Assembly (NCBI GenBank): GCA_017427775.1
Contig: JAFRSD010000043.1
Coordinates: 1-64,000, forward strand
Reading direction: 5' to 3'
Source: Lachnospiraceae bacterium
Lineage (GTDB): Bacteria > Bacillota > Clostridia > Lachnospirales > Lachnospiraceae
Length of the DNA stretch: 64,000 bases
The notes below the pieces were generated by a model that was given only the letters and a program-made list of their open reading frames with translations, had not been told where the DNA came from and searched no databases. The position numbers and the translations under genes were made by a program. This document shows, piece after piece, positions 1-64,000 of the stretch (position 1 is its first letter; the number at the start of each line of letters is the position of its first letter).

Positions 1-617
1 GACATATTATCCCTGAGGTTTTCCTTTTTCAGACCTTTATGATTCTTATACTGTCGTGTTGTCATCCCGGACCAGGCTTTCGTTATCTCATCTGTCAGGA
101 TTGCATATTCTGCGCCTTTCTTTACGCCGCGTTTGTCCCACTCATCTGTTAGTTCTTTTCTTACCTGAATTGCCTGCAGGCGCTGATTGATCCACTCCCT
201 TGAATAGCCCTTCTTAGCATAGGTTTCAAGAGCCCTTTCGATAGTTAGTTCCGGATCTATCACTTCCTCAATTCGCTCTCTGCCAACCTGCGCTAACCAC
301 ATCTTAAACGGCTCCGCTTTTTGGGACGGAATAGATTGGATAATACGGAGCAATTGCTCTGTGCTGGCCACATCGGTTAAACGCATTTTTCCATCCTGCG
401 CTTTCATTTTCAAAGCGTGACAATTTGTCACGGTTTCATTTCCTTCTTCTTTCAGTCTCTGCTTAAGTTTTCTCCAATATGATGTAGGATCTTTGCTTTC
501 AGCAAGAACGCCGACCACATCCACAATTGAAAAATACCATTCCTCCTCATCCTCAACCCAGGCCGTCCTAATCGGCCGGTCTTCAAATAACTGAACTTTA
601 TCATTTGCCATCTGCAT
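1..617 (-). CDS. BRO-N domain protein, antirepressor/DinD-like (partial)
   Basis: The frame is open to the left edge, so the C-terminus is missing; about 205 residues are visible. The N-terminus reads MQMANDKVQLFEDRPIRTAW and continues with EEWYFSIVDVVGVL, the BRO-N fold of phage antirepressor and DNA-damage-inducible D-like proteins. It is followed by SYWRKLKQRL and, later, a charged region with GYSREWINQRLQ and RKELTDEW. Such proteins are presumed DNA-binding; a specific target cannot be read from sequence. I chose the ATG at 617 because AGGGGGG sits at good spacing; a second ATG at 611 is possible. It overlaps the 3' end of the upstream HTH gene by 17 bases, which suggests translational coupling. 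Local base composition is AT-rich, as for accessory DNA. Confidence 0.75.
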   Translation of the reverse strand, partial: MQMANDKVQLFEDRPIRTAWVEDEEEWYFSIVDVVGVLAESKDPTSYWRKLKQRLKEEGNETVTNCHALKMKAQDGKMRLTDVASTEQLLRIIQSIPSQKAEPFKMWLAQVGRERIEEVIDPELTIERALETYAKKGYSREWINQRLQAIQVRKELTDEWDKRGVKKGAEYAILTDEITKAWSGMTTRQYKNHKGLKKENLRDNM

Positions 618-831
618 GTTTCCCCCCTATAGATTCTTCATCTTTTATTTGCGCGTTTTCCTCGAGCAGCATAATATACGCCATCATTCTGACCAAATAT
701 TCCGGAGGGGCGCTTATTCCCTGTTCCCACTGCTGAAGTGTTCTTACAGGGATCCCAAATTTTGCAGAAAACTTACTTTGCGATAACCCCGTTTTCTTAC
801 GCAATTCCTTTATTCTTTCTGAAATATTCAT
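601..831 (-). CDS. Small XRE-family helix-turn-helix regulator
   Basis: A 76-residue protein, essentially one HTH_3 domain: ISERIKELRKKTGLSQSKF, then FGIPVRTLQQWEQG, which is the recognition-helix region, then a short acidic and Lys-rich tail. It resembles antitoxin-like or phage-type autoregulators. The start ATG at 831 lies just downstream of a consensus promoter whose -10 is embedded in a perfect palindrome, so autorepression is the simplest model (inference). It is co-transcribed with the overlapping BRO-type gene. No toxin is recognisable in the visible part, so calling it an antitoxin would be over-reading. Confidence 0.8.
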   Translation of the reverse strand: MNISERIKELRKKTGLSQSKFSAKFGIPVRTLQQWEQGISAPPEYLVRMMAYIMLLEENAQIKDEESIGGKHADGK

Positions 832-853
832 ATCATCGCCCCCTAAACAACCC

Positions 854-872
854 TATACTTTATTAAAGTATA
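854..872. promoter_or_regulatory. Perfect palindromic operator TATACTTTA-T-TAAAGTATA
   Basis: Two 9-base arms, TATACTTTA and TAAAGTATA, flank a single base and cover the -10 hexamer of the HTH/BRO promoter. Placement and symmetry are typical of an autoregulatory XRE binding site. Binding itself is inferred. Confidence 0.7.
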
Positions 873-895
873 ACTCGATGTTCATACGTTGTCAA
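867..895 (-). promoter_or_regulatory. Sigma-A promoter for HTH/BRO operon
   Basis: On the minus strand TTGACA (895-890), a 17-base spacer and TATACT (872-867): near-perfect hexamers at ideal spacing, about 35 bases upstream of the HTH start. Confidence 0.85.
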
Positions 896-929
896 CGTAC
901 AAATCATTTAATGGGTACAACATTTAATC

Positions 930-969
930 CCCAAAATAAAACTGCAGGCAACCACAAGGATTACCTGCA
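930..969 (-). terminator. Probable rho-independent terminator after guaA
   Basis: Downstream of the guaA stop the minus strand forms a stem with TGCAGG/CCTGCA outer arms and a weaker inner helix, followed by a T-rich run (GTTTTATTTT). Confidence 0.65.
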
Positions 970-1016
970 ATCTATTAACATTATCAGTACCAGATGAACA
1001 ATATAACACAGATGTA

Positions 1017-2585
1017 CTACTCAAATTCAATCGTCCCTGGAGGTTTGCTCGTCAGGTCGTAGAATACGCGGTTTACTCCGCGGACTTCCTTGATAATGCG
1101 TGTCATCACCGTGTCGAGTACGTCGTAAGGAATGCGCGCCATTTCGGCTGTCATGAAGTCGGTCGTCTTCACGGCGCGAAGCGCAACCGCATGATCATAT
1201 GTACGCTCATCCCCCATTACCCCCACAGAACGGACGTTTGTGAGTGCAGCATAATACTGGTCAGGCTTCCAAGGAGCGGTCTCCCCGGTCTTCTCCATAT
1301 GCTCAGCAAGTGCTTTTCCAACTTCCTCCCGGAAAATGTAATCGCTGTCCTGAACAATTCTTACTTTATCCTCGGTGATATCTCCGATGATACGGATACC
1401 GAGGCCGGGACCCGGGAACGGCTGCCGCATTACAAGATTCTCCGGGATACCGATCTGAAGACCGGCCTTTCGAACCTCATCCTTGAAAAGGTTGCGAAGC
1501 GGTTCGATGATTTCTTTGAAATCCACGTAATCGGGCAACCCGCCGACATTGTGATGTGATTTAATCACGGCGGATTCACCGCCGAGACCGGATTCCACAA
1601 CATCCGGGTAGATGGTTCCCTGCGCAAGGAAATCAACAGTTCCGATTTTCTTCGCCTCTTCCTCGAAAACGCGGATAAACTCTTCACCGATAATCTTTCG
1701 TTTCGTCTCAGGGTCGGTTACGCCGGCAAGCTTTACGTAAAAACGGTGCTGCGCGTTGACGCGCACAAAGTTCAAATCGAAGTTTCCGTTCTTACCGAAT
1801 ACAGCTTCCACCTCATCGCCTTCGTTCTTGCGAAGCAGACCGTGGTCAACAAAGACACAGGTCAGTTGCTTTCCGATTGCACGGGACAGAAGTCCTGCTG
1901 CCACAGAACTGTCAACACCGCCGGAGAGGCCAAGAAGCACCTTGCCGTTTCCGACCTTCGCGCGAATATCCCGGATTGCCGTATCTACAAATGCATCCAT
2001 CTTCCAAGAGCCGTCACAGCCACAGATACCGCGGACGAAGTTGTAAATCATCTTCGTTCCTTCCGGAGTATGGAGTACTTCGGGATGGAACTGAATGCCG
2101 TAGAGGTTACGCTCTTTGTTCTCGCACGCGGCGACCGGACAATCCTTCGAATACGCCACGGAAGTAAAGCCGGACGCCATTCTACTGATGTAGTCAAAGT
2201 GGCTCATCCAGCATATGATTGACTTCGGAACACCCGCGAACAGCGCCGAATTCACGTCCACCCAAACATTGGTTCTGCCATACTCCTGAACGCTTGCACG
2301 CTCAACTTTTCCACCGAGTACCTGCTGCATCAACTGGGCTCCGTAGCAAAGACCGAGCACCGGTATGCCGAGCTCGAACAGTTCCTTCGAACATGTCGGC
2401 GCTCCCTCTTCATAACAGCTGTTCGGTCCGCCGGTAAGGATGATCCCCTTCGGCTTCATCGCACGGACGGCGTCGAGTGCGGTGCGGTAGGAATAGATTT
2501 CGCAGTAAACATTGCATTCGCGGACACGGCGTGCAACAAGCTGGTTGTACTGTCCGCCGAAATCTATAACCAGAACTTTGTCCAT
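1017..2585 (-). CDS. guaA: GMP synthase (glutamine-hydrolysing)
   Basis: Converts XMP to GMP with ATP and glutamine, the last step of the guanylate branch. The 522-residue protein has a class I glutamine amidotransferase domain (about 1-190) with nucleophile Cys80 in GLCYGAQ and His167/Glu169 in QFHPEV. The ATP-pyrophosphatase domain carries the PP-loop SGGVDSS at 221-227, and the C-terminal dimerisation domain ends in PPGTIEFE, the usual GuaA terminus. The frame continues 44 codons upstream, but those residues are not GuaA-like. I start at ATG 2585 ([16 protein letters not shown]), which has AAAGGGA at suitable spacing. It sits beside purB and purA-purC, so both exits from IMP are encoded together. 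Confidence 0.97.
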
Positions 2586-2607
2586 ATATCGATTCCCTTT
2601 CTTCATG

Positions 2608-2639
2608 GGTGAACCGGCATTTCTTTCCGCGGGTTCACC
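2608..2639. repeat. 8-bp inverted repeat in guaA leader
   Basis: GGTGAACC (2608-2615) and GGTTCACC (2632-2639) form a perfect 8-bp stem with a 16-base loop between purB and the guaA start. No T-run follows, so it is not an obvious terminator. It may be a leader hairpin or a protein-binding site. Confidence 0.45.
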
Positions 2640-2652
2640 ACAATAACTCTCA

Positions 2653-4107
2653 TTATACGTTAATCTGTGCCGTAATTCCCAGACAATCCTTATTGGCTTC
2701 AAGAATCGGATTGACAATATTGTTAAGGAATGCCTCGGTCTGTTCTACGGAACGGCCTACGTAGTTGGCCGGTACCATGTAGCTCTCGAGTTCTTCTCTC
2801 GTTACGTCAAATACTTCGTCCGCCGCGATCAGATCAAGCAGATTGTTCTCGAGTCCCTTCTGCTTTACGGTAGCGCCCGCTTCCATCGAAAGCTTGCGGA
2901 TCTCTTCGTGGAGTTCCTGACGGTTTCCGCCCTTCTTTACGGCGTCCATCATGATATTTTCCGTAGCCATGAACGGAAGCTCGCTTCTTAAGCGCTTCTC
3001 GATAACCTTCTCATTTACAACGAGGCCGTCCGAAACGTTGAGGCACAAATCGAGGATGCCGTCGATTGCGAGGAACCCCTCGGAGATTGCCACACGCTTG
3101 TTAGCGGAGTCGTCGAGTGTCCGCTCAAACCACTGTGTTGCGGATGTGATGGCCGGGTTCAGCGCGTCGATGATCACGTAACGGGACAGCGACGCGATAC
3201 GCTCGGAACGCATCGGGTTACGCTTATATGCCATAGCCGAGGAACCGATCTGGTTCTTCTCGAAAGGCTCTTCCACTTCCTTCAGATGCTGCAGCAGACG
3301 GATGTCGTTACTCATCTTGTGAGCGCTTGCGGCAATGCCCGCAATAACGTTCATCACTCTCGTGTCCACCTTACGGGAATAGGTCTGGCCGGATACCGGA
3401 TAGCATCCGTCAAATCCCATCTTCTCCGCGATCATCGGATCGAGACGGTCAAGCTTCTCCTTGTCGTTATTAAACAATTCCTTGAAGGACGCCTGCGTTC
3501 CGGTCGTTCCCTTGCAGCCGAGAAGCTTCAGCGTGGAGATCACGTAATCAACGTCCGCCAGATCCATGCAGAATTCCTGGATCCAAAGCGTCGCTCTCTT
3601 TCCAACCGTGGTCGGCTGCGCGGGCTGAAAATGGGTAAACGCCAGCGTCGGAAGGCTCTTGTATTTGTCCGCGAAGGCGGAAAGCTTCGCGATTACGTTC
3701 ACGAGCTTGCTCCGTACGAGCTTCAGCGCGTCGCGCATCACGATGATGTCGGTGTTGTCGCCCACATAGCAGCTCGTAGCGCCGAGGTGGATGATGCCGG
3801 CGGCCTTCGGGCACTTCAGTCCGTATGTGTATACGTGGCTCATTACGTCATGGCGGACAAGCTTCTCGCGCTCCTTCGCTACGGCGTAATCGATATCATC
3901 GACATGTGCCTTCATCTCGTCGATCATCTCCTGTGTGATGACCGGCTTGCCGTCCTGCGAAAGCCCGAGCTCCATCTCGGTCTCCGCAAGAGCAATCCAA
4001 AGCTTTCTCCATGTGGTAAATTTCTTATCCTGGCTGAATATGTACTGCATCTCCGCGGAAGCATACCGCTCTGAGAATGGGCTTACATAACGGTTGGTGT
4101 CGCTCAT
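2653..4107 (-). CDS. purB: Adenylosuccinate lyase
   Basis: Eliminates fumarate from SAICAR and from adenylosuccinate, so it serves two steps of purine synthesis. The 484-residue protein belongs to the aspartase/fumarase superfamily. The signature loop [11 protein letters not shown] lies at 288-298, and [14 protein letters not shown] near 107-120 supplies substrate contacts. A longer frame exists upstream, but [11 protein letters not shown] at 4107 is the family-like start and has AAGGAG 8 bases away. It lies about 120 bases downstream of the purA-purC fusion on the same strand. That fusion makes both of its substrates, while the fumarate released could feed the fumarase at 43 kb. Confidence 0.96.
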
Positions 4108-4173
4108 GATCGTTCTCCTTATGTGTATTATTCTGTGCTTCACGCCCTGGGGCGTATCGCGGTCCGTTACGGA

Positions 4174-4208
4174 AAATACAAATGAGGACTCCGCAAGCAG
4201 AATCCTCA
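4174..4208 (-). terminator. Possible terminator between purA-purC and purB
   Basis: On the minus strand TGAGGA and TCCTCA arms bracket a partly paired GC-rich interior, followed by TTTGTATTTT. The stem has mismatches, so partial termination or attenuation is as likely as a full stop. Confidence 0.45.
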
Positions 4209-4226
4209 TCCTAAATGTTCGGTTAT

Positions 4227-6392
4227 TTAGCTAAGCTTCTTGCCTGTCAGTTTCTCATAGCCCTCCAGATAGATGGCAATCGTCTTGTCAACGACTTCCT
4301 GCGGAAGGGTCCAGTCATCATGCGGGTTGGCCTTGAGCCAGTCGCGTGCGAACTGCTTGTCGTAAGACGGCTCCGCATGTCCTACCTCATAACTTGCAAG
4401 AGGCCAGAAACGGGACGAATCGGGAGTCAGCATCTCGTCGCCGACAACGATCTCACCGTTCTCATCAAGACCGAACTCGAACTTCGTATCGGCAATGATG
4501 ATGCCCTTTGTCAGTGCGTAATCCGCGCACTTCTTATAAATCGCGATCGTGTAATCACGAAGCTTCGTAGCATATTCAAGTCCCTTGCCCGGGAAACGCT
4601 TCTCGAGGTACTCGATCGACTGCTCGAAGGAGATGTTCTCGTCATGATCGCCGATCTCGGCCTTCGTGGAAGGCGTGTAGATAGGCTCAGGCAGTTTCTG
4701 CGACTCCTGCAGTCCTTCCGGAAGCTTAATGCCGCATACGGTGCCGTTCTCACAGTAGCTCTTCCAACCGGAACCGGTGATGTAGCCGCGGACGATACAC
4801 TCTACGGGAAGCATCGTGAGCTTCTTAACGAGCATACTGTTGCCGTCAAACTTAGGCTGACGGAAGTACTCCGGCATATCCTTTACGTCAACGGAGATCA
4901 TATGGTTCTTCACAACGTCCTTCGTGAAGTCGAACCAGAACTTGGACATCTGTGTCAGAACGGTTCCCTTCTTCGTAACGGTGTTGTTCAGGATCACGTC
5001 AAAGCAGCTGATACGGTCGGTTGCAACAAGGATCATGTTGTCGCCGATATCGTAAATCTCGCGAACCTTTCCTTCCTTAACAGGGGTATACTCTTTCACT
5101 TTCTTATCTCCCTTCGGAACTCTCTCGATGTATGCGTCACGCTCCGGTCCTACCGAAACGTACTTGATGAAGCAGCCGATCTCCTTCTCGATGTACTCAA
5201 CGTACTTCTGTGCGTTGACCGGAAGATCTTCCCAACGGCGCGCGCCGCTGATATCGCACTGCCAGCCGTCCATGTATTCGATCACGGGTCTGCAGGACTC
5301 GAGTGCTGCGGGGAACGGAAAATCATCAATGATCTCACCGTTCAGCTCATAATGCGCGCAAATCGGAATGCGGTCCATATAGCTCATAACGTCCATCTTC
5401 GTAAGAGCGATACCGGTTGCTCCCTGGCACTCCACGCCGTAGCGGGTTGCCACGATATCGATCGGTCCTACTCTTCTCGGACGGCCGGTCTTGGCGCCGT
5501 ACTCGTTGCCGGCTTCACGAAGCTTGTCCGCTTCCTCGCCGAACCATTCGCAGACAAACGGGCCTTCTCCGACGCAGGTGGAGTAAGCCTTAACTACACC
5601 GATGACCTCGTCCACCTTCGCGCTCGGAAGTCCGGAACCGACCGGAGCGTAAGCGGCAATGGCATTGGAGGAAGTGGTGTAAGGATAGATGCCGTAGTCA
5701 AGGTCACGAAGGGAACCGAGCTGTGCCTCGAAGAGGATGCTCTTGCCTTCCTTTGCGGCCTTCTTCAGAACCTTGCCGGTGTCGCAGATGAACGGACGGA
5801 ACTTCTCGCCGTACTCCGTGAACCATGCCTTCAGCGACTCATAGGTAACAGGCTCGGCGCCGTACACGCCGGTCAGCGTCAGGTTCTTCCATGTCAGCAG
5901 GTCCTTAATATGCTCATCGAGTTTCTCGGGGTAGAAAAGCTCGCCCGCGAGAATCGTCTTCTTTTGGTATTTGTCCGAATAAAAAGGTGCGATGCCCTGC
6001 TTTGTGGAACCGTACTTCTTGTCCGCAAGACGAGCCTCTTCCAGACCGTCCAGGAGACGGTGCCAAGGCAGTACAAGGGAAGCACATTCGCTGATCTTCA
6101 GGTTCTCGGGCGAGATCGGAACACCCTGTCCGATAACCGTCTGCATTTCCGAATACAGATTCTCAAGATCGAGTGCAACGCCGTTTCCGAGAATGTTCAC
6201 AACACCCTTGCGGAAGATTCCCGAAGGAAGCAGATGGAGGGCAAATTTGCCGTACTCGTTAACAACCGTGTGTCCGGCATTGCCGCCGCCCTGATAGCGG
6301 ATAACATAGTCGTAACGCTCGGTCAGAAGGTCGACCATACGGCCCTTTCCTTCATCGCCCCAGTTGATACCTACAATCGCACAATTACTCAT
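4227..6392 (-). CDS. purA-purC: Adenylosuccinate synthetase / SAICAR synthetase fusion
   Basis: One uninterrupted 721-residue frame. Residues 1-425 are a complete PurA: P-loop-like GDEGKG at 12-17, GNAGHTVV at 38-45, [11 protein letters not shown] near 302-312 and the usual PurA ending VSVGPERD at 412-419. Residues about 434-721 are a complete Pur[12 protein letters not shown], the signature region [17 protein letters not shown] (530-546), GDHDENIS (581-588) and ADTKFEFG (634-641). PurA condenses IMP and PurC condenses CAIR with aspartate; purB downstream processes both products. Only a short charged linker ([13 protein letters not shown]) joins the halves. Start ATG 6392 has GAGAGG upstream. 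A GTG with a good Shine-Dalgarno at the junction could also yield free PurC. A missed frameshift is possible but neither half shows damage. Confidence 0.93.
5097..5114 (-). promoter_or_regulatory. Internal ribosome site and GTG at PurA-PurC junction
   Basis: Inside the fusion the minus strand reads AAGGGAG (5114-5108), 8 bases, then GTG (5099-5097), which is codon 432 and leads straight into the PurC N-terminus [15 protein letters not shown] overlaps this GTG in another frame, as would be seen if purA once ended there. It is either a relic or a working internal start. Confidence 0.55.
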
Positions 6393-6432
6393 ATAAATTC
6401 CTCTCTGTGAAGAAAATAAACCACCACGATAT

Positions 6433-6461
6433 ACTATACAATTTTTGCAGTCATATTACAA
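6433..6461 (-). promoter_or_regulatory. Promoter for purA-purC
   Basis: TTGTAA (6461-6456), 17 bases, TATAGT (6438-6433) on the minus strand, about 40 bases upstream of the fusion start. No purine riboswitch fold is visible in the short leader. Confidence 0.7.
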
Positions 6462-6538
6462 CATAAATCTCTGCCGCTTTCGGAAAAGTTTTTGTGCATT
6501 TTGCGGGGTGCCGGGAGCGTTTCTCCTTTTCCTTTTGC

Positions 6539-7972
6539 TCAGTCAAATGTGAACCGGTCGAACGACGCAACCGCACCCTCTTCGTCCGAGACAAAGGCGA
6601 AATACACCGCATGCTTTCCGATAATGCCGGTGTTCAGCGCGGCGGTCTTTTCAAACTCCGTCTCGCCGAATTCCATTTCCGCCACGACGCGGCCGCGGTA
6701 CGAATCGATGCGCACCTGCACGCGAAGCGCCTCATGTTCGCGAAGCACCACCGTAACGGTCTCGGGCGTGTTCGCGCCGAACTGCAGATACCGGAAGCCC
6801 ACCGTAGTACCGGAGCTCATGTTGACAACCGGCGTGGAGATCGTATCGGTCTGTTCGTAGCCGGGCTCCACGTAGGCTCTCGTCCTGCTTCCATAGATGT
6901 GGCAGGCGTATCCGGCGGAAATCCATTTGCGCGCGTCAAGGCCGTTGATGTGAGGCCCCTGGGACGTCATCTCCACCGGTTTGGAAGAAACCGGCTCGCC
7001 GTCGAGGTAACGCACATCGCCGATATAGAGCTTGCCGTCCATGCCCATCGCAACGTCAACAGGCTCTAACATCGCCTGACGGGAGTATTCGTTGACGCCG
7101 GTCTGGCGATGATAGAAAATGTACCATTTGCCGTTAACTTTCATAATGGAGCCGTGGTTGTTGCCCCACTGGTATGTCATGGTTCCGCGCCCCTCGGCGT
7201 CCTTTAAGATCTCGCCGCCGTTGAAGCTGATGTCGCCGCCCTCGCGGAACGGACCGAACGGGCTGTCCGAGAAACGGTATGACAGGAAGCCGTTGTTCGG
7301 AGGCGTTACGCCGAGCTCCGGAACCGGCTTTTCGTAGCGTTTGGAATAAATGTAGACGTATTTGCCGAGAACCTTGCGCGGGCTCGATGCTTCAAAGAAG
7401 GCGTCGATCAGGTCAATATGACCGTCGTCCACCGGATTCCACGGACAGGTCGAGTGACCGAGCGGATTCGACACAATCGTCTCCTCCTCGATCGTTGCCA
7501 TGTCGTCCTTCAGTTTTGCGATATAGCAGGGTGCTGCGCATCCGCCCCAATAAGCGTAAACCTGCCCGTCGTCATCGACAAGCACACCCGGATCAAACCC
7601 GAGCTTCGTCTCCACGGGATTCTCGAACGGACCCCACGGGGTATCCGAGGAAGCAACCACGACAAGGCTGCCGCAGCGCTCCGCGGCATACATGTAATAG
7701 CGGCCGTCCTTCTTCACGACATCGGGCGCGTACAGGATGGAATCATAGTGTGTCTCATAGGCCACGCCATGGTAAGTCCAGTCGGTCAGGTCCGTAACGG
7801 GCGCAGACCATACCACATAATTGCGGCCGCAGTACTGTGTCCGCTCGATGTCATGCGAGCCATACACATAAACGCGCTTCTCCCCGTTGTGTTCGAACAC
7901 TCTCGGCTCTCCGTCCGGAACATGCTCCCAGAGCGGCATATACGGATTTGCACCCTTGATATATTCTTTCAT
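6539..7972 (-). CDS. GH43 glycoside hydrolase with C-terminal CBM6-like domain
   Basis: A 477-residue protein. The N-terminus NPYMPLWEHVPDGEPRVF followed by RVYVYGSHD is typical of GH43 beta-xylosidase/alpha-L-arabinofuranosidase-like enzymes, with a five-bladed propeller to about residue 320. Likely catalytic-site acids are Asp20 (PDGEP), Asp84 (YAPDVV) and Glu194 (FFEASSPRK); this assignment is by family pattern. Residues about 340-477 look like a carbohydrate-binding module of family 6 type (WISAGYACHIYG, then GTTVGFRYLQFGA). There is no signal peptide, so it should act inside the cell on imported oligosaccharides. ATG 7972 has AAAGGAG upstream. Exact substrate is unknown, and no sugar transporter is adjacent. 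Confidence 0.88.
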   Translation of the reverse strand: MKEYIKGANPYMPLWEHVPDGEPRVFEHNGEKRVYVYGSHDIERTQYCGRNYVVWSAPVTDLTDWTYHGVAYETHYDSILYAPDVVKKDGRYYMYAAERCGSLVVVASSDTPWGPFENPVETKLGFDPGVLVDDDGQVYAYWGGCAAPCYIAKLKDDMATIEEETIVSNPLGHSTCPWNPVDDGHIDLIDAFFEASSPRKVLGKYVYIYSKRYEKPVPELGVTPPNNGFLSYRFSDSPFGPFREGGDISFNGGEILKDAEGRGTMTYQWGNNHGSIMKVNGKWYIFYHRQTGVNEYSRQAMLEPVDVAMGMDGKLYIGDVRYLDGEPVSSKPVEMTSQGPHINGLDARKWISAGYACHIYGSRTRAYVEPGYEQTDTISTPVVNMSSGTTVGFRYLQFGANTPETVTVVLREHEALRVQVRIDSYRGRVVAEMEFGETEFEKTAALNTGIIGKHAVYFAFVSDEEGAVASFDRFTFD

Positions 7973-7991
7973 GTAAACTCCTTTCGAATCC

Positions 7992-8009
7992 CGGCGGGCT
8001 TTCCCGCCG
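7992..8009. repeat. GC hairpin between rlmI-like gene and GH43 gene
   Basis: CGGCGGG and CCCGCCG arms around a 4-base loop, in the 54-base gap. No T-run follows on the minus strand, so it is more likely an mRNA-processing or stability hairpin than a terminator. Confidence 0.4.
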
Positions 8010-8026
8010 CGGCGATGAACAATGCC

Positions 8027-9235
8027 CTACTTCTCCTCACAAACCTGGAAGATGAAGAACTTCAGATAATATGATTCGTCCGCACTCCAAAGAATCGGAT
8101 GGTCCGGCGCCTGGGTGCGGAACTCAACCTGGCGGAGGCGTTTGTGAACGCTCTGTGCCGCCTGCGCGATCGTCTCGCGGAGCAGCTCCTGTGTCATAAA
8201 ATGCGAACATGAGCAGGTCGCGAAATACCCGCCGTCCTTCACGAGGCGAAGGCCCCGCATGTTGATCTCGCGGTACCCTTTGATCGCGTTCTTCGTTGCC
8301 TCACGCGACTTCGTAAACGCGGGCGGGTCGAGGATGACAACATCAAACCTGCGTCCCTCTTCCGCGAATTTCGGTAGGAGGTCCAGTACGTCGGCGACCT
8401 GAAAATGCACCCTGTCGGAAAGGCCGTTCAGCGCGGCATTCCGTTCCGCCTGACGGATCGCCGTCTCGCTCGCGTCCACGCCGAGCACTTCCGCCGCACC
8501 CGCGTAGCCCGCGTTCAGGGCAAAGGAGCCCGTATGCGTAAAGCAGTCGAGCACGGTTGCGTCTTTGCAAAGCCCCTGCATTGCTTTGCGGTTATATTTC
8601 TGGTCTAAGAAGAAGCCCGTCTTCTGTCCGTTCAAAACATCCACCTCATAGCGGACGCCGTTCTCCGTGATTGTCACGGTTGTATCGAAAGGCTCCGACA
8701 GGAAACCCTTCACGCGCTCCATCCCCTCAAGCTCGCGCACCTTTGCATCGCTCCGCTCATAAATACCGCGGACTTGAATGCCGTCCTTTGCGAGTTCGTC
8801 ACACAAGAGGTCAAGCACCGTCTTCTTTAAGCGGTCCATACCGAGCGCGAGAGACTCCACAACGAGGATGTCTTCGTATTTGTCCACGGTCAGTCCCGGG
8901 AGCCAGTCCGCCTCGCCGAAGATCAGCCTGCAGCTCGATGTGTCGACGGTCTTCTTACGGTACTCCCATGCGGCGCGGACACGCATCCGCAGGAAGTCTT
9001 CATTCACCTCGGTGTCCTTGCGCCTTGTGAGCATGCGGACACGGATCTTGCTGTTATCGTTGATGAACCCGACGCCCATCGGGTAGCCGTCGAAATCATT
9101 CACGCGGACGAGACACCCGTTCTCTCCTGTCCCGATCACCGACGCGATCTCGTTGTCGTAAATCCAGAGTCCGCCGGCCTTCAGGGAACGGCCCTCGCCC
9201 TTTTTGAGCACTACCGTTCTGCCGATTTCATACAT
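8027..9235 (-). CDS. rlmI: Class I rRNA methyltransferase, RlmI family
   Basis: A 402-residue SAM-dependent enzyme of the RlmI/YwbD group, which methylates a cytosine C5 in 23S rRNA. An N-terminal PUA domain (RTVVLKKGEGRSLKAGGLWIYDNEI) is followed by an RlmI-type middle domain and a Rossmann methyltransferase domain with DCFTHTGSFAL (SAM site), VDASETAI and the catalytic-region motif ILDPPAF. The length matches the family. The start at 9235 lies inside the end of gtrA with an 8-base overlap and GGTGGAAGAGA upstream, indicating coupled translation. The exact target base is inferred from family membership only. Confidence 0.9.
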   Translation of the reverse strand: MYEIGRTVVLKKGEGRSLKAGGLWIYDNEIASVIGTGENGCLVRVNDFDGYPMGVGFINDNSKIRVRMLTRRKDTEVNEDFLRMRVRAAWEYRKKTVDTSSCRLIFGEADWLPGLTVDKYEDILVVESLALGMDRLKKTVLDLLCDELAKDGIQVRGIYERSDAKVRELEGMERVKGFLSEPFDTTVTITENGVRYEVDVLNGQKTGFFLDQKYNRKAMQGLCKDATVLDCFTHTGSFALNAGYAGAAEVLGVDASETAIRQAERNAALNGLSDRVHFQVADVLDLLPKFAEEGRRFDVVILDPPAFTKSREATKNAIKGYREINMRGLRLVKDGGYFATCSCSHFMTQELLRETIAQAAQSVHKRLRQVEFRTQAPDHPILWSADESYYLKFFIFQVCEEK

Positions 9236-9740
9236 TCTCTTCCACCTGTTCCTTTCCCGCCGGCTCTTCGGTCTGTTCCGCCGGCTCTTCCGCCTGCGCG
9301 TCGCTCTTCTTACGGAACACGAACAGTTTGCTGAGCACGTAATTGAGAATGATCACGACAACGCCGGTGATCGCCTTTGCCCAGAATCCCTTAAAGCTGA
9401 ACAGGGAGCCGGTCACGCCGAGTGCCACCAGTCCCGTCGGCATCAGCATTTCGATGATTCCGGTAAAGATACGCGAACCGACGAATTTCGCCGCCTCAAC
9501 GGTGATTGCCTTCGCCCCGTGCGCCTTGCTTTCGAATACGTACAGGTGGCTCGTCACATAGGCAAATGCGACCGCGCACACCCACGCGATCGTGTTGGTA
9601 ATCGTAAACTCAGTGCCTTCTCCGGCCAGTCCGAAGACCTTCTGGATGACAAATGTGACGATGAAATTGACCGCCGTCGTTGCCGCTCCGAAGAAGGCAT
9701 AAAGAATGATCTCTTTGTGCTTCCTGTATAACTCTTTCAT
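9228..9740 (-). CDS. GtrA-family membrane protein
   Basis: A 170-residue protein with four predicted transmembrane helices: YAFFGAATTAVNFIVTFVI, an AWVCAVAFAYVTSHLYVF segment characteristic of GtrA, one around IIEMLMPTGLVAL and ITGVVVIILNYVLSKLFVF. GtrA proteins are thought to help translocate lipid-linked sugars. The tail is acidic (EEPAEQTEEPAGKEQVEENV) and cytoplasmic. The start is ATG 9740 (MKELYRK) with GGAGG 5 bases upstream; a longer frame starts in the terminator region and is not credible. It overlaps the methyltransferase gene by 8 bases. No glycosyltransferase is adjacent, so its substrate is unknown. Confidence 0.88.
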   Translation of the reverse strand: MKELYRKHKEIILYAFFGAATTAVNFIVTFVIQKVFGLAGEGTEFTITNTIAWVCAVAFAYVTSHLYVFESKAHGAKAITVEAAKFVGSRIFTGIIEMLMPTGLVALGVTGSLFSFKGFWAKAITGVVVIILNYVLSKLFVFRKKSDAQAEEPAEQTEEPAGKEQVEENV

Positions 9741-9755
9741 AAATCCTCCATACAT

Positions 9756-9784
9756 GAAAAAAAGGACCGCTGCGCAGTCCTTTT
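9756..9784 (-). terminator. Terminator after Nudix gene
   Basis: AAAGGAC/GTCCTTT stem with inner GC/GC pairing and a TGC loop, followed on the minus strand by seven T. It lies only about 15 bases before the gtrA start, so gtrA and the methyltransferase would depend on read-through or an unseen promoter. Confidence 0.8.
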
Positions 9785-9793
9785 CATCGTTCT

Positions 9794-10246
9794 TCAGAAA
9801 TACTTGCGGGAACCCCATAGGTTGTTCTTCTTCAGCTCCAGATACTCGTTGTATGCCTTTTCAAGTATCTGCTTCTCGTTGGAGAACTTCAGCAAATGAT
9901 ATGCTTCATGGTATTTGTAATACCCGGAGTCCACAAAGAATTCCTCGCGCTGTGGTTTGCTATAATAGTTGTCCGACATCATAAGGTACCAATGAACGTC
10001 CTTCATCACTGTATCCACAGGCGTACTGAAGGTATACTGGCTCTTGCCGACGTATTTGATAATGCGGGCATCCGCACCGGACTCCTCTTTCACTTCACGC
10101 AGAGCGGTATCCTTGAAATCCTCACCTTCCTCTACGGTTCCCTTCGGGAGTACCCAGCCTTCGTACTTATGCCTGTAGTTCTTATACAGTAATAATATCT
10201 TTCCTCTGAAAATAACAACACCACCGCAGCTCGTAGCTTCCATCAT
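9794..10246 (-). CDS. Nudix hydrolase
   Basis: A 150-residue single-domain enzyme. The Nudix box GTVEEGEDFKDTALREVKEESG fits the GX5EX7REUXEEXGU consensus, so it should hydrolyse a nucleoside diphosphate linked to another group, with Mg2+ at the Glu cluster. The substrate cannot be read; WVLPKGTVEEGE is seen in diadenosine-polyphosphate or mutator-like members. The first of two Met codons (10246) has AGGGGG at 9 bases. It has its own promoter and a strong terminator, so it is probably monocistronic. Confidence 0.9.
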   Translation of the reverse strand: MMEATSCGGVVIFRGKILLLYKNYRHKYEGWVLPKGTVEEGEDFKDTALREVKEESGADARIIKYVGKSQYTFSTPVDTVMKDVHWYLMMSDNYYSKPQREEFFVDSGYYKYHEAYHLLKFSNEKQILEKAYNEYLELKKNNLWGSRKYF

Positions 10247-10288
10247 AATAGAAGACCCCCTGTCATTGGTGTGTCACATATTGGTATC

Positions 10289-10317
10289 AGTATACTAAAA
10301 AAGTGACATAAGTGCAA
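10289..10317 (-). promoter_or_regulatory. Promoter for Nudix gene
   Basis: TTGCAC (10317-10312), 17-base spacer, TATACT (10294-10289), about 40 bases before the start codon. Confidence 0.75.
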
Positions 10318-10338
10318 TACCCGATTTTCATTCGTCCG

Positions 10339-11511
10339 CTACAGAATGGAGGACAGGATGTCCTTCAAAAGCGGTCCGAACACACTGATATCAACAAGGT
10401 TCTTCGGGTTCTCGATTGCGCCGTCGAACTTCCGGAACGTCAGCTTCCGTTCGGCCGTCTCGCCATTTGCCCCGGTCATTCGGTAGTCGAGGACACAACC
10501 GTCCTTTGTATCGATCTCAACGGTTCCCGTGCCGGTGGAGCCGAGATAGATCTGAAGTCCCGAGGTCGTGCTCCGCATCAGACGGTCTTCGTCGGATTTG
10601 ACGGTGCCGAGGTACTGCTCATAGGCGTATACGATCACCGATGTGTTAAACGCGTTGGCTCCCTTCAAAAGAAGCTTGCCCTGCCACTCGGCAATGCCGG
10701 CCTGCGTCAAAGCCTTCAGGATATCCTTCTCATGCGTCGAGAACAGTTTGCGCTCGTAGTCTTTCCATTTGATGCCTTTGATCATCGTGCGGATCGGAGG
10801 CACCCAGCTGTTATCCATATTGGTCTCGGTGTCACGGAGGATCTGATACATTTCCGCAAGTGTCACGTTCTTCACAAAGGTATCGCCGGTATCCGTAAAA
10901 TCCATTCCGCCGAACTCGTCCGAAAGCGTATCAACGTACAGCAGGAAGAAGCTCTTCAGATCAAGTACCGAAGTGTAAAACTCCGCGGGGAACTGCAGGC
11001 GGAGCCAGCCGTCCGTCGTAATGCCCATGGAGGCGGGGTCCTCGCCGAAGTATTCGAGCGTCTGCTTCACATTCATATATGCCCAGCCGTTCACGAAACG
11101 CATCAGTTCCATCCGTCCGGTCGTCAGTCCCGAGAACGGACTGTAACCGGTATAGGCAATGCTCATGTTGCCGCGGCTGTCCTTCGTAATCTCCCAGCAG
11201 GTGTCGTAACGGCTCCACGTTTCCTCATAGGTAAGCGTATAAGAATCAACGTCGTTCACGCCCGGAAGCGCTTCGTTCCATACGTCGCGCGGCGTAGGCG
11301 TCGGGGTCGGTGTCGGCGTCGGTGTGGGAGTCGGGGTAGGACTCGGCGTGGGAGTCGGCGTAGGCGTCGGCGTCGGAGCCGGAGTCGGCGGAATTCGGAC
11401 TTCGCCTTTCCGCGCCGGTTCCTCCTCGTTCGCAGCAAAGTAAATACACACGCCGGTCAGCGCGAGAAGAATGCATGAAAGAATTATGATAACGATAATG
11501 CTTTTCTTCAT
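10339..11511 (-). CDS. Membrane-anchored protein with Thr-Pro linker, unknown function
   Basis: A 390-residue protein that I do not recognise. One N-terminal hydrophobic helix (SIIVIIILSCILLALTGVC) anchors it with the rest outside. Residues about 42-74 are an almost pure Thr-Pro repeat, a rigid spacer seen in several other surface proteins in this window. The globular part (75-390) contains YTLTYEETWSRYDTCWEI and ends in FGPLLKDILSSIL; it has no motif I can name. LppX/LolA-like lipid-binding folds share such tandem beta-strands, but that is speculative. Start ATG 11511 gives the clean MKKSI signal-anchor. Confidence 0.75.
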   Translation of the reverse strand: MKKSIIVIIILSCILLALTGVCIYFAANEEEPARKGEVRIPPTPAPTPTPTPTPTPSPTPTPTPTPTPTPTPTPRDVWNEALPGVNDVDSYTLTYEETWSRYDTCWEITKDSRGNMSIAYTGYSPFSGLTTGRMELMRFVNGWAYMNVKQTLEYFGEDPASMGITTDGWLRLQFPAEFYTSVLDLKSFFLLYVDTLSDEFGGMDFTDTGDTFVKNVTLAEMYQILRDTETNMDNSWVPPIRTMIKGIKWKDYERKLFSTHEKDILKALTQAGIAEWQGKLLLKGANAFNTSVIVYAYEQYLGTVKSDEDRLMRSTTSGLQIYLGSTGTGTVEIDTKDGCVLDYRMTGANGETAERKLTFRKFDGAIENPKNLVDISVFGPLLKDILSSIL

Positions 11512-11591
11512 GTCTCAGCCTTTCTGTAAATCATTCCGCGGTTCCTCGTTCCGCAGCCTTTCCGTAACGCTTTTGCGTCCGGTCGCCCGCT

Positions 11592-14183
11592 TTATTCCGT
11601 TCCGCGGTTCCAGCTTCCCTTCGTATATCCCTGCCCCTGCGCGGACTGTCCGCCGCTGAGGGCCGTCTTCAAATCCTTCAAAACCGCTTCGGTCTCCGCG
11701 CCGCTCTCAAGCGTAAAGTCCAGCCGAATCCCTCCGGTCTTCGCTACGGGTACTTCGCGGAAACAGGACAACAACGAGAAAATGTGTGCGTTATAAATGA
11801 GTCCGTGGCAATATTCGCACACGGCCTTCGCGGGAAAATGTTCCCCTTCTCCGTCCGTAAGAACGCCCTGCCGTACACTTCCCTGTCCGCACAGGCCGGT
11901 CGTCTTCCGGAGGCACTGTTCGGACACCATCATGACCGAACGGCCGTACACGGTAAGTAGCGCGGACGGTGATTCCGGAATCTCGTCTTTTCGGAGTTCT
12001 TCCGACAGCGTAACGGTCGAAACGCCCTTCGAAAGCAGATATTCTACTGATGTAGAATTGTGGCAATATAAGGTTTTGTCGGCTTCTATCCGAATATTCT
12101 TCCCGCGGAAGTACGAAAGCTCGTCCATCGTCCGTACGACAACGCCTGACAGGCTATATTCCTTTACGAGCCGTTCCGCATTCTCGCATGCCTTCCGGAG
12201 TTTCTCCCCTTTCAGTGCCCGCGGAAGCATCCCGTAACGCAGTAGGCTGCACGGCATCTTAAGGCATGCCTCACAGTCGCCTTCCATGTCGATATAAAGG
12301 TCGGTTACTGCATCCGAAGCTACGACTGCTGCCAGCTGCTCGGCGGTCATGACGCTCACGGTCACGCGGCGGGACGGCTTCTCACCGCTTCCGGCTCCGT
12401 CAGCGACTTTCGTTCCTTCCTTCTCACGCCGTGCTTCAACAGTGCCGTCCGTTCCAGCCTTCACGCTTCGCAATCCGTCGCTGCCATCCGTTCCGGACTT
12501 TACGCCCGCTTCTCTTCGGAACGACCTGAGCAGTTCCTCCTCGAGCATCGTAAGTGCGTCCCTGCGCAGCTGCTTCAATGCCGCTACCGGAAGGAACAGC
12601 CCCTCTCCGACATGCACATCAAGCGCGGCAAATGAGAAGTCCGAATGCCCGGTCTGCATCAGCTTTGCCTTTGCCGTCTCTTCGTCGGTCGGCATATGCT
12701 CCGCTGCCTGCGGGACCTCGCCCCGCACCGTAACGGACACATCACCATCCGGCGTCCAAACGCTTAGGACACTCTCCTCACCGGCTTCCGCGAAGAAGCT
12801 TCCCATCACGTCAACCGGCTTACGGTTCTTTCCGTACCGCTCATCCAGTTCCTTTAAAAGCGGTTCCTTCTTCATGCGCCATATATTCAGTTTTAAGTCC
12901 TCGGGCATGCGCCCGAATTCCTTTCTCCACACAACCGGTACCGGCGGGATCCGGTATCCGCTCATATCCTGCGGCGTCGTCCATTCGCCGCATACATACC
13001 GCTCGTCCTGTGTCCGGAATTCTAACACCTCTCCGGGTCCGATCCGGCCGCTGAAGGAAGGTACCGCAACGAGCCGGTCGTGCTGCGCCGCATTGTTCCG
13101 GAACCGTTCGTCATTCCGTCCGCGCTGCTCCGTCCGACGGTCGTTAAACCGTCCGCCGCGGTCGTATTTGCCCGCATCTTTTCTTACATATGCCGTTCCG
13201 ACAAGCACACCCGAATGGTTCGGACGCTTCGCGCAGATCATCTCCGGACCTTTCTCGCCGAACACATATCCTTCGCAGAAACCGCCGCGGTTGAAGAGCT
13301 CCGCAAGCATCTCTGCATCTGCCTGCATCTCGCCGGGATTCTTCTTCAGATAGTCCCGGTATTCTGTCCCGCCGAGTTCATAGAAACGGTCGATCCATTT
13401 GCGGTAGATCGCCGTCACGCCCGCCGCATACGCCAGGCTCTTCATGCGTCCTTCAAGCTTCAGCGAGTGAATTCCCGTCTCCAGAAGCTCGTGCAGTTTC
13501 GGCAGCAGACACTGGTCCTTCGGACTTAAGAGATATCCGTAACGGCGCATACCGTTCTCTTCGTAGGTATACCGCTTCCGGCACGGCTGCGCGCAGCGGC
13601 CCCGGTTTCCGCTCCGCCCGCCGATCAGCGACGACATCAGACACTGGCCCGAATAGCAGTAGCAAAGCGCCCCGTGGGCGAATATCTCAAGTTCCTTCCC
13701 GCACCGGGCTCGCATATTCTTAATCTCGGCAAGGCTCAACTCTCGCGCGGGAACGATCCGCGTCACGCCTTCGTCGAAGAGCTCCGCGCTCATCGCGTCG
13801 GTGATCGTCATCTGCGTGCTGATATGCACAGGCAGCTTCGGAAAATGCGAACGCAAAAAGGACAGGACACCGAGATCCTGTACGATCACGGCATCCAGTC
13901 CGGCCATATAGTATGGGTTTATATATTCAAAAAGATCTGCTGTTTCGCGGTCCGTCAGCAGTGTATTGACAGTCAGATATACGCGCGCCCCCCGAAGATG
14001 CGCATAGTCAATCGCCCGAAGAAGACTGTCCTCCCCGGGATTGTCCGCATATGCTCTCGCGCCGAACCTGGAGCCGCCGATATAAACGGCATCCGCTCCC
14101 GCCTCGATAACGGCCTTAAGAGTCTCCGCCGATCCGGCCGGCGCAAGCAATTCAACTTTAGTGGTATTTCTTCTTGTATCCAT
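11592..14183 (-). CDS. Peptidase U32 family protein (RlhA/YhbU-like)
   Basis: An 863-residue protein. The N-terminus VELLAPAGSAETLKAVIEAGADAVYIGG and the Cys-rich segment from HGALCYCYSGQCLMSSLIGG to RGRCAQPCRK are the U32 signature; members include collagenase-like proteases and RlhA, which hydroxylates a 23S rRNA cytidine. The Cys cluster probably binds an iron-sulfur centre. The C-terminal half corresponds to the DUF3656-containing long form. Two low-complexity charged inserts are notable: YDRGGRFNDRRTEQRGRNDE near residue 340 and a Gly/Lys/Thr-rich stretch near 580-625. The start overlaps zapA by 26 bases. RlhA-type RNA hydroxylation is the better guess than proteolysis, but unproven. Confidence 0.88.
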   Translation of the reverse strand: MDTRRNTTKVELLAPAGSAETLKAVIEAGADAVYIGGSRFGARAYADNPGEDSLLRAIDYAHLRGARVYLTVNTLLTDRETADLFEYINPYYMAGLDAVIVQDLGVLSFLRSHFPKLPVHISTQMTITDAMSAELFDEGVTRIVPARELSLAEIKNMRARCGKELEIFAHGALCYCYSGQCLMSSLIGGRSGNRGRCAQPCRKRYTYEENGMRRYGYLLSPKDQCLLPKLHELLETGIHSLKLEGRMKSLAYAAGVTAIYRKWIDRFYELGGTEYRDYLKKNPGEMQADAEMLAELFNRGGFCEGYVFGEKGPEMICAKRPNHSGVLVGTAYVRKDAGKYDRGGRFNDRRTEQRGRNDERFRNNAAQHDRLVAVPSFSGRIGPGEVLEFRTQDERYVCGEWTTPQDMSGYRIPPVPVVWRKEFGRMPEDLKLNIWRMKKEPLLKELDERYGKNRKPVDVMGSFFAEAGEESVLSVWTPDGDVSVTVRGEVPQAAEHMPTDEETAKAKLMQTGHSDFSFAALDVHVGEGLFLPVAALKQLRRDALTMLEEELLRSFRREAGVKSGTDGSDGLRSVKAGTDGTVEARREKEGTKVADGAGSGEKPSRRVTVSVMTAEQLAAVVASDAVTDLYIDMEGDCEACLKMPCSLLRYGMLPRALKGEKLRKACENAERLVKEYSLSGVVVRTMDELSYFRGKNIRIEADKTLYCHNSTSVEYLLSKGVSTVTLSEELRKDEIPESPSALLTVYGRSVMMVSEQCLRKTTGLCGQGSVRQGVLTDGEGEHFPAKAVCEYCHGLIYNAHIFSLLSCFREVPVAKTGGIRLDFTLESGAETEAVLKDLKTALSGGQSAQGQGYTKGSWNRGTE

Positions 14184-14574
14184 TCAATTCGGTCTCCAGG
14201 CGTACCGACTTCTTCTGTTCGTCCAGATTGGCCTGCTGAAGTTTCTCGATCTTGCGCTGCAGCTCCTGAATATCGCCCTGCGCTGCGATCAGGTCATGCT
14301 TCAGTTTGTAAATCTCGTTGTCGCGGTCTTCCGTCTCATCGGTCAGCTCGGAAAGCTGCTGCTTCAGTTTGAAGTAATCGTCGGCAAGGTTGATCTGCAT
14401 CACGACCGCACGCATGTCGGGATTCATATCTTTGTACCATTTCTGGGAGCGCATTTCGGCGTATTTGCTGTTGATGTACGATGCTACGCGCTGCAGGTAC
14501 TCTTCGCTTTCATACCCGATAATGCTGTACTGCTTACCGTTGATGATGACCTCAGTTTCTGTACGGTTGTTCAT
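14158..14574 (-). CDS. zapA: Cell division protein ZapA
   Basis: A 138-residue protein. The N-terminal domain TEVIINGKQYSIIGYESEEYLQRVASYINSK is the ZapA fold, followed by a long coiled coil (about 70-130) rich in Leu, Glu and Gln. ZapA bundles FtsZ filaments at mid-cell. I start at ATG 14574 with GGAGG at 6 bases; the longer upstream frame is not conserved-looking. It lies between ruvB and the U32 gene, all minus strand. The zapA-U32 adjacency is, as far as I recall, common in Clostridia. Confidence 0.88.
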   Translation of the reverse strand: MNNRTETEVIINGKQYSIIGYESEEYLQRVASYINSKYAEMRSQKWYKDMNPDMRAVVMQINLADDYFKLKQQLSELTDETEDRDNEIYKLKHDLIAAQGDIQELQRKIEKLQQANLDEQKKSVRLETELNGYKKKYH

Positions 14575-14667
14575 AGTGACCTCCGGGATAGTTTTATATT
14601 CCCCGTCCCCTCGCGGAACGGCTCGTTTCGTATTCCTTTCACCCGTCCTTGAACCGGGCAGCCTCAC

Positions 14668-15678
14668 TTAAATGTTCTTTTCGACAAATGGAATGCCTAA
14701 GTGCTCGTACGCTTCCCGCGACACCACGCGTCCTCGCTGTGTCCGCAGGATGAATCCGATCTGCACCAGATACGGTTCGTATACATCCTCGATCGTGCCC
14801 TGGTCCTCGCCGATGGTAGTCGCAACGGCTGCGGTTCCTACCGGGCCTCCGGCAAATTTCTCGATCATCGTCGTTAAGATCGCACGGTCGATATGATCTA
14901 GTCCGATGCGGTCCACGTCTAACATATCAAGCGTATATCTTGCAATCTCGCCGTCGATGTGTCCGTCTCCGGTAACCTGCGCAAAATCGCGCACACGCTT
15001 TAGGAAACGGTTGGCAAGACGGGGTGTTCCGCGCGAGCGTCCGGCCAGTTCCGCCGCGCCCTCCGCGTCAATCGGAACGTTCAGCTTACGGGCGGAATTC
15101 ATGATGATCGTCTTCAGTTCCTGCTCGTTATAGTAATCCATTCTGCTAACGATGCCGAAACGGTCCCGAAGCGGAGCCGTCAGCATTCCGGCACGCGTCG
15201 TCGCGCCGATCAGCGTAAACTTCGGCAGTTTAATGTGCATCGACTTGGCGTTGGTCCCGCCCGTGCCGATTACGACGTCAATGAAGAAATCCTCCATTGC
15301 GGAATATAAAATTTCCTCAACCTGACGGTTCAAACGGTGGATCTCGTCGATGAACAGGATATCGCCTTCGCGCAAACCTTTGATGATTGCTACAATATCG
15401 CCCGGCTTTTCGATTGCCGGACCGCTTGTCGTCTTAATATCGACGCCCATCTCGTTGGCGATGATGTTCGCAAGCGTCGTCTTACCGAGTCCAGGAGGTC
15501 CGAAGAGAAGCACATGGTCAAGCGTCTCGCCGCGCTTCTTCGCCGCCTCGATATAAACCGTCAGCGTGGATTTCAGTTTTTCCTGACCGATATAGTCCCG
15601 AAGATACTGTGGCCGAAGCGAGCTCTCAAGCCGTACGTCTTCGCTCATCTTCTCCGTCGTAATGATTCTCTTCGCCAT
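14668..15678 (-). CDS. ruvB: Holliday junction branch migration helicase RuvB
   Basis: A 336-residue AAA+ ATPase that drives Holliday-junction branch migration with Ruv[18 protein letters not shown] is the RuvB N-terminus; Walker A is [11 protein letters not shown], Walker B is [11 protein letters not shown], sensor 1 lies in LIGATTRAG, and the C-terminal winged helix includes [10 protein letters not shown] and [14 protein letters not shown] 15678 has GGAG upstream. It is arranged ruvA-ruvB, 34 bases apart, so one transcript. No ruvC is seen here, as expected in Firmicutes that use RecU instead. Confidence 0.97.
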
Positions 15679-15712
15679 AATGCTGCTCCGTGTGTATAAT
15701 GATCATCCCGCC

Positions 15713-16309
15713 TTACAGATAGCGGAATGCCGCATCCAGAATATCCTCCGCGCTCATGCCTTCCCTGGCCGCTTTACGTACTGCCTTCTCGGCATCCTTT
15801 CTTGCGTAACCGAGTGCCGAAAGTCCGGCAATCGCTTCCTCTGCCTCTGCGCTGTCGGCTTTCTTCTCCGGCTCCTCGCTCTCCGCTCCGAGTACGATCT
15901 CCTCGGGCTTAATCTTATCTTTTAATTCCAGGATAACCTTGCTCACAAGCTTCGGGCCGACGCCGGGCGTCTTGGCGATTGCCTTCGCATTGTCCGTGAA
16001 GATGGCTCTGCAAAGTTCTGCCGAGGACATCATCGAAAGAATGGCGATGGCCACCTTCGGACCGACGCCGCTGACCGTGATCAGCATCTTGAAAAGCCGT
16101 AAATCCTCTTTCTGAAGGAACCCGAACAGATTCACTCCGGTGTTCTCGTTGACGTTCAGGTATGTATAGATCATAACCTGCTCGCCGGGCGTGCTGAGCT
16201 TCTCCAAGTCCGTCTGCGGCATGACCGCTTCATACCCTACTCCGGCGCATTCAACGATCGCGGAATTCTCCGTCGTTCCGTACAATTCTCCGTGCAAAAA
16301 CGCTATCAT
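15713..16309 (-). CDS. ruvA: Holliday junction DNA helicase subunit RuvA
   Basis: A 198-residue protein. Domain I (OB fold) is MIAFLHGELYGT to about residue 62; domain II has two helix-hairpin-helix motifs (ITVSGVGPKVAIAIL and AKTPGVGPKLVSKVIL); domain III near 150-198 (GLSALGYARKDAEKAVRKA) contacts RuvB. RuvA tetramers bind the four-way junction and recruit RuvB. ATG 16309 has AAAGGAGAACGA upstream. A Glu/Ala-rich flexible linker separates domains II and III as usual. Confidence 0.96.
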   Translation of the reverse strand: MIAFLHGELYGTTENSAIVECAGVGYEAVMPQTDLEKLSTPGEQVMIYTYLNVNENTGVNLFGFLQKEDLRLFKMLITVSGVGPKVAIAILSMMSSAELCRAIFTDNAKAIAKTPGVGPKLVSKVILELKDKIKPEEIVLGAESEEPEKKADSAEAEEAIAGLSALGYARKDAEKAVRKAAREGMSAEDILDAAFRYL

Positions 16310-16438
16310 TCGTTCTCCTTTTCGCCCGGAGTCCCCTTCCGAGTTCTCCGAACCGCCGATTTAGAGTTCCATTTCGGCGCAAAATACCATATATAGCGTT
16401 ATTGTACCACATTTTTCGCGGAAATACACTATAAATTC

Positions 16439-16467
16439 TTCACTTTTTTATAAAAAAATGGTATAAT
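16439..16467 (+). promoter_or_regulatory. Promoter for YprB-like exonuclease gene
   Basis: TTCACT (16439-16444), 17 bases, TATAAT (16462-16467), about 43 bases before the ATG at 16510. Confidence 0.75.
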
Positions 16468-16509
16468 GCGGTGCGTAAGATTTACGTCCTTTGCCTGTTG
16501 GAGATTTTT

Positions 16510-17673
16510 ATGAAACTGATTGACCGGATCATAACCGACTTGCGCATTCCCGAGGCGCTTTCCGTCCTTTTAAACGGGGAGCCGCGCCGCCCGCTTTTCT
16601 TCGATATCGAAACGACCGGGCTGCAGCCGGCGGGATGCTATATATACCTGATCGGATGCCTGACCGAAACGCCGGAGGGGCTCCGGTTCCGCCAGTGGTT
16701 CGCGGAAAATGCGGACGAGGAACCCGCTCTTCTGACCGCCTTTTGCGAATCCATCGGGGCCGATAACATTCTCGTACATTATAACGGATCCACCTTCGAT
16801 ATTCCGTTTCTGAACGCGCGGATCCGCTATCATAAACTGCCGCTTACGATTCCGAAGAAAGAGGACACACTCGATCTGTACCGCCATCTCGCGCCGTGCA
16901 AAAAACTCTTTGGCTTAGAGAACCGCCGGCAGCCGACGCTTGAAAAGGTGGCCGGTTATAACCGTACCGACCCGTACGACGGCGGAACACTCATTCCCTA
17001 TTATACGGAGTATGTCGCGCGCTGCCGCTTTGATGGGGACCGTGCCGCGGAGCTGTTAGACTCCCTGCTTCTTCATAACAGCGATGACATCCTCGGACTG
17101 TCGCAGCTTTCGTCGCTTCTGCCGTATTGCATGATCGCGGAGCTGCCTTTTACGGAGCTCAGACAGGAAGACGCGGACGGTGCATTTACCATAACCGCAG
17201 CCCTTCCGTATGCTTTGCCGAAATCCTTCCGGAAGGTACTCCCGCTTCCCGAGATTCCGGCCGCCTGCCGGCCATCAGGTGATTCAAACCCTGCCCCTGC
17301 GCCGGACAGCGACGGCTATTTCGCCGATCTTTTGCTTTCGGGCAATTCGCTCCGGCTGACGGTTCCGGTTTATGACATGAATGCGTATTTCTATTTTCCG
17401 AATTACAAGGACTATTATTACCTTCCCGTCGAGGATAAGGCAATTCATAAGAGCCTCGCGTCCTGCGTGGAGAAGCAATTCCGAAAGCCCGCCACCCGCG
17501 AGACCGCCAGACAGCAGAAAAGCGGCAGTTTCCTGCCGCAGTTGCAAGAGCGGATCGGACCCGTGTTCCGGTTCCGTCCGGGCGATAATCTGAGTTTCTT
17601 TGAGAAGCGGGAGCTCGACCGCGAAGCCGCTGCCGACTACCTGCTCGACTGGTTCGAATACATTACGGGATAG
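16510..17673 (+). CDS. Ribonuclease H-like / DnaQ-type exonuclease, YprB family
   Basis: A 387-residue protein with a DEDD-type 3'-5' exonuclease fold. FFDIETTGL supplies the first Asp/Glu pair, VHYNGSTFDIPFL the second Asp, and LLHNSDDILGLSQL the final Asp. The rest (after about 230) is a less conserved C-terminal region ending LLDWFEYITG. B. subtilis YprB has this fold and no firm role. A frame extends upstream to a GTG at 16471, but ATG 16510 with TTGGAG 6 bases before is preferred. It is a plus-strand gene divergent from ruvAB. Confidence 0.85.
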   Translation: MKLIDRIITDLRIPEALSVLLNGEPRRPLFFDIETTGLQPAGCYIYLIGCLTETPEGLRFRQWFAENADEEPALLTAFCESIGADNILVHYNGSTFDIPFLNARIRYHKLPLTIPKKEDTLDLYRHLAPCKKLFGLENRRQPTLEKVAGYNRTDPYDGGTLIPYYTEYVARCRFDGDRAAELLDSLLLHNSDDILGLSQLSSLLPYCMIAELPFTELRQEDADGAFTITAALPYALPKSFRKVLPLPEIPAACRPSGDSNPAPAPDSDGYFADLLLSGNSLRLTVPVYDMNAYFYFPNYKDYYYLPVEDKAIHKSLASCVEKQFRKPATRETARQQKSGSFLPQLQERIGPVFRFRPGDNLSFFEKRELDREAAADYLLDWFEYITG

Positions 17674-17675
17674 CC

Positions 17676-17722
17676 GAAAAGGCGCCGTACAGAAGCTTTC
17701 AAGCCTCTGCGGCGCCTTTCAT
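17676..17722. terminator. Bidirectional terminator between convergent genes
   Basis: AAAGGCGCCG and CGGCGCCTTT arms form a 10-bp stem with a further partly paired interior, lying exactly between the exonuclease and DUF4037 stops. Confidence 0.75.
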
Positions 17723-17727
17723 CGTTC

Positions 17728-18669
17728 TTATAAAGCTGCGAAGATATCCATGTTCCGGATCGTTCCGTCCGCGATATGGTCGTTAACGGAAAATGCGTGC
17801 TTCTGTAGGTCCGCGCACACGGCGTCGGTCAGGTTCTGATCCTGCAGTTCGCAGATGATCCGTGCCGCGATGTCCTCGACCGTCTCCAGCTTCGCGGGAG
17901 CCTCTGCGGGCGTATTTCCGGTCGCGATCAGCCGGTACAGCCGGTCCGAAAGCTCCGATAATACGGGAAGCTCGGAAAGTGCCCGGTAACTCCACTTATA
18001 GTAAGGCATGTAGCGGCCGTTGATCAGAAATGCCGCATGTCTTGCCTGCTTTTCAAACTCTATGAGACAGAGCTGGGCGCCTTTCTCGTCACTGCGCTCC
18101 ACCAGTCTCTGATAATTGTACTGGCCGGTCTGCGACATCATCAGAAGGCAGGCCGCAAGTTTCTTAAGCCGGATCGGTTCGGGCATGTATCCGATCCGCT
18201 CGCGGATACGCGTAAACGCACCGTCCCCGTCATAAAACAGCTCCCCGTCACACACCTCAAGAAGCGACTGCTCGGGAATCGCGAACCACTCCGAAACCGT
18301 CAGTGTATCGGTCGCTTTGCCGATCGTACGGACAAGGAATTCCTCCCGTCTTACGGCGCCGTGACGCGGTCCTCCCGCAGGCTTCAGACCGTTCTTTCCG
18401 AACCCTTCGAATTCCTTCGGAAGCTTCGAATAAGCTCGTTCCAGAAGGAACTCCGTGCGCCGGTCGACCATGTCCTCTCCGGGCAGGAATATGCTGAATC
18501 CGGGTTCAAAATCATGATCCTTTGACAGATCGTCATCATACCCCATGCATTCGCTTCCCTGTCCGACAAGCCCCACCGCGATGTGTGGCATAATCTCCGC
18601 GAAGTTCTCCCGAAGCATCGGTTCGCCGTACGCCTCATAATACTTCCTTGACAGCTCCAAGCCTTTCAT
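17728..18669 (-). CDS. DUF4037 nucleotidyltransferase-fold protein
   Basis: A 313-residue protein. IAVGLVGQGSECMGYDDDLSKDHDF resembles the nucleotidyltransferase GS...DxD metal-binding site, which is the hallmark of DUF4037, and MPYYKWSYRALSELPVLSEL is in the conserved C-terminal helical part. The substrate is unknown. Its start overlaps the upstream TPR gene by 35 bases, so the two are translationally coupled. TPR plus nucleotidyltransferase pairs often act in stress signalling, but nothing here proves that. Confidence 0.85.
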   Translation of the reverse strand: MKGLELSRKYYEAYGEPMLRENFAEIMPHIAVGLVGQGSECMGYDDDLSKDHDFEPGFSIFLPGEDMVDRRTEFLLERAYSKLPKEFEGFGKNGLKPAGGPRHGAVRREEFLVRTIGKATDTLTVSEWFAIPEQSLLEVCDGELFYDGDGAFTRIRERIGYMPEPIRLKKLAACLLMMSQTGQYNYQRLVERSDEKGAQLCLIEFEKQARHAAFLINGRYMPYYKWSYRALSELPVLSELSDRLYRLIATGNTPAEAPAKLETVEDIAARIICELQDQNLTDAVCADLQKHAFSVNDHIADGTIRNMDIFAAL

Positions 18670-19423
18670 AAATCTCCTCCGAGCGTTTCATAAGCAGGTT
18701 CTTCTCCGCGAACCATCCGTAATAAGCGAAGGTCGGTGCACATTTGTCGTAGACAAATGCAAGGTATCCCTCCTCCGTCTTTCCGTCGGCCGCGGCCAGC
18801 TTCTCCTGTGCCTTCGTAAGGCACGCATCAATGCTTTCCTGTGCCTTTTCGATGCCATCCCTTGCTTCATACATGGCGGTCATGTTTAAAAGGGTTATTG
18901 CTTCTTCCGGCTCATTGCCTGCCGTCTCAGCGAGTATGGCAAGTGCCTTCTCGCAAAGCTCCAGTGCCTCATCATACCGCCTGAGGTCCGCCAAAGCGGA
19001 GCTCATGTTGTTATAAAGTCCCGCAAGCCTCCGGTCGGTCGGAGGGAGCAGCTCCTCGTATACGAAGCAGGCTTCCTCGAAGAACGGCACGGCCTCTTCG
19101 CTTTGTCCGAATGCCTTATACACGGTTCCCGCATTGAGAAGCGCCGTAGCGCCCTCCACGCTCATGCGCCGCTGTCTGCGGTCGAGATAGGCAAGCATCG
19201 TATCAACTGCTGCCATTGCCTCCTCCCTGCGCCCGAGCTTGCGGTACAGACCCATCTGTTCATTGACGGCCAGGTAATACACCTTGTCGTCTCCGGAAGC
19301 CCTGCCCTCCTTCTCCCAATACTTGAGAAGGCGCTCCGCTTCCGCATACTCTTTGTGCGCGAACAGATTGTCCAGTTTGGTTATGATCCTTCCGATATCG
19401 GCGTTCATATTTTCCCTCTTCAT
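18635..19423 (-). CDS. Tetratricopeptide repeat protein
   Basis: A 262-residue all-helical protein with about four to five TPR units: EYAEAERLLKYWEKEG, REEAMAAVDTMLAYLD, AFGQSEEAVPFFEEACFVYE, RRYDEALELCEKALAIL and IEKAQESIDACLTKAQ. No signal peptide, so cytoplasmic. TPRs bind partner proteins or peptides; the overlapping DUF4037 gene is the obvious partner. The first Met is at 19423, with a second at codon 6 (MNADIGR) that could be the true start. Confidence 0.85.
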   Translation of the reverse strand: MKRENMNADIGRIITKLDNLFAHKEYAEAERLLKYWEKEGRASGDDKVYYLAVNEQMGLYRKLGRREEAMAAVDTMLAYLDRRQRRMSVEGATALLNAGTVYKAFGQSEEAVPFFEEACFVYEELLPPTDRRLAGLYNNMSSALADLRRYDEALELCEKALAILAETAGNEPEEAITLLNMTAMYEARDGIEKAQESIDACLTKAQEKLAAADGKTEEGYLAFVYDKCAPTFAYYGWFAEKNLLMKRSEEIYERLGAVKEVL

Positions 19424-19459
19424 GTATCATGCATCGCATAAAAAATGCTTCAAAACGTC

Positions 19460-20767
19460 TTACTGCTGCTTGTCCCGCACGGAAATCTCTTCATACGTGA
19501 TGATCGTTTTCTCCTGATAGCTTTGATCGCTAAGCTCCGTCGTGAAGATCTCCGTGAGGTTGCCCTCATCATCATACCGATAGCGGGTATCCTGCTCGTC
19601 CCAGCGCGAGATTTCATAAAAATGAACCGGTCGCCCGTTGTCATCGTATTCGATGTATGCGATTTTATGTTCTTCACTTCCCGCGATCCCGTAAAGCGCC
19701 GACGCATTGCCGTTCTGATCGGTCTCAAAGCGGAAATCATCGTACACCGACGCATCCCATGATGCGATCTGCGGCGGGAAGGATTCTCCGGTTTCGAGAT
19801 AAAAACAGGTTCCGCCTCTGTCCTCATGCGGATCACCGATCACGGAATAACTCTCCCATCTGCCGGCGTTCGTATATTTGTACTCATAAATCCAGTGCAG
19901 GCTGTCAACATCATCGGAATAGGATTCCTTCTTCATAAGCCGCCCGTCCCGATAGGTCATGACGTCATAGTTGGTTATCCTTCCGCTATATGTTTCCATA
20001 TCTTTGGAACTTCTTGTCAGAATAACGGTGCCGTCTTCCAGATAGGTGTATTCATCCTCTATGATGACGGCTGTATCATCGGACTGCCCCTGGAACCGGA
20101 TTTGGAAAGCTTTGATCAGTCTTCCCTCTTCGTCATAGGTGAATTCTGCCTCCTCATGAGGAACCCCGCAGACTACCTTCTTCCAGTATCCGTCCTCATC
20201 GTAACTGATCGTCACGTTGCTGCCGGTCGAATCGGAAAATGTGAACCCGTACGGCAATTCATATGTCTTATCGAAAGCTTTCCGCTCCGGCTCGTCGTTC
20301 GTTTCATGGTAAACGGACTGTGTTTCCGTGATTGTGCCGCTCGGCTCATAGATATACGTGCTGGAAAAATCGCGCGCATCCTTACCGTAAAAGCTGATTT
20401 CCTTCCGTTTGAGCCGACCGTATTCGTCATACGAATAGCTCGCCGTGCTGTACGGCTCCGCCGGCAGGAATTCGCCATCCGGCGTTCTTTCGGCCGACTG
20501 GACCGTTTCTTCTTTCACTTTTACATAAATCTTACGGGGTTGTTCCGTTTCCCCGCCGGGTGTCGGATTCGAGGGCGCTGGCGATACTCCCAGTACATAT
20601 TCCCCGGGATCCTTCCCCGGTTCTTTACCCGCCCCTTTATTCCTCTTCGTAAACGAATGCACTAAAAGCGCAACCTCCGCGCCGATCGCGATCACGCACA
20701 CGGACAGGATCAGGATGACAAATGTGCGCCGTTTCATCCGGATCCCCTTCTGTTTCTTACTGCTCAT
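19460..20767 (-). CDS. Membrane-anchored YD-repeat surface protein (copy 1)
   Basis: A 435-residue protein with one N-terminal membrane helix (RTFVILILSVCVIAIGAEVALLV), a short Gly/Pro/Lys linker, and an outer domain built from RHS/YD-like units: YDEYGRLKRKEISFYG, YDEDGYWKKV, YDEEGRLIKAF, YDDNGRPVHFYE and YDDEGNLTEIF. These form beta-strand hairpins as in YD-repeat proteins but without an RHS core or toxin. Function unknown. It is a paralogue of the protein at 21240-22397, and rpmF sits between them. Two starts are possible (20767 or 20734); both have ribosome sites, and I prefer 20767 because the paralogue also has a short basic lead before the helix. Confidence 0.8.
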   Translation of the reverse strand: MSSKKQKGIRMKRRTFVILILSVCVIAIGAEVALLVHSFTKRNKGAGKEPGKDPGEYVLGVSPAPSNPTPGGETEQPRKIYVKVKEETVQSAERTPDGEFLPAEPYSTASYSYDEYGRLKRKEISFYGKDARDFSSTYIYEPSGTITETQSVYHETNDEPERKAFDKTYELPYGFTFSDSTGSNVTISYDEDGYWKKVVCGVPHEEAEFTYDEEGRLIKAFQIRFQGQSDDTAVIIEDEYTYLEDGTVILTRSSKDMETYSGRITNYDVMTYRDGRLMKKESYSDDVDSLHWIYEYKYTNAGRWESYSVIGDPHEDRGGTCFYLETGESFPPQIASWDASVYDDFRFETDQNGNASALYGIAGSEEHKIAYIEYDDNGRPVHFYEISRWDEQDTRYRYDDEGNLTEIFTTELSDQSYQEKTIITYEEISVRDKQQ

Positions 20768-20802
20768 ACTTTTCTCCCCTGAAAGCGATTTTCATCTTCT
20801 CT

Positions 20803-20831
20803 ACTTTACCAAAAAACCGCACGAAATACAA
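20803..20831 (-). promoter_or_regulatory. Promoter for YD-repeat gene copy 1
   Basis: TTGTAT (20831-20826), 17 bases, TAAAGT (20808-20803), placed just after the rpmF terminator, so this gene has its own transcript. Confidence 0.6.
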
Positions 20832-20864
20832 GTTAAGCATAGCACCGGAAGGGGTGCCGCGCAT

Positions 20865-20895
20865 AAAAAAGAACCGCCGGTATTACCGACGGTTC
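20865..20895 (-). terminator. Terminator after rpmF
   Basis: Ten-base stem GAACCGTCGG/CCGGCGGTTC with a 5-base loop and six T on the minus strand. Confidence 0.9.
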
Positions 20896-20909
20896 GTGAA
20901 TCATTCAAA

Positions 20910-21095
20910 TTAAGCTTCCTGAGGAATAATCTCTTTCTTGTTGTAGCTTCCGCATGCCTTGCATACTCTGTGAGGCATCATCAAAGCACCGCACTTGCTG
21001 CACTTTACAAGATTCGGAGCGGTCATCTTCCAGTTCGCTCTTCTGCTGTCTCTTCTTGCTTTCGAATGTTTATTCTTAGGACAAATAGCACCCAT
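20910..21095 (-). CDS. rpmF: 50S ribosomal protein L32
   Basis: A 61-residue protein starting MGAICPKNKHSKARRDSRRANW, the typical L32 N-terminus, with a zinc ribbon formed by CSKC and CKAC. I use ATG 21095, which has GGAGG upstream; the longer upstream frame is untranslated leader. Unlike in many bacteria, no yceD (DUF177) gene precedes it: it is a single-gene unit with its own consensus promoter and terminator, placed between two paralogous surface-protein genes. Confidence 0.96.
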   Translation of the reverse strand: MGAICPKNKHSKARRDSRRANWKMTAPNLVKCSKCGALMMPHRVCKACGSYNKKEIIPQEA

Positions 21096-21158
21096 GACTA
21101 TTACACCTCCCTCTAGTCTATTCGCCGGGACCAAATCGTCCGAAGCGCGCATAGTGAA

Positions 21159-21187
21159 ATTATAGCGGTTCGAAGTCTGTTTGTCAA
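21159..21187 (-). promoter_or_regulatory. Strong promoter for rpmF
   Basis: TTGACA (21187-21182), 17 bases, TATAAT (21164-21159): perfect sigma-A hexamers at ideal spacing. Confidence 0.93.
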
Positions 21188-21239
21188 CAGTTTTTTCAGG
21201 ATTTTTCGCGCCGGTTGGCAAACTCTGCTCCCGCTTTTA

Positions 21240-22397
21240 TCACCGGACGACCTCTATGAGATTCCACTCCAGACGGTGCACCGTTCCATCATATGTGATT
21301 GCGACCGGATTGTCGTCATCATCGTAGGAAATCGTACTTTCCATCTCTCTCGGTGCCCTGCTCATATACCCGGGAAGCCGTTCCTGTCCTTTGATGTAGA
21401 TAATTCTGTTCTTCTCGTCGTATTGATAGATTCCGACAATCTCAAGATCGTCATCATGCCGGTAGTCCCCACCGTACATTTTGACCGGGAGCCCATCGGA
21501 ATCGCATTCCACGCTCCGCACCATCCCGGCTGACACACCATCAGAAAACGTTTCATTATCTGCCGGTTCGTATTCCTTTATCCAGTCTCCGATAAAATAG
21601 ATTTCGCGCAGACAATCCAAACGGTCGGGGAATAAGGAATAATGCGTAATCTTCTGTAACGGCTGCGTTATGTCCTGCTTAACGAAGGCTGTGCTTTCAA
21701 GAACCCGTCCGCCACGGTATACCGTCTCCTTCGATCCGTCAAATACGATCGTACGATCCCCTTCATAGCGGTACTCATTGGTCTTCCAAAGCACCCACTC
21801 TTCTTTCTCATCCATGGCATAGAATTGCTCAGTCGATAACACGCTGTCCTTATAATGCCTTTTCACCGTCTCAACAGGCTTCTCCGTGCCGTCAGTGCTA
21901 TTGTATTTCGTTATCTGCGTAATATACCCGTCGTTATCATAAAGACACTGATAGGACTCTCCCTCATCGTGGTATATCGTCAGCCCGCCGATGGTCGTTA
22001 CCAGTTTGGTTGCTTTCCCGGTCTCCTGATCCGTCACTTCCCATTCTTCCGTTTTGGTTCCGTTTTTATCATAGGTGCAGGTCCGCTCGCGGTATGCTTT
22101 TCCTTCATCATGATACTTCTTTTCACTGATCAGGCGACCCTTTTCGTCATATTCATACGTCTCCCCGTAAACAAAGAGCCCGGTCTCATCATAACAAACG
22201 TGTGACACGGGAACCCACATCACGGACGAAACCGGTTCCCTCGTCGGTTCCGGTGTCGGCTTCGACGTCTTGCCTTTCTTATCTTTCGAGGAAAATGTGT
22301 GCGCAAGAAGAACGCCTTCCGCCATCAGCGCAAGGATGCAGACCGAAAGGATCAAAACGATAAATTGTTTTCTTTTAAGCCCCGCTGCTTTCTTCAT
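21240..22397 (-). CDS. Membrane-anchored YD-repeat surface protein (copy 2)
   Basis: A 385-residue paralogue of the 19460-20767 protein. The membrane segment RKQFIVLILSVCILALMAEGVLL matches copy 1 closely, followed by KPTPEPTREP linker and YD-type units: YDEKGRLISEKKYHDEG, YDKNGTKTEEWEV, YDNDGYITQI, YDEKNRIIYIKG and YDDDDNPVAITYDG. Outer-domain similarity is in pattern rather than exact sequence, so the duplication is old or fast-evolving. Function unknown; surface adhesion or sensing are guesses. Its transcription probably relies on read-through of the ackA terminator or an unseen promoter. Confidence 0.8.
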   Translation of the reverse strand: MKKAAGLKRKQFIVLILSVCILALMAEGVLLAHTFSSKDKKGKTSKPTPEPTREPVSSVMWVPVSHVCYDETGLFVYGETYEYDEKGRLISEKKYHDEGKAYRERTCTYDKNGTKTEEWEVTDQETGKATKLVTTIGGLTIYHDEGESYQCLYDNDGYITQITKYNSTDGTEKPVETVKRHYKDSVLSTEQFYAMDEKEEWVLWKTNEYRYEGDRTIVFDGSKETVYRGGRVLESTAFVKQDITQPLQKITHYSLFPDRLDCLREIYFIGDWIKEYEPADNETFSDGVSAGMVRSVECDSDGLPVKMYGGDYRHDDDLEIVGIYQYDEKNRIIYIKGQERLPGYMSRAPREMESTISYDDDDNPVAITYDGTVHRLEWNLIEVVR

Positions 22398-22418
22398 GCG
22401 TTACTCCCGCGATTTGAT

Positions 22419-22454
22419 AAAAGCCCTGCTGCTTTATACGGCAGCAGGGCTTTT
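22419..22454 (-). terminator. Terminator after ackA
   Basis: A 14-bp stem (AAAAGCCCTGCTGC with its complement) around an 8-base loop, T-rich on both sides; it ends the pta-ackA transcript. Confidence 0.9.
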
Positions 22455-22473
22455 CCTTACGATTCTTTACGGA

Positions 22474-23664
22474 TTATTTGCAAAGCGCAACCGTCTCACG
22501 GCATATAGCAAGCTCCTCATTGGTCGGGATAACAAGAACCTTAACCTTGCTGTCCGGAGTCGAAATGATGACTTCCTCACCGCGGATTGCGTTCTTCTCG
22601 TCATCAATCTTAACGCCGAGGAATCCGAAGTGCTCGCAGATTGCCTTACGGACCTTCTTGTCATTTTCCCCTACGCCTGCGGTAAATGCGATTGCGTCAA
22701 CGCCGTTCATCGCAGCCGCATAAGCACCTACGTACTTGGCAACACGGTATACGAAGCCGTCGATGGCGTTCTTTGCAAGCTCGTTGCCCTCGGTAGCGGC
22801 AGCGTCAAGGTCACGGAAATCGGACGAAACGCCGGACATACCGAATACGCCGGACTTCTTGTTAAGAACGTTCATAATGCCGGCAAGATCAAGCTTTTCC
22901 TTGCCTGCGATGAATTCCATGATGGCCGGATCGATATCACCGGAACGGGTACCCATGATGAGACCTTCAAGAGGGGTAAGACCCATGGAGGTGTCAACGG
23001 ACTTGCCGTCCTTAACGGCGCTGATGGAAGCACCGTTGCCGAGGTGGCATACGATAACTTTACTGTTATTCGGATCAAGCTTTGCAATGTCGATTGCGCG
23101 CTTTGATACGTAGCTGTGGCTTGTTCCGTGGAAGCCGTAACGGCGAACCTTGTACTTCTCATAGTACTCGTAAGGAATACCGTAGAGGTAAGCTTCCTTC
23201 GGCATCGTCTGATGGAATGCGGTATCGAATACGGCAACCTCCGGCACGCCGGGCATCAGCTTTCTGCAGGCATTGATACCGATCAGGTTTGCAGGGTTGT
23301 GAAGAGGAGCAAGATCGCTGCACTCTTCGATGCCCTTGATGACGTTCTCGTCAATGATAACGGACTTCGTGAACTTCTCGCCGCCGTGTACGACACGATG
23401 TCCTACAGCGCCGATCTCGGAGAGATCCTTGATCACGCCGTATGTAGGATTCGTAAGAGCAGCAAGTACGTTCTGGATCGCAACTTCGTGGTTCGGAAGC
23501 GGATCTTCAAGAACAACCTTCTCGCCGCCGGCAGGGGTATGCTTCAGACGTCCGTCAATACCGATACGCTCGCAAAGACCTACGGCAAGTGCCTGCTCGG
23601 TCTCGGAGTCAATCAGCTGATACTTCAAAGAACTGCTTCCGCAGTTGATAACTAAAACTTTCAT
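22474..23664 (-). CDS. ackA: Acetate kinase
   Basis: Converts acetyl phosphate and ADP to acetate and ATP, the substrate-level phosphorylation step of acetate fermentation. The 396-residue protein starts [17 protein letters not shown] (ASKHA phosphate-1 motif), has [11 protein letters not shown], a catalytic Asp in [11 protein letters not shown], the phosphate-2 region [13 protein letters not shown] and the adenosine motif in [13 protein letters not shown] 23664 has AGGAGG upstream. It follows pta by 63 bases in the usual operon. Confidence 0.97.
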
Positions 23665-23727
23665 GTTTCCTCCTAAACTGAAACGGCAGGCGGCACATGG
23701 TCGCCCGCCGGATATTATACTTATGAA

Positions 23728-24723
23728 TTACTTGCCGATAGCCTGTACAGCGGTGATTGCAACAACGCCTACGATATCCTCTGCGATGCAGCCGCGAGAC
23801 AAGTCGTTAATAGGAGCTGCGATACCCTGGGTGATAGGGCCGTAAGCTTCTGCCTTTGCAAGTCTCTGAACGAGCTTGTAGCCGATGTTACCGGCGTCAA
23901 GGTCAGGGAATACCAAAACGTTAGCCTGTCCTGCAACGTTGCTGCCGGGAGCCTTCGATGCGCCTACGGAAGGAACCATAGCGGCGTCAGCCTGAAGCTC
24001 ACCGTCCAGAAGGATGTCAGGACGAAGTTCCTTGGCAATTGCGGTAGCGGCAAGAACCTTGTCAACGTCGGCATGCTTAGCGCTGCCCTTTGTGGAGTGG
24101 CTGAGCATGGCAACCTTTGCCTGCTTCTCAACAAGGAGCTCGAAGCTCTCTGCGGAGCTGATTGCGATAGCCGCAAGCTTCTCCGGATCGGGATTCTGCT
24201 CAAGACCGGAATCTGCGAACAGGAAGGTGCCGTCTGCACCGTACTCGCAGTTCGGAACGATCATCATGAAGAACGCGGACACAAGCTTCGTGCCGGGCTT
24301 CGTCTTGATGATCTGAAGGGACGGACGAAGGGTGTTGGCGGTCGAATGGCATGCGCCGGAAACAACGCCGTCCGCTGCGCCCATCTTAACCATCATGCAC
24401 GCATAGTACATGTAGTCGGTCGTAAGGAGCTTCTTTGCTTCCTCGGGGGTCATGCCCTTTGCCTGGCGAAGCTCAACAAGCTTGTCAATGTAAGCCTGAA
24501 GCTCGGGCGCGGTATGCGGGTCGATTACCTTTGCGCCTGCAACGTTAAGACCCTTGCTGTTCTCTGCGCACTCTTCGGGCGTTCCGAGAACGATAATGTT
24601 CGCGATTTCTTCCTTCAGGATGATTTCAACGGCTTCCCATGTTCTTCTGTCCATGGACTCGGGCAGAACAATCGTCTTCTTGTCCTGCTTTGCTCTTTCT
24701 TTGATTCTGTCAATAAATCCCAT
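23728..24723 (-). CDS. pta: Phosphate acetyltransferase
   Basis: Makes acetyl phosphate from acetyl-CoA and phosphate. The 331-residue length is that of the short, single-domain Pta typical of Firmicutes. Family motifs include KTIVLPESMDRRT, VSGACHSTANTLRPSLQI, FADSGLEQNPDPEKLA, MLSHSTKGS and NVLVFPDLDAGNIGYKLVQR. ATG 24723 has AAAGGAG upstream. First gene of pta-ackA, with a promoter about 95 bases upstream. Confidence 0.97.
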   Translation of the reverse strand: MGFIDRIKERAKQDKKTIVLPESMDRRTWEAVEIILKEEIANIIVLGTPEECAENSKGLNVAGAKVIDPHTAPELQAYIDKLVELRQAKGMTPEEAKKLLTTDYMYYACMMVKMGAADGVVSGACHSTANTLRPSLQIIKTKPGTKLVSAFFMMIVPNCEYGADGTFLFADSGLEQNPDPEKLAAIAISSAESFELLVEKQAKVAMLSHSTKGSAKHADVDKVLAATAIAKELRPDILLDGELQADAAMVPSVGASKAPGSNVAGQANVLVFPDLDAGNIGYKLVQRLAKAEAYGPITQGIAAPINDLSRGCIAEDIVGVVAITAVQAIGK

Positions 24724-24816
24724 GATTCATGACTCCTTTCATATCTTTTCATGCTGAAGCCGTATGCGGAAAATGTAACCACGGCCGTCTCGCATTATAT
24801 TTCATTCCAAATTTAT

Positions 24817-24845
24817 AATATACCACTTATCTCCGGTTCATACAA
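24817..24845 (-). promoter_or_regulatory. Promoter for pta-ackA
   Basis: TTGTAT (24845-24840), 17 bases, TATATT (24822-24817). A second TATAAT lies nearer the gene but has no recognisable -35. Confidence 0.55.
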
Positions 24846-24866
24846 GAGATTTCTGCTCGGAATCCC

Positions 24867-26804
24867 TCAAAACAAAAGAAATGCTCCGCCTCCCGCGAGC
24901 AGTATCCCGATCAGCACGGTCAGACTGTAGTTTTTCGTCCGTTTACCAAGCCATAGCAGAATCTGCGTCACAGCAAGGAGGAAAGCGAACAAAACAAGCA
25001 TGCGAAGCATCAGATAAGCACCGATCGGAACGGTCCATCCGGCATATCCCTCAATCGAACAAAGCGGAGCCCACAACCCGTTCCATCCGTATACGTGGAA
25101 CAGCCTGACATAAGCGGCCGTATACAGGCCCGCCTGCATTATTAAGGCCACACCTGCGCAAAGGAAAGATTTCTGCAGGAAAACTCTTACTTTTCCAGTC
25201 CGGGTTGCCGCAATCAGCCTCCAAGTCCCGAATTGATGCTCACAGCTTGCGGTATACGCACATGCCAGAACCAAAAAGATTGCTGTCAGCACTGCATACA
25301 TGCGGTTTCGATCCATCCACGGAATCTTCCCAAAGGCAATTCGGAAGCCGGTATCATAAACATACCAGCCGCCTGTCCCCCTCAAATAATCCGTATGCTT
25401 CGAAAGTTTGGAAAAGGCTTCTCTTCGATTCTTTAAGTAGTCCCATTTTACAGAAAGAAGACGATACTCTTCTTCAGTAGATGCCGCAGCATAATCCTGC
25501 ATCATCTGCTCCTGAAGCCGGTCGAGTTCTTCCTTTTCCGCGTCAAGAAAGCGTTCCTTTTCGGGGGTAATACGGCCGGAAAGACTAATCATATACTGCT
25601 TATACGGAAGGTCACTCGCCGCCTCGAAGTATTCCGCATCTGCTTTGGTAACATTCCAGGCAATCACGGAATATATTGCAAGAATAAGAAGTGCCCTTCC
25701 CCCAATCAGCGCCTTATGACACTCATGTAAAAAAGCCGAACTATGCCGACCGAAGACTCTCCTTCTGCCCCGGTCCGGACGCTTTGCCGCCAGACAACGG
25801 TATTCATAAACCAGGATTCCTGCCACTCCGCATCCGAAAAGGCAGATTATACTGATGATCAGACCGATTGTGCGAAGGCTTAGCGGATATCCGAATACAC
25901 TGCAGTTCCGGTACACTCCAACCAGCCTGTGCACATCGAAAGCCGTAAACAGATTCCAGTCATGTAACGCCCCGAAACGGCTTTGCGGCGCAATTTTATA
26001 AAATGCAATCCCTTCCACTGACAACAGAGCAGCGGCTGCTATACTTGTGAAAACAGCCGAACGAAAGACCGCAGTGAGCAGAAACAGAAACGACGCAACT
26101 GCACATACGGAAAAGATTTTCCCGAGAAACGATACCAGCAGGAATCCTCTAACACTTAACGGAAACGGACAACTGATATAACGCGATACAGACTGTATTC
26201 CCCTTTCCGGATCTCCGAAACCGAGAATCCGTCCGAAAACGAACAGATTCATTCCATACAAAACTACAGCGGTCAGAGCGGAGTTCACAACGATGGCGGT
26301 GCATTTGGCGAAGGCGTGCATCCTTCCTCCGCGGACCGTAACGGATGTCAGCAGAAGCTGTCCTCCGGACCGTTCTTTTGTGATCAGGGACAGGGCAAAA
26401 TACATAGCCATGGCCATCACAATCCAATCCGTATAACGGGCGTCTGCCACACCCTCTACTCCTTCCTCTGAATCCGCCTTCAACGGGCGGACAGAAAGGT
26501 TTTGAAATACCTCACGGGTTTTCACCGCGTTCCGATACTCATAGGAATCCTCATCGGTCCCGCCTCCAATCAGCAGGACGCGGTCCGGGAATATCCGGAT
26601 ATTATTCCGAAACGTCGCATAGGTACCTTCAAGCTCCTCTTCGCCTCGCGGCGTTTCCGTCATTTCACGGATTCGTCGCTCATTCCGAAGCCCCATCGCG
26701 TCATTTCTGACAAGAATCAGGTTAACCGTCAGCAGAAGCACAAAAAAAGCGAGCGTCTGCGGAAGAAACCAAACCTTCTTTATTTCCTCACATAACACCC
26801 GCAT
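24867..26804 (-). CDS. ABC-2 type exporter permease
   Basis: A 645-residue membrane protein of two similar halves. Each half opens with a membrane helix (TLAFFVLLLTVNLILV; ALLILAIYSVIAWNV), then a long extracytoplasmic helical segment (35-130; about 390-470 with ITPEKERFLDAEKEELDRLQEQ), then a group of five to six membrane helices. This is the layout of ABC-2 permeases in peptide-export, lantibiotic-immunity or surface-sensing systems. The ATPase gene ends 5 bases upstream, so they are co-translated. Substrate unknown. It is the last gene of the lipoprotein operon read from 31.6 kb. Confidence 0.8.
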   Translation of the reverse strand: MRVLCEEIKKVWFLPQTLAFFVLLLTVNLILVRNDAMGLRNERRIREMTETPRGEEELEGTYATFRNNIRIFPDRVLLIGGGTDEDSYEYRNAVKTREVFQNLSVRPLKADSEEGVEGVADARYTDWIVMAMAMYFALSLITKERSGGQLLLTSVTVRGGRMHAFAKCTAIVVNSALTAVVLYGMNLFVFGRILGFGDPERGIQSVSRYISCPFPLSVRGFLLVSFLGKIFSVCAVASFLFLLTAVFRSAVFTSIAAAALLSVEGIAFYKIAPQSRFGALHDWNLFTAFDVHRLVGVYRNCSVFGYPLSLRTIGLIISIICLFGCGVAGILVYEYRCLAAKRPDRGRRRVFGRHSSAFLHECHKALIGGRALLILAIYSVIAWNVTKADAEYFEAASDLPYKQYMISLSGRITPEKERFLDAEKEELDRLQEQMMQDYAAASTEEEYRLLSVKWDYLKNRREAFSKLSKHTDYLRGTGGWYVYDTGFRIAFGKIPWMDRNRMYAVLTAIFLVLACAYTASCEHQFGTWRLIAATRTGKVRVFLQKSFLCAGVALIMQAGLYTAAYVRLFHVYGWNGLWAPLCSIEGYAGWTVPIGAYLMLRMLVLFAFLLAVTQILLWLGKRTKNYSLTVLIGILLAGGGAFLLF

Positions 26805-26809
26805 AATCC

Positions 26810-27544
26810 TTACTGCTCCTCTTCATAAGATGCCATATAAAATGCCTCAAGTATTGTCTGCATCGGTCCCGGAACCGGTCCTCCTGCGCATATTTCCTCG
26901 GGACTTCCCGAAGCGATCACGCTTCCCTTTTTCAGGAATATCACTTCCTTTGCAAGGTTCTCTATATCCGAAACAATGTGTGTCGAAATCAGCACCGTTG
27001 CTTTCTTTCCGTACTCTGCCACCATCTCGCGGAATCGTATCCGCTCCTTCGGGTCCAGACCGGATGTCGGCTCATCACAGATCAGCAGCGCCGGAGACCC
27101 GAGAAACGCCTGCGCAATAAGTGCCCTCTGCCGCATTCCCCCGGAAAATGAGGACAACAGCCTCGGAAGGTCTTCCGTAAGGTTTACCTGTGCAGCAACA
27201 CGACGCACCTCTTCTTCGGTTTCCTTTTTCGAAAGCCCCTTGAGAGACGCCATATACCAAAGGAATCGCTCCAAAGTGAAGCCGGCATACAGTTCCTGCT
27301 GTTGCGGAATAAAACCGATTTTTGAAAGATAGTCTCTCTTATTTCGGAAAGCATCCTTCCCATCGTACAAAATGGTGCCGCAATCCGGCTTAAGCGTTCC
27401 CGTCAACAGATGAAAGAACGTACTCTTGCCTGCACCGTTCGGGCCCAGTATGGCATACACTCCTTCGGAAAATGTGTACGACATATCACACAGTGCCTTG
27501 TTCTTTCCATATGTTTTCGAAAGTCCTTCGACATCCAGTTTCAT
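26810..27544 (-). CDS. ABC transporter ATP-binding protein
   Basis: A 244-residue nucleotide-binding subunit. Walker A GPNGAGKS at 34-41, Q-loop near IPQQQELY, signature SFSGGMRQR near 132-140, Walker B LLICDEP at 153-159, followed by TSGLDPKE and H-loop ISTH. It matches the CcmA/NatA-type ATPases of ABC-2 exporters. I start at ATG 27544 (MKLDVEGLSKTYGKNKAL) with AAGGAG at 7 bases; the longer frame overlaps the previous gene. It powers the permease immediately downstream. Confidence 0.93.
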   Translation of the reverse strand: MKLDVEGLSKTYGKNKALCDMSYTFSEGVYAILGPNGAGKSTFFHLLTGTLKPDCGTILYDGKDAFRNKRDYLSKIGFIPQQQELYAGFTLERFLWYMASLKGLSKKETEEEVRRVAAQVNLTEDLPRLLSSFSGGMRQRALIAQAFLGSPALLICDEPTSGLDPKERIRFREMVAEYGKKATVLISTHIVSDIENLAKEVIFLKKGSVIASGSPEEICAGGPVPGPMQTILEAFYMASYEEEQ

Positions 27545-27561
27545 CCCTGTCTCCTTCTGCT

Positions 27562-28737
27562 TTACTGATAGGGTTTCGGCATCGGCTTCCAGTCCCATCG
27601 CTGATTACGAAAATCGTCAATGGTAATATATTCTGTGATTCCACCCTCGGGAGCATTTCGTATCGTAAAAATGTATCGGTTGGTAATTGCCCTGACTCCG
27701 CGCTCATCACCTTCCGCCGGGAACTCAGCCGTCAGTTTCTTCTCGTGAAAAGAATAAAAGCGCACGACCCCGCCTGTTATTTCCAGAATCTCATCACCCA
27801 CCTGCCATATAGGGGCAGAATAGCCGACGGAATCCGCTATATCCATGATACTGCCGTCCGTCAGTGAATATATTCTGTTGGATGTATCTTTTTGTAAAAC
27901 AGCATAATCACCGATAATGTGTTTTATACTGAGATCGTCACCCTCAAGTATAACCCTGATTTCCCCGGTTTTCAAAGACATTGAGCAGATTTCGGTTCGA
28001 AAGATTCTCCGGAAGTCATCACTCATAAAATCCTCAACCGGTTCCGTCGTGTATCCGGTAGAGAAATAAACATTCTCACCGACAATAGAAAGCGTATCCA
28101 CCGAATAACAATAATGTCCGGAAAGCGTTCTCCTTTCAGCATTTTTTACTGAAAGATCAATTACCCAGAACCCGGTTTCCGGCTTTTCTCTTAAATTCCC
28201 GTTACTGTCATATTCATCACTGAATGTAAGGATTAAACAATTACCACTCGCAGTCCAATGCGTGATTTCTTCGGTATCCTCCAACACTAGGATTCTCTCA
28301 CGGGAATTGCCGGTTGCATCCATCTTCCATACTTCAAACCGATTATATCCGATTTCATTGGAAACATAATAAATCATTCCCTGAATCTTACATACACAGG
28401 CAACATATCCAATATAGGCGTCACATTCCGGATTCTCATTTGAGGAACTCAATCCTTTATGCATGCATTCCGAACGCATACAGATCGGTGCGTCAATCTG
28501 TTGATTCAGATTATAACTTCTCAGAATTCCGTTTTCATTTGTATCGAGATACAGTACTTCGTCATCGCCGTAGACTGCCCTGGGTTCATTTCCGTAAACC
28601 ACATCCGATGAAGCCTGCTTCTTATGTTTCTTTCCGCAGGAAACAAGCATAAGAATACAAGCACCAAGTAACAGTATAATAATCCATTTTATACCGTTAT
28701 CCCTGTGATCTGTTTTGGTAAGCTTCCTTCCGCTCAT
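27562..28737 (-). CDS. Lipoprotein with propeller-like repeats and Cys cluster
   Basis: A 391-residue protein. A membrane segment ends in the lipobox LVSC followed by GKKHKK, so it should be lipid-anchored outside. The mature part shows repeated short strand patterns (VLYLDTNENGILRSYNL, IYYVSNEIGYNRFEVWKM, VYFSTGYTTEPVEDF, IYSLTDGSIMDI) typical of a beta-propeller. An early motif CMRSECMHKG...CDAY has three Cys and a His in the CxHx(n)CxAY pattern that I recall from related Clostridial lipoproteins. Function unknown. It lies 17 bases upstream of the ABC ATPase, so it belongs to the same operon. Start ATG 28737 has GAGAGG close by. Confidence 0.8.
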   Translation of the reverse strand: MSGRKLTKTDHRDNGIKWIIILLLGACILMLVSCGKKHKKQASSDVVYGNEPRAVYGDDEVLYLDTNENGILRSYNLNQQIDAPICMRSECMHKGLSSSNENPECDAYIGYVACVCKIQGMIYYVSNEIGYNRFEVWKMDATGNSRERILVLEDTEEITHWTASGNCLILTFSDEYDSNGNLREKPETGFWVIDLSVKNAERRTLSGHYCYSVDTLSIVGENVYFSTGYTTEPVEDFMSDDFRRIFRTEICSMSLKTGEIRVILEGDDLSIKHIIGDYAVLQKDTSNRIYSLTDGSIMDIADSVGYSAPIWQVGDEILEITGGVVRFYSFHEKKLTAEFPAEGDERGVRAITNRYIFTIRNAPEGGITEYITIDDFRNQRWDWKPMPKPYQ

Positions 28738-28796
28738 AGTCCTCTCCAATGCGAATATGGCGGAAGGAAATCCCTTCCGCCGCAATCAAACTATCA

Positions 28797-30155
28797 CTAA
28801 TTCCGATACTGGGCCGCGTAAGCAAGTGCCTCATCGTAAAGTGACGAAAGTTTTCTCTTACAATCAGCCAGTTGCTCCGCGTACTCCTCTTTAGACCCGT
28901 AAACCTCCCGAATCTCCTGTTCAGACAGGAACAGCATTCTGTCATATTGCCCTGATAGTTTTTCTAAATCCTGTGCTTTGGGGAAGGACAGAATCATGTC
29001 ATTGGGGCAGGAAGACAGTTTTGCATTCTCATAATAACGGTTTCTCTCTGCAACAGTTGAGAACCAATCACTTCCTTCCCCGACGGGAAAGATGAAATCC
29101 TTCAACCCAAACATCAGCTTCGGGAAGAACCAGTTACGGTTCTCGTCTATTGCTTCTCTTTTCTCCGAACCGAAAATAAGAAGATTCCCATATGATACAT
29201 CCGTATAAACCAGATTCAGCAACGCAAATGCGTCATCCGGGCGCTTCGAATTGCTTCGAATCCCCATTGAGAAATTCAGACGGCCGGGCGGAATCATTAT
29301 TCCACCCAAAACCAATTGCGGACAATCAGCTATTTCAGGTCCTGTCTCGAGTGAACTCAGGATAGCAACAGACCAATCATCCTGCAGGTCCTCCGTAAGT
29401 CGTCCCTGGTCATACAATTCCATCAGGAAGGTTTCCCACTTGTTATACTTTTCCTCCTGAAAAGGATTCACGGCTTTTCCTTCTTCGTCAAACATCCAGC
29501 CGTAATAAAATCCCCATCCCCAGATGTCGGAAGAAGATAAACCAAAACGGCAATAGACTTTTCCGTCATCCGGTAATACCGACTCCAAATCACCCGGGTC
29601 ATCAACGTTAAAGGAAGACGGAATCTTCCCGATCTTTTTCGGATTGAAAACTACTGCTTGGTAAGGTATCGTGGTAGAACAATTCGGAACGGAGAAAACC
29701 TTTCCGTTATATTGAACGCTTTCCCACAAAACTTCCGGAATAGAGTCTTTTAATTTGCTCCCCGTCAGATAATCGTCGAGGCAGAGATACTTTCCTTCCT
29801 TCAATGCGTTTTCGGCACTGTCAATGCTCACACCAATCACCGCAATATCAGCTTCAACGCTATCCGAAAACTCACCGTACTTCGTATAATCGTCACCACA
29901 GACAAATCTCACACGGAACGAATACCCGTCCGACGCCAATTTGTCATTTATTCGTTTACTGAGCACGTCAGGTTCTTCCCCCAGTTCCGGAAGTAGCCAT
30001 ATCACTTCGGTGCCATCAAACGATTGAGCCTCCTGCATTTTGCTGTTTGCTTTTTTGCTACATCCGGAAGAAAACAATAACAAACCTGTAAAAAGAATTA
30101 CCTTGCACTTATGTAAGACACTAAGCCAAGTTTTCCGACCCACTGCTTTGCTCAT
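28797..30155 (-). CDS. Solute-binding-like lipoprotein (paralogue A)
   Basis: A 452-residue lipoprotein with lipobox FSSGC, then an extracellular solute-binding-protein fold: EVIWLLPELGEEPDVLSKRI, ADIAVIGV, KYLCLDDYLTGSKLKDSIPE, GKVFSVPNCSTTIPYQAVVFNPK, PDDAFALLNLVYTDVSYGNLL. It aligns along its length with the protein at 30192-31568, so the pair is a tandem duplication. Family-1 binding proteins normally serve importers; here the operon ends in an ABC-2 exporter, and no MalF/MalG-type permease is present. ATG 30155 has GGGAG upstream. The region is AT-rich. Confidence 0.8.
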   Translation of the reverse strand: MSKAVGRKTWLSVLHKCKVILFTGLLLFSSGCSKKANSKMQEAQSFDGTEVIWLLPELGEEPDVLSKRINDKLASDGYSFRVRFVCGDDYTKYGEFSDSVEADIAVIGVSIDSAENALKEGKYLCLDDYLTGSKLKDSIPEVLWESVQYNGKVFSVPNCSTTIPYQAVVFNPKKIGKIPSSFNVDDPGDLESVLPDDGKVYCRFGLSSSDIWGWGFYYGWMFDEEGKAVNPFQEEKYNKWETFLMELYDQGRLTEDLQDDWSVAILSSLETGPEIADCPQLVLGGIMIPPGRLNFSMGIRSNSKRPDDAFALLNLVYTDVSYGNLLIFGSEKREAIDENRNWFFPKLMFGLKDFIFPVGEGSDWFSTVAERNRYYENAKLSSCPNDMILSFPKAQDLEKLSGQYDRMLFLSEQEIREVYGSKEEYAEQLADCKRKLSSLYDEALAYAAQYRN

Positions 30156-30191
30156 GTTTTCTCCCAATACATGTATCAGATAATCCAATTA

Positions 30192-31568
30192 CTATTTCAG
30201 AGAAGCTGCAATCTCATCATATAACTTTGATAATCGCACTTTTGTTTCTTCCATTTCCGAACGATACTTATCGACAGAACCGAATTTTCTCAATATATCT
30301 TTCTCCGAGAGAAATATATTGACATCATAGTCCGCATACGCTTCCGACAGTTCCTGATACTTCGAATGGCTAAGCACTTTATCAAGCGGAGTATTCTTAT
30401 AACATTCAACGCCATCATAATACTCCATCCGTTCTTCTACGGTAGCGAAATATCCTAATACTTCACCATCGACAGGAATCAGAAAGTCATTCAGCCCAAA
30501 ATACAGTTTTGTCATCTCGTAATGATTATTGATATCGACTTCTTCCGGATTATTGGTCCCATACACCAGAAGATTTCCATAAGAAGGATCCGTATAAACC
30601 AATTGTAACAGTTCAAAAGCCTCTTTCTGACGTGATGAATCACTCCGGATACCCGTAGTTAAGCTTACACGGCCGTTATATGATTTCGGTTCTCCTAAAG
30701 GGATCCCGATACAATTACCCTTTCTCGGTTTCTCATTAGATGAGCTGATCATAATTGCCCAGTCATCCTTCGGCTCTCTGGTGATTTGCCCGTTTGCATA
30801 TAATTCATTAAAGAACTTCATCCATGACAGATAATCTTCATTAAGAAAAGGATTCTCTATTTTCCCTTGTCGAGTAAACACAATACCATTTATAACGAGA
30901 TAATCATAAATTGTCATAAAATCCACAGAACCGCAAGCATAACAAACTTTTCCTCCATTTGGAAGAATACTCCGCAGTTCTTCCGGGTCGCCATTCCAGA
31001 AATCCTCCGGCACGGAATTAATTTGTGTCGTATCAATCCACAGACACTCATATGGGGTAACCAACGCACAATTCGGAACAGAATAATGTTTACCTTCAAC
31101 TTCAACGCTTTGCCATTGTGCCTCCGGAATAACCGTTTTTAAACTACTTCCGTCAAGGAAACTATCCAGACAGATATAATCTCCCCGTTCAATAAAAGCT
31201 TTTGCCGATAGAATACCACTCCCGTCCAATCCGACTACTGCAATATCCGCCTTTATTTTGGGCGCACCGACATTATACTCCTCATCCGCCTCAACACACA
31301 TAAACCGTACACGGTAGGAGTATCCGTCCTGTTCCAGTTTCTCATTAATCCGTTTGCTTATTACATCAGGTTCTTCCTGCAACCCAGGTACAAGCCAAAT
31401 TATTTCCGAGCCGTCATATACAACGCTCTGATTTGCTGTCCCCGTGGGTAGTGTTGATTCATTCTCCTTTGAACTTTTCCCGCAACCAAAAAGAGCAAGT
31501 GAAACAAACACCATCATCAGAATGAACACAAAACACTTTGGGCGCACCCTATAATTATCGTTTTTCAT
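30192..31568 (-). CDS. Solute-binding-like lipoprotein (paralogue B)
   Basis: A 458-residue lipoprotein with lipobox LALFGC. Conserved blocks shared with paralogue A include EIIWLVPGLQEEPDVISKRI, KHYSVPNCALVTPYECLW, SLTTGIRSDSSRQKEAFELL and LVYTDPSYGNLLVYG. The Ser/Thr-rich segment after the Cys is a short surface linker. First gene of the operon, with a promoter 56 bases or more upstream. I start at ATG 31568 (MKNDNYRVRPK), after AAAGGG. Ligand unknown; sugar or peptide binding cannot be told apart from sequence. Confidence 0.8.
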   Translation of the reverse strand: MKNDNYRVRPKCFVFILMMVFVSLALFGCGKSSKENESTLPTGTANQSVVYDGSEIIWLVPGLQEEPDVISKRINEKLEQDGYSYRVRFMCVEADEEYNVGAPKIKADIAVVGLDGSGILSAKAFIERGDYICLDSFLDGSSLKTVIPEAQWQSVEVEGKHYSVPNCALVTPYECLWIDTTQINSVPEDFWNGDPEELRSILPNGGKVCYACGSVDFMTIYDYLVINGIVFTRQGKIENPFLNEDYLSWMKFFNELYANGQITREPKDDWAIMISSSNEKPRKGNCIGIPLGEPKSYNGRVSLTTGIRSDSSRQKEAFELLQLVYTDPSYGNLLVYGTNNPEEVDINNHYEMTKLYFGLNDFLIPVDGEVLGYFATVEERMEYYDGVECYKNTPLDKVLSHSKYQELSEAYADYDVNIFLSEKDILRKFGSVDKYRSEMEETKVRLSKLYDEIAASLK

Positions 31569-31623
31569 TCGAGAACCCTTTCTTTCTACCAAAGAGTATA
31601 AGTCAATCTATACCCAAGAATTA

Positions 31624-31651
31624 TTATAGCATATGATTTCGGAAAGACAAA
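31624..31651 (-). promoter_or_regulatory. Promoter for the lipoprotein/ABC-2 operon
   Basis: TTGTCT (31651-31646), 16 bases, TATAAT (31629-31624), with a leader of about 50 bases. No other good promoter is evident before the permease gene, so all five genes may be one unit. Confidence 0.65.
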
Positions 31652-31721
31652 TGTATTATGTGGTATATTTTCGTCATTATGCACACGCTTTTGGGGAGTC
31701 CGGAATTCTCTCTGTTACCAT

Positions 31722-33038
31722 CTAGTATCCCGCATTAAAAATCGAATCTCCCATCAGGAAGTATTCCTTTACGCTCGCGGCAAATTTCCGGCTTGCCTCC
31801 GAATTCGGGTTATACATACGGAAATACATATAACTGAACCGCGAATTCCGGTCATGCCGGTCCGCACCGCGCGTGTAATCATGGGCTTGTCCGGAATCGT
31901 ACACTTCGCCCCAGGTCAGGTCACGCGCAAGGATCTGCTTGGCCGCCTTGTTGGCGCTCACGATGCGTTTCTCGTACCATCCGCCTTTCTCATATGTCTT
32001 GTTCACCCAGTTATTATAGGCTTTGGAAAATGCGCACGCCGCATTTCTCGGATAGGTAACCGAGAACTGGTTCGCCGCATAAATCACGTCGTACATGGAG
32101 GAGCCGGAGTTATACATCCGGTTTTTCACCACCTGCCCGGTACACAGCTGGTCGATAAATACATCGTCCGACTCCGAGAAGATCAAAGCCGTGAGCAGAT
32201 CCTCCTCGGTGGCATTTTTCGGCACCATTGAGCTCTCTCCGGTGGACAGATAGTCGCAGAAGCAGTATCCGATGCCGCCGTTATAATCGACACGGTACCA
32301 GTTGGCCTCATTGCACCGTCCGGTCACGTGCACCTTTGTTCCGGTCTCAAACTTCCCGATGATCTTTCCGTTATTGGAGTTCGGCAGGTCGCGCACATTT
32401 ACCGTACTCACAACCGTCATCGTCTTATCCATATCGGCAAATGTGTATGCCTGCGCTACTGCCGTAGGCGTAGGGGAATTGGTCACGGTCTTCGTCGGTT
32501 CGGCGGTAGGTGCCTTCGTAGGTTCCTTGGTCGGCGCTTGTGTGGGCGCTTTGGAAGGCGTCTTCGTAGGCGCCTGGGTAGGAGCTTTGGTCGGCGCCTT
32601 CGTAGGTGCTTTCGTCGGGGCTTTGATCGGCGCCTTCGTAGGTGCTTTTGTAGGCTCTTTCGTAGGTGCCTGGGTCGGTGCGATTGTAGGTGTTACGGCC
32701 GTCGTCGCGGTAAGTCCCGGCGTCTCTGTCTGCGTGGGCTCTCCCTCCGGCGTCAGCTGTCCGTCAGGTGTTACCGTATCCTGTCCGCCGGGTGTCGTTT
32801 CTTCACCAGGGTCCTCTTCTCCGGTCGGAACGGGCGTCGGCGTATCGAACGGCATGGCAGTCGGCGTGTTGACCGGTGTCGGAGCATTCGTCACATCGGA
32901 CGCAACGAAAGAAGCCGGTGTTACGTCTGCAACACCGGCTTTCCGATCAATCAGCCAAATGTTTGCGGCGGAATAAACAATCCCGAGGATTGCTACGATT
33001 CCGATCGCAATTAAAATACCTGACTTTGTCTTCTTCAT
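31722..33038 (-). CDS. Cell wall hydrolase, SH3b and SleB-like domains, Pro/Thr linker
   Basis: A 438-residue secreted or anchored protein: N-terminal hydrophobic helix (GILIAIGIVAILGIVYSAA), then a very long Pro/Thr/Lys linker (about 36-196) with KAPTKAPT-type tetrapeptide repeats, an SH3b domain (VVSTVNVRDLPNSNNGKIIG... YRVDYNGGIGYC) and a C-terminal SleB-like domain with EEDLLTALIFSESDD, GQVVKNRMYN, VIYAANQFSVTYP. SleB enzymes cleave peptidoglycan, mostly in germination or wall turnover. The Glu in LIFSES is a plausible catalytic acid. Ribosome site is weak; it starts 14 bases after mscL and may be coupled to it. Confidence 0.85.
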   Translation of the reverse strand: MKKTKSGILIAIGIVAILGIVYSAANIWLIDRKAGVADVTPASFVASDVTNAPTPVNTPTAMPFDTPTPVPTGEEDPGEETTPGGQDTVTPDGQLTPEGEPTQTETPGLTATTAVTPTIAPTQAPTKEPTKAPTKAPIKAPTKAPTKAPTKAPTQAPTKTPSKAPTQAPTKEPTKAPTAEPTKTVTNSPTPTAVAQAYTFADMDKTMTVVSTVNVRDLPNSNNGKIIGKFETGTKVHVTGRCNEANWYRVDYNGGIGYCFCDYLSTGESSMVPKNATEEDLLTALIFSESDDVFIDQLCTGQVVKNRMYNSGSSMYDVIYAANQFSVTYPRNAACAFSKAYNNWVNKTYEKGGWYEKRIVSANKAAKQILARDLTWGEVYDSGQAHDYTRGADRHDRNSRFSYMYFRMYNPNSEASRKFAASVKEYFLMGDSIFNAGY

Positions 33039-33052
33039 CTGATCTAAGTTTC

Positions 33053-33535
33053 TTAATCTTCCTTAGGGAGTTCGGATGTACAATGCGGGCAACGGGTTGC
33101 CTCAATGCTGATCTCGCTCTTACAGAACGGGCACTTCTTGGTGGTAGGAGCTGCCGGAGCCTCTTCCTTCTTGGTAAGGCTCTGTGCCTTGTTGAATGCC
33201 TTCACAACGAAGAACAGGCAGAGTGCCACGAGCAGGAAGCTGATAATAGCGGTAATAAATGCGCCGTAGCCGAGGCAGATATAGCCTGCGCCCTGGTAGT
33301 TCTCGAGCGTCTTAACAGCCGCGTCAAATCCTTCCGGAAGCGTTGCGGGCTCTTTCAAAATAACAAATGCATCGGTGAAATTCGCCTTGCCGCCGGTCAG
33401 AACGCCGATTACGGGCATCAACACGTTGTTAACGAGTGCGGTGATGATCGCGCTGAATGAAGCGCCGATGATCATACCTACGGCAAGATCGATCATATTG
33501 CCGCGCATAATGAACTTCTTGAATTCTTTGAACAT
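33053..33535 (-). CDS. mscL: Large-conductance mechanosensitive channel with C-terminal zinc ribbon
   Basis: A 160-residue protein. MFKEFKKFIMRGNMIDLAVGMIIGASFSAII is the MscL N-terminus and first pore helix; the second helix is FITAIISFLLVALCLFFV near 93-110. MscL opens under membrane tension to release solutes in osmotic downshock. The unusual part is the tail after residue 130: CPFC (135-138) and CPHC (149-152) form a zinc ribbon in place of a plain C-terminal helix. ATG 33535 has AAAGGAG at 8 bases; a GTG two codons earlier is less likely. Confidence 0.93.
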   Translation of the reverse strand: MFKEFKKFIMRGNMIDLAVGMIIGASFSAIITALVNNVLMPVIGVLTGGKANFTDAFVILKEPATLPEGFDAAVKTLENYQGAGYICLGYGAFITAIISFLLVALCLFFVVKAFNKAQSLTKKEEAPAAPTTKKCPFCKSEISIEATRCPHCTSELPKED

Positions 33536-33600
33536 AAACACTTCTCCTTTCGATATTGGTCCCGTCCGGATCAGTCTCCGGAGCCGGGTCCGAAATAAAC

Positions 33601-34080
33601 TCAGGATCTGGCGAGTCCGGTTAGACCGGTGCGGACCAGTTCCAAAATCTGAAATGAAGAGAAGTCGTTGATAAAGCTGTCAACCTTCGCGGGTTCTCCG
33701 GTAAGGCGGAGCATCATTGTCTCGGGTGAGACATCCACCACCTTGGCGTCGGTGCGTTCCGCTATGGCGAGCGCTTCCTTGCGCTTCTCCGAATCAGCGG
33801 TGTTTACTTTCAAAAGGAGCAGTTCACAGCAGACCGAGCTGTCCGGAACAAGTTCCCTGACGGAGATGACATCCTCTAACTTCAGCAGCTGTTTCACGAT
33901 CTGGCTGAGTGTCTCCTCCTCTCCGCTTGCGACGACGGTCATGCGACTGATGCTCGCATCTTCCGTTTCGCCTACGGAAAGGCTTTCGATATTGTAGCCG
34001 CGGCGCGAGAAAAGTCCCGAAGTACGGGCCAGAACGCCGGCCGTATTCTCCACCAGAATCGAGAGAACGATCTTTCTCAT
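33601..34080 (-). CDS. ilvN: Acetolactate synthase small (regulatory) subunit
   Basis: A 159-residue protein with the ACT domain MRKIVLSILVENTAGVLARTSGLFSRRGYNIESLSVG and the C-terminal domain (AIAERTDAKVVDVSPETMMLRLTGEP... ILELVRTGLTGLARS) of IlvH/IlvN. It activates acetolactate synthase and confers valine feedback. No ilvB large subunit, ilvC or ilvD is near, so it is an orphan copy relative to a usual ilv operon. The start at 34080 has GGAGG at 6 bases; the longer upstream frame is leader. Confidence 0.94.
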   Translation of the reverse strand: MRKIVLSILVENTAGVLARTSGLFSRRGYNIESLSVGETEDASISRMTVVASGEEETLSQIVKQLLKLEDVISVRELVPDSSVCCELLLLKVNTADSEKRKEALAIAERTDAKVVDVSPETMMLRLTGEPAKVDSFINDFSSFQILELVRTGLTGLARS

Positions 34081-34160
34081 CAGAGCCTCCAAAAGTAAAC
34101 TAATCCACCCATAATTGTACACACGACGACAGGGTATGTCAAGGTTAAAGCCCTTGTTTC

Positions 34161-35120
34161 TCAAGAGCGTTCAAAGTATTTCGCATGGTTCGAAAGCTTC
34201 TTCACAAGTGCCTTCGGCAGCATGCGGTAATGCTTGCCGAGCAGGAATCCCATGTACTTTGCCGCACATTGCAGCACGAATTCCGCCATGGCAAAATAAG
34301 CATGTTCTTTCCGCAGTTCAGCGAGCATGTATTTCACATATTTCACGCCCTCTTTCTCCGAAGAGAAGCGGCTGAACAGCTCCGCATGAACCGCCTGGTT
34401 CACGCCGCTGTCGAAGTTCCTGCGGAACGTTCCCGTTAGGGAGAACGAGTGCCCGTGCTCCACGACCGCAGCCGCCTCGTAGAACACCGTATAACCGCTT
34501 TCGATCGCTTTCGCGGCAAATAACATATCCTCGCCGAACAGTACCGGCTCCTCAAACCCGTCCAGGCAGAAGAAACGGTTTCTGTGATACAGGCAGCACA
34601 CGTCCGAGCAGAATATTGTCTTGATCCCGAGCTCGCGGACGTTTTTCGCCGTCTTCCGCAGTCCGGACGCCGGATAGTTGAAGTGTTGCGTGTGACGGAC
34701 GATTCTGTCCGCTCCCGCAGGGGCAACCTGTCGCGCGTATACCGCGATGATATTGTTGTCACTCTCCATCGCGTCAGCCATGGTCCGGAACAGATTGGTG
34801 TCCGCCGGAACCGCGTCGGCCGTCATGCAGAGCACATACGGCGCGTGACATGCGGCAATGCCGCGGTTTCTCACCCCGCCGTGGTCAAACTCCGCTCTCG
34901 GAAAAGCTTCCGCCGCGATCTCGACACTGTCCGCGCCGGCATTTGCCTGCAGTTTCCGGATACGGGCAAGAAGCTTCTCCTTCTCGTCCTCCTCACCGGA
35001 AAGCGTAAGCATGACCTGCAGCTTCCCGGGCAACTCGCTCTGCCGGAATATCATCTGTATCAGTTTGTAAAACCTGCGGTCCGGCCGGTATACCGGGATC
35101 ACTACATCCAGTCTGTTCAT
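34161..35120 (-). CDS. Family 2 glycosyltransferase
   Basis: A 319-residue GT-A fold enzyme: DVVIPVYRPDRRFYKLIQMI at the N-terminus, FDHGGVRNRGIAACHAPYVLCMTADAVP (the TADA element replacing DXD), CLYHRNRF, and VLFGEDMLFAAKAIESGYTVFYEAAAVVEHGH, which is the acceptor-site GEDM motif of rhamnosyltransferase-like members. It probably adds a sugar to a cell-surface polysaccharide; donor and acceptor are unknown. No other polysaccharide genes adjoin it. ATG 35120 has AGGAG upstream. Confidence 0.9.
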   Translation of the reverse strand: MNRLDVVIPVYRPDRRFYKLIQMIFRQSELPGKLQVMLTLSGEEDEKEKLLARIRKLQANAGADSVEIAAEAFPRAEFDHGGVRNRGIAACHAPYVLCMTADAVPADTNLFRTMADAMESDNNIIAVYARQVAPAGADRIVRHTQHFNYPASGLRKTAKNVRELGIKTIFCSDVCCLYHRNRFFCLDGFEEPVLFGEDMLFAAKAIESGYTVFYEAAAVVEHGHSFSLTGTFRRNFDSGVNQAVHAELFSRFSSEKEGVKYVKYMLAELRKEHAYFAMAEFVLQCAAKYMGFLLGKHYRMLPKALVKKLSNHAKYFERS

Positions 35121-35156
35121 TCCGTCTCCTGTCCCGTCTTCGGGATTTCTCTTCTT

Positions 35157-35192
35157 ACAAAACAAGGGCACATGCCGGAACATGTGCCCTTT
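35157..35192 (-). terminator. Terminator after DUF6465 gene
   Basis: Eleven-base stem AAGGGCACATG/CATGTGCCCTT with a 6-base loop, then a T-rich tract on the minus strand. Confidence 0.85.
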
Positions 35193-35216
35193 CCATTCAT
35201 GATCGTAAACCGTTGA

Positions 35217-35693
35217 TTACAGCTCAACCTTACCGGTTACATCGCCGTTTACTACATAGTAAGCTGCGTTGTCCTCAGGCTTAACATAAAGGGTGATGTC
35301 CTTGATGGCTGCCTTGTTGTCAGCGGCATATGCCTTCTTAGCAGCAGCAACGATATCCTCGGTGTTGATCTCCTTGCCGGCGAACTGAAGAACAATAACG
35401 GCATCCTTCTTGGTAACAGCCTTCTTAACGCTCTCAGCCTTCTTTGCAACAGCCTTCTTGGCAGGCTCGATTGCCTTCTCAACAGCCTTCTTAGCGGGCT
35501 CAACCTTCTTCGCAACAGCCTTCTTAACCGGCTCAGCCTTCTTGGCAACTTCCTCGGTCTTCTCGGCAACAACCTTCTTAACGGTCTCAGCCTTCTTCGC
35601 AACAGCCTTCTTAGCAGGCTCAACCTTCTTTGCAACCTCTGCAGCCTTCTCGGTTACAACAGCCTTAACTTCTTCCACTTTCTTGGTAGCCAT
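35217..35693 (-). CDS. DUF6465-type protein with histone H1-like Lys/Ala/Pro repeats
   Basis: A 158-residue protein. Residues about 1-100 consist of near-repeats of the type KKVEPAKKAVAKKAE and EKTEEVAKKAEPVKK, extremely Lys/Ala/Val-rich. The C-terminal 55 residues (AVIVLQFAGKEINTEDIVAA... ITLYVKPEDNAAYYVVNG) match the small DUF6465 domain as I recall it. Such tails resemble bacterial histone H1-like DNA-binding proteins, so nucleoid or RNA binding is a reasonable guess, not shown. No signal peptide. ATG 35693 has GGAGGAG upstream. It is followed by a strong terminator, indicating a monocistronic and probably highly expressed unit. Confidence 0.82.
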   Translation of the reverse strand: MATKKVEEVKAVVTEKAAEVAKKVEPAKKAVAKKAETVKKVVAEKTEEVAKKAEPVKKAVAKKVEPAKKAVEKAIEPAKKAVAKKAESVKKAVTKKDAVIVLQFAGKEINTEDIVAAAKKAYAADNKAAIKDITLYVKPEDNAAYYVVNGDVTGKVEL

Positions 35694-35899
35694 ATCAGTT
35701 ACTCCTCCGTATAAAATGGTTTTAATCGATCGGCTCACGCCGTCACATTCTTATGCTACAAGAGTTATGATACCCAAAAAAGTAAGCAAATACAAGGCTT
35801 CCCGTGCATTTTCTACCTTTTGCCGAAGAACGAGGGCACTTCTCTTTCAATCTTCGCTAACTTATCCAAAAAGCGCACGGTTTTTATACTGTTTTTAGA

Positions 35900-36385
35900 C
35901 TATTTGTCCATATCTTTCGAAGCTTTCCGACGATTTATGGAAGAGTTTTTTCCACGCAGGATAAACCATAAAAGCGCCAGAGCAATCAGTGCGCCGCAGG
36001 AATCGATCAAAACATCCGCCGGCCGTCCTGCCCGGTCGGGGACATAGGTCTGGTGAAATTCGTCAAGCGAAGCGAGGCAGACCGTCAGGGCAAATGCTAT
36101 GACGAACGCCTTAAGATTCCGGACTCCCGTCCACGCGTATACCGCCCAGAATACGAGCAACGCGAGGATCGCGAACTCCGTCATGTGCGCGCCTTTTCGA
36201 ATGATATGTTCAAGCGTATGCCGCGCTTCCCCGCCGGGATCTCCGCCGAACAGCTTCATAACCGCTTCCGCAACGGCTCCGGAAAGGCTTCCCGACTTTT
36301 CTCCGTCCTGCGCCGAGAATCCGAAGATCACCGAATACCATAGTATTACGGCGGCTGCCGAACCGATTCTTTTAAACCACTTCAT
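35900..36385 (-). CDS. VanZ-like membrane protein
   Basis: A 161-residue protein with four membrane helices and VanZ hallmarks: WYSVIFGFSAQDGEKSGSLSG, HIIRKGAHMTEFAILALL and LASLDEFHQTYVPDRAGRPADVLIDSCGA. VanZ family members occur widely and are linked to teicoplanin resistance in one case; most have no known function. Start ATG 36385 has GGAG upstream. Read with the upstream lipoprotein gene (36421-37638), 35 bases apart. The roughly 200-base region beyond its 3' end (35694-35899) holds the leader of the DUF6465 gene and nothing else I can identify. Confidence 0.88.
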   Translation of the reverse strand: MKWFKRIGSAAAVILWYSVIFGFSAQDGEKSGSLSGAVAEAVMKLFGGDPGGEARHTLEHIIRKGAHMTEFAILALLVFWAVYAWTGVRNLKAFVIAFALTVCLASLDEFHQTYVPDRAGRPADVLIDSCGALIALALLWFILRGKNSSINRRKASKDMDK

Positions 36386-36420
36386 GGTATGCTCTCCGTT
36401 CGTTTTCAATCCTTCGCGCA

Positions 36421-37638
36421 CTATTTACTCCAATAGGTGTCACGGAAAGTCCAGATGATCGTTTCCATAATGTCTTCCTCGCCGGCATCGTCCTGCCCGC
36501 CCGGACGGCGCAGGGAGATCAGCCATTGCCCGCCGTAAGAAAAACTGGGAGCACAGTAGTATTGGAATTCATAGGTCTCTCCCGACACTTCTCCGTACTC
36601 CGTCCACAAGACGGCTCCGAGATCTTCGTCAGGATCGGAGATATCGAATTCATCTTCGTATTTGTCCCGTAACTTCTCATACACTTCCATCGGAGTCTTA
36701 CATCCGAACTGTTCGCCTATGTGCTGGATGTATATATTTACATTCTGTGTTCCGTAAGGCTTGAGGGTGAGGAAACTGTCCTCATCGGCTTCCACTTGCT
36801 TGATGTCGCCGTCAACATAGACGAATTCGGCAACCGAGCCGTCCGCCAGTTTCTCGCTGACGCGGCGCAGCTTGAAATCAAGCGGGGAATAATGCTGGGT
36901 AAGGCTTTCCGCACAGGTCATTATCCAATATTCCGCTTCCGCGAAATCCTGTGCGGTCATTTCCTCATATTTCTTGTCGGGAAATGTGTAGAAAACCATG
37001 ATGACTCCGAACTCATCCTTACAGTCAAAAGCAATAAAACGGGAGTATTCCGTAACGATTTTATCATCGTTGTCAAAATCGACATCGGCATGCGGGCCGA
37101 TCAGACACTGAACTCCGTTGATGGTCCGCCGCTCCGCTTCTCCGTACATCTTATAGTATACAACGTCAAATGCGTCAATCAGCGTGTTCTCACCTTTCAA
37201 TATGGATTCGAAATGATCGAGGTCATAGATCATTCCGCTGAAACCGTCGAGCAGATAGAACACTTCCAAATAACCGGTATCGGATTCCGCAAGCACCCAG
37301 TTATCATAAAGCTCGACATCCGCATCTCCCGGTACCAGGAAGGAAAATGCGCCGTTTTTGCATCGTACCTCTTTCGGTTCGGGCCGTACGGCGGCCGTAG
37401 GGATCGCGGTCGGTACCGGCGTCGGCGTTTCGGTCGGCTCTGGTGTTGCCGTAACACTCGGCGTTTCAGTCGGCGCAACAGTCGTGGGAGCATCCGGCGT
37501 AACGCTCTGCGTTGTCGTCTTCCGCTTCTTTCCCGTGCTCTTACCTGCCTCTTCCTCCGCTCCGCAGGAAGTCAGAATCCCCGCGCAAAGGACGGCCAGC
37601 AATACCATTCGAAAAAGGAAACGCATTCTGTTTCTCAT
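36421..37638 (-). CDS. Lipoprotein with Thr-Pro linker, unknown function
   Basis: A 405-residue protein. Signal peptide MRFLFRMVLLAVLCAGILTSC ends in lipobox LTSC at an exported Cys. A Thr/Pro/Val linker (about 45-88) resembles those in neighbouring surface proteins. The outer part reads FSFLVPGDADVELYDNWVLAESDTGYLEVFYLL and later VMVFYTFPDKKYEEMTAQDFAEAEYW, mixed alpha/beta with no family I know. Start ATG 37638 has AGGAGG at 8 bases. It has its own promoter and is followed by vanZ. Confidence 0.8.
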   Translation of the reverse strand: MRNRMRFLFRMVLLAVLCAGILTSCGAEEEAGKSTGKKRKTTTQSVTPDAPTTVAPTETPSVTATPEPTETPTPVPTAIPTAAVRPEPKEVRCKNGAFSFLVPGDADVELYDNWVLAESDTGYLEVFYLLDGFSGMIYDLDHFESILKGENTLIDAFDVVYYKMYGEAERRTINGVQCLIGPHADVDFDNDDKIVTEYSRFIAFDCKDEFGVIMVFYTFPDKKYEEMTAQDFAEAEYWIMTCAESLTQHYSPLDFKLRRVSEKLADGSVAEFVYVDGDIKQVEADEDSFLTLKPYGTQNVNIYIQHIGEQFGCKTPMEVYEKLRDKYEDEFDISDPDEDLGAVLWTEYGEVSGETYEFQYYCAPSFSYGGQWLISLRRPGGQDDAGEEDIMETIIWTFRDTYWSK

Positions 37639-37677
37639 CAAGTCTTCCTCCTGCAAAACGATTACTTATACAACACG

Positions 37678-37706
37678 ATTATAACAAAGGATCGTCCGGC
37701 GGGCAA
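37678..37706 (-). promoter_or_regulatory. Promoter for lipoprotein-VanZ operon
   Basis: TTGCCC (37706-37701), 17 bases, TATAAT (37683-37678), divergent from the T-box promoter 50 bases away. Confidence 0.7.
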
Positions 37707-37752
37707 GAAATACCTTCCGATGCCGTTTTCCGGCCCGCATAAAAATTTACGC

Positions 37753-37781
37753 TTGACAGGTCCGGCCGGAAGGCGTATAGT
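37753..37781 (+). promoter_or_regulatory. Promoter for T-box / paaK transcript
   Basis: TTGACA (37753-37758), 17 bases, TATAGT (37776-37781); the T-box leader starts directly downstream. Confidence 0.88.
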
Positions 37782-37787
37782 CTAGGC

Positions 37788-38054
37788 AAATGCAGTGACC
37801 GGGAACCAGTACGAAACAAGTATTCCCTTACAGCGAGCCGGGCGTGGTGAGAGCCGGCACCGAAGACCTTCCGAATTCCTCCCGAGAGCAGCGTGTTGAA
37901 CAGCTTCGCTAAGTAGGCATCGCCGGTTGCGTCCGTTATCGCGATAGGGTATGATATGTGCCCGAATGAGGGTATGCGTTTACGTATACTGAATTGAGGT
38001 GGTACCACGGGTTATATGCTCGTCCTCTACTGTTGCAGAGGACGGGCTTTTTTG
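37788..38054 (+). ncRNA. T-box riboswitch leader
   Basis: A 267-base leader with T-box landmarks in order: Stem I with the AGTA loop-E element (CCAGTACG), the distal-loop elements GCGAGCC and GGTGAGAGCC, a specifier-loop 3' side GAATTCC closed by CGGGA/TCCCG pairing, and the T-box AGGTGGTACCACGG at 37997-38010 that binds the uncharged tRNA acceptor end. A terminator follows. The specifier reads UUC (Phe) or, shifted by one, UCC (Ser); Phe fits the downstream gene better. Uncharged tRNA would switch on the phenylacetate-CoA ligase and ACT genes. Specifier identity is the least certain part. Confidence 0.92.
38018..38054 (+). terminator. T-box-controlled terminator
   Basis: CGTCCTCT/AGAGGACG stem (38021-38028 with 38037-38044), flanked by GC pairs and followed by TTTTTT. 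It competes with the antiterminator formed by the T-box sequence. Confidence 0.9.
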
Positions 38055-38115
38055 TTTCTCTTGAAACGGCCTTCGTCCTCAGGGATAACACCATTCTTTT
38101 ATTATGGAGGTACTT

Positions 38116-39441
38116 ATGAGACAGGAGAAGATCCACAAAATCTGGAGCCCCGCCATCGAATGCATGGACAGAGCCAAGCTGCGCGAGCTCCAAAACGAAC
38201 GACTTCGTGCTACGGTTAAGCTCGAGTATGAGAACGTACCGCTCTACCGCGCCCGCATGGATGCCGCGGGAGTAAAGCCCGAAGACATTAAGACCGTTGA
38301 TGACTTAAAAAAGCTTCCGTTCACCGAGAAGACCGATCTGCGCGACCAGTTCCCTTACGGACTGCTTGCGGCAAAGCTTACGGACATCGTTCGTATCCAG
38401 GGTTCCTCGGGAACGACCGGAAAGCCGATTGTTACCGGCTATACACAGAACGACATTGACGTCTGGACCGAAATGGTTGCCAGATCCCTTACCGCTGCAG
38501 GCGGCGATGCGGACGACGTGATCCAGGTCTGCTACGGCTACGGCCTCTTCACCGGCGGTCTCGGCGCACACTACGGCGCTTCCGCCATCGGCGCGACCGT
38601 TATCCCGATGTCGGCCGGCAACACGCAGCGTCAGATGATGATGATGACCGAGCTCGGCGCTACGATGCTCTGCTGCACGCCTTCCTATGCAACCTATCTC
38701 GGCGAGACCTTAAAGGAAGCCGGTCTTCTTGACAAGGTTAAACTGAAGTCCGGCGTATTCGGCGCAGAGCCTTGGACCGAGGAAATGCGCCGGCACCTTG
38801 AGGAACTCTTCGATTTCGATGCCTGCGACATCTACGGACTGACCGAAATCGGCGGCCCCGGCGTTGCATTTGAGTGCCTTGAGAAACACGGCATGCACGT
38901 CAACGAGGACCACGTGATCGCCGAGATCATCGATCCCGAAACCGGCGAGCCGCTTCCTTACGGACAGAAGGGCGAGCTCGTATTCACGACCATTACGAAG
39001 ACCGGTATGCCGATGATCCGTTATAGGACACACGACATCTGCTCCATCGATGCCGAGCCCTGTGCCTGCGGCCGTACCTTCCTTAAGATCAGCCGTCTGA
39101 CCGGCCGTACCGATGATATGCTCGTTATCCGCGGCGTCAACGTATTCCCGAGCCAGATCGAGACCTGTCTTGTGGGCCTTGAGGGCGTCGCTCCGTTCTA
39201 CTGCCTGATCGTTGACCGCGTGAACTCTACCGATAAGCTCGAAGTTCAGGTTGAGCTTTCCGACGAGATCTTCACCGATAAGGTCAGCGAGATTGAGGAA
39301 CTCCGCTCGACGATCGCCGAGCGCATCAAGTCCGTTGTCGGAATTGCCGCCAAGATCACACTTGTTGCACCGAAGTCCCTGCCTCGTTCCGAAGGCAAGG
39401 CAAAGCGTGTTATTGACCGCAGAAACCTGACCAATGTATAA
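38116..39441 (+). CDS. paaK: Phenylacetate-CoA ligase
   Basis: A 441-residue adenylate-forming enzyme: ATP, an aryl acid and CoA give the aryl-CoA. The P-loop-like motif QGSSGTTGKP lies at 95-104, with VCYGYGLFTGGLGAHYGA, the adenine-site YGLTEIGGPGVAFEC, and the hinge and lid RLTGRTDDMLVIRGVNVFPSQIE, all as in PaaK. In fermentative Clostridia such ligases sit with 2-oxoacid:ferredoxin oxidoreductases for aromatic amino acid breakdown or synthesis; those subunits are not in this window. ATG 38116 has GGAGG, and the gene follows a T-box terminator. A double-ACT gene lies 23 bases downstream. Substrate could be phenylacetate, indoleacetate or a hydroxylated form. Confidence 0.93.
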   Translation: MRQEKIHKIWSPAIECMDRAKLRELQNERLRATVKLEYENVPLYRARMDAAGVKPEDIKTVDDLKKLPFTEKTDLRDQFPYGLLAAKLTDIVRIQGSSGTTGKPIVTGYTQNDIDVWTEMVARSLTAAGGDADDVIQVCYGYGLFTGGLGAHYGASAIGATVIPMSAGNTQRQMMMMTELGATMLCCTPSYATYLGETLKEAGLLDKVKLKSGVFGAEPWTEEMRRHLEELFDFDACDIYGLTEIGGPGVAFECLEKHGMHVNEDHVIAEIIDPETGEPLPYGQKGELVFTTITKTGMPMIRYRTHDICSIDAEPCACGRTFLKISRLTGRTDDMLVIRGVNVFPSQIETCLVGLEGVAPFYCLIVDRVNSTDKLEVQVELSDEIFTDKVSEIEELRSTIAERIKSVVGIAAKITLVAPKSLPRSEGKAKRVIDRRNLTNV

Positions 39442-39464
39442 TAGAGAAAAAAGGAGGTACGACA

Positions 39465-39905
39465 ATGTATATTCATCAGATTACCGTATTCCTTGAGAAT
39501 ATGAAAGGAACCTTATCCAAACTGACATCGCTCCTTGCCGATAACGGTATCGATATTCTCGCCATGACGATCGCGGATACTTCCGGCTTCGGTCTTGTGC
39601 GTTTCATCGTACGCGAAAGCGACAACGACCAGTGCCTCAAGCTTTTGAAAGAATCCGGCTACGCCGCACGTAAGAATCATGTCATCTGCGTCCGCGTTCC
39701 GAACGAACCCGGCGGACTCAACAAGATCCTGTGCCTTCTCGATGAGGCAGGCATTTCGATCGAATATCTGTATTCCTTCAACTACAGCGAAGGGAACAAC
39801 GCTTTGATCATCTTCCGTCTCTCCGACCGTGAACGCGGCCTTGAGATTTTCCGTGAGAACGGAATCTCCGTTTTCTCGCAGGCAGAGATCAACGCGATTC
39901 AGTAA
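39465..39905 (+). CDS. Tandem ACT-domain protein
   Basis: A 146-residue protein consisting of two ACT domains: YIHQITVFLENMKGTLSKLTSLLADNGIDI (about 1-68) and VICVRVPNEPGGLNKILCLLDEAGISIEYLYSF (about 72-146). ACT domains bind amino acids, so this is a likely ligand-sensing partner for the ligase encoded immediately upstream; that role is inferred. Ribosome site AAGGAGGT is strong. The same two-gene pair is common in anaerobic Firmicutes and archaea, to my knowledge. Confidence 0.9.
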   Translation: MYIHQITVFLENMKGTLSKLTSLLADNGIDILAMTIADTSGFGLVRFIVRESDNDQCLKLLKESGYAARKNHVICVRVPNEPGGLNKILCLLDEAGISIEYLYSFNYSEGNNALIIFRLSDRERGLEIFRENGISVFSQAEINAIQ

Positions 39906-39950
39906 GGACATCGCTGTTCAGTAAAAATATCGCTGTTCAGTAAAAATATC
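39894..39950 (+). repeat. 19-bp tandem repeat spanning the ACT gene stop codon
   Basis: Three head-to-tail units of 19 bases: GCGATTCAGTAAGGACATC (which includes the stop codon), then two identical GCTGTTCAGTAAAAATATC copies, followed by a decayed partial unit (GCAGTCCGGTAAGATG). Each unit repeats the in-phase sequence CAG-TAA. Confidence 0.85.
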
Positions 39951-40001
39951 GCAGTCCGGTAAGATGAATGTGATTCCTTAACTGAAACCGATACGCATAA
40001 G

Positions 40002-40031
40002 AAAACCTCCCGGTCAAACGGGAGGTTTTTT
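40002..40031. terminator. Bidirectional terminator
   Basis: AAAACCTCCCG and CGGGAGGTTTT arms with a 6-base loop and T-runs on both strands, placed between the convergent ACT gene and the YitT-like gene. Confidence 0.9.
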
Positions 40032-40067
40032 CATTGTGTTTCTTCAGTTTTCGTTCCGATGGAACGG

Positions 40068-40718
40068 TTATGATTCCTGTCCGGATGATCTGCGGCTCCG
40101 CTTCTCTCCGAGCTTCCGAACCATTGTGATCGCCGGTCCGAGGAACAATGCCATCAGGATGATTCCGATGATCGGGATCCCGCCGAACAGCGTTCCGACG
40201 AGGATCGCCGCACCGTCCCAGGCGATGCGGATCACCATGGGAGGAATCTTAGGGAAGCGGCTTCTGACCTTCTCGGTGATAATGATCGGAAGTCCGTCAT
40301 ACGGGGATACCCCCATATCGGCGGTGATATAAACCGCGGCACTGATGATGAATCCGCCGAGCGTCACAAAGAAGACCGCCCATCTGGATACCGGGTTCGT
40401 AAATGTTTCCGCAGGCAGGATCTTTCGAAACAGCCAGCAGAAGGAATCCGCGTAGTACCCGATCAGCACCATATTGAAAACCGTACCGAAACCGATCAGT
40501 GACCGTTTCAGAAGAAACACCAGCAGGATCATGCATATATTAATGCAGAGCTGCCAGTTTCCGAAACTCCATCCGATCTTAGCCGCGATCGAACGGTTCA
40601 TGAATGTGCACGGATCCGTTCCGAGATCACAGAGGATCAAAAACGACAGGAAGAATCCCATCCCGAACACAGCTATAAAACAGCGGATAACCGCTTTCTT
40701 ATTCCATTGAAAACGCAT
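40068..40718 (-). CDS. YczE/YitT-type membrane protein
   Basis: A 216-residue protein with five predicted membrane helices (AVIRCFIAVFGMGFFLSFLIL, WQLCINICMILLVFLL, VFNMVLIGYYADSFCWLF, WAVFFVTLGGFIISAAVYI, IPIIGIILMALFLGPAI). LGTDPCTFMNRSIA and MGVSPYDGLPIIIT are the repeated loops seen in YczE/YyaS/YitT family proteins. Function unknown. Start ATG 40718 lies 7 bases after the upstream gene's stop with only a weak ribosome site, so it is probably translationally coupled. Confidence 0.82.
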   Translation of the reverse strand: MRFQWNKKAVIRCFIAVFGMGFFLSFLILCDLGTDPCTFMNRSIAAKIGWSFGNWQLCINICMILLVFLLKRSLIGFGTVFNMVLIGYYADSFCWLFRKILPAETFTNPVSRWAVFFVTLGGFIISAAVYITADMGVSPYDGLPIIITEKVRSRFPKIPPMVIRIAWDGAAILVGTLFGGIPIIGIILMALFLGPAITMVRKLGEKRSRRSSGQES

Positions 40719-40725
40719 ACTTCAA

Positions 40726-41829
40726 TCAGTCTGTAACCTTTGCCTTTTCTACGAGGAGTTCAAGCGCAAGATCGTTCTTCATGCAATACAGAAGATAACT
40801 CTTCGTGTAGGCATTCTCGAATTCCGTCTGATCGCTGTACTGTGCGGTCTTCATGTAATCCGCGATCATCTCCTTGTATTTCTCGTCGGAGATTGTGATA
40901 TTCTCCTTCTTCACGATCTCCTGCAGTACCATGTACTGCTTTACGTATTCCTTGGCATCTTCCTCGACCGTGTTCATCATGTCGTCATAGCTTCCGAAAA
41001 GCGTGGCGGCAACATCTTCAAGGCTCATGCCGTAATACGAAGCAAGACTCGTATAATACTGGATCATATCATTTGCGTAGTACTCCACGTCCTCATCGAG
41101 GATCGTTACGAAGTTGGAATTCTTCACCATCTGATCAAGAACATCGTTGAACATATCGTCCTCAAACGACTCGTCTTTGCTTGCCTGAAGGCTCTCGCGG
41201 ATCGCCTGACGCATGGCATCCATGGATTCGATGTCTGAGCCGTACATATTCTCGGCAATACGCTTCACATAAGCGTCGTCGGCCTCTTCCTTCAGCTGTC
41301 CGACATAGTTGATCGTAACGGTGAAAACGGTAGTCTTACCTTTCAGCTGCTCGTTATTGTAATCCTCCGGGAAGGTTGCTTCGATATCAACCGTCTCACC
41401 GACCGTCTTTCCGATCAGACCGTTCTCCAAATCCTCGATAAAGGTCTTGGATCCGATCTCCAGGTCATAAGCCTTAGCCGAACCGCCGGAAAATGCTTCG
41501 CCGTCAAGCTTTCCGACAAAGTCAATATTAATGATATCGCCTGTCTGAACTTCCGTTCCGTCGCGGCTCTCATCGCGGACATAGTTCGGAAATTCCGCCA
41601 GCATATTCTTGAGCTCGGACTGGAATGACTCTTCGACTTCCTCATCGGTTACCTGCGCGGCTTTGGAAGGCTTCGTCAGCAGATCATAGCTGCCGAGTTC
41701 CACGGTTCCGCCGCATACATGGAATTTCGTTGCTTCGGTTTCGGTGAAACCGTTTCCTTTCTTTTTATTGCAAGCCGCCAGCGAAAGCATAGCCAAAGCG
41801 ACAAGCAGGACGATACCTAATTTCTTCAT
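40726..41829 (-). CDS. Lipoprotein trigger-factor-like peptidyl-prolyl isomerase
   Basis: A 367-residue protein. Signal peptide with lipobox SLAAC makes it surface-anchored. GDIINIDFVGKLDGEAFSGGSAKAYDLEIG and FIEDLENGLIGKTVGETVDIEATFPEDYNNEQLKGKTTVFTVTI form a trigger-factor-type FKBP domain. The following helical region (about 180-367) resembles the trigger factor C-terminal arms. Such proteins help fold secreted proteins outside the membrane, the role that PrsA has in Bacilli; this is by analogy. ATG 41829 has GGAG upstream. Confidence 0.88.
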   Translation of the reverse strand: MKKLGIVLLVALAMLSLAACNKKKGNGFTETEATKFHVCGGTVELGSYDLLTKPSKAAQVTDEEVEESFQSELKNMLAEFPNYVRDESRDGTEVQTGDIINIDFVGKLDGEAFSGGSAKAYDLEIGSKTFIEDLENGLIGKTVGETVDIEATFPEDYNNEQLKGKTTVFTVTINYVGQLKEEADDAYVKRIAENMYGSDIESMDAMRQAIRESLQASKDESFEDDMFNDVLDQMVKNSNFVTILDEDVEYYANDMIQYYTSLASYYGMSLEDVAATLFGSYDDMMNTVEEDAKEYVKQYMVLQEIVKKENITISDEKYKEMIADYMKTAQYSDQTEFENAYTKSYLLYCMKNDLALELLVEKAKVTD

Positions 41830-41847
41830 TCTGTTCTCCGTTTCCGA

Positions 41848-43020
41848 TTACAGGCGGGCTACACCGGTCTCTCTTGCAGCCTTGGCAACAGCCTTTGCAA
41901 CAGCCTGTGCAACGGTCTTGTCAAGTGCGCTCGGGATGATGTAGTCAGCGGAAAGCTTATCATCGGTAACGAAACCTGCAATAGCCTTCGCAGCAGCAAT
42001 CTTCATTTCATCGTTAATGTCTTTCGCACGTACATCGAGTGCGCCGCGGAAGATTCCGGGGAATGCGAGTACGTTGTTGATCTGGTTCGGGAAATCGCTG
42101 CGGCCGGTTCCTACTACTGCTGCGCCTGCAGCCTTAGCTTCGTCGGGCATGATCTCGGGAGTCGGGTTAGCCATCGGGAAAAGGATCGGATCCTTTGCCA
42201 TGCTCTTAACCATTGCGGGAGTTACGCAGCCGGGAGCGGATACACCGATGAATACGTCAGCGCCCTTGATAACGTCCTCAAGGCTGCCCTTACGCATCTG
42301 CTGGTTGGTCATCTCGGCGATGATCTCCTTCTCTGCATTCAGGCCGTCACGGCCCTTGTAGATAGCGCCCTTACGGTCGCACATAACAACGTCCTTAAGA
42401 CCCATGGAGATAAGGAGCTTGATGATAGCGATACCTGCTGCGCCTGCACCGCTCGTTACAACGCGGATCTCATCGATCTTCTTGTTAACAACCTTCAATG
42501 CGTTGAGCATTGCGGCAAGACATACAACAGCGGTACCGTGCTGGTCATCATGGAAGATCGGGATATCGCAGCACTCCTTCAGTTTTCTCTCGATCTCGAA
42601 ACAACGTGGAGCGGAAATATCCTCAAGGTTTACGCCGCCGAAAGAACCTGCAAGAAGTCTTACGGTGTTTACGATGTCGTCAACTTCCTTGCTGCGGATG
42701 CAGAGCGGGATTGCGTCTACATCACCGAAAGCCTTAAAGAGGGCACATTTGCCTTCCATAACGGGCATGCCGGCTTCGGGACCGATATCGCCGAGACCGA
42801 GTACCGCGGTACCGTCGGTAACGACCGCTACCAAGTTGCCGCGGCGGGTAAGGTCGTAGCTCAGGTCTACGTTCTTCTGGATCTCAAGACAGGGCTGTGC
42901 AACACCGGGGGTGTATGCAAGAGACAGGTCCTCTTTCGTCTCCAGGGGAGCACGAACGATCATCTCAACCTTGCCTTTCCACTCATAATGCTTCTTCAGG
43001 GATTCTTCTGCGTAATTCAT
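41848..43020 (-). CDS. NAD(P)-dependent malic enzyme
   Basis: A 390-residue short-form malic enzyme: oxidative decarboxylation of malate to pyruvate. SLAYTPGVAQPCLEIQKN is the family start; Tyr and Lys in the catalytic region occur in LAYTPGV and EGKCALFKAFGDVDAIP; the metal-binding loop is FHDDQHGTAVV; and VTSGAGAAGIAIIKLLISMGLKDVVMCDRKG is the nucleotide-binding Rossmann motif. Cofactor choice cannot be read with confidence. ATG 43020 has AAAGGA upstream. It lies with fumarase and a malate-dehydrogenase-like gene, a C4-acid cluster. Confidence 0.95.
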   Translation of the reverse strand: MNYAEESLKKHYEWKGKVEMIVRAPLETKEDLSLAYTPGVAQPCLEIQKNVDLSYDLTRRGNLVAVVTDGTAVLGLGDIGPEAGMPVMEGKCALFKAFGDVDAIPLCIRSKEVDDIVNTVRLLAGSFGGVNLEDISAPRCFEIERKLKECCDIPIFHDDQHGTAVVCLAAMLNALKVVNKKIDEIRVVTSGAGAAGIAIIKLLISMGLKDVVMCDRKGAIYKGRDGLNAEKEIIAEMTNQQMRKGSLEDVIKGADVFIGVSAPGCVTPAMVKSMAKDPILFPMANPTPEIMPDEAKAAGAAVVGTGRSDFPNQINNVLAFPGIFRGALDVRAKDINDEMKIAAAKAIAGFVTDDKLSADYIIPSALDKTVAQAVAKAVAKAARETGVARL

Positions 43021-43089
43021 AACATTTATCCTTTCTTTTTAAGCAAGCATCTTGCTTTAGTTTACTTAGTGATTGTGTATGTTCCGTGT

Positions 43090-44466
43090 TCAAACCATGT
43101 TCTCGGGATGAAATACACGGTCGAACTCATCCGCGCTCAGAAAACCGAGGCGGACACACGCTTCTTTGAGGGAGATGTTCTCCTTGTAAGCCTTCTTTGC
43201 GGTCTTCGCGGCGTTCTCATAACCGATGTACGGATTGAGCGCCGTTACAAGCATCAGCGAATTATAAAGGTTGTCATGCATCTTCTCGCGGTTCGCGGTG
43301 ATGCCGGTCACGCAGTTCTTCTCGAAGGAGATCATCGCCTCGCTGAGAAGTCTTACGGACTGTAAGAAGTTATATGCGATCACGGGCATGAACACGTTCA
43401 GCTCGAAGTTGCCCTGGCTCGCCGCCATACCGATCGCGGTATCGTTTCCGATCACCTGTACGGCAACCATCGTAACGGCTTCGCACTGCGTCGGATTAAC
43501 CTTGCCCGGCATGATCGAGGACCCCGGCTCGTTCTCGGGGATACGGATCTCACCGAGACCGTCTCTCGGTCCGCTTGCAAGCCACCGCACGTCGTTCGCG
43601 ATCTTCATAAGATCGGCCGCGAGTGCTTTTACGGCGCCGTGTACGGCTACCATTTCGTCCTTCGAAGTAAGGGCGTGGAACTTATTCTCCGCGGTTACGA
43701 AAGTCGTTCCGGTGATCCGGCTGACTTCCTTTGCCACCTCTTCGGCAAAGCCCTTCGGCGCGTTCAGTCCGGTTCCGACTGCCGTTCCGCCGAGCGCCAG
43801 TGTCTTCAAAGCAGGCATCAGCATTCCAAGCATCGCGCGGTCGCGCTCAATGCTCGTTCTCCAGCCGCTGATCTCCTGGGAAAATGCGATCGGCACCGCA
43901 TCCTGCAGATGCGTGCGTCCGCTCTTCACGATGCCCTCGTTCTCGGCTTCAAGCCGCTTGAACGTCGCTGTCAGCGTGTCGATTGCAGGGAACAGACGGT
44001 TCTCGATCTCGGTCACTGCGGCGATATGCATCGCCGTCGGGAACGTGTCGTTACTGGACTGGGACATATTGACATCATCGTTCGGATGCAGAAGCTTCTC
44101 GCCCGCGATCTCGTTGCCGCGGTTCGCGATCACTTCGTTAACGTTCATATTCGATTGTGTGCCGCTTCCGGTCTGCCATACGACAAGCGGAAAATGTCCC
44201 GCCAGCTTTCCGGCAAGGATTTCATCGCAAGTTTTCGCGATGGCATCGCATTTGCCTTCGGTCATGCGTGCGGGCTGCAGCGTCTGATTGGCTGCGGCCG
44301 CCGCTTTCTTCAATACGGCAAATGCCCGGATGATCTCGGCAGGCATCGTCTCGATCCCCGCTCCGATCAGGAAGTTTCTGCGGCTTCTCTCGGTCTGTGC
44401 TCCCCAGTAGCAGTCTGCAGGCACCTGCATCTCGCCCATGGAGTCGTGTTCGATTCGGAATTCCAT
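43090..44466 (-). CDS. fumC: Fumarase class II
   Basis: A 458-residue homotetrameric enzyme interconverting fumarate and malate, iron-free. Motifs: FRIEHDSMGEMQVPADCYWGAQTERSRRNF, SGTQSNMNVNEVIANR, HPNDDVNMSQSSNDTFPTAMH and the family signature GSSIMPGKVNP with its catalytic Ser. ATG 44466 has GGGAGGAAG upstream. Fumarate is released by purB at 2.6 kb, linking the two clusters metabolically. Confidence 0.96.
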   Translation of the reverse strand: MEFRIEHDSMGEMQVPADCYWGAQTERSRRNFLIGAGIETMPAEIIRAFAVLKKAAAAANQTLQPARMTEGKCDAIAKTCDEILAGKLAGHFPLVVWQTGSGTQSNMNVNEVIANRGNEIAGEKLLHPNDDVNMSQSSNDTFPTAMHIAAVTEIENRLFPAIDTLTATFKRLEAENEGIVKSGRTHLQDAVPIAFSQEISGWRTSIERDRAMLGMLMPALKTLALGGTAVGTGLNAPKGFAEEVAKEVSRITGTTFVTAENKFHALTSKDEMVAVHGAVKALAADLMKIANDVRWLASGPRDGLGEIRIPENEPGSSIMPGKVNPTQCEAVTMVAVQVIGNDTAIGMAASQGNFELNVFMPVIAYNFLQSVRLLSEAMISFEKNCVTGITANREKMHDNLYNSLMLVTALNPYIGYENAAKTAKKAYKENISLKEACVRLGFLSADEFDRVFHPENMV

Positions 44467-44578
44467 TACTTCCTCCCGCCGCGCGGTATCCCGCAGCGGC
44501 ATGCACCCTTCCGGTGTTTCGTAAGGTGCCCTTAAACAATCAAAAGGAGGCGGCCGCGCCGTCTCCTCGCTGATACAG

Positions 44579-44602
44579 GGAAGCGTGACAGCGCACGCTT
44601 CC
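44579..44602. repeat. Inverted repeat between dehydrogenase and fumC
   Basis: GGAAGCGTG and CACGCTTCC, 9-bp arms with a 6-base loop. No T-run on the minus strand, so it is at most a weak terminator or a stability hairpin. Confidence 0.5.
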
Positions 44603-44617
44603 GATTATTCGAATCAA

Positions 44618-45562
44618 TTAGGCGAGATCGATGTTGCGGATAACTTCTTTCAGGTTGTCCGCGCTCTTACGAAGAAGTGCGATTTCCTCGTCGTTAAGAG
44701 GCGTCTCAACGTTTCCTACAATACCGTTCTTGCCGACGATCGCAAGCGTCGAGAGACATACATCGTCGATGCCGTACTCGCCGTGCATCATCGTCGAAAC
44801 CGTCATGGTCGTATCAATTCCGGAGATGATGGTGCGTACGATAAATGCTACCGAAACGGCAATTGCATAGTAGGTAGCGCCCTTGCGGCTGATAACGATT
44901 CCGCCGGACTTCTTAACGAAGTCCTCTACTTCCGCATGGTCAAGCTTCGGAAACTCCTTAACGGAATTGTGGATGCGCTCCTTGTAGTGCTCCAGCGGAA
45001 CGTTCGAGATGTTCGCAAGAGACCAGGTAACGAAAGAGGAATCACCGTGCTCACCGAATACATATGCATGCACGTTGCTCTGGCTGATATCGTAAATCTC
45101 GGCAAGTCTTGCACGAAGACGGGAAGTGTCGAGAATCGTACCGGAACCGATGATCTGATTCTCCGGAATGCCGGAGAACTTGTGAAATGCATAGGTCATT
45201 ACGTCAACAGGATTGCTTACGATGATGTATACGGCCTTCGGCGCATACTTCGTAATCTTGGAAGCAATATCCTTCATGATGTTTACATTGGTCTGTGCAA
45301 GTTCCAGTCTGGACTGGCCTGCGCGTCTCGGAATACCGGACGTGATGATAACGATGTCGGAATCCTTCGCGTCCGCATAGTCACCTGCGATGATGGACAG
45401 AGAACCGAAGAACGGGCTTCCCTGAAGAATATCCATTGCTTCGCCCTTGGCCTTCTCCTCATTTACATCGATCAGAACGATGTCCGAAGAAGTACCTGTT
45501 GTTGCCAACGTAAATGCGATTGTCGAGCCGACGCTTCCTGCGCCGATGATGGTTACTTTCAT
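44618..45562 (-). CDS. LDH/MDH-family dehydrogenase, probably malate-type
   Basis: A 314-residue NAD-dependent 2-hydroxyacid dehydrogenase. GAGSVG at 7-12 binds NAD; LDTSRLR near 144-150 has the substrate-orienting Asp145 and Arg148; GEHGD with His172 is catalytic. Overall it looks like L-lactate dehydrogenase (GTILDTSRLRARLAE, YVFGEHGD). However, the specificity loop reads GIPRRAGQSR (76-85): Arg79 stands where lactate enzymes have Gln102 and malate dehydrogenases have Arg (E. coli GVARKPGMDR). That residue selects oxaloacetate. With fumC and malic enzyme next door, malate dehydrogenase is the better call. ATG 45562 has AGGAG upstream. Confidence 0.85.
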   Translation of the reverse strand: MKVTIIGAGSVGSTIAFTLATTGTSSDIVLIDVNEEKAKGEAMDILQGSPFFGSLSIIAGDYADAKDSDIVIITSGIPRRAGQSRLELAQTNVNIMKDIASKITKYAPKAVYIIVSNPVDVMTYAFHKFSGIPENQIIGSGTILDTSRLRARLAEIYDISQSNVHAYVFGEHGDSSFVTWSLANISNVPLEHYKERIHNSVKEFPKLDHAEVEDFVKKSGGIVISRKGATYYAIAVSVAFIVRTIISGIDTTMTVSTMMHGEYGIDDVCLSTLAIVGKNGIVGNVETPLNDEEIALLRKSADNLKEVIRNIDLA

Positions 45563-45642
45563 AGTCTACTCCTAGATGCTTGATACTGTGTCTGTGTGTG
45601 AGTGAACGGCTGCCCTTTTATAAGAAGAGTCCAGCCAAAAAA

Positions 45643-45671
45643 ATTATACCAAATCGCATTTTTCGATGCAA
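45643..45671 (-). promoter_or_regulatory. Promoter for dehydrogenase gene
   Basis: TTGCAT (45671-45666), 17 bases, TATAAT (45648-45643). Confidence 0.82.
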
Positions 45672-45745
45672 TCTTGCAAAATGACAAAAAATAGCTCGTA
45701 TTCCAGTGGGTAATTATTCATTTTCACTATTTTTTCACAATTGCG

Positions 45746-45800
45746 AAAAAACCGTCGGCAGACCTTTCCGGTCTGCACCCCTTTCCGGGTGCGTTACGGT
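45746..45800 (-). terminator. Branched terminator after PIG-L gene
   Basis: Two adjacent hairpins (GCACCC/GGGTGC and GCAGACC/GGTCTGC) with similar loops (GGAAAG and GGAAA) are enclosed by an outer ACCGT/ACGGT stem, then six T on the minus strand. Confidence 0.7.
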
Positions 45801-45801
45801 C

Positions 45802-48165
45802 TTACAGATAATCGTCGGCGTCCTCCCGGACGTTTCTCCGCGCCTCCGCTTTTCGCTCGCGTTCCGCGCGTTCCATGCGCATCGCGCGCATCTTTGCGCG
45901 GCGCAGTTTCTCCTTGCGCTGACGCTGTGTAACGATCAGCCGGAGAACAAGATAGATAACGATCAGGACAAATACGATCGCAACGAGGATCTTCCAAAGC
46001 TTCCCGCCCTTCTTGGCCTCTGCCTCGATGGCTTCGGTACGCTCCTGCGCCTTCTTCATCTCATCCTGCTTCTTCTCTTCGGTCTTGCGCTCCTCTTCCT
46101 CTTTGGCAAGACGCTCCTGCTCTTCCCGCTCGAGTCGCTCGCGTTCTTCACGCTCTAAACGTTCCTGCTCCTCGCGGGCAAGGCGCTCCTGCTCTTCCTT
46201 CTCGCCATAGGAAACAAGGTTTTCAAACATGTGTCCCGTTCCGGTATCAGCTCCGACCTTCGTCATCGCAAGACCGAATGCGGCACAGTCATATTCGTAA
46301 TCATCGGAAACCTTGAAGCTTGTCCACTGCTGCGTTACATGCTTCTTATATGCGGATTTCAGCACATCAAGAAGCGTGCGTCCGCCGAATTCCTCTCTCG
46401 CGGAACGCAGATCCAGACGGATCTTGTTCTCGCTCCAGAGATGGATGTACATCTTCTGTACTTCCCATGTGCCGTACTTCTCGGCAGATTCCGGACGGAA
46501 CGTCGGGTCAGCTGCGTTATAAACCGCGTCATTGACCGCATTGTAAAGAAGGATGTGGGCGCCATGTCCGTATTCGCCGTTCTTGTCATGCGTTACGACG
46601 ATGAGCGGCTTAAAGCGGCGCACGTTCTCCGTCGTGCTGGTCAGTACCTTTTCATAATCGTAAATCTTTAACGCAGCCTGCAGGTTGGCGGCGTATTTGT
46701 CGATATAATCCATGTTGACGGGATAGGTATGCAGTCCCATCTCCCAGAGACCGTCGAGTTTCTCATGCTCACGGCGCTTGTCGGTCGTCCAGAACTCGCA
46801 CAGGTATACGACCTGTATGCGGTATTTCTCAACGCCTGCGTAAAGGGCGATAACGCCGCCGAGGAACAAAACCTCGTCGTCCGCATGCGTGGAAAATACG
46901 AGGATATCCGCTTCCTTCAACGGGGGCTCCCAAACCTGGACATTACTGGGCAGTACGCCCTCGGAATAAGCGTATACGTCGCTCAGGCTTACCTTGTCGG
47001 AAACCGTGATCGTACACTCCTTAACGGGTGTGTCAAATGCGACATAGTCGTGCAGGAATCCGTTCGTTCCGCATGTCTGCTCCGTCTCGCCGTATTCCAC
47101 TTTATAGGTTACGACGGGGCTTCCCCAGATCAGGTAGATACCGCCCATCTCCGATTCGGAGGTGATCGTAATGGTGTCTCCCGAAGCGTAGGGAACCATC
47201 GTGCTGATGTTCTTATCAAGAAGATTTCCGGAACCGCTTCCGTTGCTGTTCTTTACGGAAACCTTCACCGCCGTTGCGGGCGTGGTCACTTCGGTCTTCT
47301 TATCGTCCGGATTCGCAGGGTTATTTTGATTGTTATTATCGTTATTATTTGGTTCTACAGGTGTAGTAACGGGATTACCGTTCTCGTCGAGACGGTTGGC
47401 GTTACTTGCCGTATTCTCAATCTTAACCGTGTAGCTGAGGGAGCCGAGGTAGTTGCCGTTCTCATCGAAATCCTCATCGGATGTATAGATATAAGCGGTA
47501 ACCGTCATCGGACTGTATACTTTATCAATTTTCTCGCCCGCCGTGAACTTCAGCGAGGAAAGGATCATATTGTCATTATTGTCTTCGGGAACGAGGTGAT
47601 AGTACCATTTGCCGCGCTCCTGATGGATGTCGTCATAGAGATAGTTCTCGATGTAAGCGCTGTAATCGGTCTCGTCGCCTGCTTTCATAAGCAGACGGTC
47701 GACGTTCAGGCCGTCGGTCGTCTGGAACTGTACGCGGTAGCAGATCTTGCACTGCTCGTTGTTCGCGAAGCGGTTCCACTCGTCCCTCCAGAGATCCTGG
47801 AAATACCGGTCGTTGTTCGGAATCTCCTGCTGCGTCGAGGCGATACACTCGAAGCTCGTGATGTCCTTGCCCTTTACCCACTCCGAAGAATAGGTTTCGT
47901 CGTATTTTCTGCGAAGCTTCTCGGTCTTGATGTTCTTATAAAGAGACATTTCCGTTACACCTACTGCCGGTCTCGGAGTCGGGGTGGGAGACGGCGTAGG
48001 GCTCGGGATCGGCGTCGGCGTTTCCGTAGGTGCTTCCGTCGGAGCCGGCGTGTCGGTTATGGTCAGGGTCGGCTCGATATCCGGGTTCTTCTTTCCGCAT
48101 CCGTACAGCATGCATGCCGCAAGTCCGATCGCTGCCATTGTTATTGTGATCTTTCTGAATTTCAT
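45802..48165 (-). CDS. PIG-L/LmbE-type deacetylase, lipoprotein with C-terminal membrane anchor
   Basis: A 787-residue protein. The N-terminus has a signal peptide with Cys at LAAC (18) or YGC (23), then a Thr/Pro linker (about 32-66). A beta-rich region (about 290-400, with LLDKNISTMVPYASGDTITIT) may be a discoidin-like carbohydrate-binding domain. The deacetylase domain starts near 415: THADDE (426-431, the AHPDDE zinc motif) and HDKNGEYGHGAH. A Glu/Arg-rich coiled coil (EEQERLAREEQERLERE) follows, then a membrane helix (LVAIVFVLIVIYLVLRLIV) and a basic cytoplasmic tail. PIG-L enzymes deacetylate N-acetylglucosamine-type substrates. ATG 48165 has AAGGAG upstream. Confidence 0.85.
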   Translation of the reverse strand: MKFRKITITMAAIGLAACMLYGCGKKNPDIEPTLTITDTPAPTEAPTETPTPIPSPTPSPTPTPRPAVGVTEMSLYKNIKTEKLRRKYDETYSSEWVKGKDITSFECIASTQQEIPNNDRYFQDLWRDEWNRFANNEQCKICYRVQFQTTDGLNVDRLLMKAGDETDYSAYIENYLYDDIHQERGKWYYHLVPEDNNDNMILSSLKFTAGEKIDKVYSPMTVTAYIYTSDEDFDENGNYLGSLSYTVKIENTASNANRLDENGNPVTTPVEPNNNDNNNQNNPANPDDKKTEVTTPATAVKVSVKNSNGSGSGNLLDKNISTMVPYASGDTITITSESEMGGIYLIWGSPVVTYKVEYGETEQTCGTNGFLHDYVAFDTPVKECTITVSDKVSLSDVYAYSEGVLPSNVQVWEPPLKEADILVFSTHADDEVLFLGGVIALYAGVEKYRIQVVYLCEFWTTDKRREHEKLDGLWEMGLHTYPVNMDYIDKYAANLQAALKIYDYEKVLTSTTENVRRFKPLIVVTHDKNGEYGHGAHILLYNAVNDAVYNAADPTFRPESAEKYGTWEVQKMYIHLWSENKIRLDLRSAREEFGGRTLLDVLKSAYKKHVTQQWTSFKVSDDYEYDCAAFGLAMTKVGADTGTGHMFENLVSYGEKEEQERLAREEQERLEREERERLEREEQERLAKEEEERKTEEKKQDEMKKAQERTEAIEAEAKKGGKLWKILVAIVFVLIVIYLVLRLIVTQRQRKEKLRRAKMRAMRMERAERERKAEARRNVREDADDYL

Positions 48166-48270
48166 ATCCCTTGCTCCTTGAACTCCATACAAAGTCGATT
48201 GTATCATAGCATAATTCTTCCGTGTTGGCAAGAAAGTTCCATAAGGCTTTGTGCAAGTTCACGAAGACAG

Positions 48271-48306
48271 AGAAAACCGCCGCATCGGTTTCCCGATACG
48301 GCGGCC
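48271..48306 (-). terminator. Terminator after 48335-49111 gene
   Basis: CCGCCGCATCGG and CCGATACGGCGG arms with one mismatch and a 4-base loop, followed by TTTTCTC on the minus strand. Confidence 0.85.
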
Positions 48307-48334
48307 TCTTACAAAAAAGGATTCATGAAAAATA

Positions 48335-49111
48335 TCATTCGCCTTCTGCCGGCGTTGTCCCCGTTTCCTTCTGGAACTTAGCTTCGCATGTCTTACATAC
48401 TTCGGTGCAGCCATGCTCGATTGCGATATCTACAATGTTCTTGTTCTCTTCGGAAGCAGCTTCCTTGCAGGAGAACTTCGTACGATCCTTAATGTGCTGG
48501 CAATCCTCATAGAGGTGGAACTTCGTTCCGGTGGAAGTGATATATACATCACCCTCAGGAAGAGCGCTGTCAGAGAATGTTCCTTCCATAGCAGCCTTCT
48601 CTTCTGCGGAGATCGGATTCCAATCATGACCGAACAGTAAAGCGATACCAAGTGCAATCGCACCGATAATGCCGACAGCCGTCTTGGTCTTGCTGTCTGC
48701 GTTCTTATTCGTAAGAGTAAGAATAATAAGCGGCAAAAATGCAGCAACAGCTACAAGCATGCCCATGTTGTTCCAGAGCCAGAACTTGGTCTTGTTCTTC
48801 TCGGAAGCGGGATCGATCAGGTTCGCGGACTTCCAAAGCAGCGAGCCGCAGATCACGAAGATCAGATCAAGCACGATAGCGCCGATGATAAACCACAAAT
48901 GATACTTCAGGTTGATGATGATTCTGTTACCAACCATCAGAATAGCAACAACCTCAAGAGCGATCGCAAGGATCCAGAGGATAACCGCGCCGATTCGCTT
49001 GGGTGTCGCGCTGCCCGTCGCCTTAGCCGCAGGCATGTTAGATCCGCCGGCAGTCGTCGTCTTTTTCTTTCTGTTCGACTCAGTCACGGATACTGTTTTC
49101 TTCTCAGCCAT
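48335..49111 (-). CDS. Multipass membrane protein with C-terminal Cys/His domain, unknown function
   Basis: A 258-residue protein with a Lys/Thr-rich cytoplasmic-type N-terminus (about 35 residues), then four membrane helices (AVILWILAIALEVVAILMV, LWFIIGAIVLDLIFVICGSLL, NMGMLVAVAAFLPLIIL, AVGIIGAIALGIALLFG). The tail (about 190-258) has DVYITSTGTKFHLYEDCQHI and CTEVCKTC, a small metal-binding-like module resembling the Ada-type YxxxxGxxYHxxxC pattern. I do not recognise a family. Start ATG 49111 has AAGGAG slightly far upstream. It has its own promoter and terminator. Confidence 0.75.
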   Translation of the reverse strand: MAEKKTVSVTESNRKKKTTTAGGSNMPAAKATGSATPKRIGAVILWILAIALEVVAILMVGNRIIINLKYHLWFIIGAIVLDLIFVICGSLLWKSANLIDPASEKNKTKFWLWNNMGMLVAVAAFLPLIILTLTNKNADSKTKTAVGIIGAIALGIALLFGHDWNPISAEEKAAMEGTFSDSALPEGDVYITSTGTKFHLYEDCQHIKDRTKFSCKEAASEENKNIVDIAIEHGCTEVCKTCEAKFQKETGTTPAEGE

Positions 49112-49184
49112 TTTTCATTCACTCCTTCATCTCTTAATTCGAAAACACTGACGGAAAACCCGCCATATCGTTGTTCACAGACCC

Positions 49185-49213
49185 ATTATATACTATATTT
49201 ATTGCTTTTTCAA
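49185..49213 (-). promoter_or_regulatory. Promoter for 48335-49111 gene
   Basis: TTGAAA (49213-49208), 17 bases, TATAAT (49190-49185). Confidence 0.8.
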
Positions 49214-49232
49214 CGAAAAAGAAGAGATTTTA

Positions 49233-49261
49233 TTGACTTTTTTACGGTTTGCGCCGATAAT
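49233..49261 (+). promoter_or_regulatory. Promoter for DUF937 gene
   Basis: TTGACT (49233-49238), 17 bases, GATAAT (49256-49261); divergent from the promoter 20 bases to the left. Confidence 0.75.
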
Positions 49262-49301
49262 AGAATCAAGTCAGTAAAAACTTATAAAGGAGTTGATTTT
49301 T

Positions 49302-49913
49302 ATGGATTTATCCGCATTGATTTCGGGCCTTATCACCGAGAATACAGTGAAAGAAGTCAGCAAGAAGTCCGGCGCTTCCAAGAAGGATGTTTCGAGCGTG
49401 CTGACAACCGCTCTGCCGCTTCTTCTTTCCAATAACAATACGACCGCACAGCAGGTTTCCGAGCAAAGCGGCGTAAGCCAGAATACGACTTCCAATGTAC
49501 TTACCGCAGCCGCTCCCCTGTTGCTCGGCTCCCTCGGTCAGGGACAGAGCAGCCAGCAGTCCTCCGCGGCAACCAATGTGGCACTGCTCGGCGCACTGCT
49601 CGGCAAGATAGATCTCGGCAAGCTGACGAGCGGCCTGATGGGACTTGTTTCCACCAATACCGCCACCTCGGCCAAGGAAGAGGAGAAGCCCGCTTCCACC
49701 ACTTCCGGCAAGAAGAAGACCGGCGCCAAGAAGACAGACGGCAAGAAGACCGAAGCCAAGAAGACCGACAGCAAGAAGAAGACAGGTACAACCACCGGCA
49801 AGAAGACTTCCTCAAGCAAGAAGAAGACTGAGGAGAAGACCGAGGCCAAGAAGGAATCCAGTCCTCTTGATGCCGTTACCGGACTTCTGAGCGGTCTGCT
49901 GAAGAATAAATAA
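49302..49913 (+). CDS. DUF937 domain protein with Lys-rich tail
   Basis: A 203-residue protein. Residues 1-120 are DUF937: MDLSALISGLITENTVKEVSKKSGASKKDVSSVLTTALPLLL, two similar helical repeats (the second VSEQSGVSQNTTSNVLTAAAPLLLGSL). Residues about 125-190 are a Lys/Thr/Ser repeat (KKTGAKKTDGKKTEAKKTD) like a histone tail, then a short hydrophobic end (AVTGLLSGLLKNK). B. subtilis YidB-type proteins share the domain; function is not established. ATG 49302 has AAAGGAG at 9 bases. Confidence 0.85.
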   Translation: MDLSALISGLITENTVKEVSKKSGASKKDVSSVLTTALPLLLSNNNTTAQQVSEQSGVSQNTTSNVLTAAAPLLLGSLGQGQSSQQSSAATNVALLGALLGKIDLGKLTSGLMGLVSTNTATSAKEEEKPASTTSGKKKTGAKKTDGKKTEAKKTDSKKKTGTTTGKKTSSSKKKTEEKTEAKKESSPLDAVTGLLSGLLKNK

Positions 49914-49933
49914 TACAACATAGACACAGCATG

Positions 49934-49981
49934 AAGGCTGCCGTGATCGTCTCCATCCATGACGACATCGGCAGCCTTTTT
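49934..49981 (+). terminator. Terminator after DUF937 gene
   Basis: AAGGCTGCCG and CGGCAGCCTT arms with a partly paired interior and five T. Confidence 0.85.
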
Positions 49982-50078
49982 ATGTTCTTTGTTCACCGAT
50001 TGAACGGTTCATCAGTCCTTCCGCTCTTTTCAGAGCGTTTCACTGCTTCTCTGCGGGCAATCTTCACCGCCTCCGCTT

Positions 50079-51110
50079 TCACTGTTTCTCCTCAGGCATC
50101 TTCACCGCCTCCGCCGTGTAATCAATCTTCGGATCATAGGTTAAAAGCACGTCGGGCGTGGCGGGATTATAGGTGAGGAGCAGTTTCTCCTGGTACGCGC
50201 GCCGGTTTTCATGGCTTGCATGCGCCTCATTGGCCTCGATCCGCATCCGGTCCGTGACCGCAAACATCAGTGTCGCGATATCTTCCACGTGGTTCCGCAT
50301 CCCTCTCAGCCTGATGACAGCCTCTTCCACTCTTGTCACGGCTCCGGAGGAAATGTAATCGGCTTCGTTTCCGATCCCGTTCATCCCGGCCTGCAGGCGG
50401 TCCGGCGAAAACCAGTCCACCCAGGCAGACTTGCGCATAGCCTCTAAGAAGCGGTTCATCGCCCTTTCCAGAATAACCTTACAGCCTACGGGACCTTTGA
50501 CCCAGTACTGGGCGTGGAAGGCGATGGCGCTCACGCCGAAAGTCCGCGACATGAGTTCCCCGATGTGTTTTTCGAGGTTCTGCTCGAGGTTCGAACACTC
50601 TTTAACGACAAAGCTGGCCGAGCGGATCAGCTTGTCGAGATTCTGGTATTTGCGCTCCGCATCCTTACTCTCGCCCCTTGACTGCCGGATCCGGATGCCG
50701 ACCTGCGTATCCGAATCGGCCGCCGCGAAGATCGTCTTCACGAGAATGTCATGATACTCCGTATAGACGTTCTTCATCTTACGGATCTGCTCGGAACATT
50801 GACGTCCTTCACTGAGAACCTTATCGTATTCGACGCCCGCGTTGTAATAGTTGCGCGCCGCCTGCTCCTCTTCCATGATCTCCCGCGGAAGCTCGTTACG
50901 GCTCTTCTTGGCGAAGGGTCCGATTCCCCGCGCCTTTTTCACGGCGTCCATGCGTTCCCTGGATTCCTTCCGGAGCCGTTCCGCAAGGACCGGCTGATTC
51001 GCCTCAAGCTCACAGAGACGGCTCAGACACTGCTGTTCCCGCAACACAAGTTCCTCATAAAGAGCGACGTTTTTACGCGCCGCAACAAGGGCGCTGTTAT
51101 CAAAAACCAT
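50079..51110 (-). CDS. Helical coiled-coil protein, unknown function
   Basis: A 343-residue protein with no signal peptide or membrane helix. Long amphipathic helices dominate: ALYEELVLREQQCLSRLCELE, VLAERLRKESRERMDAVKKAR, LDKLIRSASFVVKECSNLEQNLEKHIGELM and VTRVEEAVIRLRGMRNHVEDIATLMFAV. The C-terminal 40 residues carry two short YNPATPDVLLTYDPKIDY-type elements. I do not recognise the family. Its start at 51110 is preceded by GGAGGAAT. It lies next to tRNA-Gly, reading away from it. Confidence 0.7.
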   Translation of the reverse strand: MVFDNSALVAARKNVALYEELVLREQQCLSRLCELEANQPVLAERLRKESRERMDAVKKARGIGPFAKKSRNELPREIMEEEQAARNYYNAGVEYDKVLSEGRQCSEQIRKMKNVYTEYHDILVKTIFAAADSDTQVGIRIRQSRGESKDAERKYQNLDKLIRSASFVVKECSNLEQNLEKHIGELMSRTFGVSAIAFHAQYWVKGPVGCKVILERAMNRFLEAMRKSAWVDWFSPDRLQAGMNGIGNEADYISSGAVTRVEEAVIRLRGMRNHVEDIATLMFAVTDRMRIEANEAHASHENRRAYQEKLLLTYNPATPDVLLTYDPKIDYTAEAVKMPEEKQ

Positions 51111-51147
51111 CCTTCGTTATTCCTCCGAAAAATGTGTAAATTTACTG

Positions 51148-51176
51148 TTGACAAATCGGAATTCATCGTGTATATT
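51148..51176 (+). promoter_or_regulatory. Promoter for tRNA-Gly
   Basis: TTGACA (51148-51153), 17 bases, TATATT (51171-51176), about 36 bases before the mature tRNA 5' end. Confidence 0.88.
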
Positions 51177-51212
51177 AATCCTTGCGTCACGGGTGACGCG
51201 CCAACAGAATAT

Positions 51213-51284
51213 GCACGAGTGGCTCAGTGGTGGAGTATCGCCTTGCCAAGGCGAGGGTCGCGGGTTCGAATCCCGTCTCGTGCT
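51213..51284 (+). tRNA. tRNA-Gly (anticodon GCC)
   Basis: A 72-base cloverleaf: acceptor GCACGAG pairs with CTCGTGC, D arm GGCTCAGTGGTGGAG, anticodon arm CGCCTTGCCAAGGCG with anticodon GCC, T arm CGGGTTCGAATCCCG, discriminator T. The CCA end is not encoded. A single-gene unit with its own promoter and terminator. Confidence 0.96.
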
Positions 51285-51289
51285 CTTAC

Positions 51290-51322
51290 AAACCGGAAAG
51301 CGAATCGCTTTCCGGTTTTTTT
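51290..51322 (+). terminator. Terminator after tRNA-Gly
   Basis: Thirteen-base stem AAACCGGAAAGCG with its complement, 3-base loop, then a T-run. Confidence 0.93.
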
Positions 51323-51439
51323 ATGCTCCGACGGGATTGCCGAAACGCACTGCCGTTTGTTGCTTTCGGCGCTGCTTTCGACTGTCCCGTCCGGCTTCCT
51401 TTTCAGCCGGCAGTATGCATCCCGCCGGCATTTTCCTTC

Positions 51440-53119
51440 TTACATCTTCCCGAGCGCGTGCCTGGCGGCGATCATGCCGAAGGTGTAGCAGCGCCCTAAG
51501 GAAAGTCCCGTCTGATGGAACGGATAATCCGCTCCGCCGTAGAACGGTCCGCCGAGGTTCCCGACGCAGTACAGCCCGGGGATTACATTGCCCTCTGCCG
51601 TCAGCGCCTGTCCGTTTTCGTTGATCACGACGCCCGATACGCCTGCCGAAACACGGATATGCTTTCTTGCACCCCAAAACGGTGCCTTCTCGATCTTATG
51701 CAGGTACTGCGCGGGCTTTCCGAAATCATCGTCACAGCCTTTGTCGCACAGTTCGTTGTAGCGGTCGATCGAGGCCTTCATCGTCTCATACGGGATGTCC
51801 AGCTCTTTCGCCAGCTGCCCGAGCGTATCGCAGCAGTGCAGGTCAATCAGGTTCTTAAAGACGCCCTGCGGGTCCGCAACGGCACCCGGAATGAACTTCT
51901 GCATGACAACCGGCGGGATCTTCCCTTCCACGAAGCTTTCCGCGGGCCAGTTCATATAGTCACTGTCATAGATCGAGCAGTACCAGCCCTTCGACCCCTT
52001 CTCGCGGTGCTCCGGGTCAAGCATGGAACCCTTATAGGCCGGCTGGTATTTCAACAGATTGCCCATATAGACAAATCCGGTGTATTCGTTCGTAAACCGT
52101 TCCCCGTTCATGTTCAGGTATAAAAACGGCTCTTCCCACATCAGTGCCGAGTCGAAATCGTGCATCATTTTCGTGTGTCCCTGGGGCTCCATGTGCGCGC
52201 CGGCACTCATGGCAAGGACATGTCCGTCACCGGTCTTGCCGTGCTGCTTCTTGTCAAATTCCGCGATATCAGGACACCACCGCTCTACCATGGCCGCATT
52301 GTTGGTATAATCGCCCGTTGCAAGGATCACTGCCTTAGAGGCACGGAATTCAATATAGGCGTCGTCCGCGGTCTTTCCGATCACGCCGGTCACCCGTCCG
52401 TTCTTTGTAAGAAGTTTAACCGCAGGCGTCTGGAAAAAGGTCTCCAGATTCGCGTGGTCCTTCTTGATGTTGTCCACGATCTTACGAAGCGCGTTGCCGA
52501 CATTTAACGGCTTCGGACCGACCCACGGTGCCCAGAAATAGCAATGGTCGTCGCCGTATTCGTAGGTGTTACCCCGTTCTCTCCAGGTACCCGTAAAATC
52601 ACCGCTCGTGCAACGGAAAGCGCATAACTTGTCCCCGTCGTTCATCAGGGAAGCGCAGTCGGTATTGCTGTCCACTTTGCTTCCGTCACCGTATTCCGTT
52701 TCCTTGGTAAGACCTGCCCGGTTCCAGAACCAGATCATCGCTTCTTCGGAATGCTCCGCGTAAGCGCGCAGCTGCTTCACGTCCGCTCTCCAGTCGCAGA
52801 GGCTGTTCGTGTGGTGGATCCACTTCGCGATCCCGGCCTCGGTCGAGCGCGATTTGATGATCGCGGAGCCGCAGTTACCCTGGGACACAACCGTTGCCTC
52901 CTTCTGTAAAAGGGCAACCTTCGCGCCGAGTTCCGCCGCCCAGCCTGCCGCAGGAACACCAGCCGCGCCGGCGCCGACTACGACGATGTCATATTCCCGC
53001 ACTTCGGAAGGGGTAATTGTCCCGAGCTCACAGCCCGATGCCTGCACTTCCTCTTCCGTCAGTCCCAAAGGGACTGCCTTCTTAAAACCTTCTGTCTGAC
53101 TGCTGTTCTCGTTCTTCAT
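51440..53119 (-). CDS. FAD-dependent oxidoreductase, fumarate reductase flavoprotein-like
   Basis: A 559-residue flavoprotein of the FAD_binding_2 group (fumarate/urocanate reductase-like). YDIVVVGAGAAGVPAAGWAAEL with GAGAAG at 49-54 binds FAD; a large capping domain lies in the middle with KTGDGHVLAMSAGAHMEP; and the C-terminal FAD loop ends VSGVVINENGQALTAEGNVIPGLYCVGN and GLSLGRCYTFGMIAARHA. There is no signal peptide, FMN-binding domain or heme motif, so it is a soluble cytoplasmic enzyme. Substrate cannot be assigned; an alkene-carboxylate or a steroid-like compound is possible. ATG 53119 is chosen over a further upstream frame. It appears to be a single gene. Confidence 0.88.
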   Translation of the reverse strand: MKNENSSQTEGFKKAVPLGLTEEEVQASGCELGTITPSEVREYDIVVVGAGAAGVPAAGWAAELGAKVALLQKEATVVSQGNCGSAIIKSRSTEAGIAKWIHHTNSLCDWRADVKQLRAYAEHSEEAMIWFWNRAGLTKETEYGDGSKVDSNTDCASLMNDGDKLCAFRCTSGDFTGTWRERGNTYEYGDDHCYFWAPWVGPKPLNVGNALRKIVDNIKKDHANLETFFQTPAVKLLTKNGRVTGVIGKTADDAYIEFRASKAVILATGDYTNNAAMVERWCPDIAEFDKKQHGKTGDGHVLAMSAGAHMEPQGHTKMMHDFDSALMWEEPFLYLNMNGERFTNEYTGFVYMGNLLKYQPAYKGSMLDPEHREKGSKGWYCSIYDSDYMNWPAESFVEGKIPPVVMQKFIPGAVADPQGVFKNLIDLHCCDTLGQLAKELDIPYETMKASIDRYNELCDKGCDDDFGKPAQYLHKIEKAPFWGARKHIRVSAGVSGVVINENGQALTAEGNVIPGLYCVGNLGGPFYGGADYPFHQTGLSLGRCYTFGMIAARHALGKM

Positions 53120-53183
53120 TTTCCGATCCTCTTTCCTCTGTTTTTGCAAAAATATTTTGCTTTTTCCTCATCCCAAAAAACGG

Positions 53184-53212
53184 TTTTCTTTTTCCAAAGT
53201 ATCATGTATAAT
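53184..53212 (+). promoter_or_regulatory. Probable promoter for GlsB-like gene
   Basis: TATAAT at 53207-53212 directly preceded by TG; the -35 (TTTTCT) is poor. In the preceding gap, GCAAAA and TTTTGC arms (53145-53161) form a short inverted repeat near the flavoprotein start, a possible regulator site. Confidence 0.5.
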
Positions 53213-53246
53213 GGAATTATCAAAAAAATAAAAGGAGGATACTCCT

Positions 53247-53498
53247 ATGGGACCTTTTCTTACCTGGGTTATCAAAATCCTTATTTATGCAGTTTGCGGC
53301 GCTGTCGCAGGTGCATTGATGGGCAACAAGAAAGGCGGCCTGCTCCGTAATATCATCGTGGGCTTTTTAGGCGCTGTTCTCGGCGGTTTCCTTGCTGCTC
53401 TCCTTCCGATTCCGGGAGCAGGAAACTGGATCGTTTCCATCATTATTTCTATCGGCGGAGCATGCCTCGTACTGTGGCTTTGCAAGAAGTTATTCTAA
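53247..53498 (+). CDS. GlsB/YeaQ/YmgE-family membrane protein
   Basis: An 83-residue, glycine-rich protein with three membrane helices (LTWVIKILIYAVCGAVAGALMG, LLRNIIVGFLGAVLGGFLAALL, WIVSIIISIGGACLVLWLC). The GxxxG-rich pattern is that of the transglycosylase-associated stress proteins YeaQ/YmgE/GlsB. Function unclear; often stress-induced. Ribosome site AAAGGAGG is strong. Confidence 0.9.
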   Translation: MGPFLTWVIKILIYAVCGAVAGALMGNKKGGLLRNIIVGFLGAVLGGFLAALLPIPGAGNWIVSIIISIGGACLVLWLCKKLF

Positions 53499-53522
53499 AC
53501 GCCGGCCATTAACTGAAAACGG

Positions 53523-53548
53523 AAAGCAGGCTTTCGGGCCTGCTTTTT
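53523..53548. terminator. Terminator shared by GlsB-like gene and atp operon
   Basis: AAAGCAGGC and GCCTGCTTT stem with a 6-base loop and five T on the plus strand. It is weaker on the minus strand, where it lies just beyond the atpC stop. Confidence 0.8.
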
Positions 53549-53554
53549 GTGTGC

Positions 53555-53977
53555 TTATAAAGGTTCATCGCTTTTCAGTCTGCGTGCGCCCGAGAGTCTC
53601 GCCATCGCACGCGCCATCGACGCGCTCGAGAGGTTGTACTCGATCAGGCTCTGTTTCTGCTGCAACTGCTCCCGCGCGATCTCAAGTTCGCGCTGCGCTG
53701 CCCGGATATCGATCTCGTCCGGTCTCTCCGCGGAAAATGCAAGGATGTCCACGCGGTTATTTTCAACGTTCATCATACCGTCGCTCACGATGACCTCCTG
53801 CTCCGTTCCGTCCGGCAGACGGAAACGGACAAGGCCGTTCTCAACGACCGTCGCCATCGGCTGATGATGCGCCATAACCCCGAGGCTTCCGTCTACGCCC
53901 GGAAAGGACAGATAGACACACTCCCCCTCAAAAAACACGCGGTCACAGGCTGTGATTTTCAGATAAAACGAATTCAT
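53555..53977 (-). CDS. atpC: ATP synthase epsilon subunit
   Basis: A 140-residue protein. N-terminal beta-sandwich FYLKITACDRVFFEGECVYLSFPGVDGSLGVMAHHQPMAT, then the two-helix C-terminal domain (IDIRAAQRELEIAREQLQQKQS). It is part of the F1 rotor and can inhibit ATP hydrolysis. Starts 7 bases after the atpD stop with GAGGACGCA as ribosome site. Last gene of the operon. Confidence 0.95.
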   Translation of the reverse strand: MNSFYLKITACDRVFFEGECVYLSFPGVDGSLGVMAHHQPMATVVENGLVRFRLPDGTEQEVIVSDGMMNVENNRVDILAFSAERPDEIDIRAAQRELEIAREQLQQKQSLIEYNLSSASMARAMARLSGARRLKSDEPL

Positions 53978-53984
53978 TGCGTCC

Positions 53985-55397
<1,413 letters not shown>

Positions 55398-55403
55398 TTA
55401 TCC

Positions 55404-56321
55404 TTACTTCTTATTCTTCTCTTTCTTGCGGCGCAGTGCTTTCGCTCCGCCGATGACTTCCGTGATCTCCTGCGTGATCGCCGCCTGCCGGGTACGGTTG
55501 TACTCGACCGAAAGTCCGTTTAACATCTTGTCGCCGTTATCGGTCGCGGTCTGCATCGCAAGCATCCGGGCGCTTTCTTCGGAGGCAAAGCTCTCGGTCA
55601 GCGCACCATACAGATAACCGGTAACATAGTTCTTCGTCAGGTATCCGAGAACGTCCTCCGGCGACGGATAGATCAGGTAGTCGCCGTCCTTTGCCATGTC
55701 TCCTTTGGCCTTCATGGATGCCCGCAGGAACGCGCTCGTACGAAGCGGCAGCAGCTGCTCCTTTACGACTTCCTCGGTCAGCGTGTTCACCATACGCGTG
55801 TAAATGATATAGATCTCATCGAGTTCCTCGCGGTCATACAGATCCATCAGGTACTCGGTCATAACACGGGCGCGGTGGATTGACGGATCATATGCCGTCG
55901 CGTGAAAATCGTCCGCGATGTGTTCGCTCAGGTCGTGAAACGCATGGCGCCCGTACTCTCCGACGAAGAAGAGCCGGAAGTCCTCCGCGCCGGCAATCTC
56001 CTCGCGCGCCATCTTTAAGATGTTATTGTTATACGCGCCGGCCATGCCTTTGTCGCCGGTCACGATAATGAAACCCTTCTTCTTAACGGTTTCCTTTTCA
56101 TCCTTCTGACGGTTATCGAAGTACAGGTGTCTGATCTCCGGAAAATGAAGAAGGATATCCGCGATCTGCCGCTTCAGCCCTTCGAAATACGGCGCCGTCT
56201 CGGCCAGCTTGTTCTTCGCCTTCTGCACCTTCATCGAGGAGACCATGTACATCGCCTTCGTGATCTTCATCGTGTCGCTGATGCTCTTTATTCGGTTTTG
56301 GATTTCTCTTGCCTGCGCCAT
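55404..56321 (-). CDS. atpG: ATP synthase gamma subunit
   Basis: The central shaft of F1, 305 residues. N-terminal helix QNRIKSISDTMKITKAMYMVSSMKVQKAK and C-terminal helix ESARMLAMQTATDNGDKMLNGLSVEYNRTRQAAITQEITEVIGGA form the coiled coil; VTGDKGMAGAYNNNIL is the central-domain motif. It overlaps the delta/alpha fusion by 34 bases, so translation is coupled. ATG 56321 has GGGGAG at 9 bases. Confidence 0.96.
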   Translation of the reverse strand: MAQAREIQNRIKSISDTMKITKAMYMVSSMKVQKAKNKLAETAPYFEGLKRQIADILLHFPEIRHLYFDNRQKDEKETVKKKGFIIVTGDKGMAGAYNNNILKMAREEIAGAEDFRLFFVGEYGRHAFHDLSEHIADDFHATAYDPSIHRARVMTEYLMDLYDREELDEIYIIYTRMVNTLTEEVVKEQLLPLRTSAFLRASMKAKGDMAKDGDYLIYPSPEDVLGYLTKNYVTGYLYGALTESFASEESARMLAMQTATDNGDKMLNGLSVEYNRTRQAAITQEITEVIGGAKALRRKKEKNKK

Positions 56322-58051
56322 TCAAAATACTCCCCGACAGCCTTCTCTAAGCTGTCCCGAAGATCGTCGGGCAATTTGCCGCCCGATTCCAACAGATTCA
56401 GCATGTCTCCGTGCTTCTGGTCCATATATTCGAGTAATCCTTCGCGGTAATCGCGCACCTCTTTCACTGGAATATCCGCGAACAGATGCTTGCCCGCCGC
56501 AACCAGCAGAACAATCTGCTGCGGGATTGTAAACGGATGCTGCAGCGGCTGCTTCAGAAGTTCCATCAGGGAACTTCCGTGTCTGAGCTGCTTCTTCGTA
56601 TTTTCATCGAGATCCGAGGAGAACTGCGTGAACACTTCCATCTCACGGTACTGTGCAAGATCGATACGGATCGTGCCTGCCGCCTTCTTCATCGCCTTTG
56701 TCTGCGCCGCACCGCCGACACGCGATACGGAGAGACCGACGTTAACGGCCGGACGGCGTCCCGCGCGGAACAGCTCGCTCTCGAGGAAAATCTGACCGTC
56801 CGTGATGGAGATCACGTTGGTCGGAATGTATGCGGACACATCGCCCGCCTGGGTTTCTATGATCGGTAATGCCGTAATGGAACCGCCGCCGAGCTCGTCG
56901 CTGAGTCTCGCGGAACGCTCAAGAAGGCGGGAATGCAGATAGAATACGTCGCCGGGATATGCCTCACGTCCCGGGGAACGCTCTAAAAGGAGCGAGATCG
57001 CGCGGTACGCAACCGCGTGCTTCGAAAGGTCGTCGTATACGATCAGAACGTCCTTTCCTTTATGCATAAAATACTCCGCGAGCGCGGTTCCCGAATACGG
57101 TGCCGCATACTGAAGCGGTGCCGGGTCGGATGCCGTCGAGGCAACCACGCACGTATAGTCGAAGGCGTCGTATTTGCGTAATATATTGGTTAACTGTGCG
57201 ATCGAAGAAGCCTTCTGGCCGATCGCGACGTAGATGCAGATAACGTCCTTGCCCTTCTGGTTCAGGATCGTATCGATCGCGATGGAAGTCTTGCCGGTCT
57301 GGCGGTCGCCGATGATCAGCTCACGCTGTCCGCGGCCGATCGGGAACATCGAATCGATTGCGAGAATACCGGTCTCCAAAGGCTTGTTTACGGACTTTCT
57401 TTCGCGGATGGAAGGTGCCGGCTGCTCGATCGGACGGAAGTCCTCCTGTGCGATCTCCTCTTCGCCGTCAAGCGGGTTGCCGAGTGCGTCCACAACTCTT
57501 CCGAGGTAGCCGTCGCCGACCGCGATGCCGGCCATCTTGCCGGTGCGCGCCACATGATCTCCCGCGCGGATGCCGGTGTCGCGTCCGAACAGAACGGCGC
57601 ATACCTCATCCTGACGGATATCAAGGATCATGCCCTTTACGCCGTTGCCGAACACAACGATCTCACCGTAACGGACATGCTCGATGCCCTCGATGAAAGC
57701 GATGCCGTCGCCGACGCGGGTAACGTTGCCGACCTCGCGGGCAGTCGCCTCAAGGCGGTACTCGTCGATATTGGCGCGCAGTCCGGACAGAACGTCCTTC
57801 TGCTTGCGGCCTTCCCGCGCGGTATCCCCGAGACGCTGTGACAGTTTCTCGCGGAACTGCTCGATACGGCCCCGTTCGCTCCAGTCATATTCCTTTGTCC
57901 CGAAACGCAGAATAAAGCCGCTTCCGAGCGACTCATCCCTTCTAACTTCGATTGTAACCTCCTCCGCGCCGCTCTGCCTGCGGACGAACTCCGTAAAGCC
58001 CGCAAGCTGCGCCTCGGTAGGCGGGAATACACATATCAGTGTTGCCGTCAT
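56288..58051 (-). CDS. atpHA: ATP synthase delta C-terminal domain fused to alpha subunit
   Basis: A 587-residue protein, about 80 longer than alpha. Residues 1-75 match the C-terminal domain of delta: TATLICVFPPTEAQLAGF, VTIEVRRDESLGSGFILRFG, then WSERGRIEQFREKLSQRL. From about 85 the alpha N-terminus begins (KDVLSGLRANIDEY... EVGNVTRVGDGIAFIEG); P-loop GDRQTGKT at 248-255 is shifted by about 79 against standard AtpA; APYSGTALAEYF and ALPIIETQAGDVSAYIPTNVISITDGQIFLESELF are normal. No ATG, GTG or TTG start exists between the domains, so free alpha is not obviously made. No delta N-terminal domain is recognisable anywhere in the operon. ATG 58051 follows AAAGG. Confidence 0.93.
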   Translation of the reverse strand: MTATLICVFPPTEAQLAGFTEFVRRQSGAEEVTIEVRRDESLGSGFILRFGTKEYDWSERGRIEQFREKLSQRLGDTAREGRKQKDVLSGLRANIDEYRLEATAREVGNVTRVGDGIAFIEGIEHVRYGEIVVFGNGVKGMILDIRQDEVCAVLFGRDTGIRAGDHVARTGKMAGIAVGDGYLGRVVDALGNPLDGEEEIAQEDFRPIEQPAPSIRERKSVNKPLETGILAIDSMFPIGRGQRELIIGDRQTGKTSIAIDTILNQKGKDVICIYVAIGQKASSIAQLTNILRKYDAFDYTCVVASTASDPAPLQYAAPYSGTALAEYFMHKGKDVLIVYDDLSKHAVAYRAISLLLERSPGREAYPGDVFYLHSRLLERSARLSDELGGGSITALPIIETQAGDVSAYIPTNVISITDGQIFLESELFRAGRRPAVNVGLSVSRVGGAAQTKAMKKAAGTIRIDLAQYREMEVFTQFSSDLDENTKKQLRHGSSLMELLKQPLQHPFTIPQQIVLLVAAGKHLFADIPVKEVRDYREGLLEYMDQKHGDMLNLLESGGKLPDDLRDSLEKAVGEYFEWRRQEKSKTE

Positions 58052-58073
58052 TTCCGTACCTTTCCCGGACCGT

Positions 58074-58598
58074 TTATTCGGTTTCGCCTTCCGCCTTTTC
58101 CGGCTCCGAAACCGCTTCGTCCTTCGCCACTTCATTCAAAAACTGCTCATACAGGGCATCCTCGTAGCCGGCGCCGCGCCGCTCTCCGACGTTCTTCTCG
58201 GTAGCGATCGCGATCATGTCGGCAATCTCCTGCTCTGCATCGGCCACGATCCTGGCCTTGCTGCGTGCGGCGTCCTCCGTCGCATCCGCTTCAATCCGTT
58301 TCGCGGTCGAACGGGCGTTGTTGACGATTTTTTTATACTCCTCGTCCGCCTGCTTACGCGCTTTGGCGATGATCTGTCTCCGTTCCTCCTCCGTATCGGA
58401 GAGGCATTTCTCGTAGCGGGCCTTCACAGCCTCCGCCTCCGCGGTCTTGGCCTTCGCGAGCGCATTCTCTCGGTCCGCCTCCGCCTGTCTTGCCTCTAAG
58501 ATCTTACGGACGGGCTTGAACAGAAAATACCACATCGCACCCACCAGGATCAGCAGGTTGATCACGGTAAATAACAAATTCCAGTCAAGTTTCAGCAT
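58074..58598 (-). CDS. atpF: ATP synthase b subunit
   Basis: A 174-residue peripheral-stalk subunit: N-terminal membrane helix (LLFTVINLLILVGAMWYFLFKPV), then a long charged coiled coil (EARQAEADRENALAKAKTAEAEAVKARYEKCL). The C-terminus is longer and acidic (DALYEQFLNEVAKDEAVSEP), with DALYEQFL faintly like the start of a delta N-terminal domain but too short to be one. Normally b binds the delta C-terminal domain; here that domain is attached to alpha. Ribosome site AAAGGTG at 58598. Confidence 0.93.
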   Translation of the reverse strand: MLKLDWNLLFTVINLLILVGAMWYFLFKPVRKILEARQAEADRENALAKAKTAEAEAVKARYEKCLSDTEEERRQIIAKARKQADEEYKKIVNNARSTAKRIEADATEDAARSKARIVADAEQEIADMIAIATEKNVGERRGAGYEDALYEQFLNEVAKDEAVSEPEKAEGETE

Positions 58599-58633
58599 CG
58601 TATTTCACCTTTCCGTATGCCGTGATAACCTAC

Positions 58634-58861
58634 CTATTTCAGCATGATAATGATCAGGAACGCAATAACGAAGCCGTAGATGGCCGTTGCCTCCGCGAGT
58701 GCACATCCGAGGATCAGAGCCTTGTTGATCTTGCCGTCCGCTTCGGGCTGTCTTGCGATGGCTTCCGCTGCCTTACCGGTTGCGATACCGATACCGATAC
58801 CTGCGCCGAGCGCGGAAAGAACGGCGATACCCGCTCCGATTGCAATAAGAGTTGTGTTCAT
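58634..58861 (-). CDS. atpE: ATP synthase c subunit
   Basis: A 75-residue two-helix proteolipid: [33 protein letters not shown] loop and [24 protein letters not shown]. The ion-binding Glu is in [10 protein letters not shown]. It has Ile in place of the Gln of Na+ enzymes in helix 1 and Ala after the Glu instead of Ser, so proton coupling is likely. ATG 58861 has AGGAGG upstream. Confidence 0.96.
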
Positions 58862-58882
58862 GATTCGTTCCTCCTAAATGGT

Positions 58883-59572
58883 TTATTCTATCTCTTCACG
58901 TATATACAGACTTGTCAAGAAAACAAATACATATGCCTGCAGCAGTCCGTCGAACAGGTCGAAGTACAGGCAGAATACAGCCGGCAGCAGAATGTTGCGG
59001 GTGATCGTCTTGATGAGCTCCATGATGACAAATGCACCGACGACGTTACCGAACAGTCGCATGCACAGTGAAAGCGGCCGCGTGAACACCTCGAGAATAT
59101 TGATCGGCGTCACGACGGCGATCGGCTCGGTAAACTTGTGCAGCCATTTCCGCACGCCGAGATAATAGATTCCGGCGGCCTCCACCAGAACGATGCTCAT
59201 CAACGCGAGCGCCGCGGTTACATTCAGGTCCTTGGTCGGCGCCTTGAAGCCGAAGATGCCCGAAATGTTCGCGATGCCGACATACAGCATGACCGTGCAG
59301 AGATACGGGACGAAAGCCTTTCCCCTCTCTCCGACCATGCCCTCGACAAGGCCGCTCAGCTTGGTTACGATCCACTCCGCGAGAGCCTGCCGCTTTGAAA
59401 TATTATGCAGCGTCATGTTGCGGGTAAGAAGAAACGCGCAAAGGATTAAAACCGCCATGATGATCCATGTCACCACGACCGATTCGGAAACCGGAATGCC
59501 GCCGAATATCGGAATCCGGAAGACTTCCTTCACTTCCAGTTCTTCATTGATTATTTCGGAAAGCTGATCCAC
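58883..59572 (-). CDS. atpB: ATP synthase a subunit
   Basis: A 229-residue Fo subunit with about six membrane helices. The essential Arg is in RPLSLCMRLFGNVVGAF, and FVPYLCTVMLYVGIANISGIFGF is a conserved helix. Start is a GTG at 59572 (MDQLSEIINEE), 11 bases after AAAGGAG; two nearby ATG codons are out of frame. First gene of the operon; no atpI precedes it. Confidence 0.94.
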   Translation of the reverse strand: MDQLSEIINEELEVKEVFRIPIFGGIPVSESVVVTWIIMAVLILCAFLLTRNMTLHNISKRQALAEWIVTKLSGLVEGMVGERGKAFVPYLCTVMLYVGIANISGIFGFKAPTKDLNVTAALALMSIVLVEAAGIYYLGVRKWLHKFTEPIAVVTPINILEVFTRPLSLCMRLFGNVVGAFVIMELIKTITRNILLPAVFCLYFDLFDGLLQAYVFVFLTSLYIREEIE

Positions 59573-59608
59573 TGCGTCATCATCTCCTTTCCTGCAGATT
59601 ATCAGAAA

Positions 59609-59650
59609 GATTATAGCACATTTTCCGCCGCAAAGACAGAGGAAAATGTG
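59609..59650 (-). promoter_or_regulatory. Hairpin and -10 element upstream of atp operon
   Basis: CACATTTTCC (59617-59626) and GGAAAATGTG (59641-59650) form a perfect 10-bp inverted repeat with a 14-base loop, immediately upstream of TATAAT (59614-59609) on the minus strand. No good -35 is present. It could end the upstream gene, regulate atp, or both. Confidence 0.55.
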
Positions 59651-59678
59651 TCATCAAGGTATTTTTATTCAAACTCTT

Positions 59679-60434
59679 CTACTGCTGCCAGAGCGTCCGG
59701 AGCGAATCCTGCAGGCTGTCCGGCAGACGCCGTCCGCTGAGGACTGCCTTACGGTCGGCCGTTTCCTTTTCATTTTGAAAACCGGTCGTCACGTAAACAT
59801 CGTTCTTATAAAGGAACAGTTCCCCGCAGGCGCGGTACCACATACGGTCTTCGGAAAATGCGAACAGCTCGCGGCGTCCGTCGTAATCCTCGGTGATCGA
59901 CTTGTCCGTGATCTTTACGGGTTCCTCTCCCGCAAGAGCAGTCTCCCGGATGATCTCGTAGGCCTCTTCCTTGAGAACTACGAAGCTGCCGGTATCCTTC
60001 ATCCCGCTGATCGCACAATGAACCGGATAATTCGAAAGATCGGCAAGCCGTTCCTTCTCGGCCTCGGCGATCTCCTTCTTCGCATAGATGCGGCCGACCG
60101 AATCGACCAGGTAGTCCCCTGACGCATCATCCTTGACCCGGTAGAGTACGGCCATGGTCATGATGCCGCCCGAAACGATTGCGCCCGCGCGCTCGCCGCG
60201 CTGCGTCTTCAAAACATCAACGATACCCGAGCCGACATAAGCCTCTGTATCGACGTCGTTGATCAGCCGGTAGTGTACGTTCTTCAGCACCAGCTCATCC
60301 CGGCCGTCAACGTACTTGGCCTTGTCCGTTCCCCACTTCGGACGAAAAGCCAGGAACAGGAACAGTGTCCCGAAGATGACGATCGATCCGATAGCGATCA
60401 GCGGATACCATTTTCTGAAAAAGTTAAAAACCAA
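59679..60434 (-). CDS. Membrane-anchored protein, unknown function
   Basis: A 251-residue protein with an N-terminal membrane helix (YPLIAIGSIVIFGTLFLFLAF) and an outer beta-rich domain (VHYRLINDVDTEAYVGSGIVDVLKTQ, VDSVGRIYAKKEIAEAEKERL, NDVYVTTGFQNEKETADRKAV). I do not recognise it. A longer frame starts at ATG 60494 but overlaps the next gene and lacks a ribosome site; a TTG at 60434 follows GGGGGAAAG and gives a clean signal-anchor (MVFNFFRKWYPL), so I choose it. Confidence 0.65.
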   Translation of the reverse strand: MVFNFFRKWYPLIAIGSIVIFGTLFLFLAFRPKWGTDKAKYVDGRDELVLKNVHYRLINDVDTEAYVGSGIVDVLKTQRGERAGAIVSGGIMTMAVLYRVKDDASGDYLVDSVGRIYAKKEIAEAEKERLADLSNYPVHCAISGMKDTGSFVVLKEEAYEIIRETALAGEEPVKITDKSITEDYDGRRELFAFSEDRMWYRACGELFLYKNDVYVTTGFQNEKETADRKAVLSGRRLPDSLQDSLRTLWQQ

Positions 60435-60463
60435 CTTGCTTTCCCCCTGTAAATTACGGCTTT

Positions 60464-61339
60464 CTAACGGAACCAGCGGCATGCCGCGCCGCACGGAAGC
60501 GTAAGGCCCGTGTTCGTAACGGGAAGGCCGATCTCGTCGCCCTGTACCGTTCCGCCGAAACGCGGCGTCAGAACAAGTCCCGCGATGTAAGCCATCATTG
60601 CGGGCTGCAGTCCGGTTGTATAGGAATTGATCAAAAAGAACAGCGGATCGTCGCTCAGAACATCCGCGCAGAGTTTTACAAGATCATAGATGGCGTCTTC
60701 GATCTTCCACACCTCGTCGTTCGGTCCGCGCCCGTAAGACGGCGGATCCATGATCACGGCGTCGTATCGGTTTCCGCGGCGGATCTCGCGTTCGACGAAT
60801 TTGCGGCAGTCATCGACGATATAACGGATCGGGGCGTCGGCCAGGCCGGATGCAGAGGCATTCTCCTTGGCCCAGTGCACCATTCCTTTGGAAGCATCGA
60901 CATGGGTTACCTGCGCGTCGGCTGCAGCTGCGGCAAGTGTCGCGCCGCCCGTGTAGGCGAACAGGTTCAATACTTTAACAGGCTCGCCGGGCTTTTCGGC
61001 GCGGCGCTTTTCAATAAGCTCCGAGAACCAGTCCCAGTTGGCTGCCTGCTCGGGAAACAGACCGGTGTGTTTAAAGCTGAACGGCTGAAGATGAAAGCGC
61101 AGATTCTTATAGGAAATCCACCACTCTTTCGGAAGGTTGAAGAACTCCCACTCCCCGCCGCCTTTCGCGCTGCGGTGGTAGTGCGCGTTGGGCTTTTTCC
61201 AGCCGTAATGCTTCCGTTCGGTGTTCCATAACACCTGCGGATCCGGACGGATCAGAAGAAAGTCGCCCCACCGTTCGAGCTTCTCCTTTCCGGAAGTGTC
61301 GATTACCTCATAATCTTTCCAGCCGTCTGCTATCCACAT
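60464..61339 (-). CDS. Class I SAM-dependent methyltransferase, RlmI/RlmK-like
   Basis: A 291-residue enzyme. VKVLNLFAYTGGATLAAAAADAQVTHVDASKGMVHWAKEN binds SAM and VIMDPPSYGRGPNDEVWKIEDAI is the catalytic DPPSYGRG motif, as in 23S rRNA large-subunit methyltransferases. The N-terminal region (LERWGDFLLIRPDPQVLW) replaces a PUA domain. A paralogue by function lies at 8027-9235. Start ATG 61339 (MWIADGWKDYEV) has GAGGACG upstream. Target base is unknown. Confidence 0.87.
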   Translation of the reverse strand: MWIADGWKDYEVIDTSGKEKLERWGDFLLIRPDPQVLWNTERKHYGWKKPNAHYHRSAKGGGEWEFFNLPKEWWISYKNLRFHLQPFSFKHTGLFPEQAANWDWFSELIEKRRAEKPGEPVKVLNLFAYTGGATLAAAAADAQVTHVDASKGMVHWAKENASASGLADAPIRYIVDDCRKFVEREIRRGNRYDAVIMDPPSYGRGPNDEVWKIEDAIYDLVKLCADVLSDDPLFFLINSYTTGLQPAMMAYIAGLVLTPRFGGTVQGDEIGLPVTNTGLTLPCGAACRWFR

Positions 61340-61486
61340 GTTGCATCGTCCTCTTCTTCGTCCGGGCATTCTTTAGAATGCCGCGGGTCTTCGACAGGGC
61401 ATCCGTCAAGGAATACCGCGGTCTTTGTAAATTATATACCAACTTTGGAAAATGAACAAGTGTAAATATTTTTTACCTTTTTCTAC

Positions 61487-61515
61487 TTGACGAACAGCGG
61501 CAAATATAATAAAAT
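61487..61515 (+). promoter_or_regulatory. Promoter for pspA
   Basis: TTGACG (61487-61492), 17 bases, TAAAAT (61510-61515). The rest of the 61340-61567 gap holds an inverted repeat GCATTCT/AGAATGC near 61368-61383 upstream of the minus-strand methyltransferase, and nothing else I can identify. Confidence 0.7.
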
Positions 61516-61567
61516 GGTAGCAGTCGGGTAACCGAAAATAATGAATTTGTTTGGAGGATGAAAGAAT

Positions 61568-62266
61568 ATGGGTATCTTATCCAGATTCAAGGACATCATG
61601 TCCGCTAATATCAACGCTCTTCTTGATAAAGTAGAAGATCCCGAGAAGATGATCGATCAGTGTCTGCGCAACATGAACGACGACCTCGTTAAGGTAAAGC
61701 AGGAAACCGCTTCCGTTATGGCTCAGGAGAAGGCTTGCAAGCGTCAGCTTGACCAGTGCCAGAACGACATTGATAAGATGCAGAGCTACGCAGTTAAGGC
61801 TTTGACCGCAGGCAACGAGGACGATGCGAGAAGATTCCTTGCTGAGAAGGCAAGATTCACCGCAAAGCTCACCGACCTTCAGGCAAACTACGCGGTTGCT
61901 CATGATAACTCCCAGAAGATGAGAGACATGCATGACAAGCTTACGATGGACATCAAGGAACTTGAGACCCGTAAGGAAACCATTAAGGGTAAGCTTGCCG
62001 TAGCAAAGGCGCAGGAGAAGATCAACAAGATGACCTCCAGCGTATCGAGCGCGAACAACTCCATCGCAAGCTTCGAGCGTTACGAAGCTCTTGCAAACAA
62101 GAAGCTGGATAAGGCTCAGGCAGAGGCCGAGCTCAATGCTTCCAATCCTACCAACTCCATCCGTGATCTTACCGCCAAGTACGTTAACGATCCTAACGTT
62201 GATGCCGAGCTGGCAGCACTCAAGGCAAGCCTCGGCATGACCGCTGAAGTTGAGCTTCCTCAGTAA
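61568..62266 (+). CDS. pspA: PspA/IM30-family protein
   Basis: A 232-residue helical coiled-coil protein. The N-terminal amphipathic helix GILSRFKDIMSANINALLDKVEDPEKMIDQ is the PspA membrane-binding element; long helices follow (QKMRDMHDKLTMDIKELETRKETIKGKLAVAKAQEKI). PspA/Vipp1 proteins assemble on stressed membranes and stabilise them (ESCRT-III-like fold). Strong ribosome site TGGAGG. It has its own promoter and terminator, ahead of DUF4364, NfeD and SPFH genes. Confidence 0.95.
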   Translation: MGILSRFKDIMSANINALLDKVEDPEKMIDQCLRNMNDDLVKVKQETASVMAQEKACKRQLDQCQNDIDKMQSYAVKALTAGNEDDARRFLAEKARFTAKLTDLQANYAVAHDNSQKMRDMHDKLTMDIKELETRKETIKGKLAVAKAQEKINKMTSSVSSANNSIASFERYEALANKKLDKAQAEAELNASNPTNSIRDLTAKYVNDPNVDAELAALKASLGMTAEVELPQ

Positions 62267-62279
62267 TGATTGATTAAGC

Positions 62280-62314
62280 AGGGGCTGTTGTACATTGTGC
62301 AACAGCCTCTTTTT
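62280..62314 (+). terminator. Terminator after pspA
   Basis: GGGGCTGTTG and CAACAGCCTC stem with one wobble and a 9-base loop, then five T. Confidence 0.88.
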
Positions 62315-62368
62315 CAAAGGTTCTTTACCCGATTTGTCCGGGGCATCTCTTAAAAAGGAGTGGTTCCC

Positions 62369-62917
62369 ATGCAGCCCGAAGCATTAATGCTTTACAAACT
62401 GATCGTTCTTTACATGCTCAGCCGTGTGGATTTTCCGATGACCAACTCACAGATCTCGGATTTCATCACCGGCAAAGAGTATACCAATTATTTCAATGTG
62501 CAGCAGGTGCTCTCCGAACTCGTTGATGACCAGTATATCAGTCTGCAGGAGACGAAGAACAACTCGCTGTACCGGATCACCGAAAGCGGGAAGGAAACAC
62601 TGTCTCTCTTCTATCAGCACATTTCCCGCAATATCCGTGACGATATCGATATGTTCTTAACCGATCAGCAGTATACGCTTCGGGAGGAAGTATCCAACAT
62701 CGCGGATTATTACGAGGTCCGGATGAATGAATACATCTGTGAACTGAAAGTGATTGAGCGCGATACGACCGTCATTGAGATCCGCATTGTGGTTCCTTCC
62801 GAGGAGAACGCGAAGACGATCTGCTCCCGCTGGCGCCAGAAGAATGCGGACATATACGCGTACGTGATCAATGCTTTGTTAGGAGACGATCTCCCCTCGG
62901 AAACGAAGGAACAATAA
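62369..62917 (+). CDS. DUF4364 winged-helix protein
   Basis: A 182-residue protein: LYKLIVLYMLSRVDFPMTNSQISDFITGKEYTNYFNVQQVLSELVDDQYI is a winged-helix DNA-binding fold, the rest (REEVSNIADYYEVRMNEYICEL and WRQKNADIYAYVINALL) is the DUF4364 C-terminal part. It is probably a transcription regulator with no known target. ATG 62369 (MQPEALMLYKL) follows AAAAGGAG at 8 bases; a GTG three codons earlier is less likely. Confidence 0.88.
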   Translation: MQPEALMLYKLIVLYMLSRVDFPMTNSQISDFITGKEYTNYFNVQQVLSELVDDQYISLQETKNNSLYRITESGKETLSLFYQHISRNIRDDIDMFLTDQQYTLREEVSNIADYYEVRMNEYICELKVIERDTTVIEIRIVVPSEENAKTICSRWRQKNADIYAYVINALLGDDLPSETKEQ

Positions 62918-63006
62918 TCTTCTTTGGGAGTGCGGGGATCTGACACTGTAACATTTTCCGGTCGTGTGGGGATCGGATCAATCAAACGGAAAAGGAGGTA
63001 CCGTGT

Positions 63007-63435
63007 ATGTATCCGTGGTTTTGGCTCATTCTGTTCCTGGTTCTGCTTGTTGTGGAAGCCGCTACGCTCTCGCTGACCACAATCTGGTTCGCAGGCGGCG
63101 CTTTAGTCGCGTTCATCGTAAGCATGATCTTTGATAACCGTGTTCCGGAGTTCATCGTATTCGGCGCCGTATCGCTTGCCCTGCTCTTCTTCGTTCGTCC
63201 TTCCGCGCTCCGGCGTTTCAACCGCCGCCGCACGAAGACCAACGTCGAGGCCGTCATCGGCAAGACCGTGCGCGTCATTGAAGCTGTGAACAACCTTGCC
63301 GACACCGGGCGTGTGAAGCTCGACGGCATGGAATGGGCTGCCGTCTGTGTGGACGACAATATGACTTTGTCTGTGGGCGAATTTGCCGTCGTCGAAAGAG
63401 TCGAAGGCGTCAAACTCGTTATCAGAAATAAATAA
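63007..63435 (+). CDS. NfeD-family membrane protein
   Basis: A 142-residue short NfeD: two to three N-terminal membrane helices (WFWLILFLVLLVVEAATL, IWFAGGALVAFIVSMI, FIVFGAVSLALLFFV) and a C-terminal OB-fold (VIGKTVRVIEAVNNLADTGRVKLDGMEWAAVCVDD). NfeD proteins pair with SPFH/flotillin proteins in membrane microdomains; the next gene is exactly such a partner, 15 bases downstream. Ribosome site AAGGAGGT. Confidence 0.94.
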   Translation: MYPWFWLILFLVLLVVEAATLSLTTIWFAGGALVAFIVSMIFDNRVPEFIVFGAVSLALLFFVRPSALRRFNRRRTKTNVEAVIGKTVRVIEAVNNLADTGRVKLDGMEWAAVCVDDNMTLSVGEFAVVERVEGVKLVIRNK

Positions 63436-63450
63436 CGGAGGGGTTTAACT

Positions 63451-64000
63451 ATGTTGCATTTTCTTGAAACCGGCAACTCGATCGACTGGTCCAATCCGGC
63501 GATCTGGCTTGTCATTGTAGTAATTATCCTGATTATTTTCTTTGCTTCCTGCCTGAAGGTTGTACCGCAGGCCGAGGCATACATCATTGAGCGTTTCGGT
63601 GCTTACCAGCAGACCTGGAGCGTAGGTCTCCATCTGAAGTGGCCCTTCATCGAGCGTATCGCTCTTCGTGTTCTTTTGAAGGAACAGGTTGTCGACTTCC
63701 CGCCGCAGCCCGTTATCACGAAGGATAACGTTACGATGCAGATTGATACCGTCGTTTACTTCCAGATCACCGACCCGAAGCTTTTCGCATACGGCGTGCA
63801 GAACCCGATGATGGCGATTGAGAACCTGACCGCTACGACGCTTCGTAACATCATCGGTGACCTCGAACTCGATGCTACCCTTACTTCCCGTGAGATCATC
63901 AACGGCAAAATGCGCGTCTCCCTCGATGAGGCGACCGACCCTTGGGGCATCAAAGTTAACCGTGTTGAGCTGAAGAACATCATGCCTCCGAATGCTATCC
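63451..64000 (+). CDS. SPFH/stomatin-like protein (partial, runs off window)
   Basis: The first 183 residues are visible and the frame is open at the right edge. An N-terminal membrane helix (AIWLVIVVIILIIFFASC) precedes the SPFH domain: VVPQAEAYIIERFGAYQQTWSVGLHLKWPF, FPPQPVITKDNVTMQIDTVVYFQITDP, AIENLTATTLRNIIGDLELDATLTSRE and WGIKVNRVELKNIMPP. These are QmcA/stomatin hallmarks. It forms a unit with the NfeD gene. ATG 63451 has CGGAGG upstream. Confidence 0.95.
   Translation, partial: MLHFLETGNSIDWSNPAIWLVIVVIILIIFFASCLKVVPQAEAYIIERFGAYQQTWSVGLHLKWPFIERIALRVLLKEQVVDFPPQPVITKDNVTMQIDTVVYFQITDPKLFAYGVQNPMMAIENLTATTLRNIIGDLELDATLTSREIINGKMRVSLDEATDPWGIKVNRVELKNIMPPNAI

Follow-up and report, generated by a model that had tools for sequence, protein, structure and literature searches.

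The F-type ATP synthase operon studied here lies in the window (the whole 64,000-nucleotide stretch of Lachnospiraceae DNA that was analysed) and raises the question of how many peripheral stalks an F1 head may carry when part of the stalk anchor δ is built into the α subunit. The gene concerned (56288..58051, minus strand) reads from an ATG at 58051 to its end at 56288, encodes 587 residues and is preceded by a Shine–Dalgarno-like AAAGG (58059..58063, minus strand, read from the sequence). The original prediction, which had placed the gene correctly and gave no strand, held that this AtpA is extended by the C-terminal domain (CTD) of δ (OSCP). Profile comparison bears this out: residues 2–70 (57842..58048, minus strand) match positions 104–172 of the 172 of Pfam OSCP (PF00213) at 29.2 bits, above the curated cut-off of 22.3, and a scan of the organism's own genome recovers the protein as an OSCP match at 32.6 bits (E 1.2e-7). 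A linker (residues 71–86; 57794..57841, minus strand) leads into α proper (56288..57793 with the stop codon, minus strand), where ATP-synt_ab_N, ATP-synt_ab and ATP-synt_ab_C match on the same protein and the GDRQTGKT motif is present. The Pfam result and conservation rule out a chance match or a mis-assigned start, as does the lack of any match to the δ N-terminal domain (NTD).

An AlphaFold2 model of the window protein has a mean pLDDT of 81.4. The CTD is modelled as strands and helices in the order E-H-E-E-E-H, with a pLDDT of 73–92 by ten-residue block, and residues 76–86 of the linker fall below 50. CTD and α share one open reading frame, so that a covalent tether replaces the non-covalent contact, as proposed. 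Within the first 200 codons in-frame ATG, GTG or TTG codons occur only at −27, 1, 133, 141 and 167; the stretch from codon 1 to codon 133 holds none, and hence no standard start lies between CTD and α from which free α could be made. This part of the original prediction also stands.

All other subunits of an F-type synthase are encoded in the same operon, on the minus strand and in the order a, c, b, fused α, γ, β, ε: atpB (58883..59572, 229 residues, Pfam ATP-synt_A), atpE (58634..58861, 75 residues, ATP-synt_C), atpF (58074..58598, 174 residues, ATP-synt_B, the sole b reading frame found in the locus), atpG (55404..56321, 305 residues), atpD (53985..55388, 467 residues) and atpC (53555..53977, 140 residues). 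No separate full-length δ was found in the operon, where δ is represented by the CTD on α. Custom NTD profiles detected no δ NTD in the locus, in agreement with the original prediction; as a control, the same profiles detected separate NTD and CTD in 60/60 loci whose α has no CTD. The locus thus combines a CTD on the α N-terminus, no NTD and an operon with no other δ, the architecture referred to below as δΔN-α or CTD-α. Upstream, atpB is adjoined by a 271-residue reading frame with one N-terminal hydrophobic stretch (59679-60494, minus strand). Downstream of the operon lies a 569-residue reading frame (51440-53149, minus strand), presumably a fumarate-reductase-type flavoprotein.

The architecture is real and widespread. 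A set of 185 loci with a scorable α, gathered by their relationship to the window protein and so not a random sample, with some near-duplicates (e.g. L068 and L113 from one genome), divides into 63 CTD-α fusions, 62 full δ-α fusions and 60 loci with separate genes; two more (L106 and L165) had no scorable α and stand outside this count. The scan of named genome contigs yielded at least 578 relatives (578 of the 593 listed stretches encode one), from which 80 loci were kept: 51 full δ-α fusions of about 670 residues, 28 CTD-α fusions and one with separate genes. The full fusions occur also in isolates and in a complete genome (L017, L038, L045) and include the named species Pseudobutyrivibrio ruminis DSM 9787 and P. 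xylanivorans DSM 14809. The titles Bacteroides sp. and Lactobacillus rogosae (L080 and L036) may mislead, as the respective α subunits group with Clostridia and Lachnospira loci. The only locus of the first scan in which δ and α are separate reading frames, a few bases apart, is L065:5689-7731. Three pattern matches in viral contigs were followed up and none is a relative.

A profile of 36 N-termini (A1) was then run on 150 genomes of family f1 (minimum completeness 95), which we take to be the Lachnospiraceae from the named loci. Sixty-seven regions with this α type, chosen by eye, comprise 10 full fusions, 22 CTD-α fusions, 34 separate arrangements and one that is unscorable at a contig end. 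With the window genome included, CTD-α is present in at least 23/150 and the full fusion in at least 10/150 family genomes, both being minima among matches listed down to E of about 1e-34. CTD-α also occurs in families f6, f24, f43 and f60, as seen across the order (147 genomes) and the phylum (249 genomes); in f43 a match was found in 4/8 genomes and all four are CTD-α, one of them ending at a contig end. The idea that the arrangement is unique to this genome is refuted by these further genomes and families.

The α tree suggests how the fused forms may have arisen. Class labels were fixed before any tree was built, and the sample had been picked as relatives of the window protein. On a careful tree of 82 α cores, from which the δ part was left out, the CTD-α label changes 11 times (bootstrap range 10–12), with seven changes forced by starred branches; confining the 29 CTD-α rows to one clade costs 426 log-likelihood units (p-AU 0.00066). 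A quick tree of β from the same operons (73 rows) requires 12 label changes and likewise rejects one clade (p-AU 1.6e-74). A single origin of the NTD-less form is therefore rejected on both subunits. A larger quick tree (184 rows, 180 of them different) has 18 label changes, seven of them forced, and gathers 59 CTD-α and 54 full fusions in one clade (95, starred) with the separate genes outside. A second clade (100, starred) is made up of seven full fusions, L098 adds one more full fusion, and L161 and L162-L164 carry CTD-α on α subunits outside the whole type. The window α sits in a clade that also includes full δ-α fusions. These results imply, as far as the trees can tell, that the δ N-domain was lost repeatedly after fusion. 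The simplest reading of the order of events would start from separate genes and pass through full fusion to repeated loss of the NTD, the change counts themselves carrying no direction. Two sister pairs display this step directly. In the sister pair L114 and L087, L114 shows an in-frame deletion of 243 nt, and in L070 and L071 the former shows one of 237 nt; the alignment of the pair L052/L061 contains no single clean in-frame deletion.

Sequence divergence was compared in distance-matched bins, in which pairs are not independent. At an α distance of about 0.28 the mean p-distance of the CTD is 0.674 for separate genes, 0.598 for full fusions and 0.565 for CTD-α. The lower divergence in the fused classes indicates that the CTD is conserved no less in fusions than as a free domain, and by this measure the fused CTD is not decaying. 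The α N-terminal helix (19 columns), a region placed against δ by Ueno et al. (PMC12229609), diverges in the opposite order at a core distance of about 0.26 (0.479 separate, 0.534 full, 0.581 CTD-α), an effect that is absent at core distances of 0.12–0.18 (0.360, 0.313 and 0.354, respectively). In full fusions the NTD/α ratio is 2.59 versus 2.83 in separate genes, which suggests that the NTD there is still constrained. Ratios taken against β are confounded by saturation, because the γ and ε ratios, too, are lower in the fused classes than in the separate one.

The design has an engineered counterpart. Ueno et al. (2025; PMC12229609) deleted residues 2–104 of Bacillus PS3 δ and fused the remainder to α. 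In their description the resulting δΔN-α FoF1 carries as many as three b2 stalks, each paired with an a-subunit, with about two a-subunits on average as judged by gel and an H+/ATP ratio of 5.8 versus 3.0. Cryo-EM found 0, 1, 2 and 3 stalks in 15, 51, 26 and 8% of the particles (mean 1.26). They argue that the δ NTD restricts the number of stalks to one, and state that every ATP synthase known to date has a single a-subunit, with H+/ATP varying via c-ring size. Their Discussion also points out that Acidaminococcus fermentans has a natural δ-α fusion in its operon with the NTD missing, refers to UniProt G4Q3K6 and A0A1I2C5T3, and predicts several stalks for the natural enzyme. With three natural cases named there, the architecture was already known in print for other bacteria. 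The window protein resembles the Acidaminococcus fermentans fusion, as described by those authors, in having an NTD-less δ on α; it differs in that its clade also includes full δ-α fusions.

Resemblance to the engineered chain was found in both sequence and model. In a PDB sequence search 9jc1_I aligns over a single segment (8-573 to 11-570, E 2.3e-184), and in a Foldseek search of the AlphaFold2 model against 350,542 chains the first three ranks are copies of 9jc1 (TMq 0.82, 0.79 and 0.83), followed at ranks 4–50 by ordinary α chains, as judged by title, at 0.72–0.76. By the target-normalised TM-score ordinary α chains are not below 9jc1 (up to 0.91 versus 0.84–0.87). The monomer model thus puts the chains of the triple-stalk structure first, with the caveat for CTD placement that linker residues 76–86 have a pLDDT <50. 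Both proteins carry the CTD on the α N-terminus, lack the δ NTD and are collinear, with 50–51% identity in the fold alignments; the window linker is longer by four residues in the alignment. The PS3 construct is designed, has a truncated ε and has had its stalks counted, whereas the window protein is natural and known here from its sequence.

Other unusual stalks are less similar. In the mycobacterial b-δ fusion stalk subunits are fused too, but δ is whole and is joined to b, not to α. N-ATPases have an operon order of their own, and we know of none with a δ CTD on α. Like the window operon they have no separate δ subunit; they possess a longer, E-like b (COGcollator paper) and a 17-membered c-ring, for which a high H+/ATP ratio is predicted (PMC12229609). 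The window operon differs in its order (a-c-b-α-γ-β-ε) and in a b of 174 residues that matches Pfam ATP-synt_B. Hackmann and Firkins (PMC4478896) report a complete set of F0F1 subunits (printed ATPF0ABC, ATPF1ABDEG) for 62 butyrivibrio genomes, and the word 'fused' is absent from the text of that paper. Among the open PMC papers listed on this subject we found no other paper on a δ-α fusion, nor any account of its breadth, of the full-fusion series, of repeated N-domain loss or of the triple fusion described next.

In one locus b is part of the same chain. The 778-residue protein at L108:2656-4992 (genome G054) joins b, δ CTD and α, with Pfam scores of 65 bits for ATP-synt_B, 29.1 for OSCP and 278.7 for ATP-synt_ab. 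All 185 loci have a single b reading frame, which in L108 is the fused one; b and α would therefore be tied 1:1, with three b per head unless the chain is cleaved. A search for b joined to CTD in 397 family genomes, with six candidates each, gave one uninterrupted b-δCTD-α reading frame (G054) among the matches listed. It comes from one assembly, the sole genome of its genus in the collection analysed, so that an assembly error is possible. Four further genomes (G110, G051, G074 and G280) show a b-to-CTD match in one frame that is broken by stops, and stop loss could create such a fusion. L197, considered as a second triple fusion, proved to be a full δ-α fusion. The AlphaFold2 model of the triple fusion has a low-confidence b–CTD junction and a b part without related sequences, and leaves docking unsettled.

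Whether another δ could serve the fused enzyme was addressed with a PF00213 search (E <= 0.01) of 38 genomes (39 handles, of which G115 and G313 denote a single genome), namely the CTD-α genomes of the family scan and those of 16 of the 28 named-scan CTD-α loci. In 10/38 (G034, G051, G054, G064, G092, G110, G307, G310, G311 and G316) no OSCP match other than CTD-α was found; six of these have a stated completeness of 96–99% and four have no figure given. In G051 and G054 the match extends upstream past the CTD into the in-frame b, and the NTD profiles found no NTD in either locus. A full δ stands beside CTD-α in 27/38 genomes, and one (G060) has fragments. The window genome itself has a second ATP synthase. 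The original prediction had named an independent full atpH elsewhere in the genome as evidence against it; there is one on contig C5 (151.5 bits), but it belongs to another complete operon with reading frames for a, c, b, δ, α, γ, β and ε. This operon has the same subunits and order as that of the window apart from δ, which is separate and full.

The two operons also differ in subunit c. That of C5 has the motif GQG...AETTGLY, which we take to be a Na+-binding signature. The window c reads GIGIATG...AEATAIY and lacks the Gln of this motif, so we infer that the window ATP synthase is probably H+-coupled. Among derived CTD-α loci (L117, L118, L119, L121, L122, L124, L126, L128, L157, L158 and L160) c has an N-terminal extension of very roughly 50–70 residues, in which a hydrophobic stretch resembling a signal peptide precedes the usual hairpin; the window c is without it. 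Neither the window genome nor G158, a member of its genus, gave a match to the Rnf (PF03116) or Ech/complex-I (PF00146) families, and among ten genomes searched PF03116 is present in 8 and PF00146 in 2. Neither complex is therefore a candidate partner in the window genome, where the fused enzyme could act as an ATP-driven proton exporter.

On balance we lean towards an F-type, probably H+-coupled synthase in which each α would carry its own b-docking domain, the δ CTD, and nothing encoded by the operon would cap the three-fold axis of the head. Several b2 stalks and a-subunits could then assemble per head, in which case the window operon might encode a naturally low-geared ATP synthase. The altered peripheral stalk of the original prediction is a fair inference from an NTD-less covalent fusion; its assumption of one b pair per F1 is not supported, given that up to three b2 stalks are described for the engineered protein, whose design is the same. 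We regard the multi-stalk enzyme as the best reading, at about even odds. The alignment with the 9jc1 chain and the modelled likeness to it, the stalks and H+/ATP ratio reported for that construct, CTD-α as the sole OSCP match in ten genomes, the recurrent NTD loss, a CTD that is kept while the α N-helix diverges at the larger distances, and the sole b of L108 fused to δCTD-α all argue for it. Against it, the L108 arrangement, seen in a single assembly, would supply three b per head where three b2 stalks need six; the α N-helix effect disappears at small distances; the target-normalised TM-score does not favour 9jc1 over ordinary α chains, and the modelled linker is of low confidence; the engineered particles averaged 1.26 stalks by cryo-EM; and the window genome has a full δ on C5 and no match to Rnf and Ech-type families. 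The main rival, which we doubt but take seriously, is a single-stalk enzyme in which one CTD holds the sole b2 stalk and two are idle, the fusion being a cheap anchor that then made the N-domain dispensable. It is kept alive by the full fusions, which persist in 62/185 loci even though the one axial site cannot take all three NTDs; surplus δ domains are evidently tolerated, and three CTDs are not proof of three stalks. That 15% of the engineered particles are stalkless and 51% have one stalk (PMC12229609) fits this rival as well. Its difficulty lies in the about two a-subunits on average and the doubled H+/ATP that accompany the lack of a δ NTD (PMC12229609), and in the relaxation of the α N-helix, at larger distances, where the CTD does not relax.

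Other explanations fare worse. Removal of the extension, or free α from an internal start, would leave few heads with several CTDs. Near the junction, 24/63 CTD-α and 8/62 full-fusion loci do have an in-frame ATG or GTG preceded by a strong Shine–Dalgarno sequence, but the window gene has no candidate start between codons 1 and 133 and the CTD is conserved, which makes this quite unlikely. It is very unlikely that the full δ of the C5 operon caps the fused head in a hybrid that keeps a single stalk: the 27/38 genomes with a full δ would allow it, but ten have no other OSCP match, six of them at the high stated completeness given above, and in the window genome the c ion motif differs between the two operons. 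All 28 CTD-α loci of the named scan are titled as metagenome assemblies, as an artefact of assembly or a chance resemblance would lead one to expect. Such an origin is scarcely conceivable for 63 CTD-α loci with an OSCP match above the curated cut-off in the window protein, some of them in genomes of few contigs (one in G470, five in G051, ten in G099 and G103), and given that isolates and a complete genome carry the full fusion; conservation refutes it.

Returning to the multi-stalk reading, we put forward, tentatively and at somewhat less than an even chance, a wider scenario. After a δ-α fusion in a Lachnospiraceae-centred clade the NTD would have been lost many times independently, and every such loss would have made room on the head for two further stalks and a-subunits. 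In this way bacteria of the gut and rumen would have gained multi-stalk, low-gear enzymes, here beside a normal-gear Na+-type enzyme and in one lineage with b locked 1:1.

Three natural sequences have been named in print, and the clade found here adds dozens, named full-fusion species included. Its series of separate genes, full fusion and NTD-less fusion allows a test of the δ NTD as the limiter of stalk number. If these gut and rumen bacteria do use several stalks, they would have a second natural way of setting the H+/ATP gear, and estimates of ATP yield for such fermenters would need revision.
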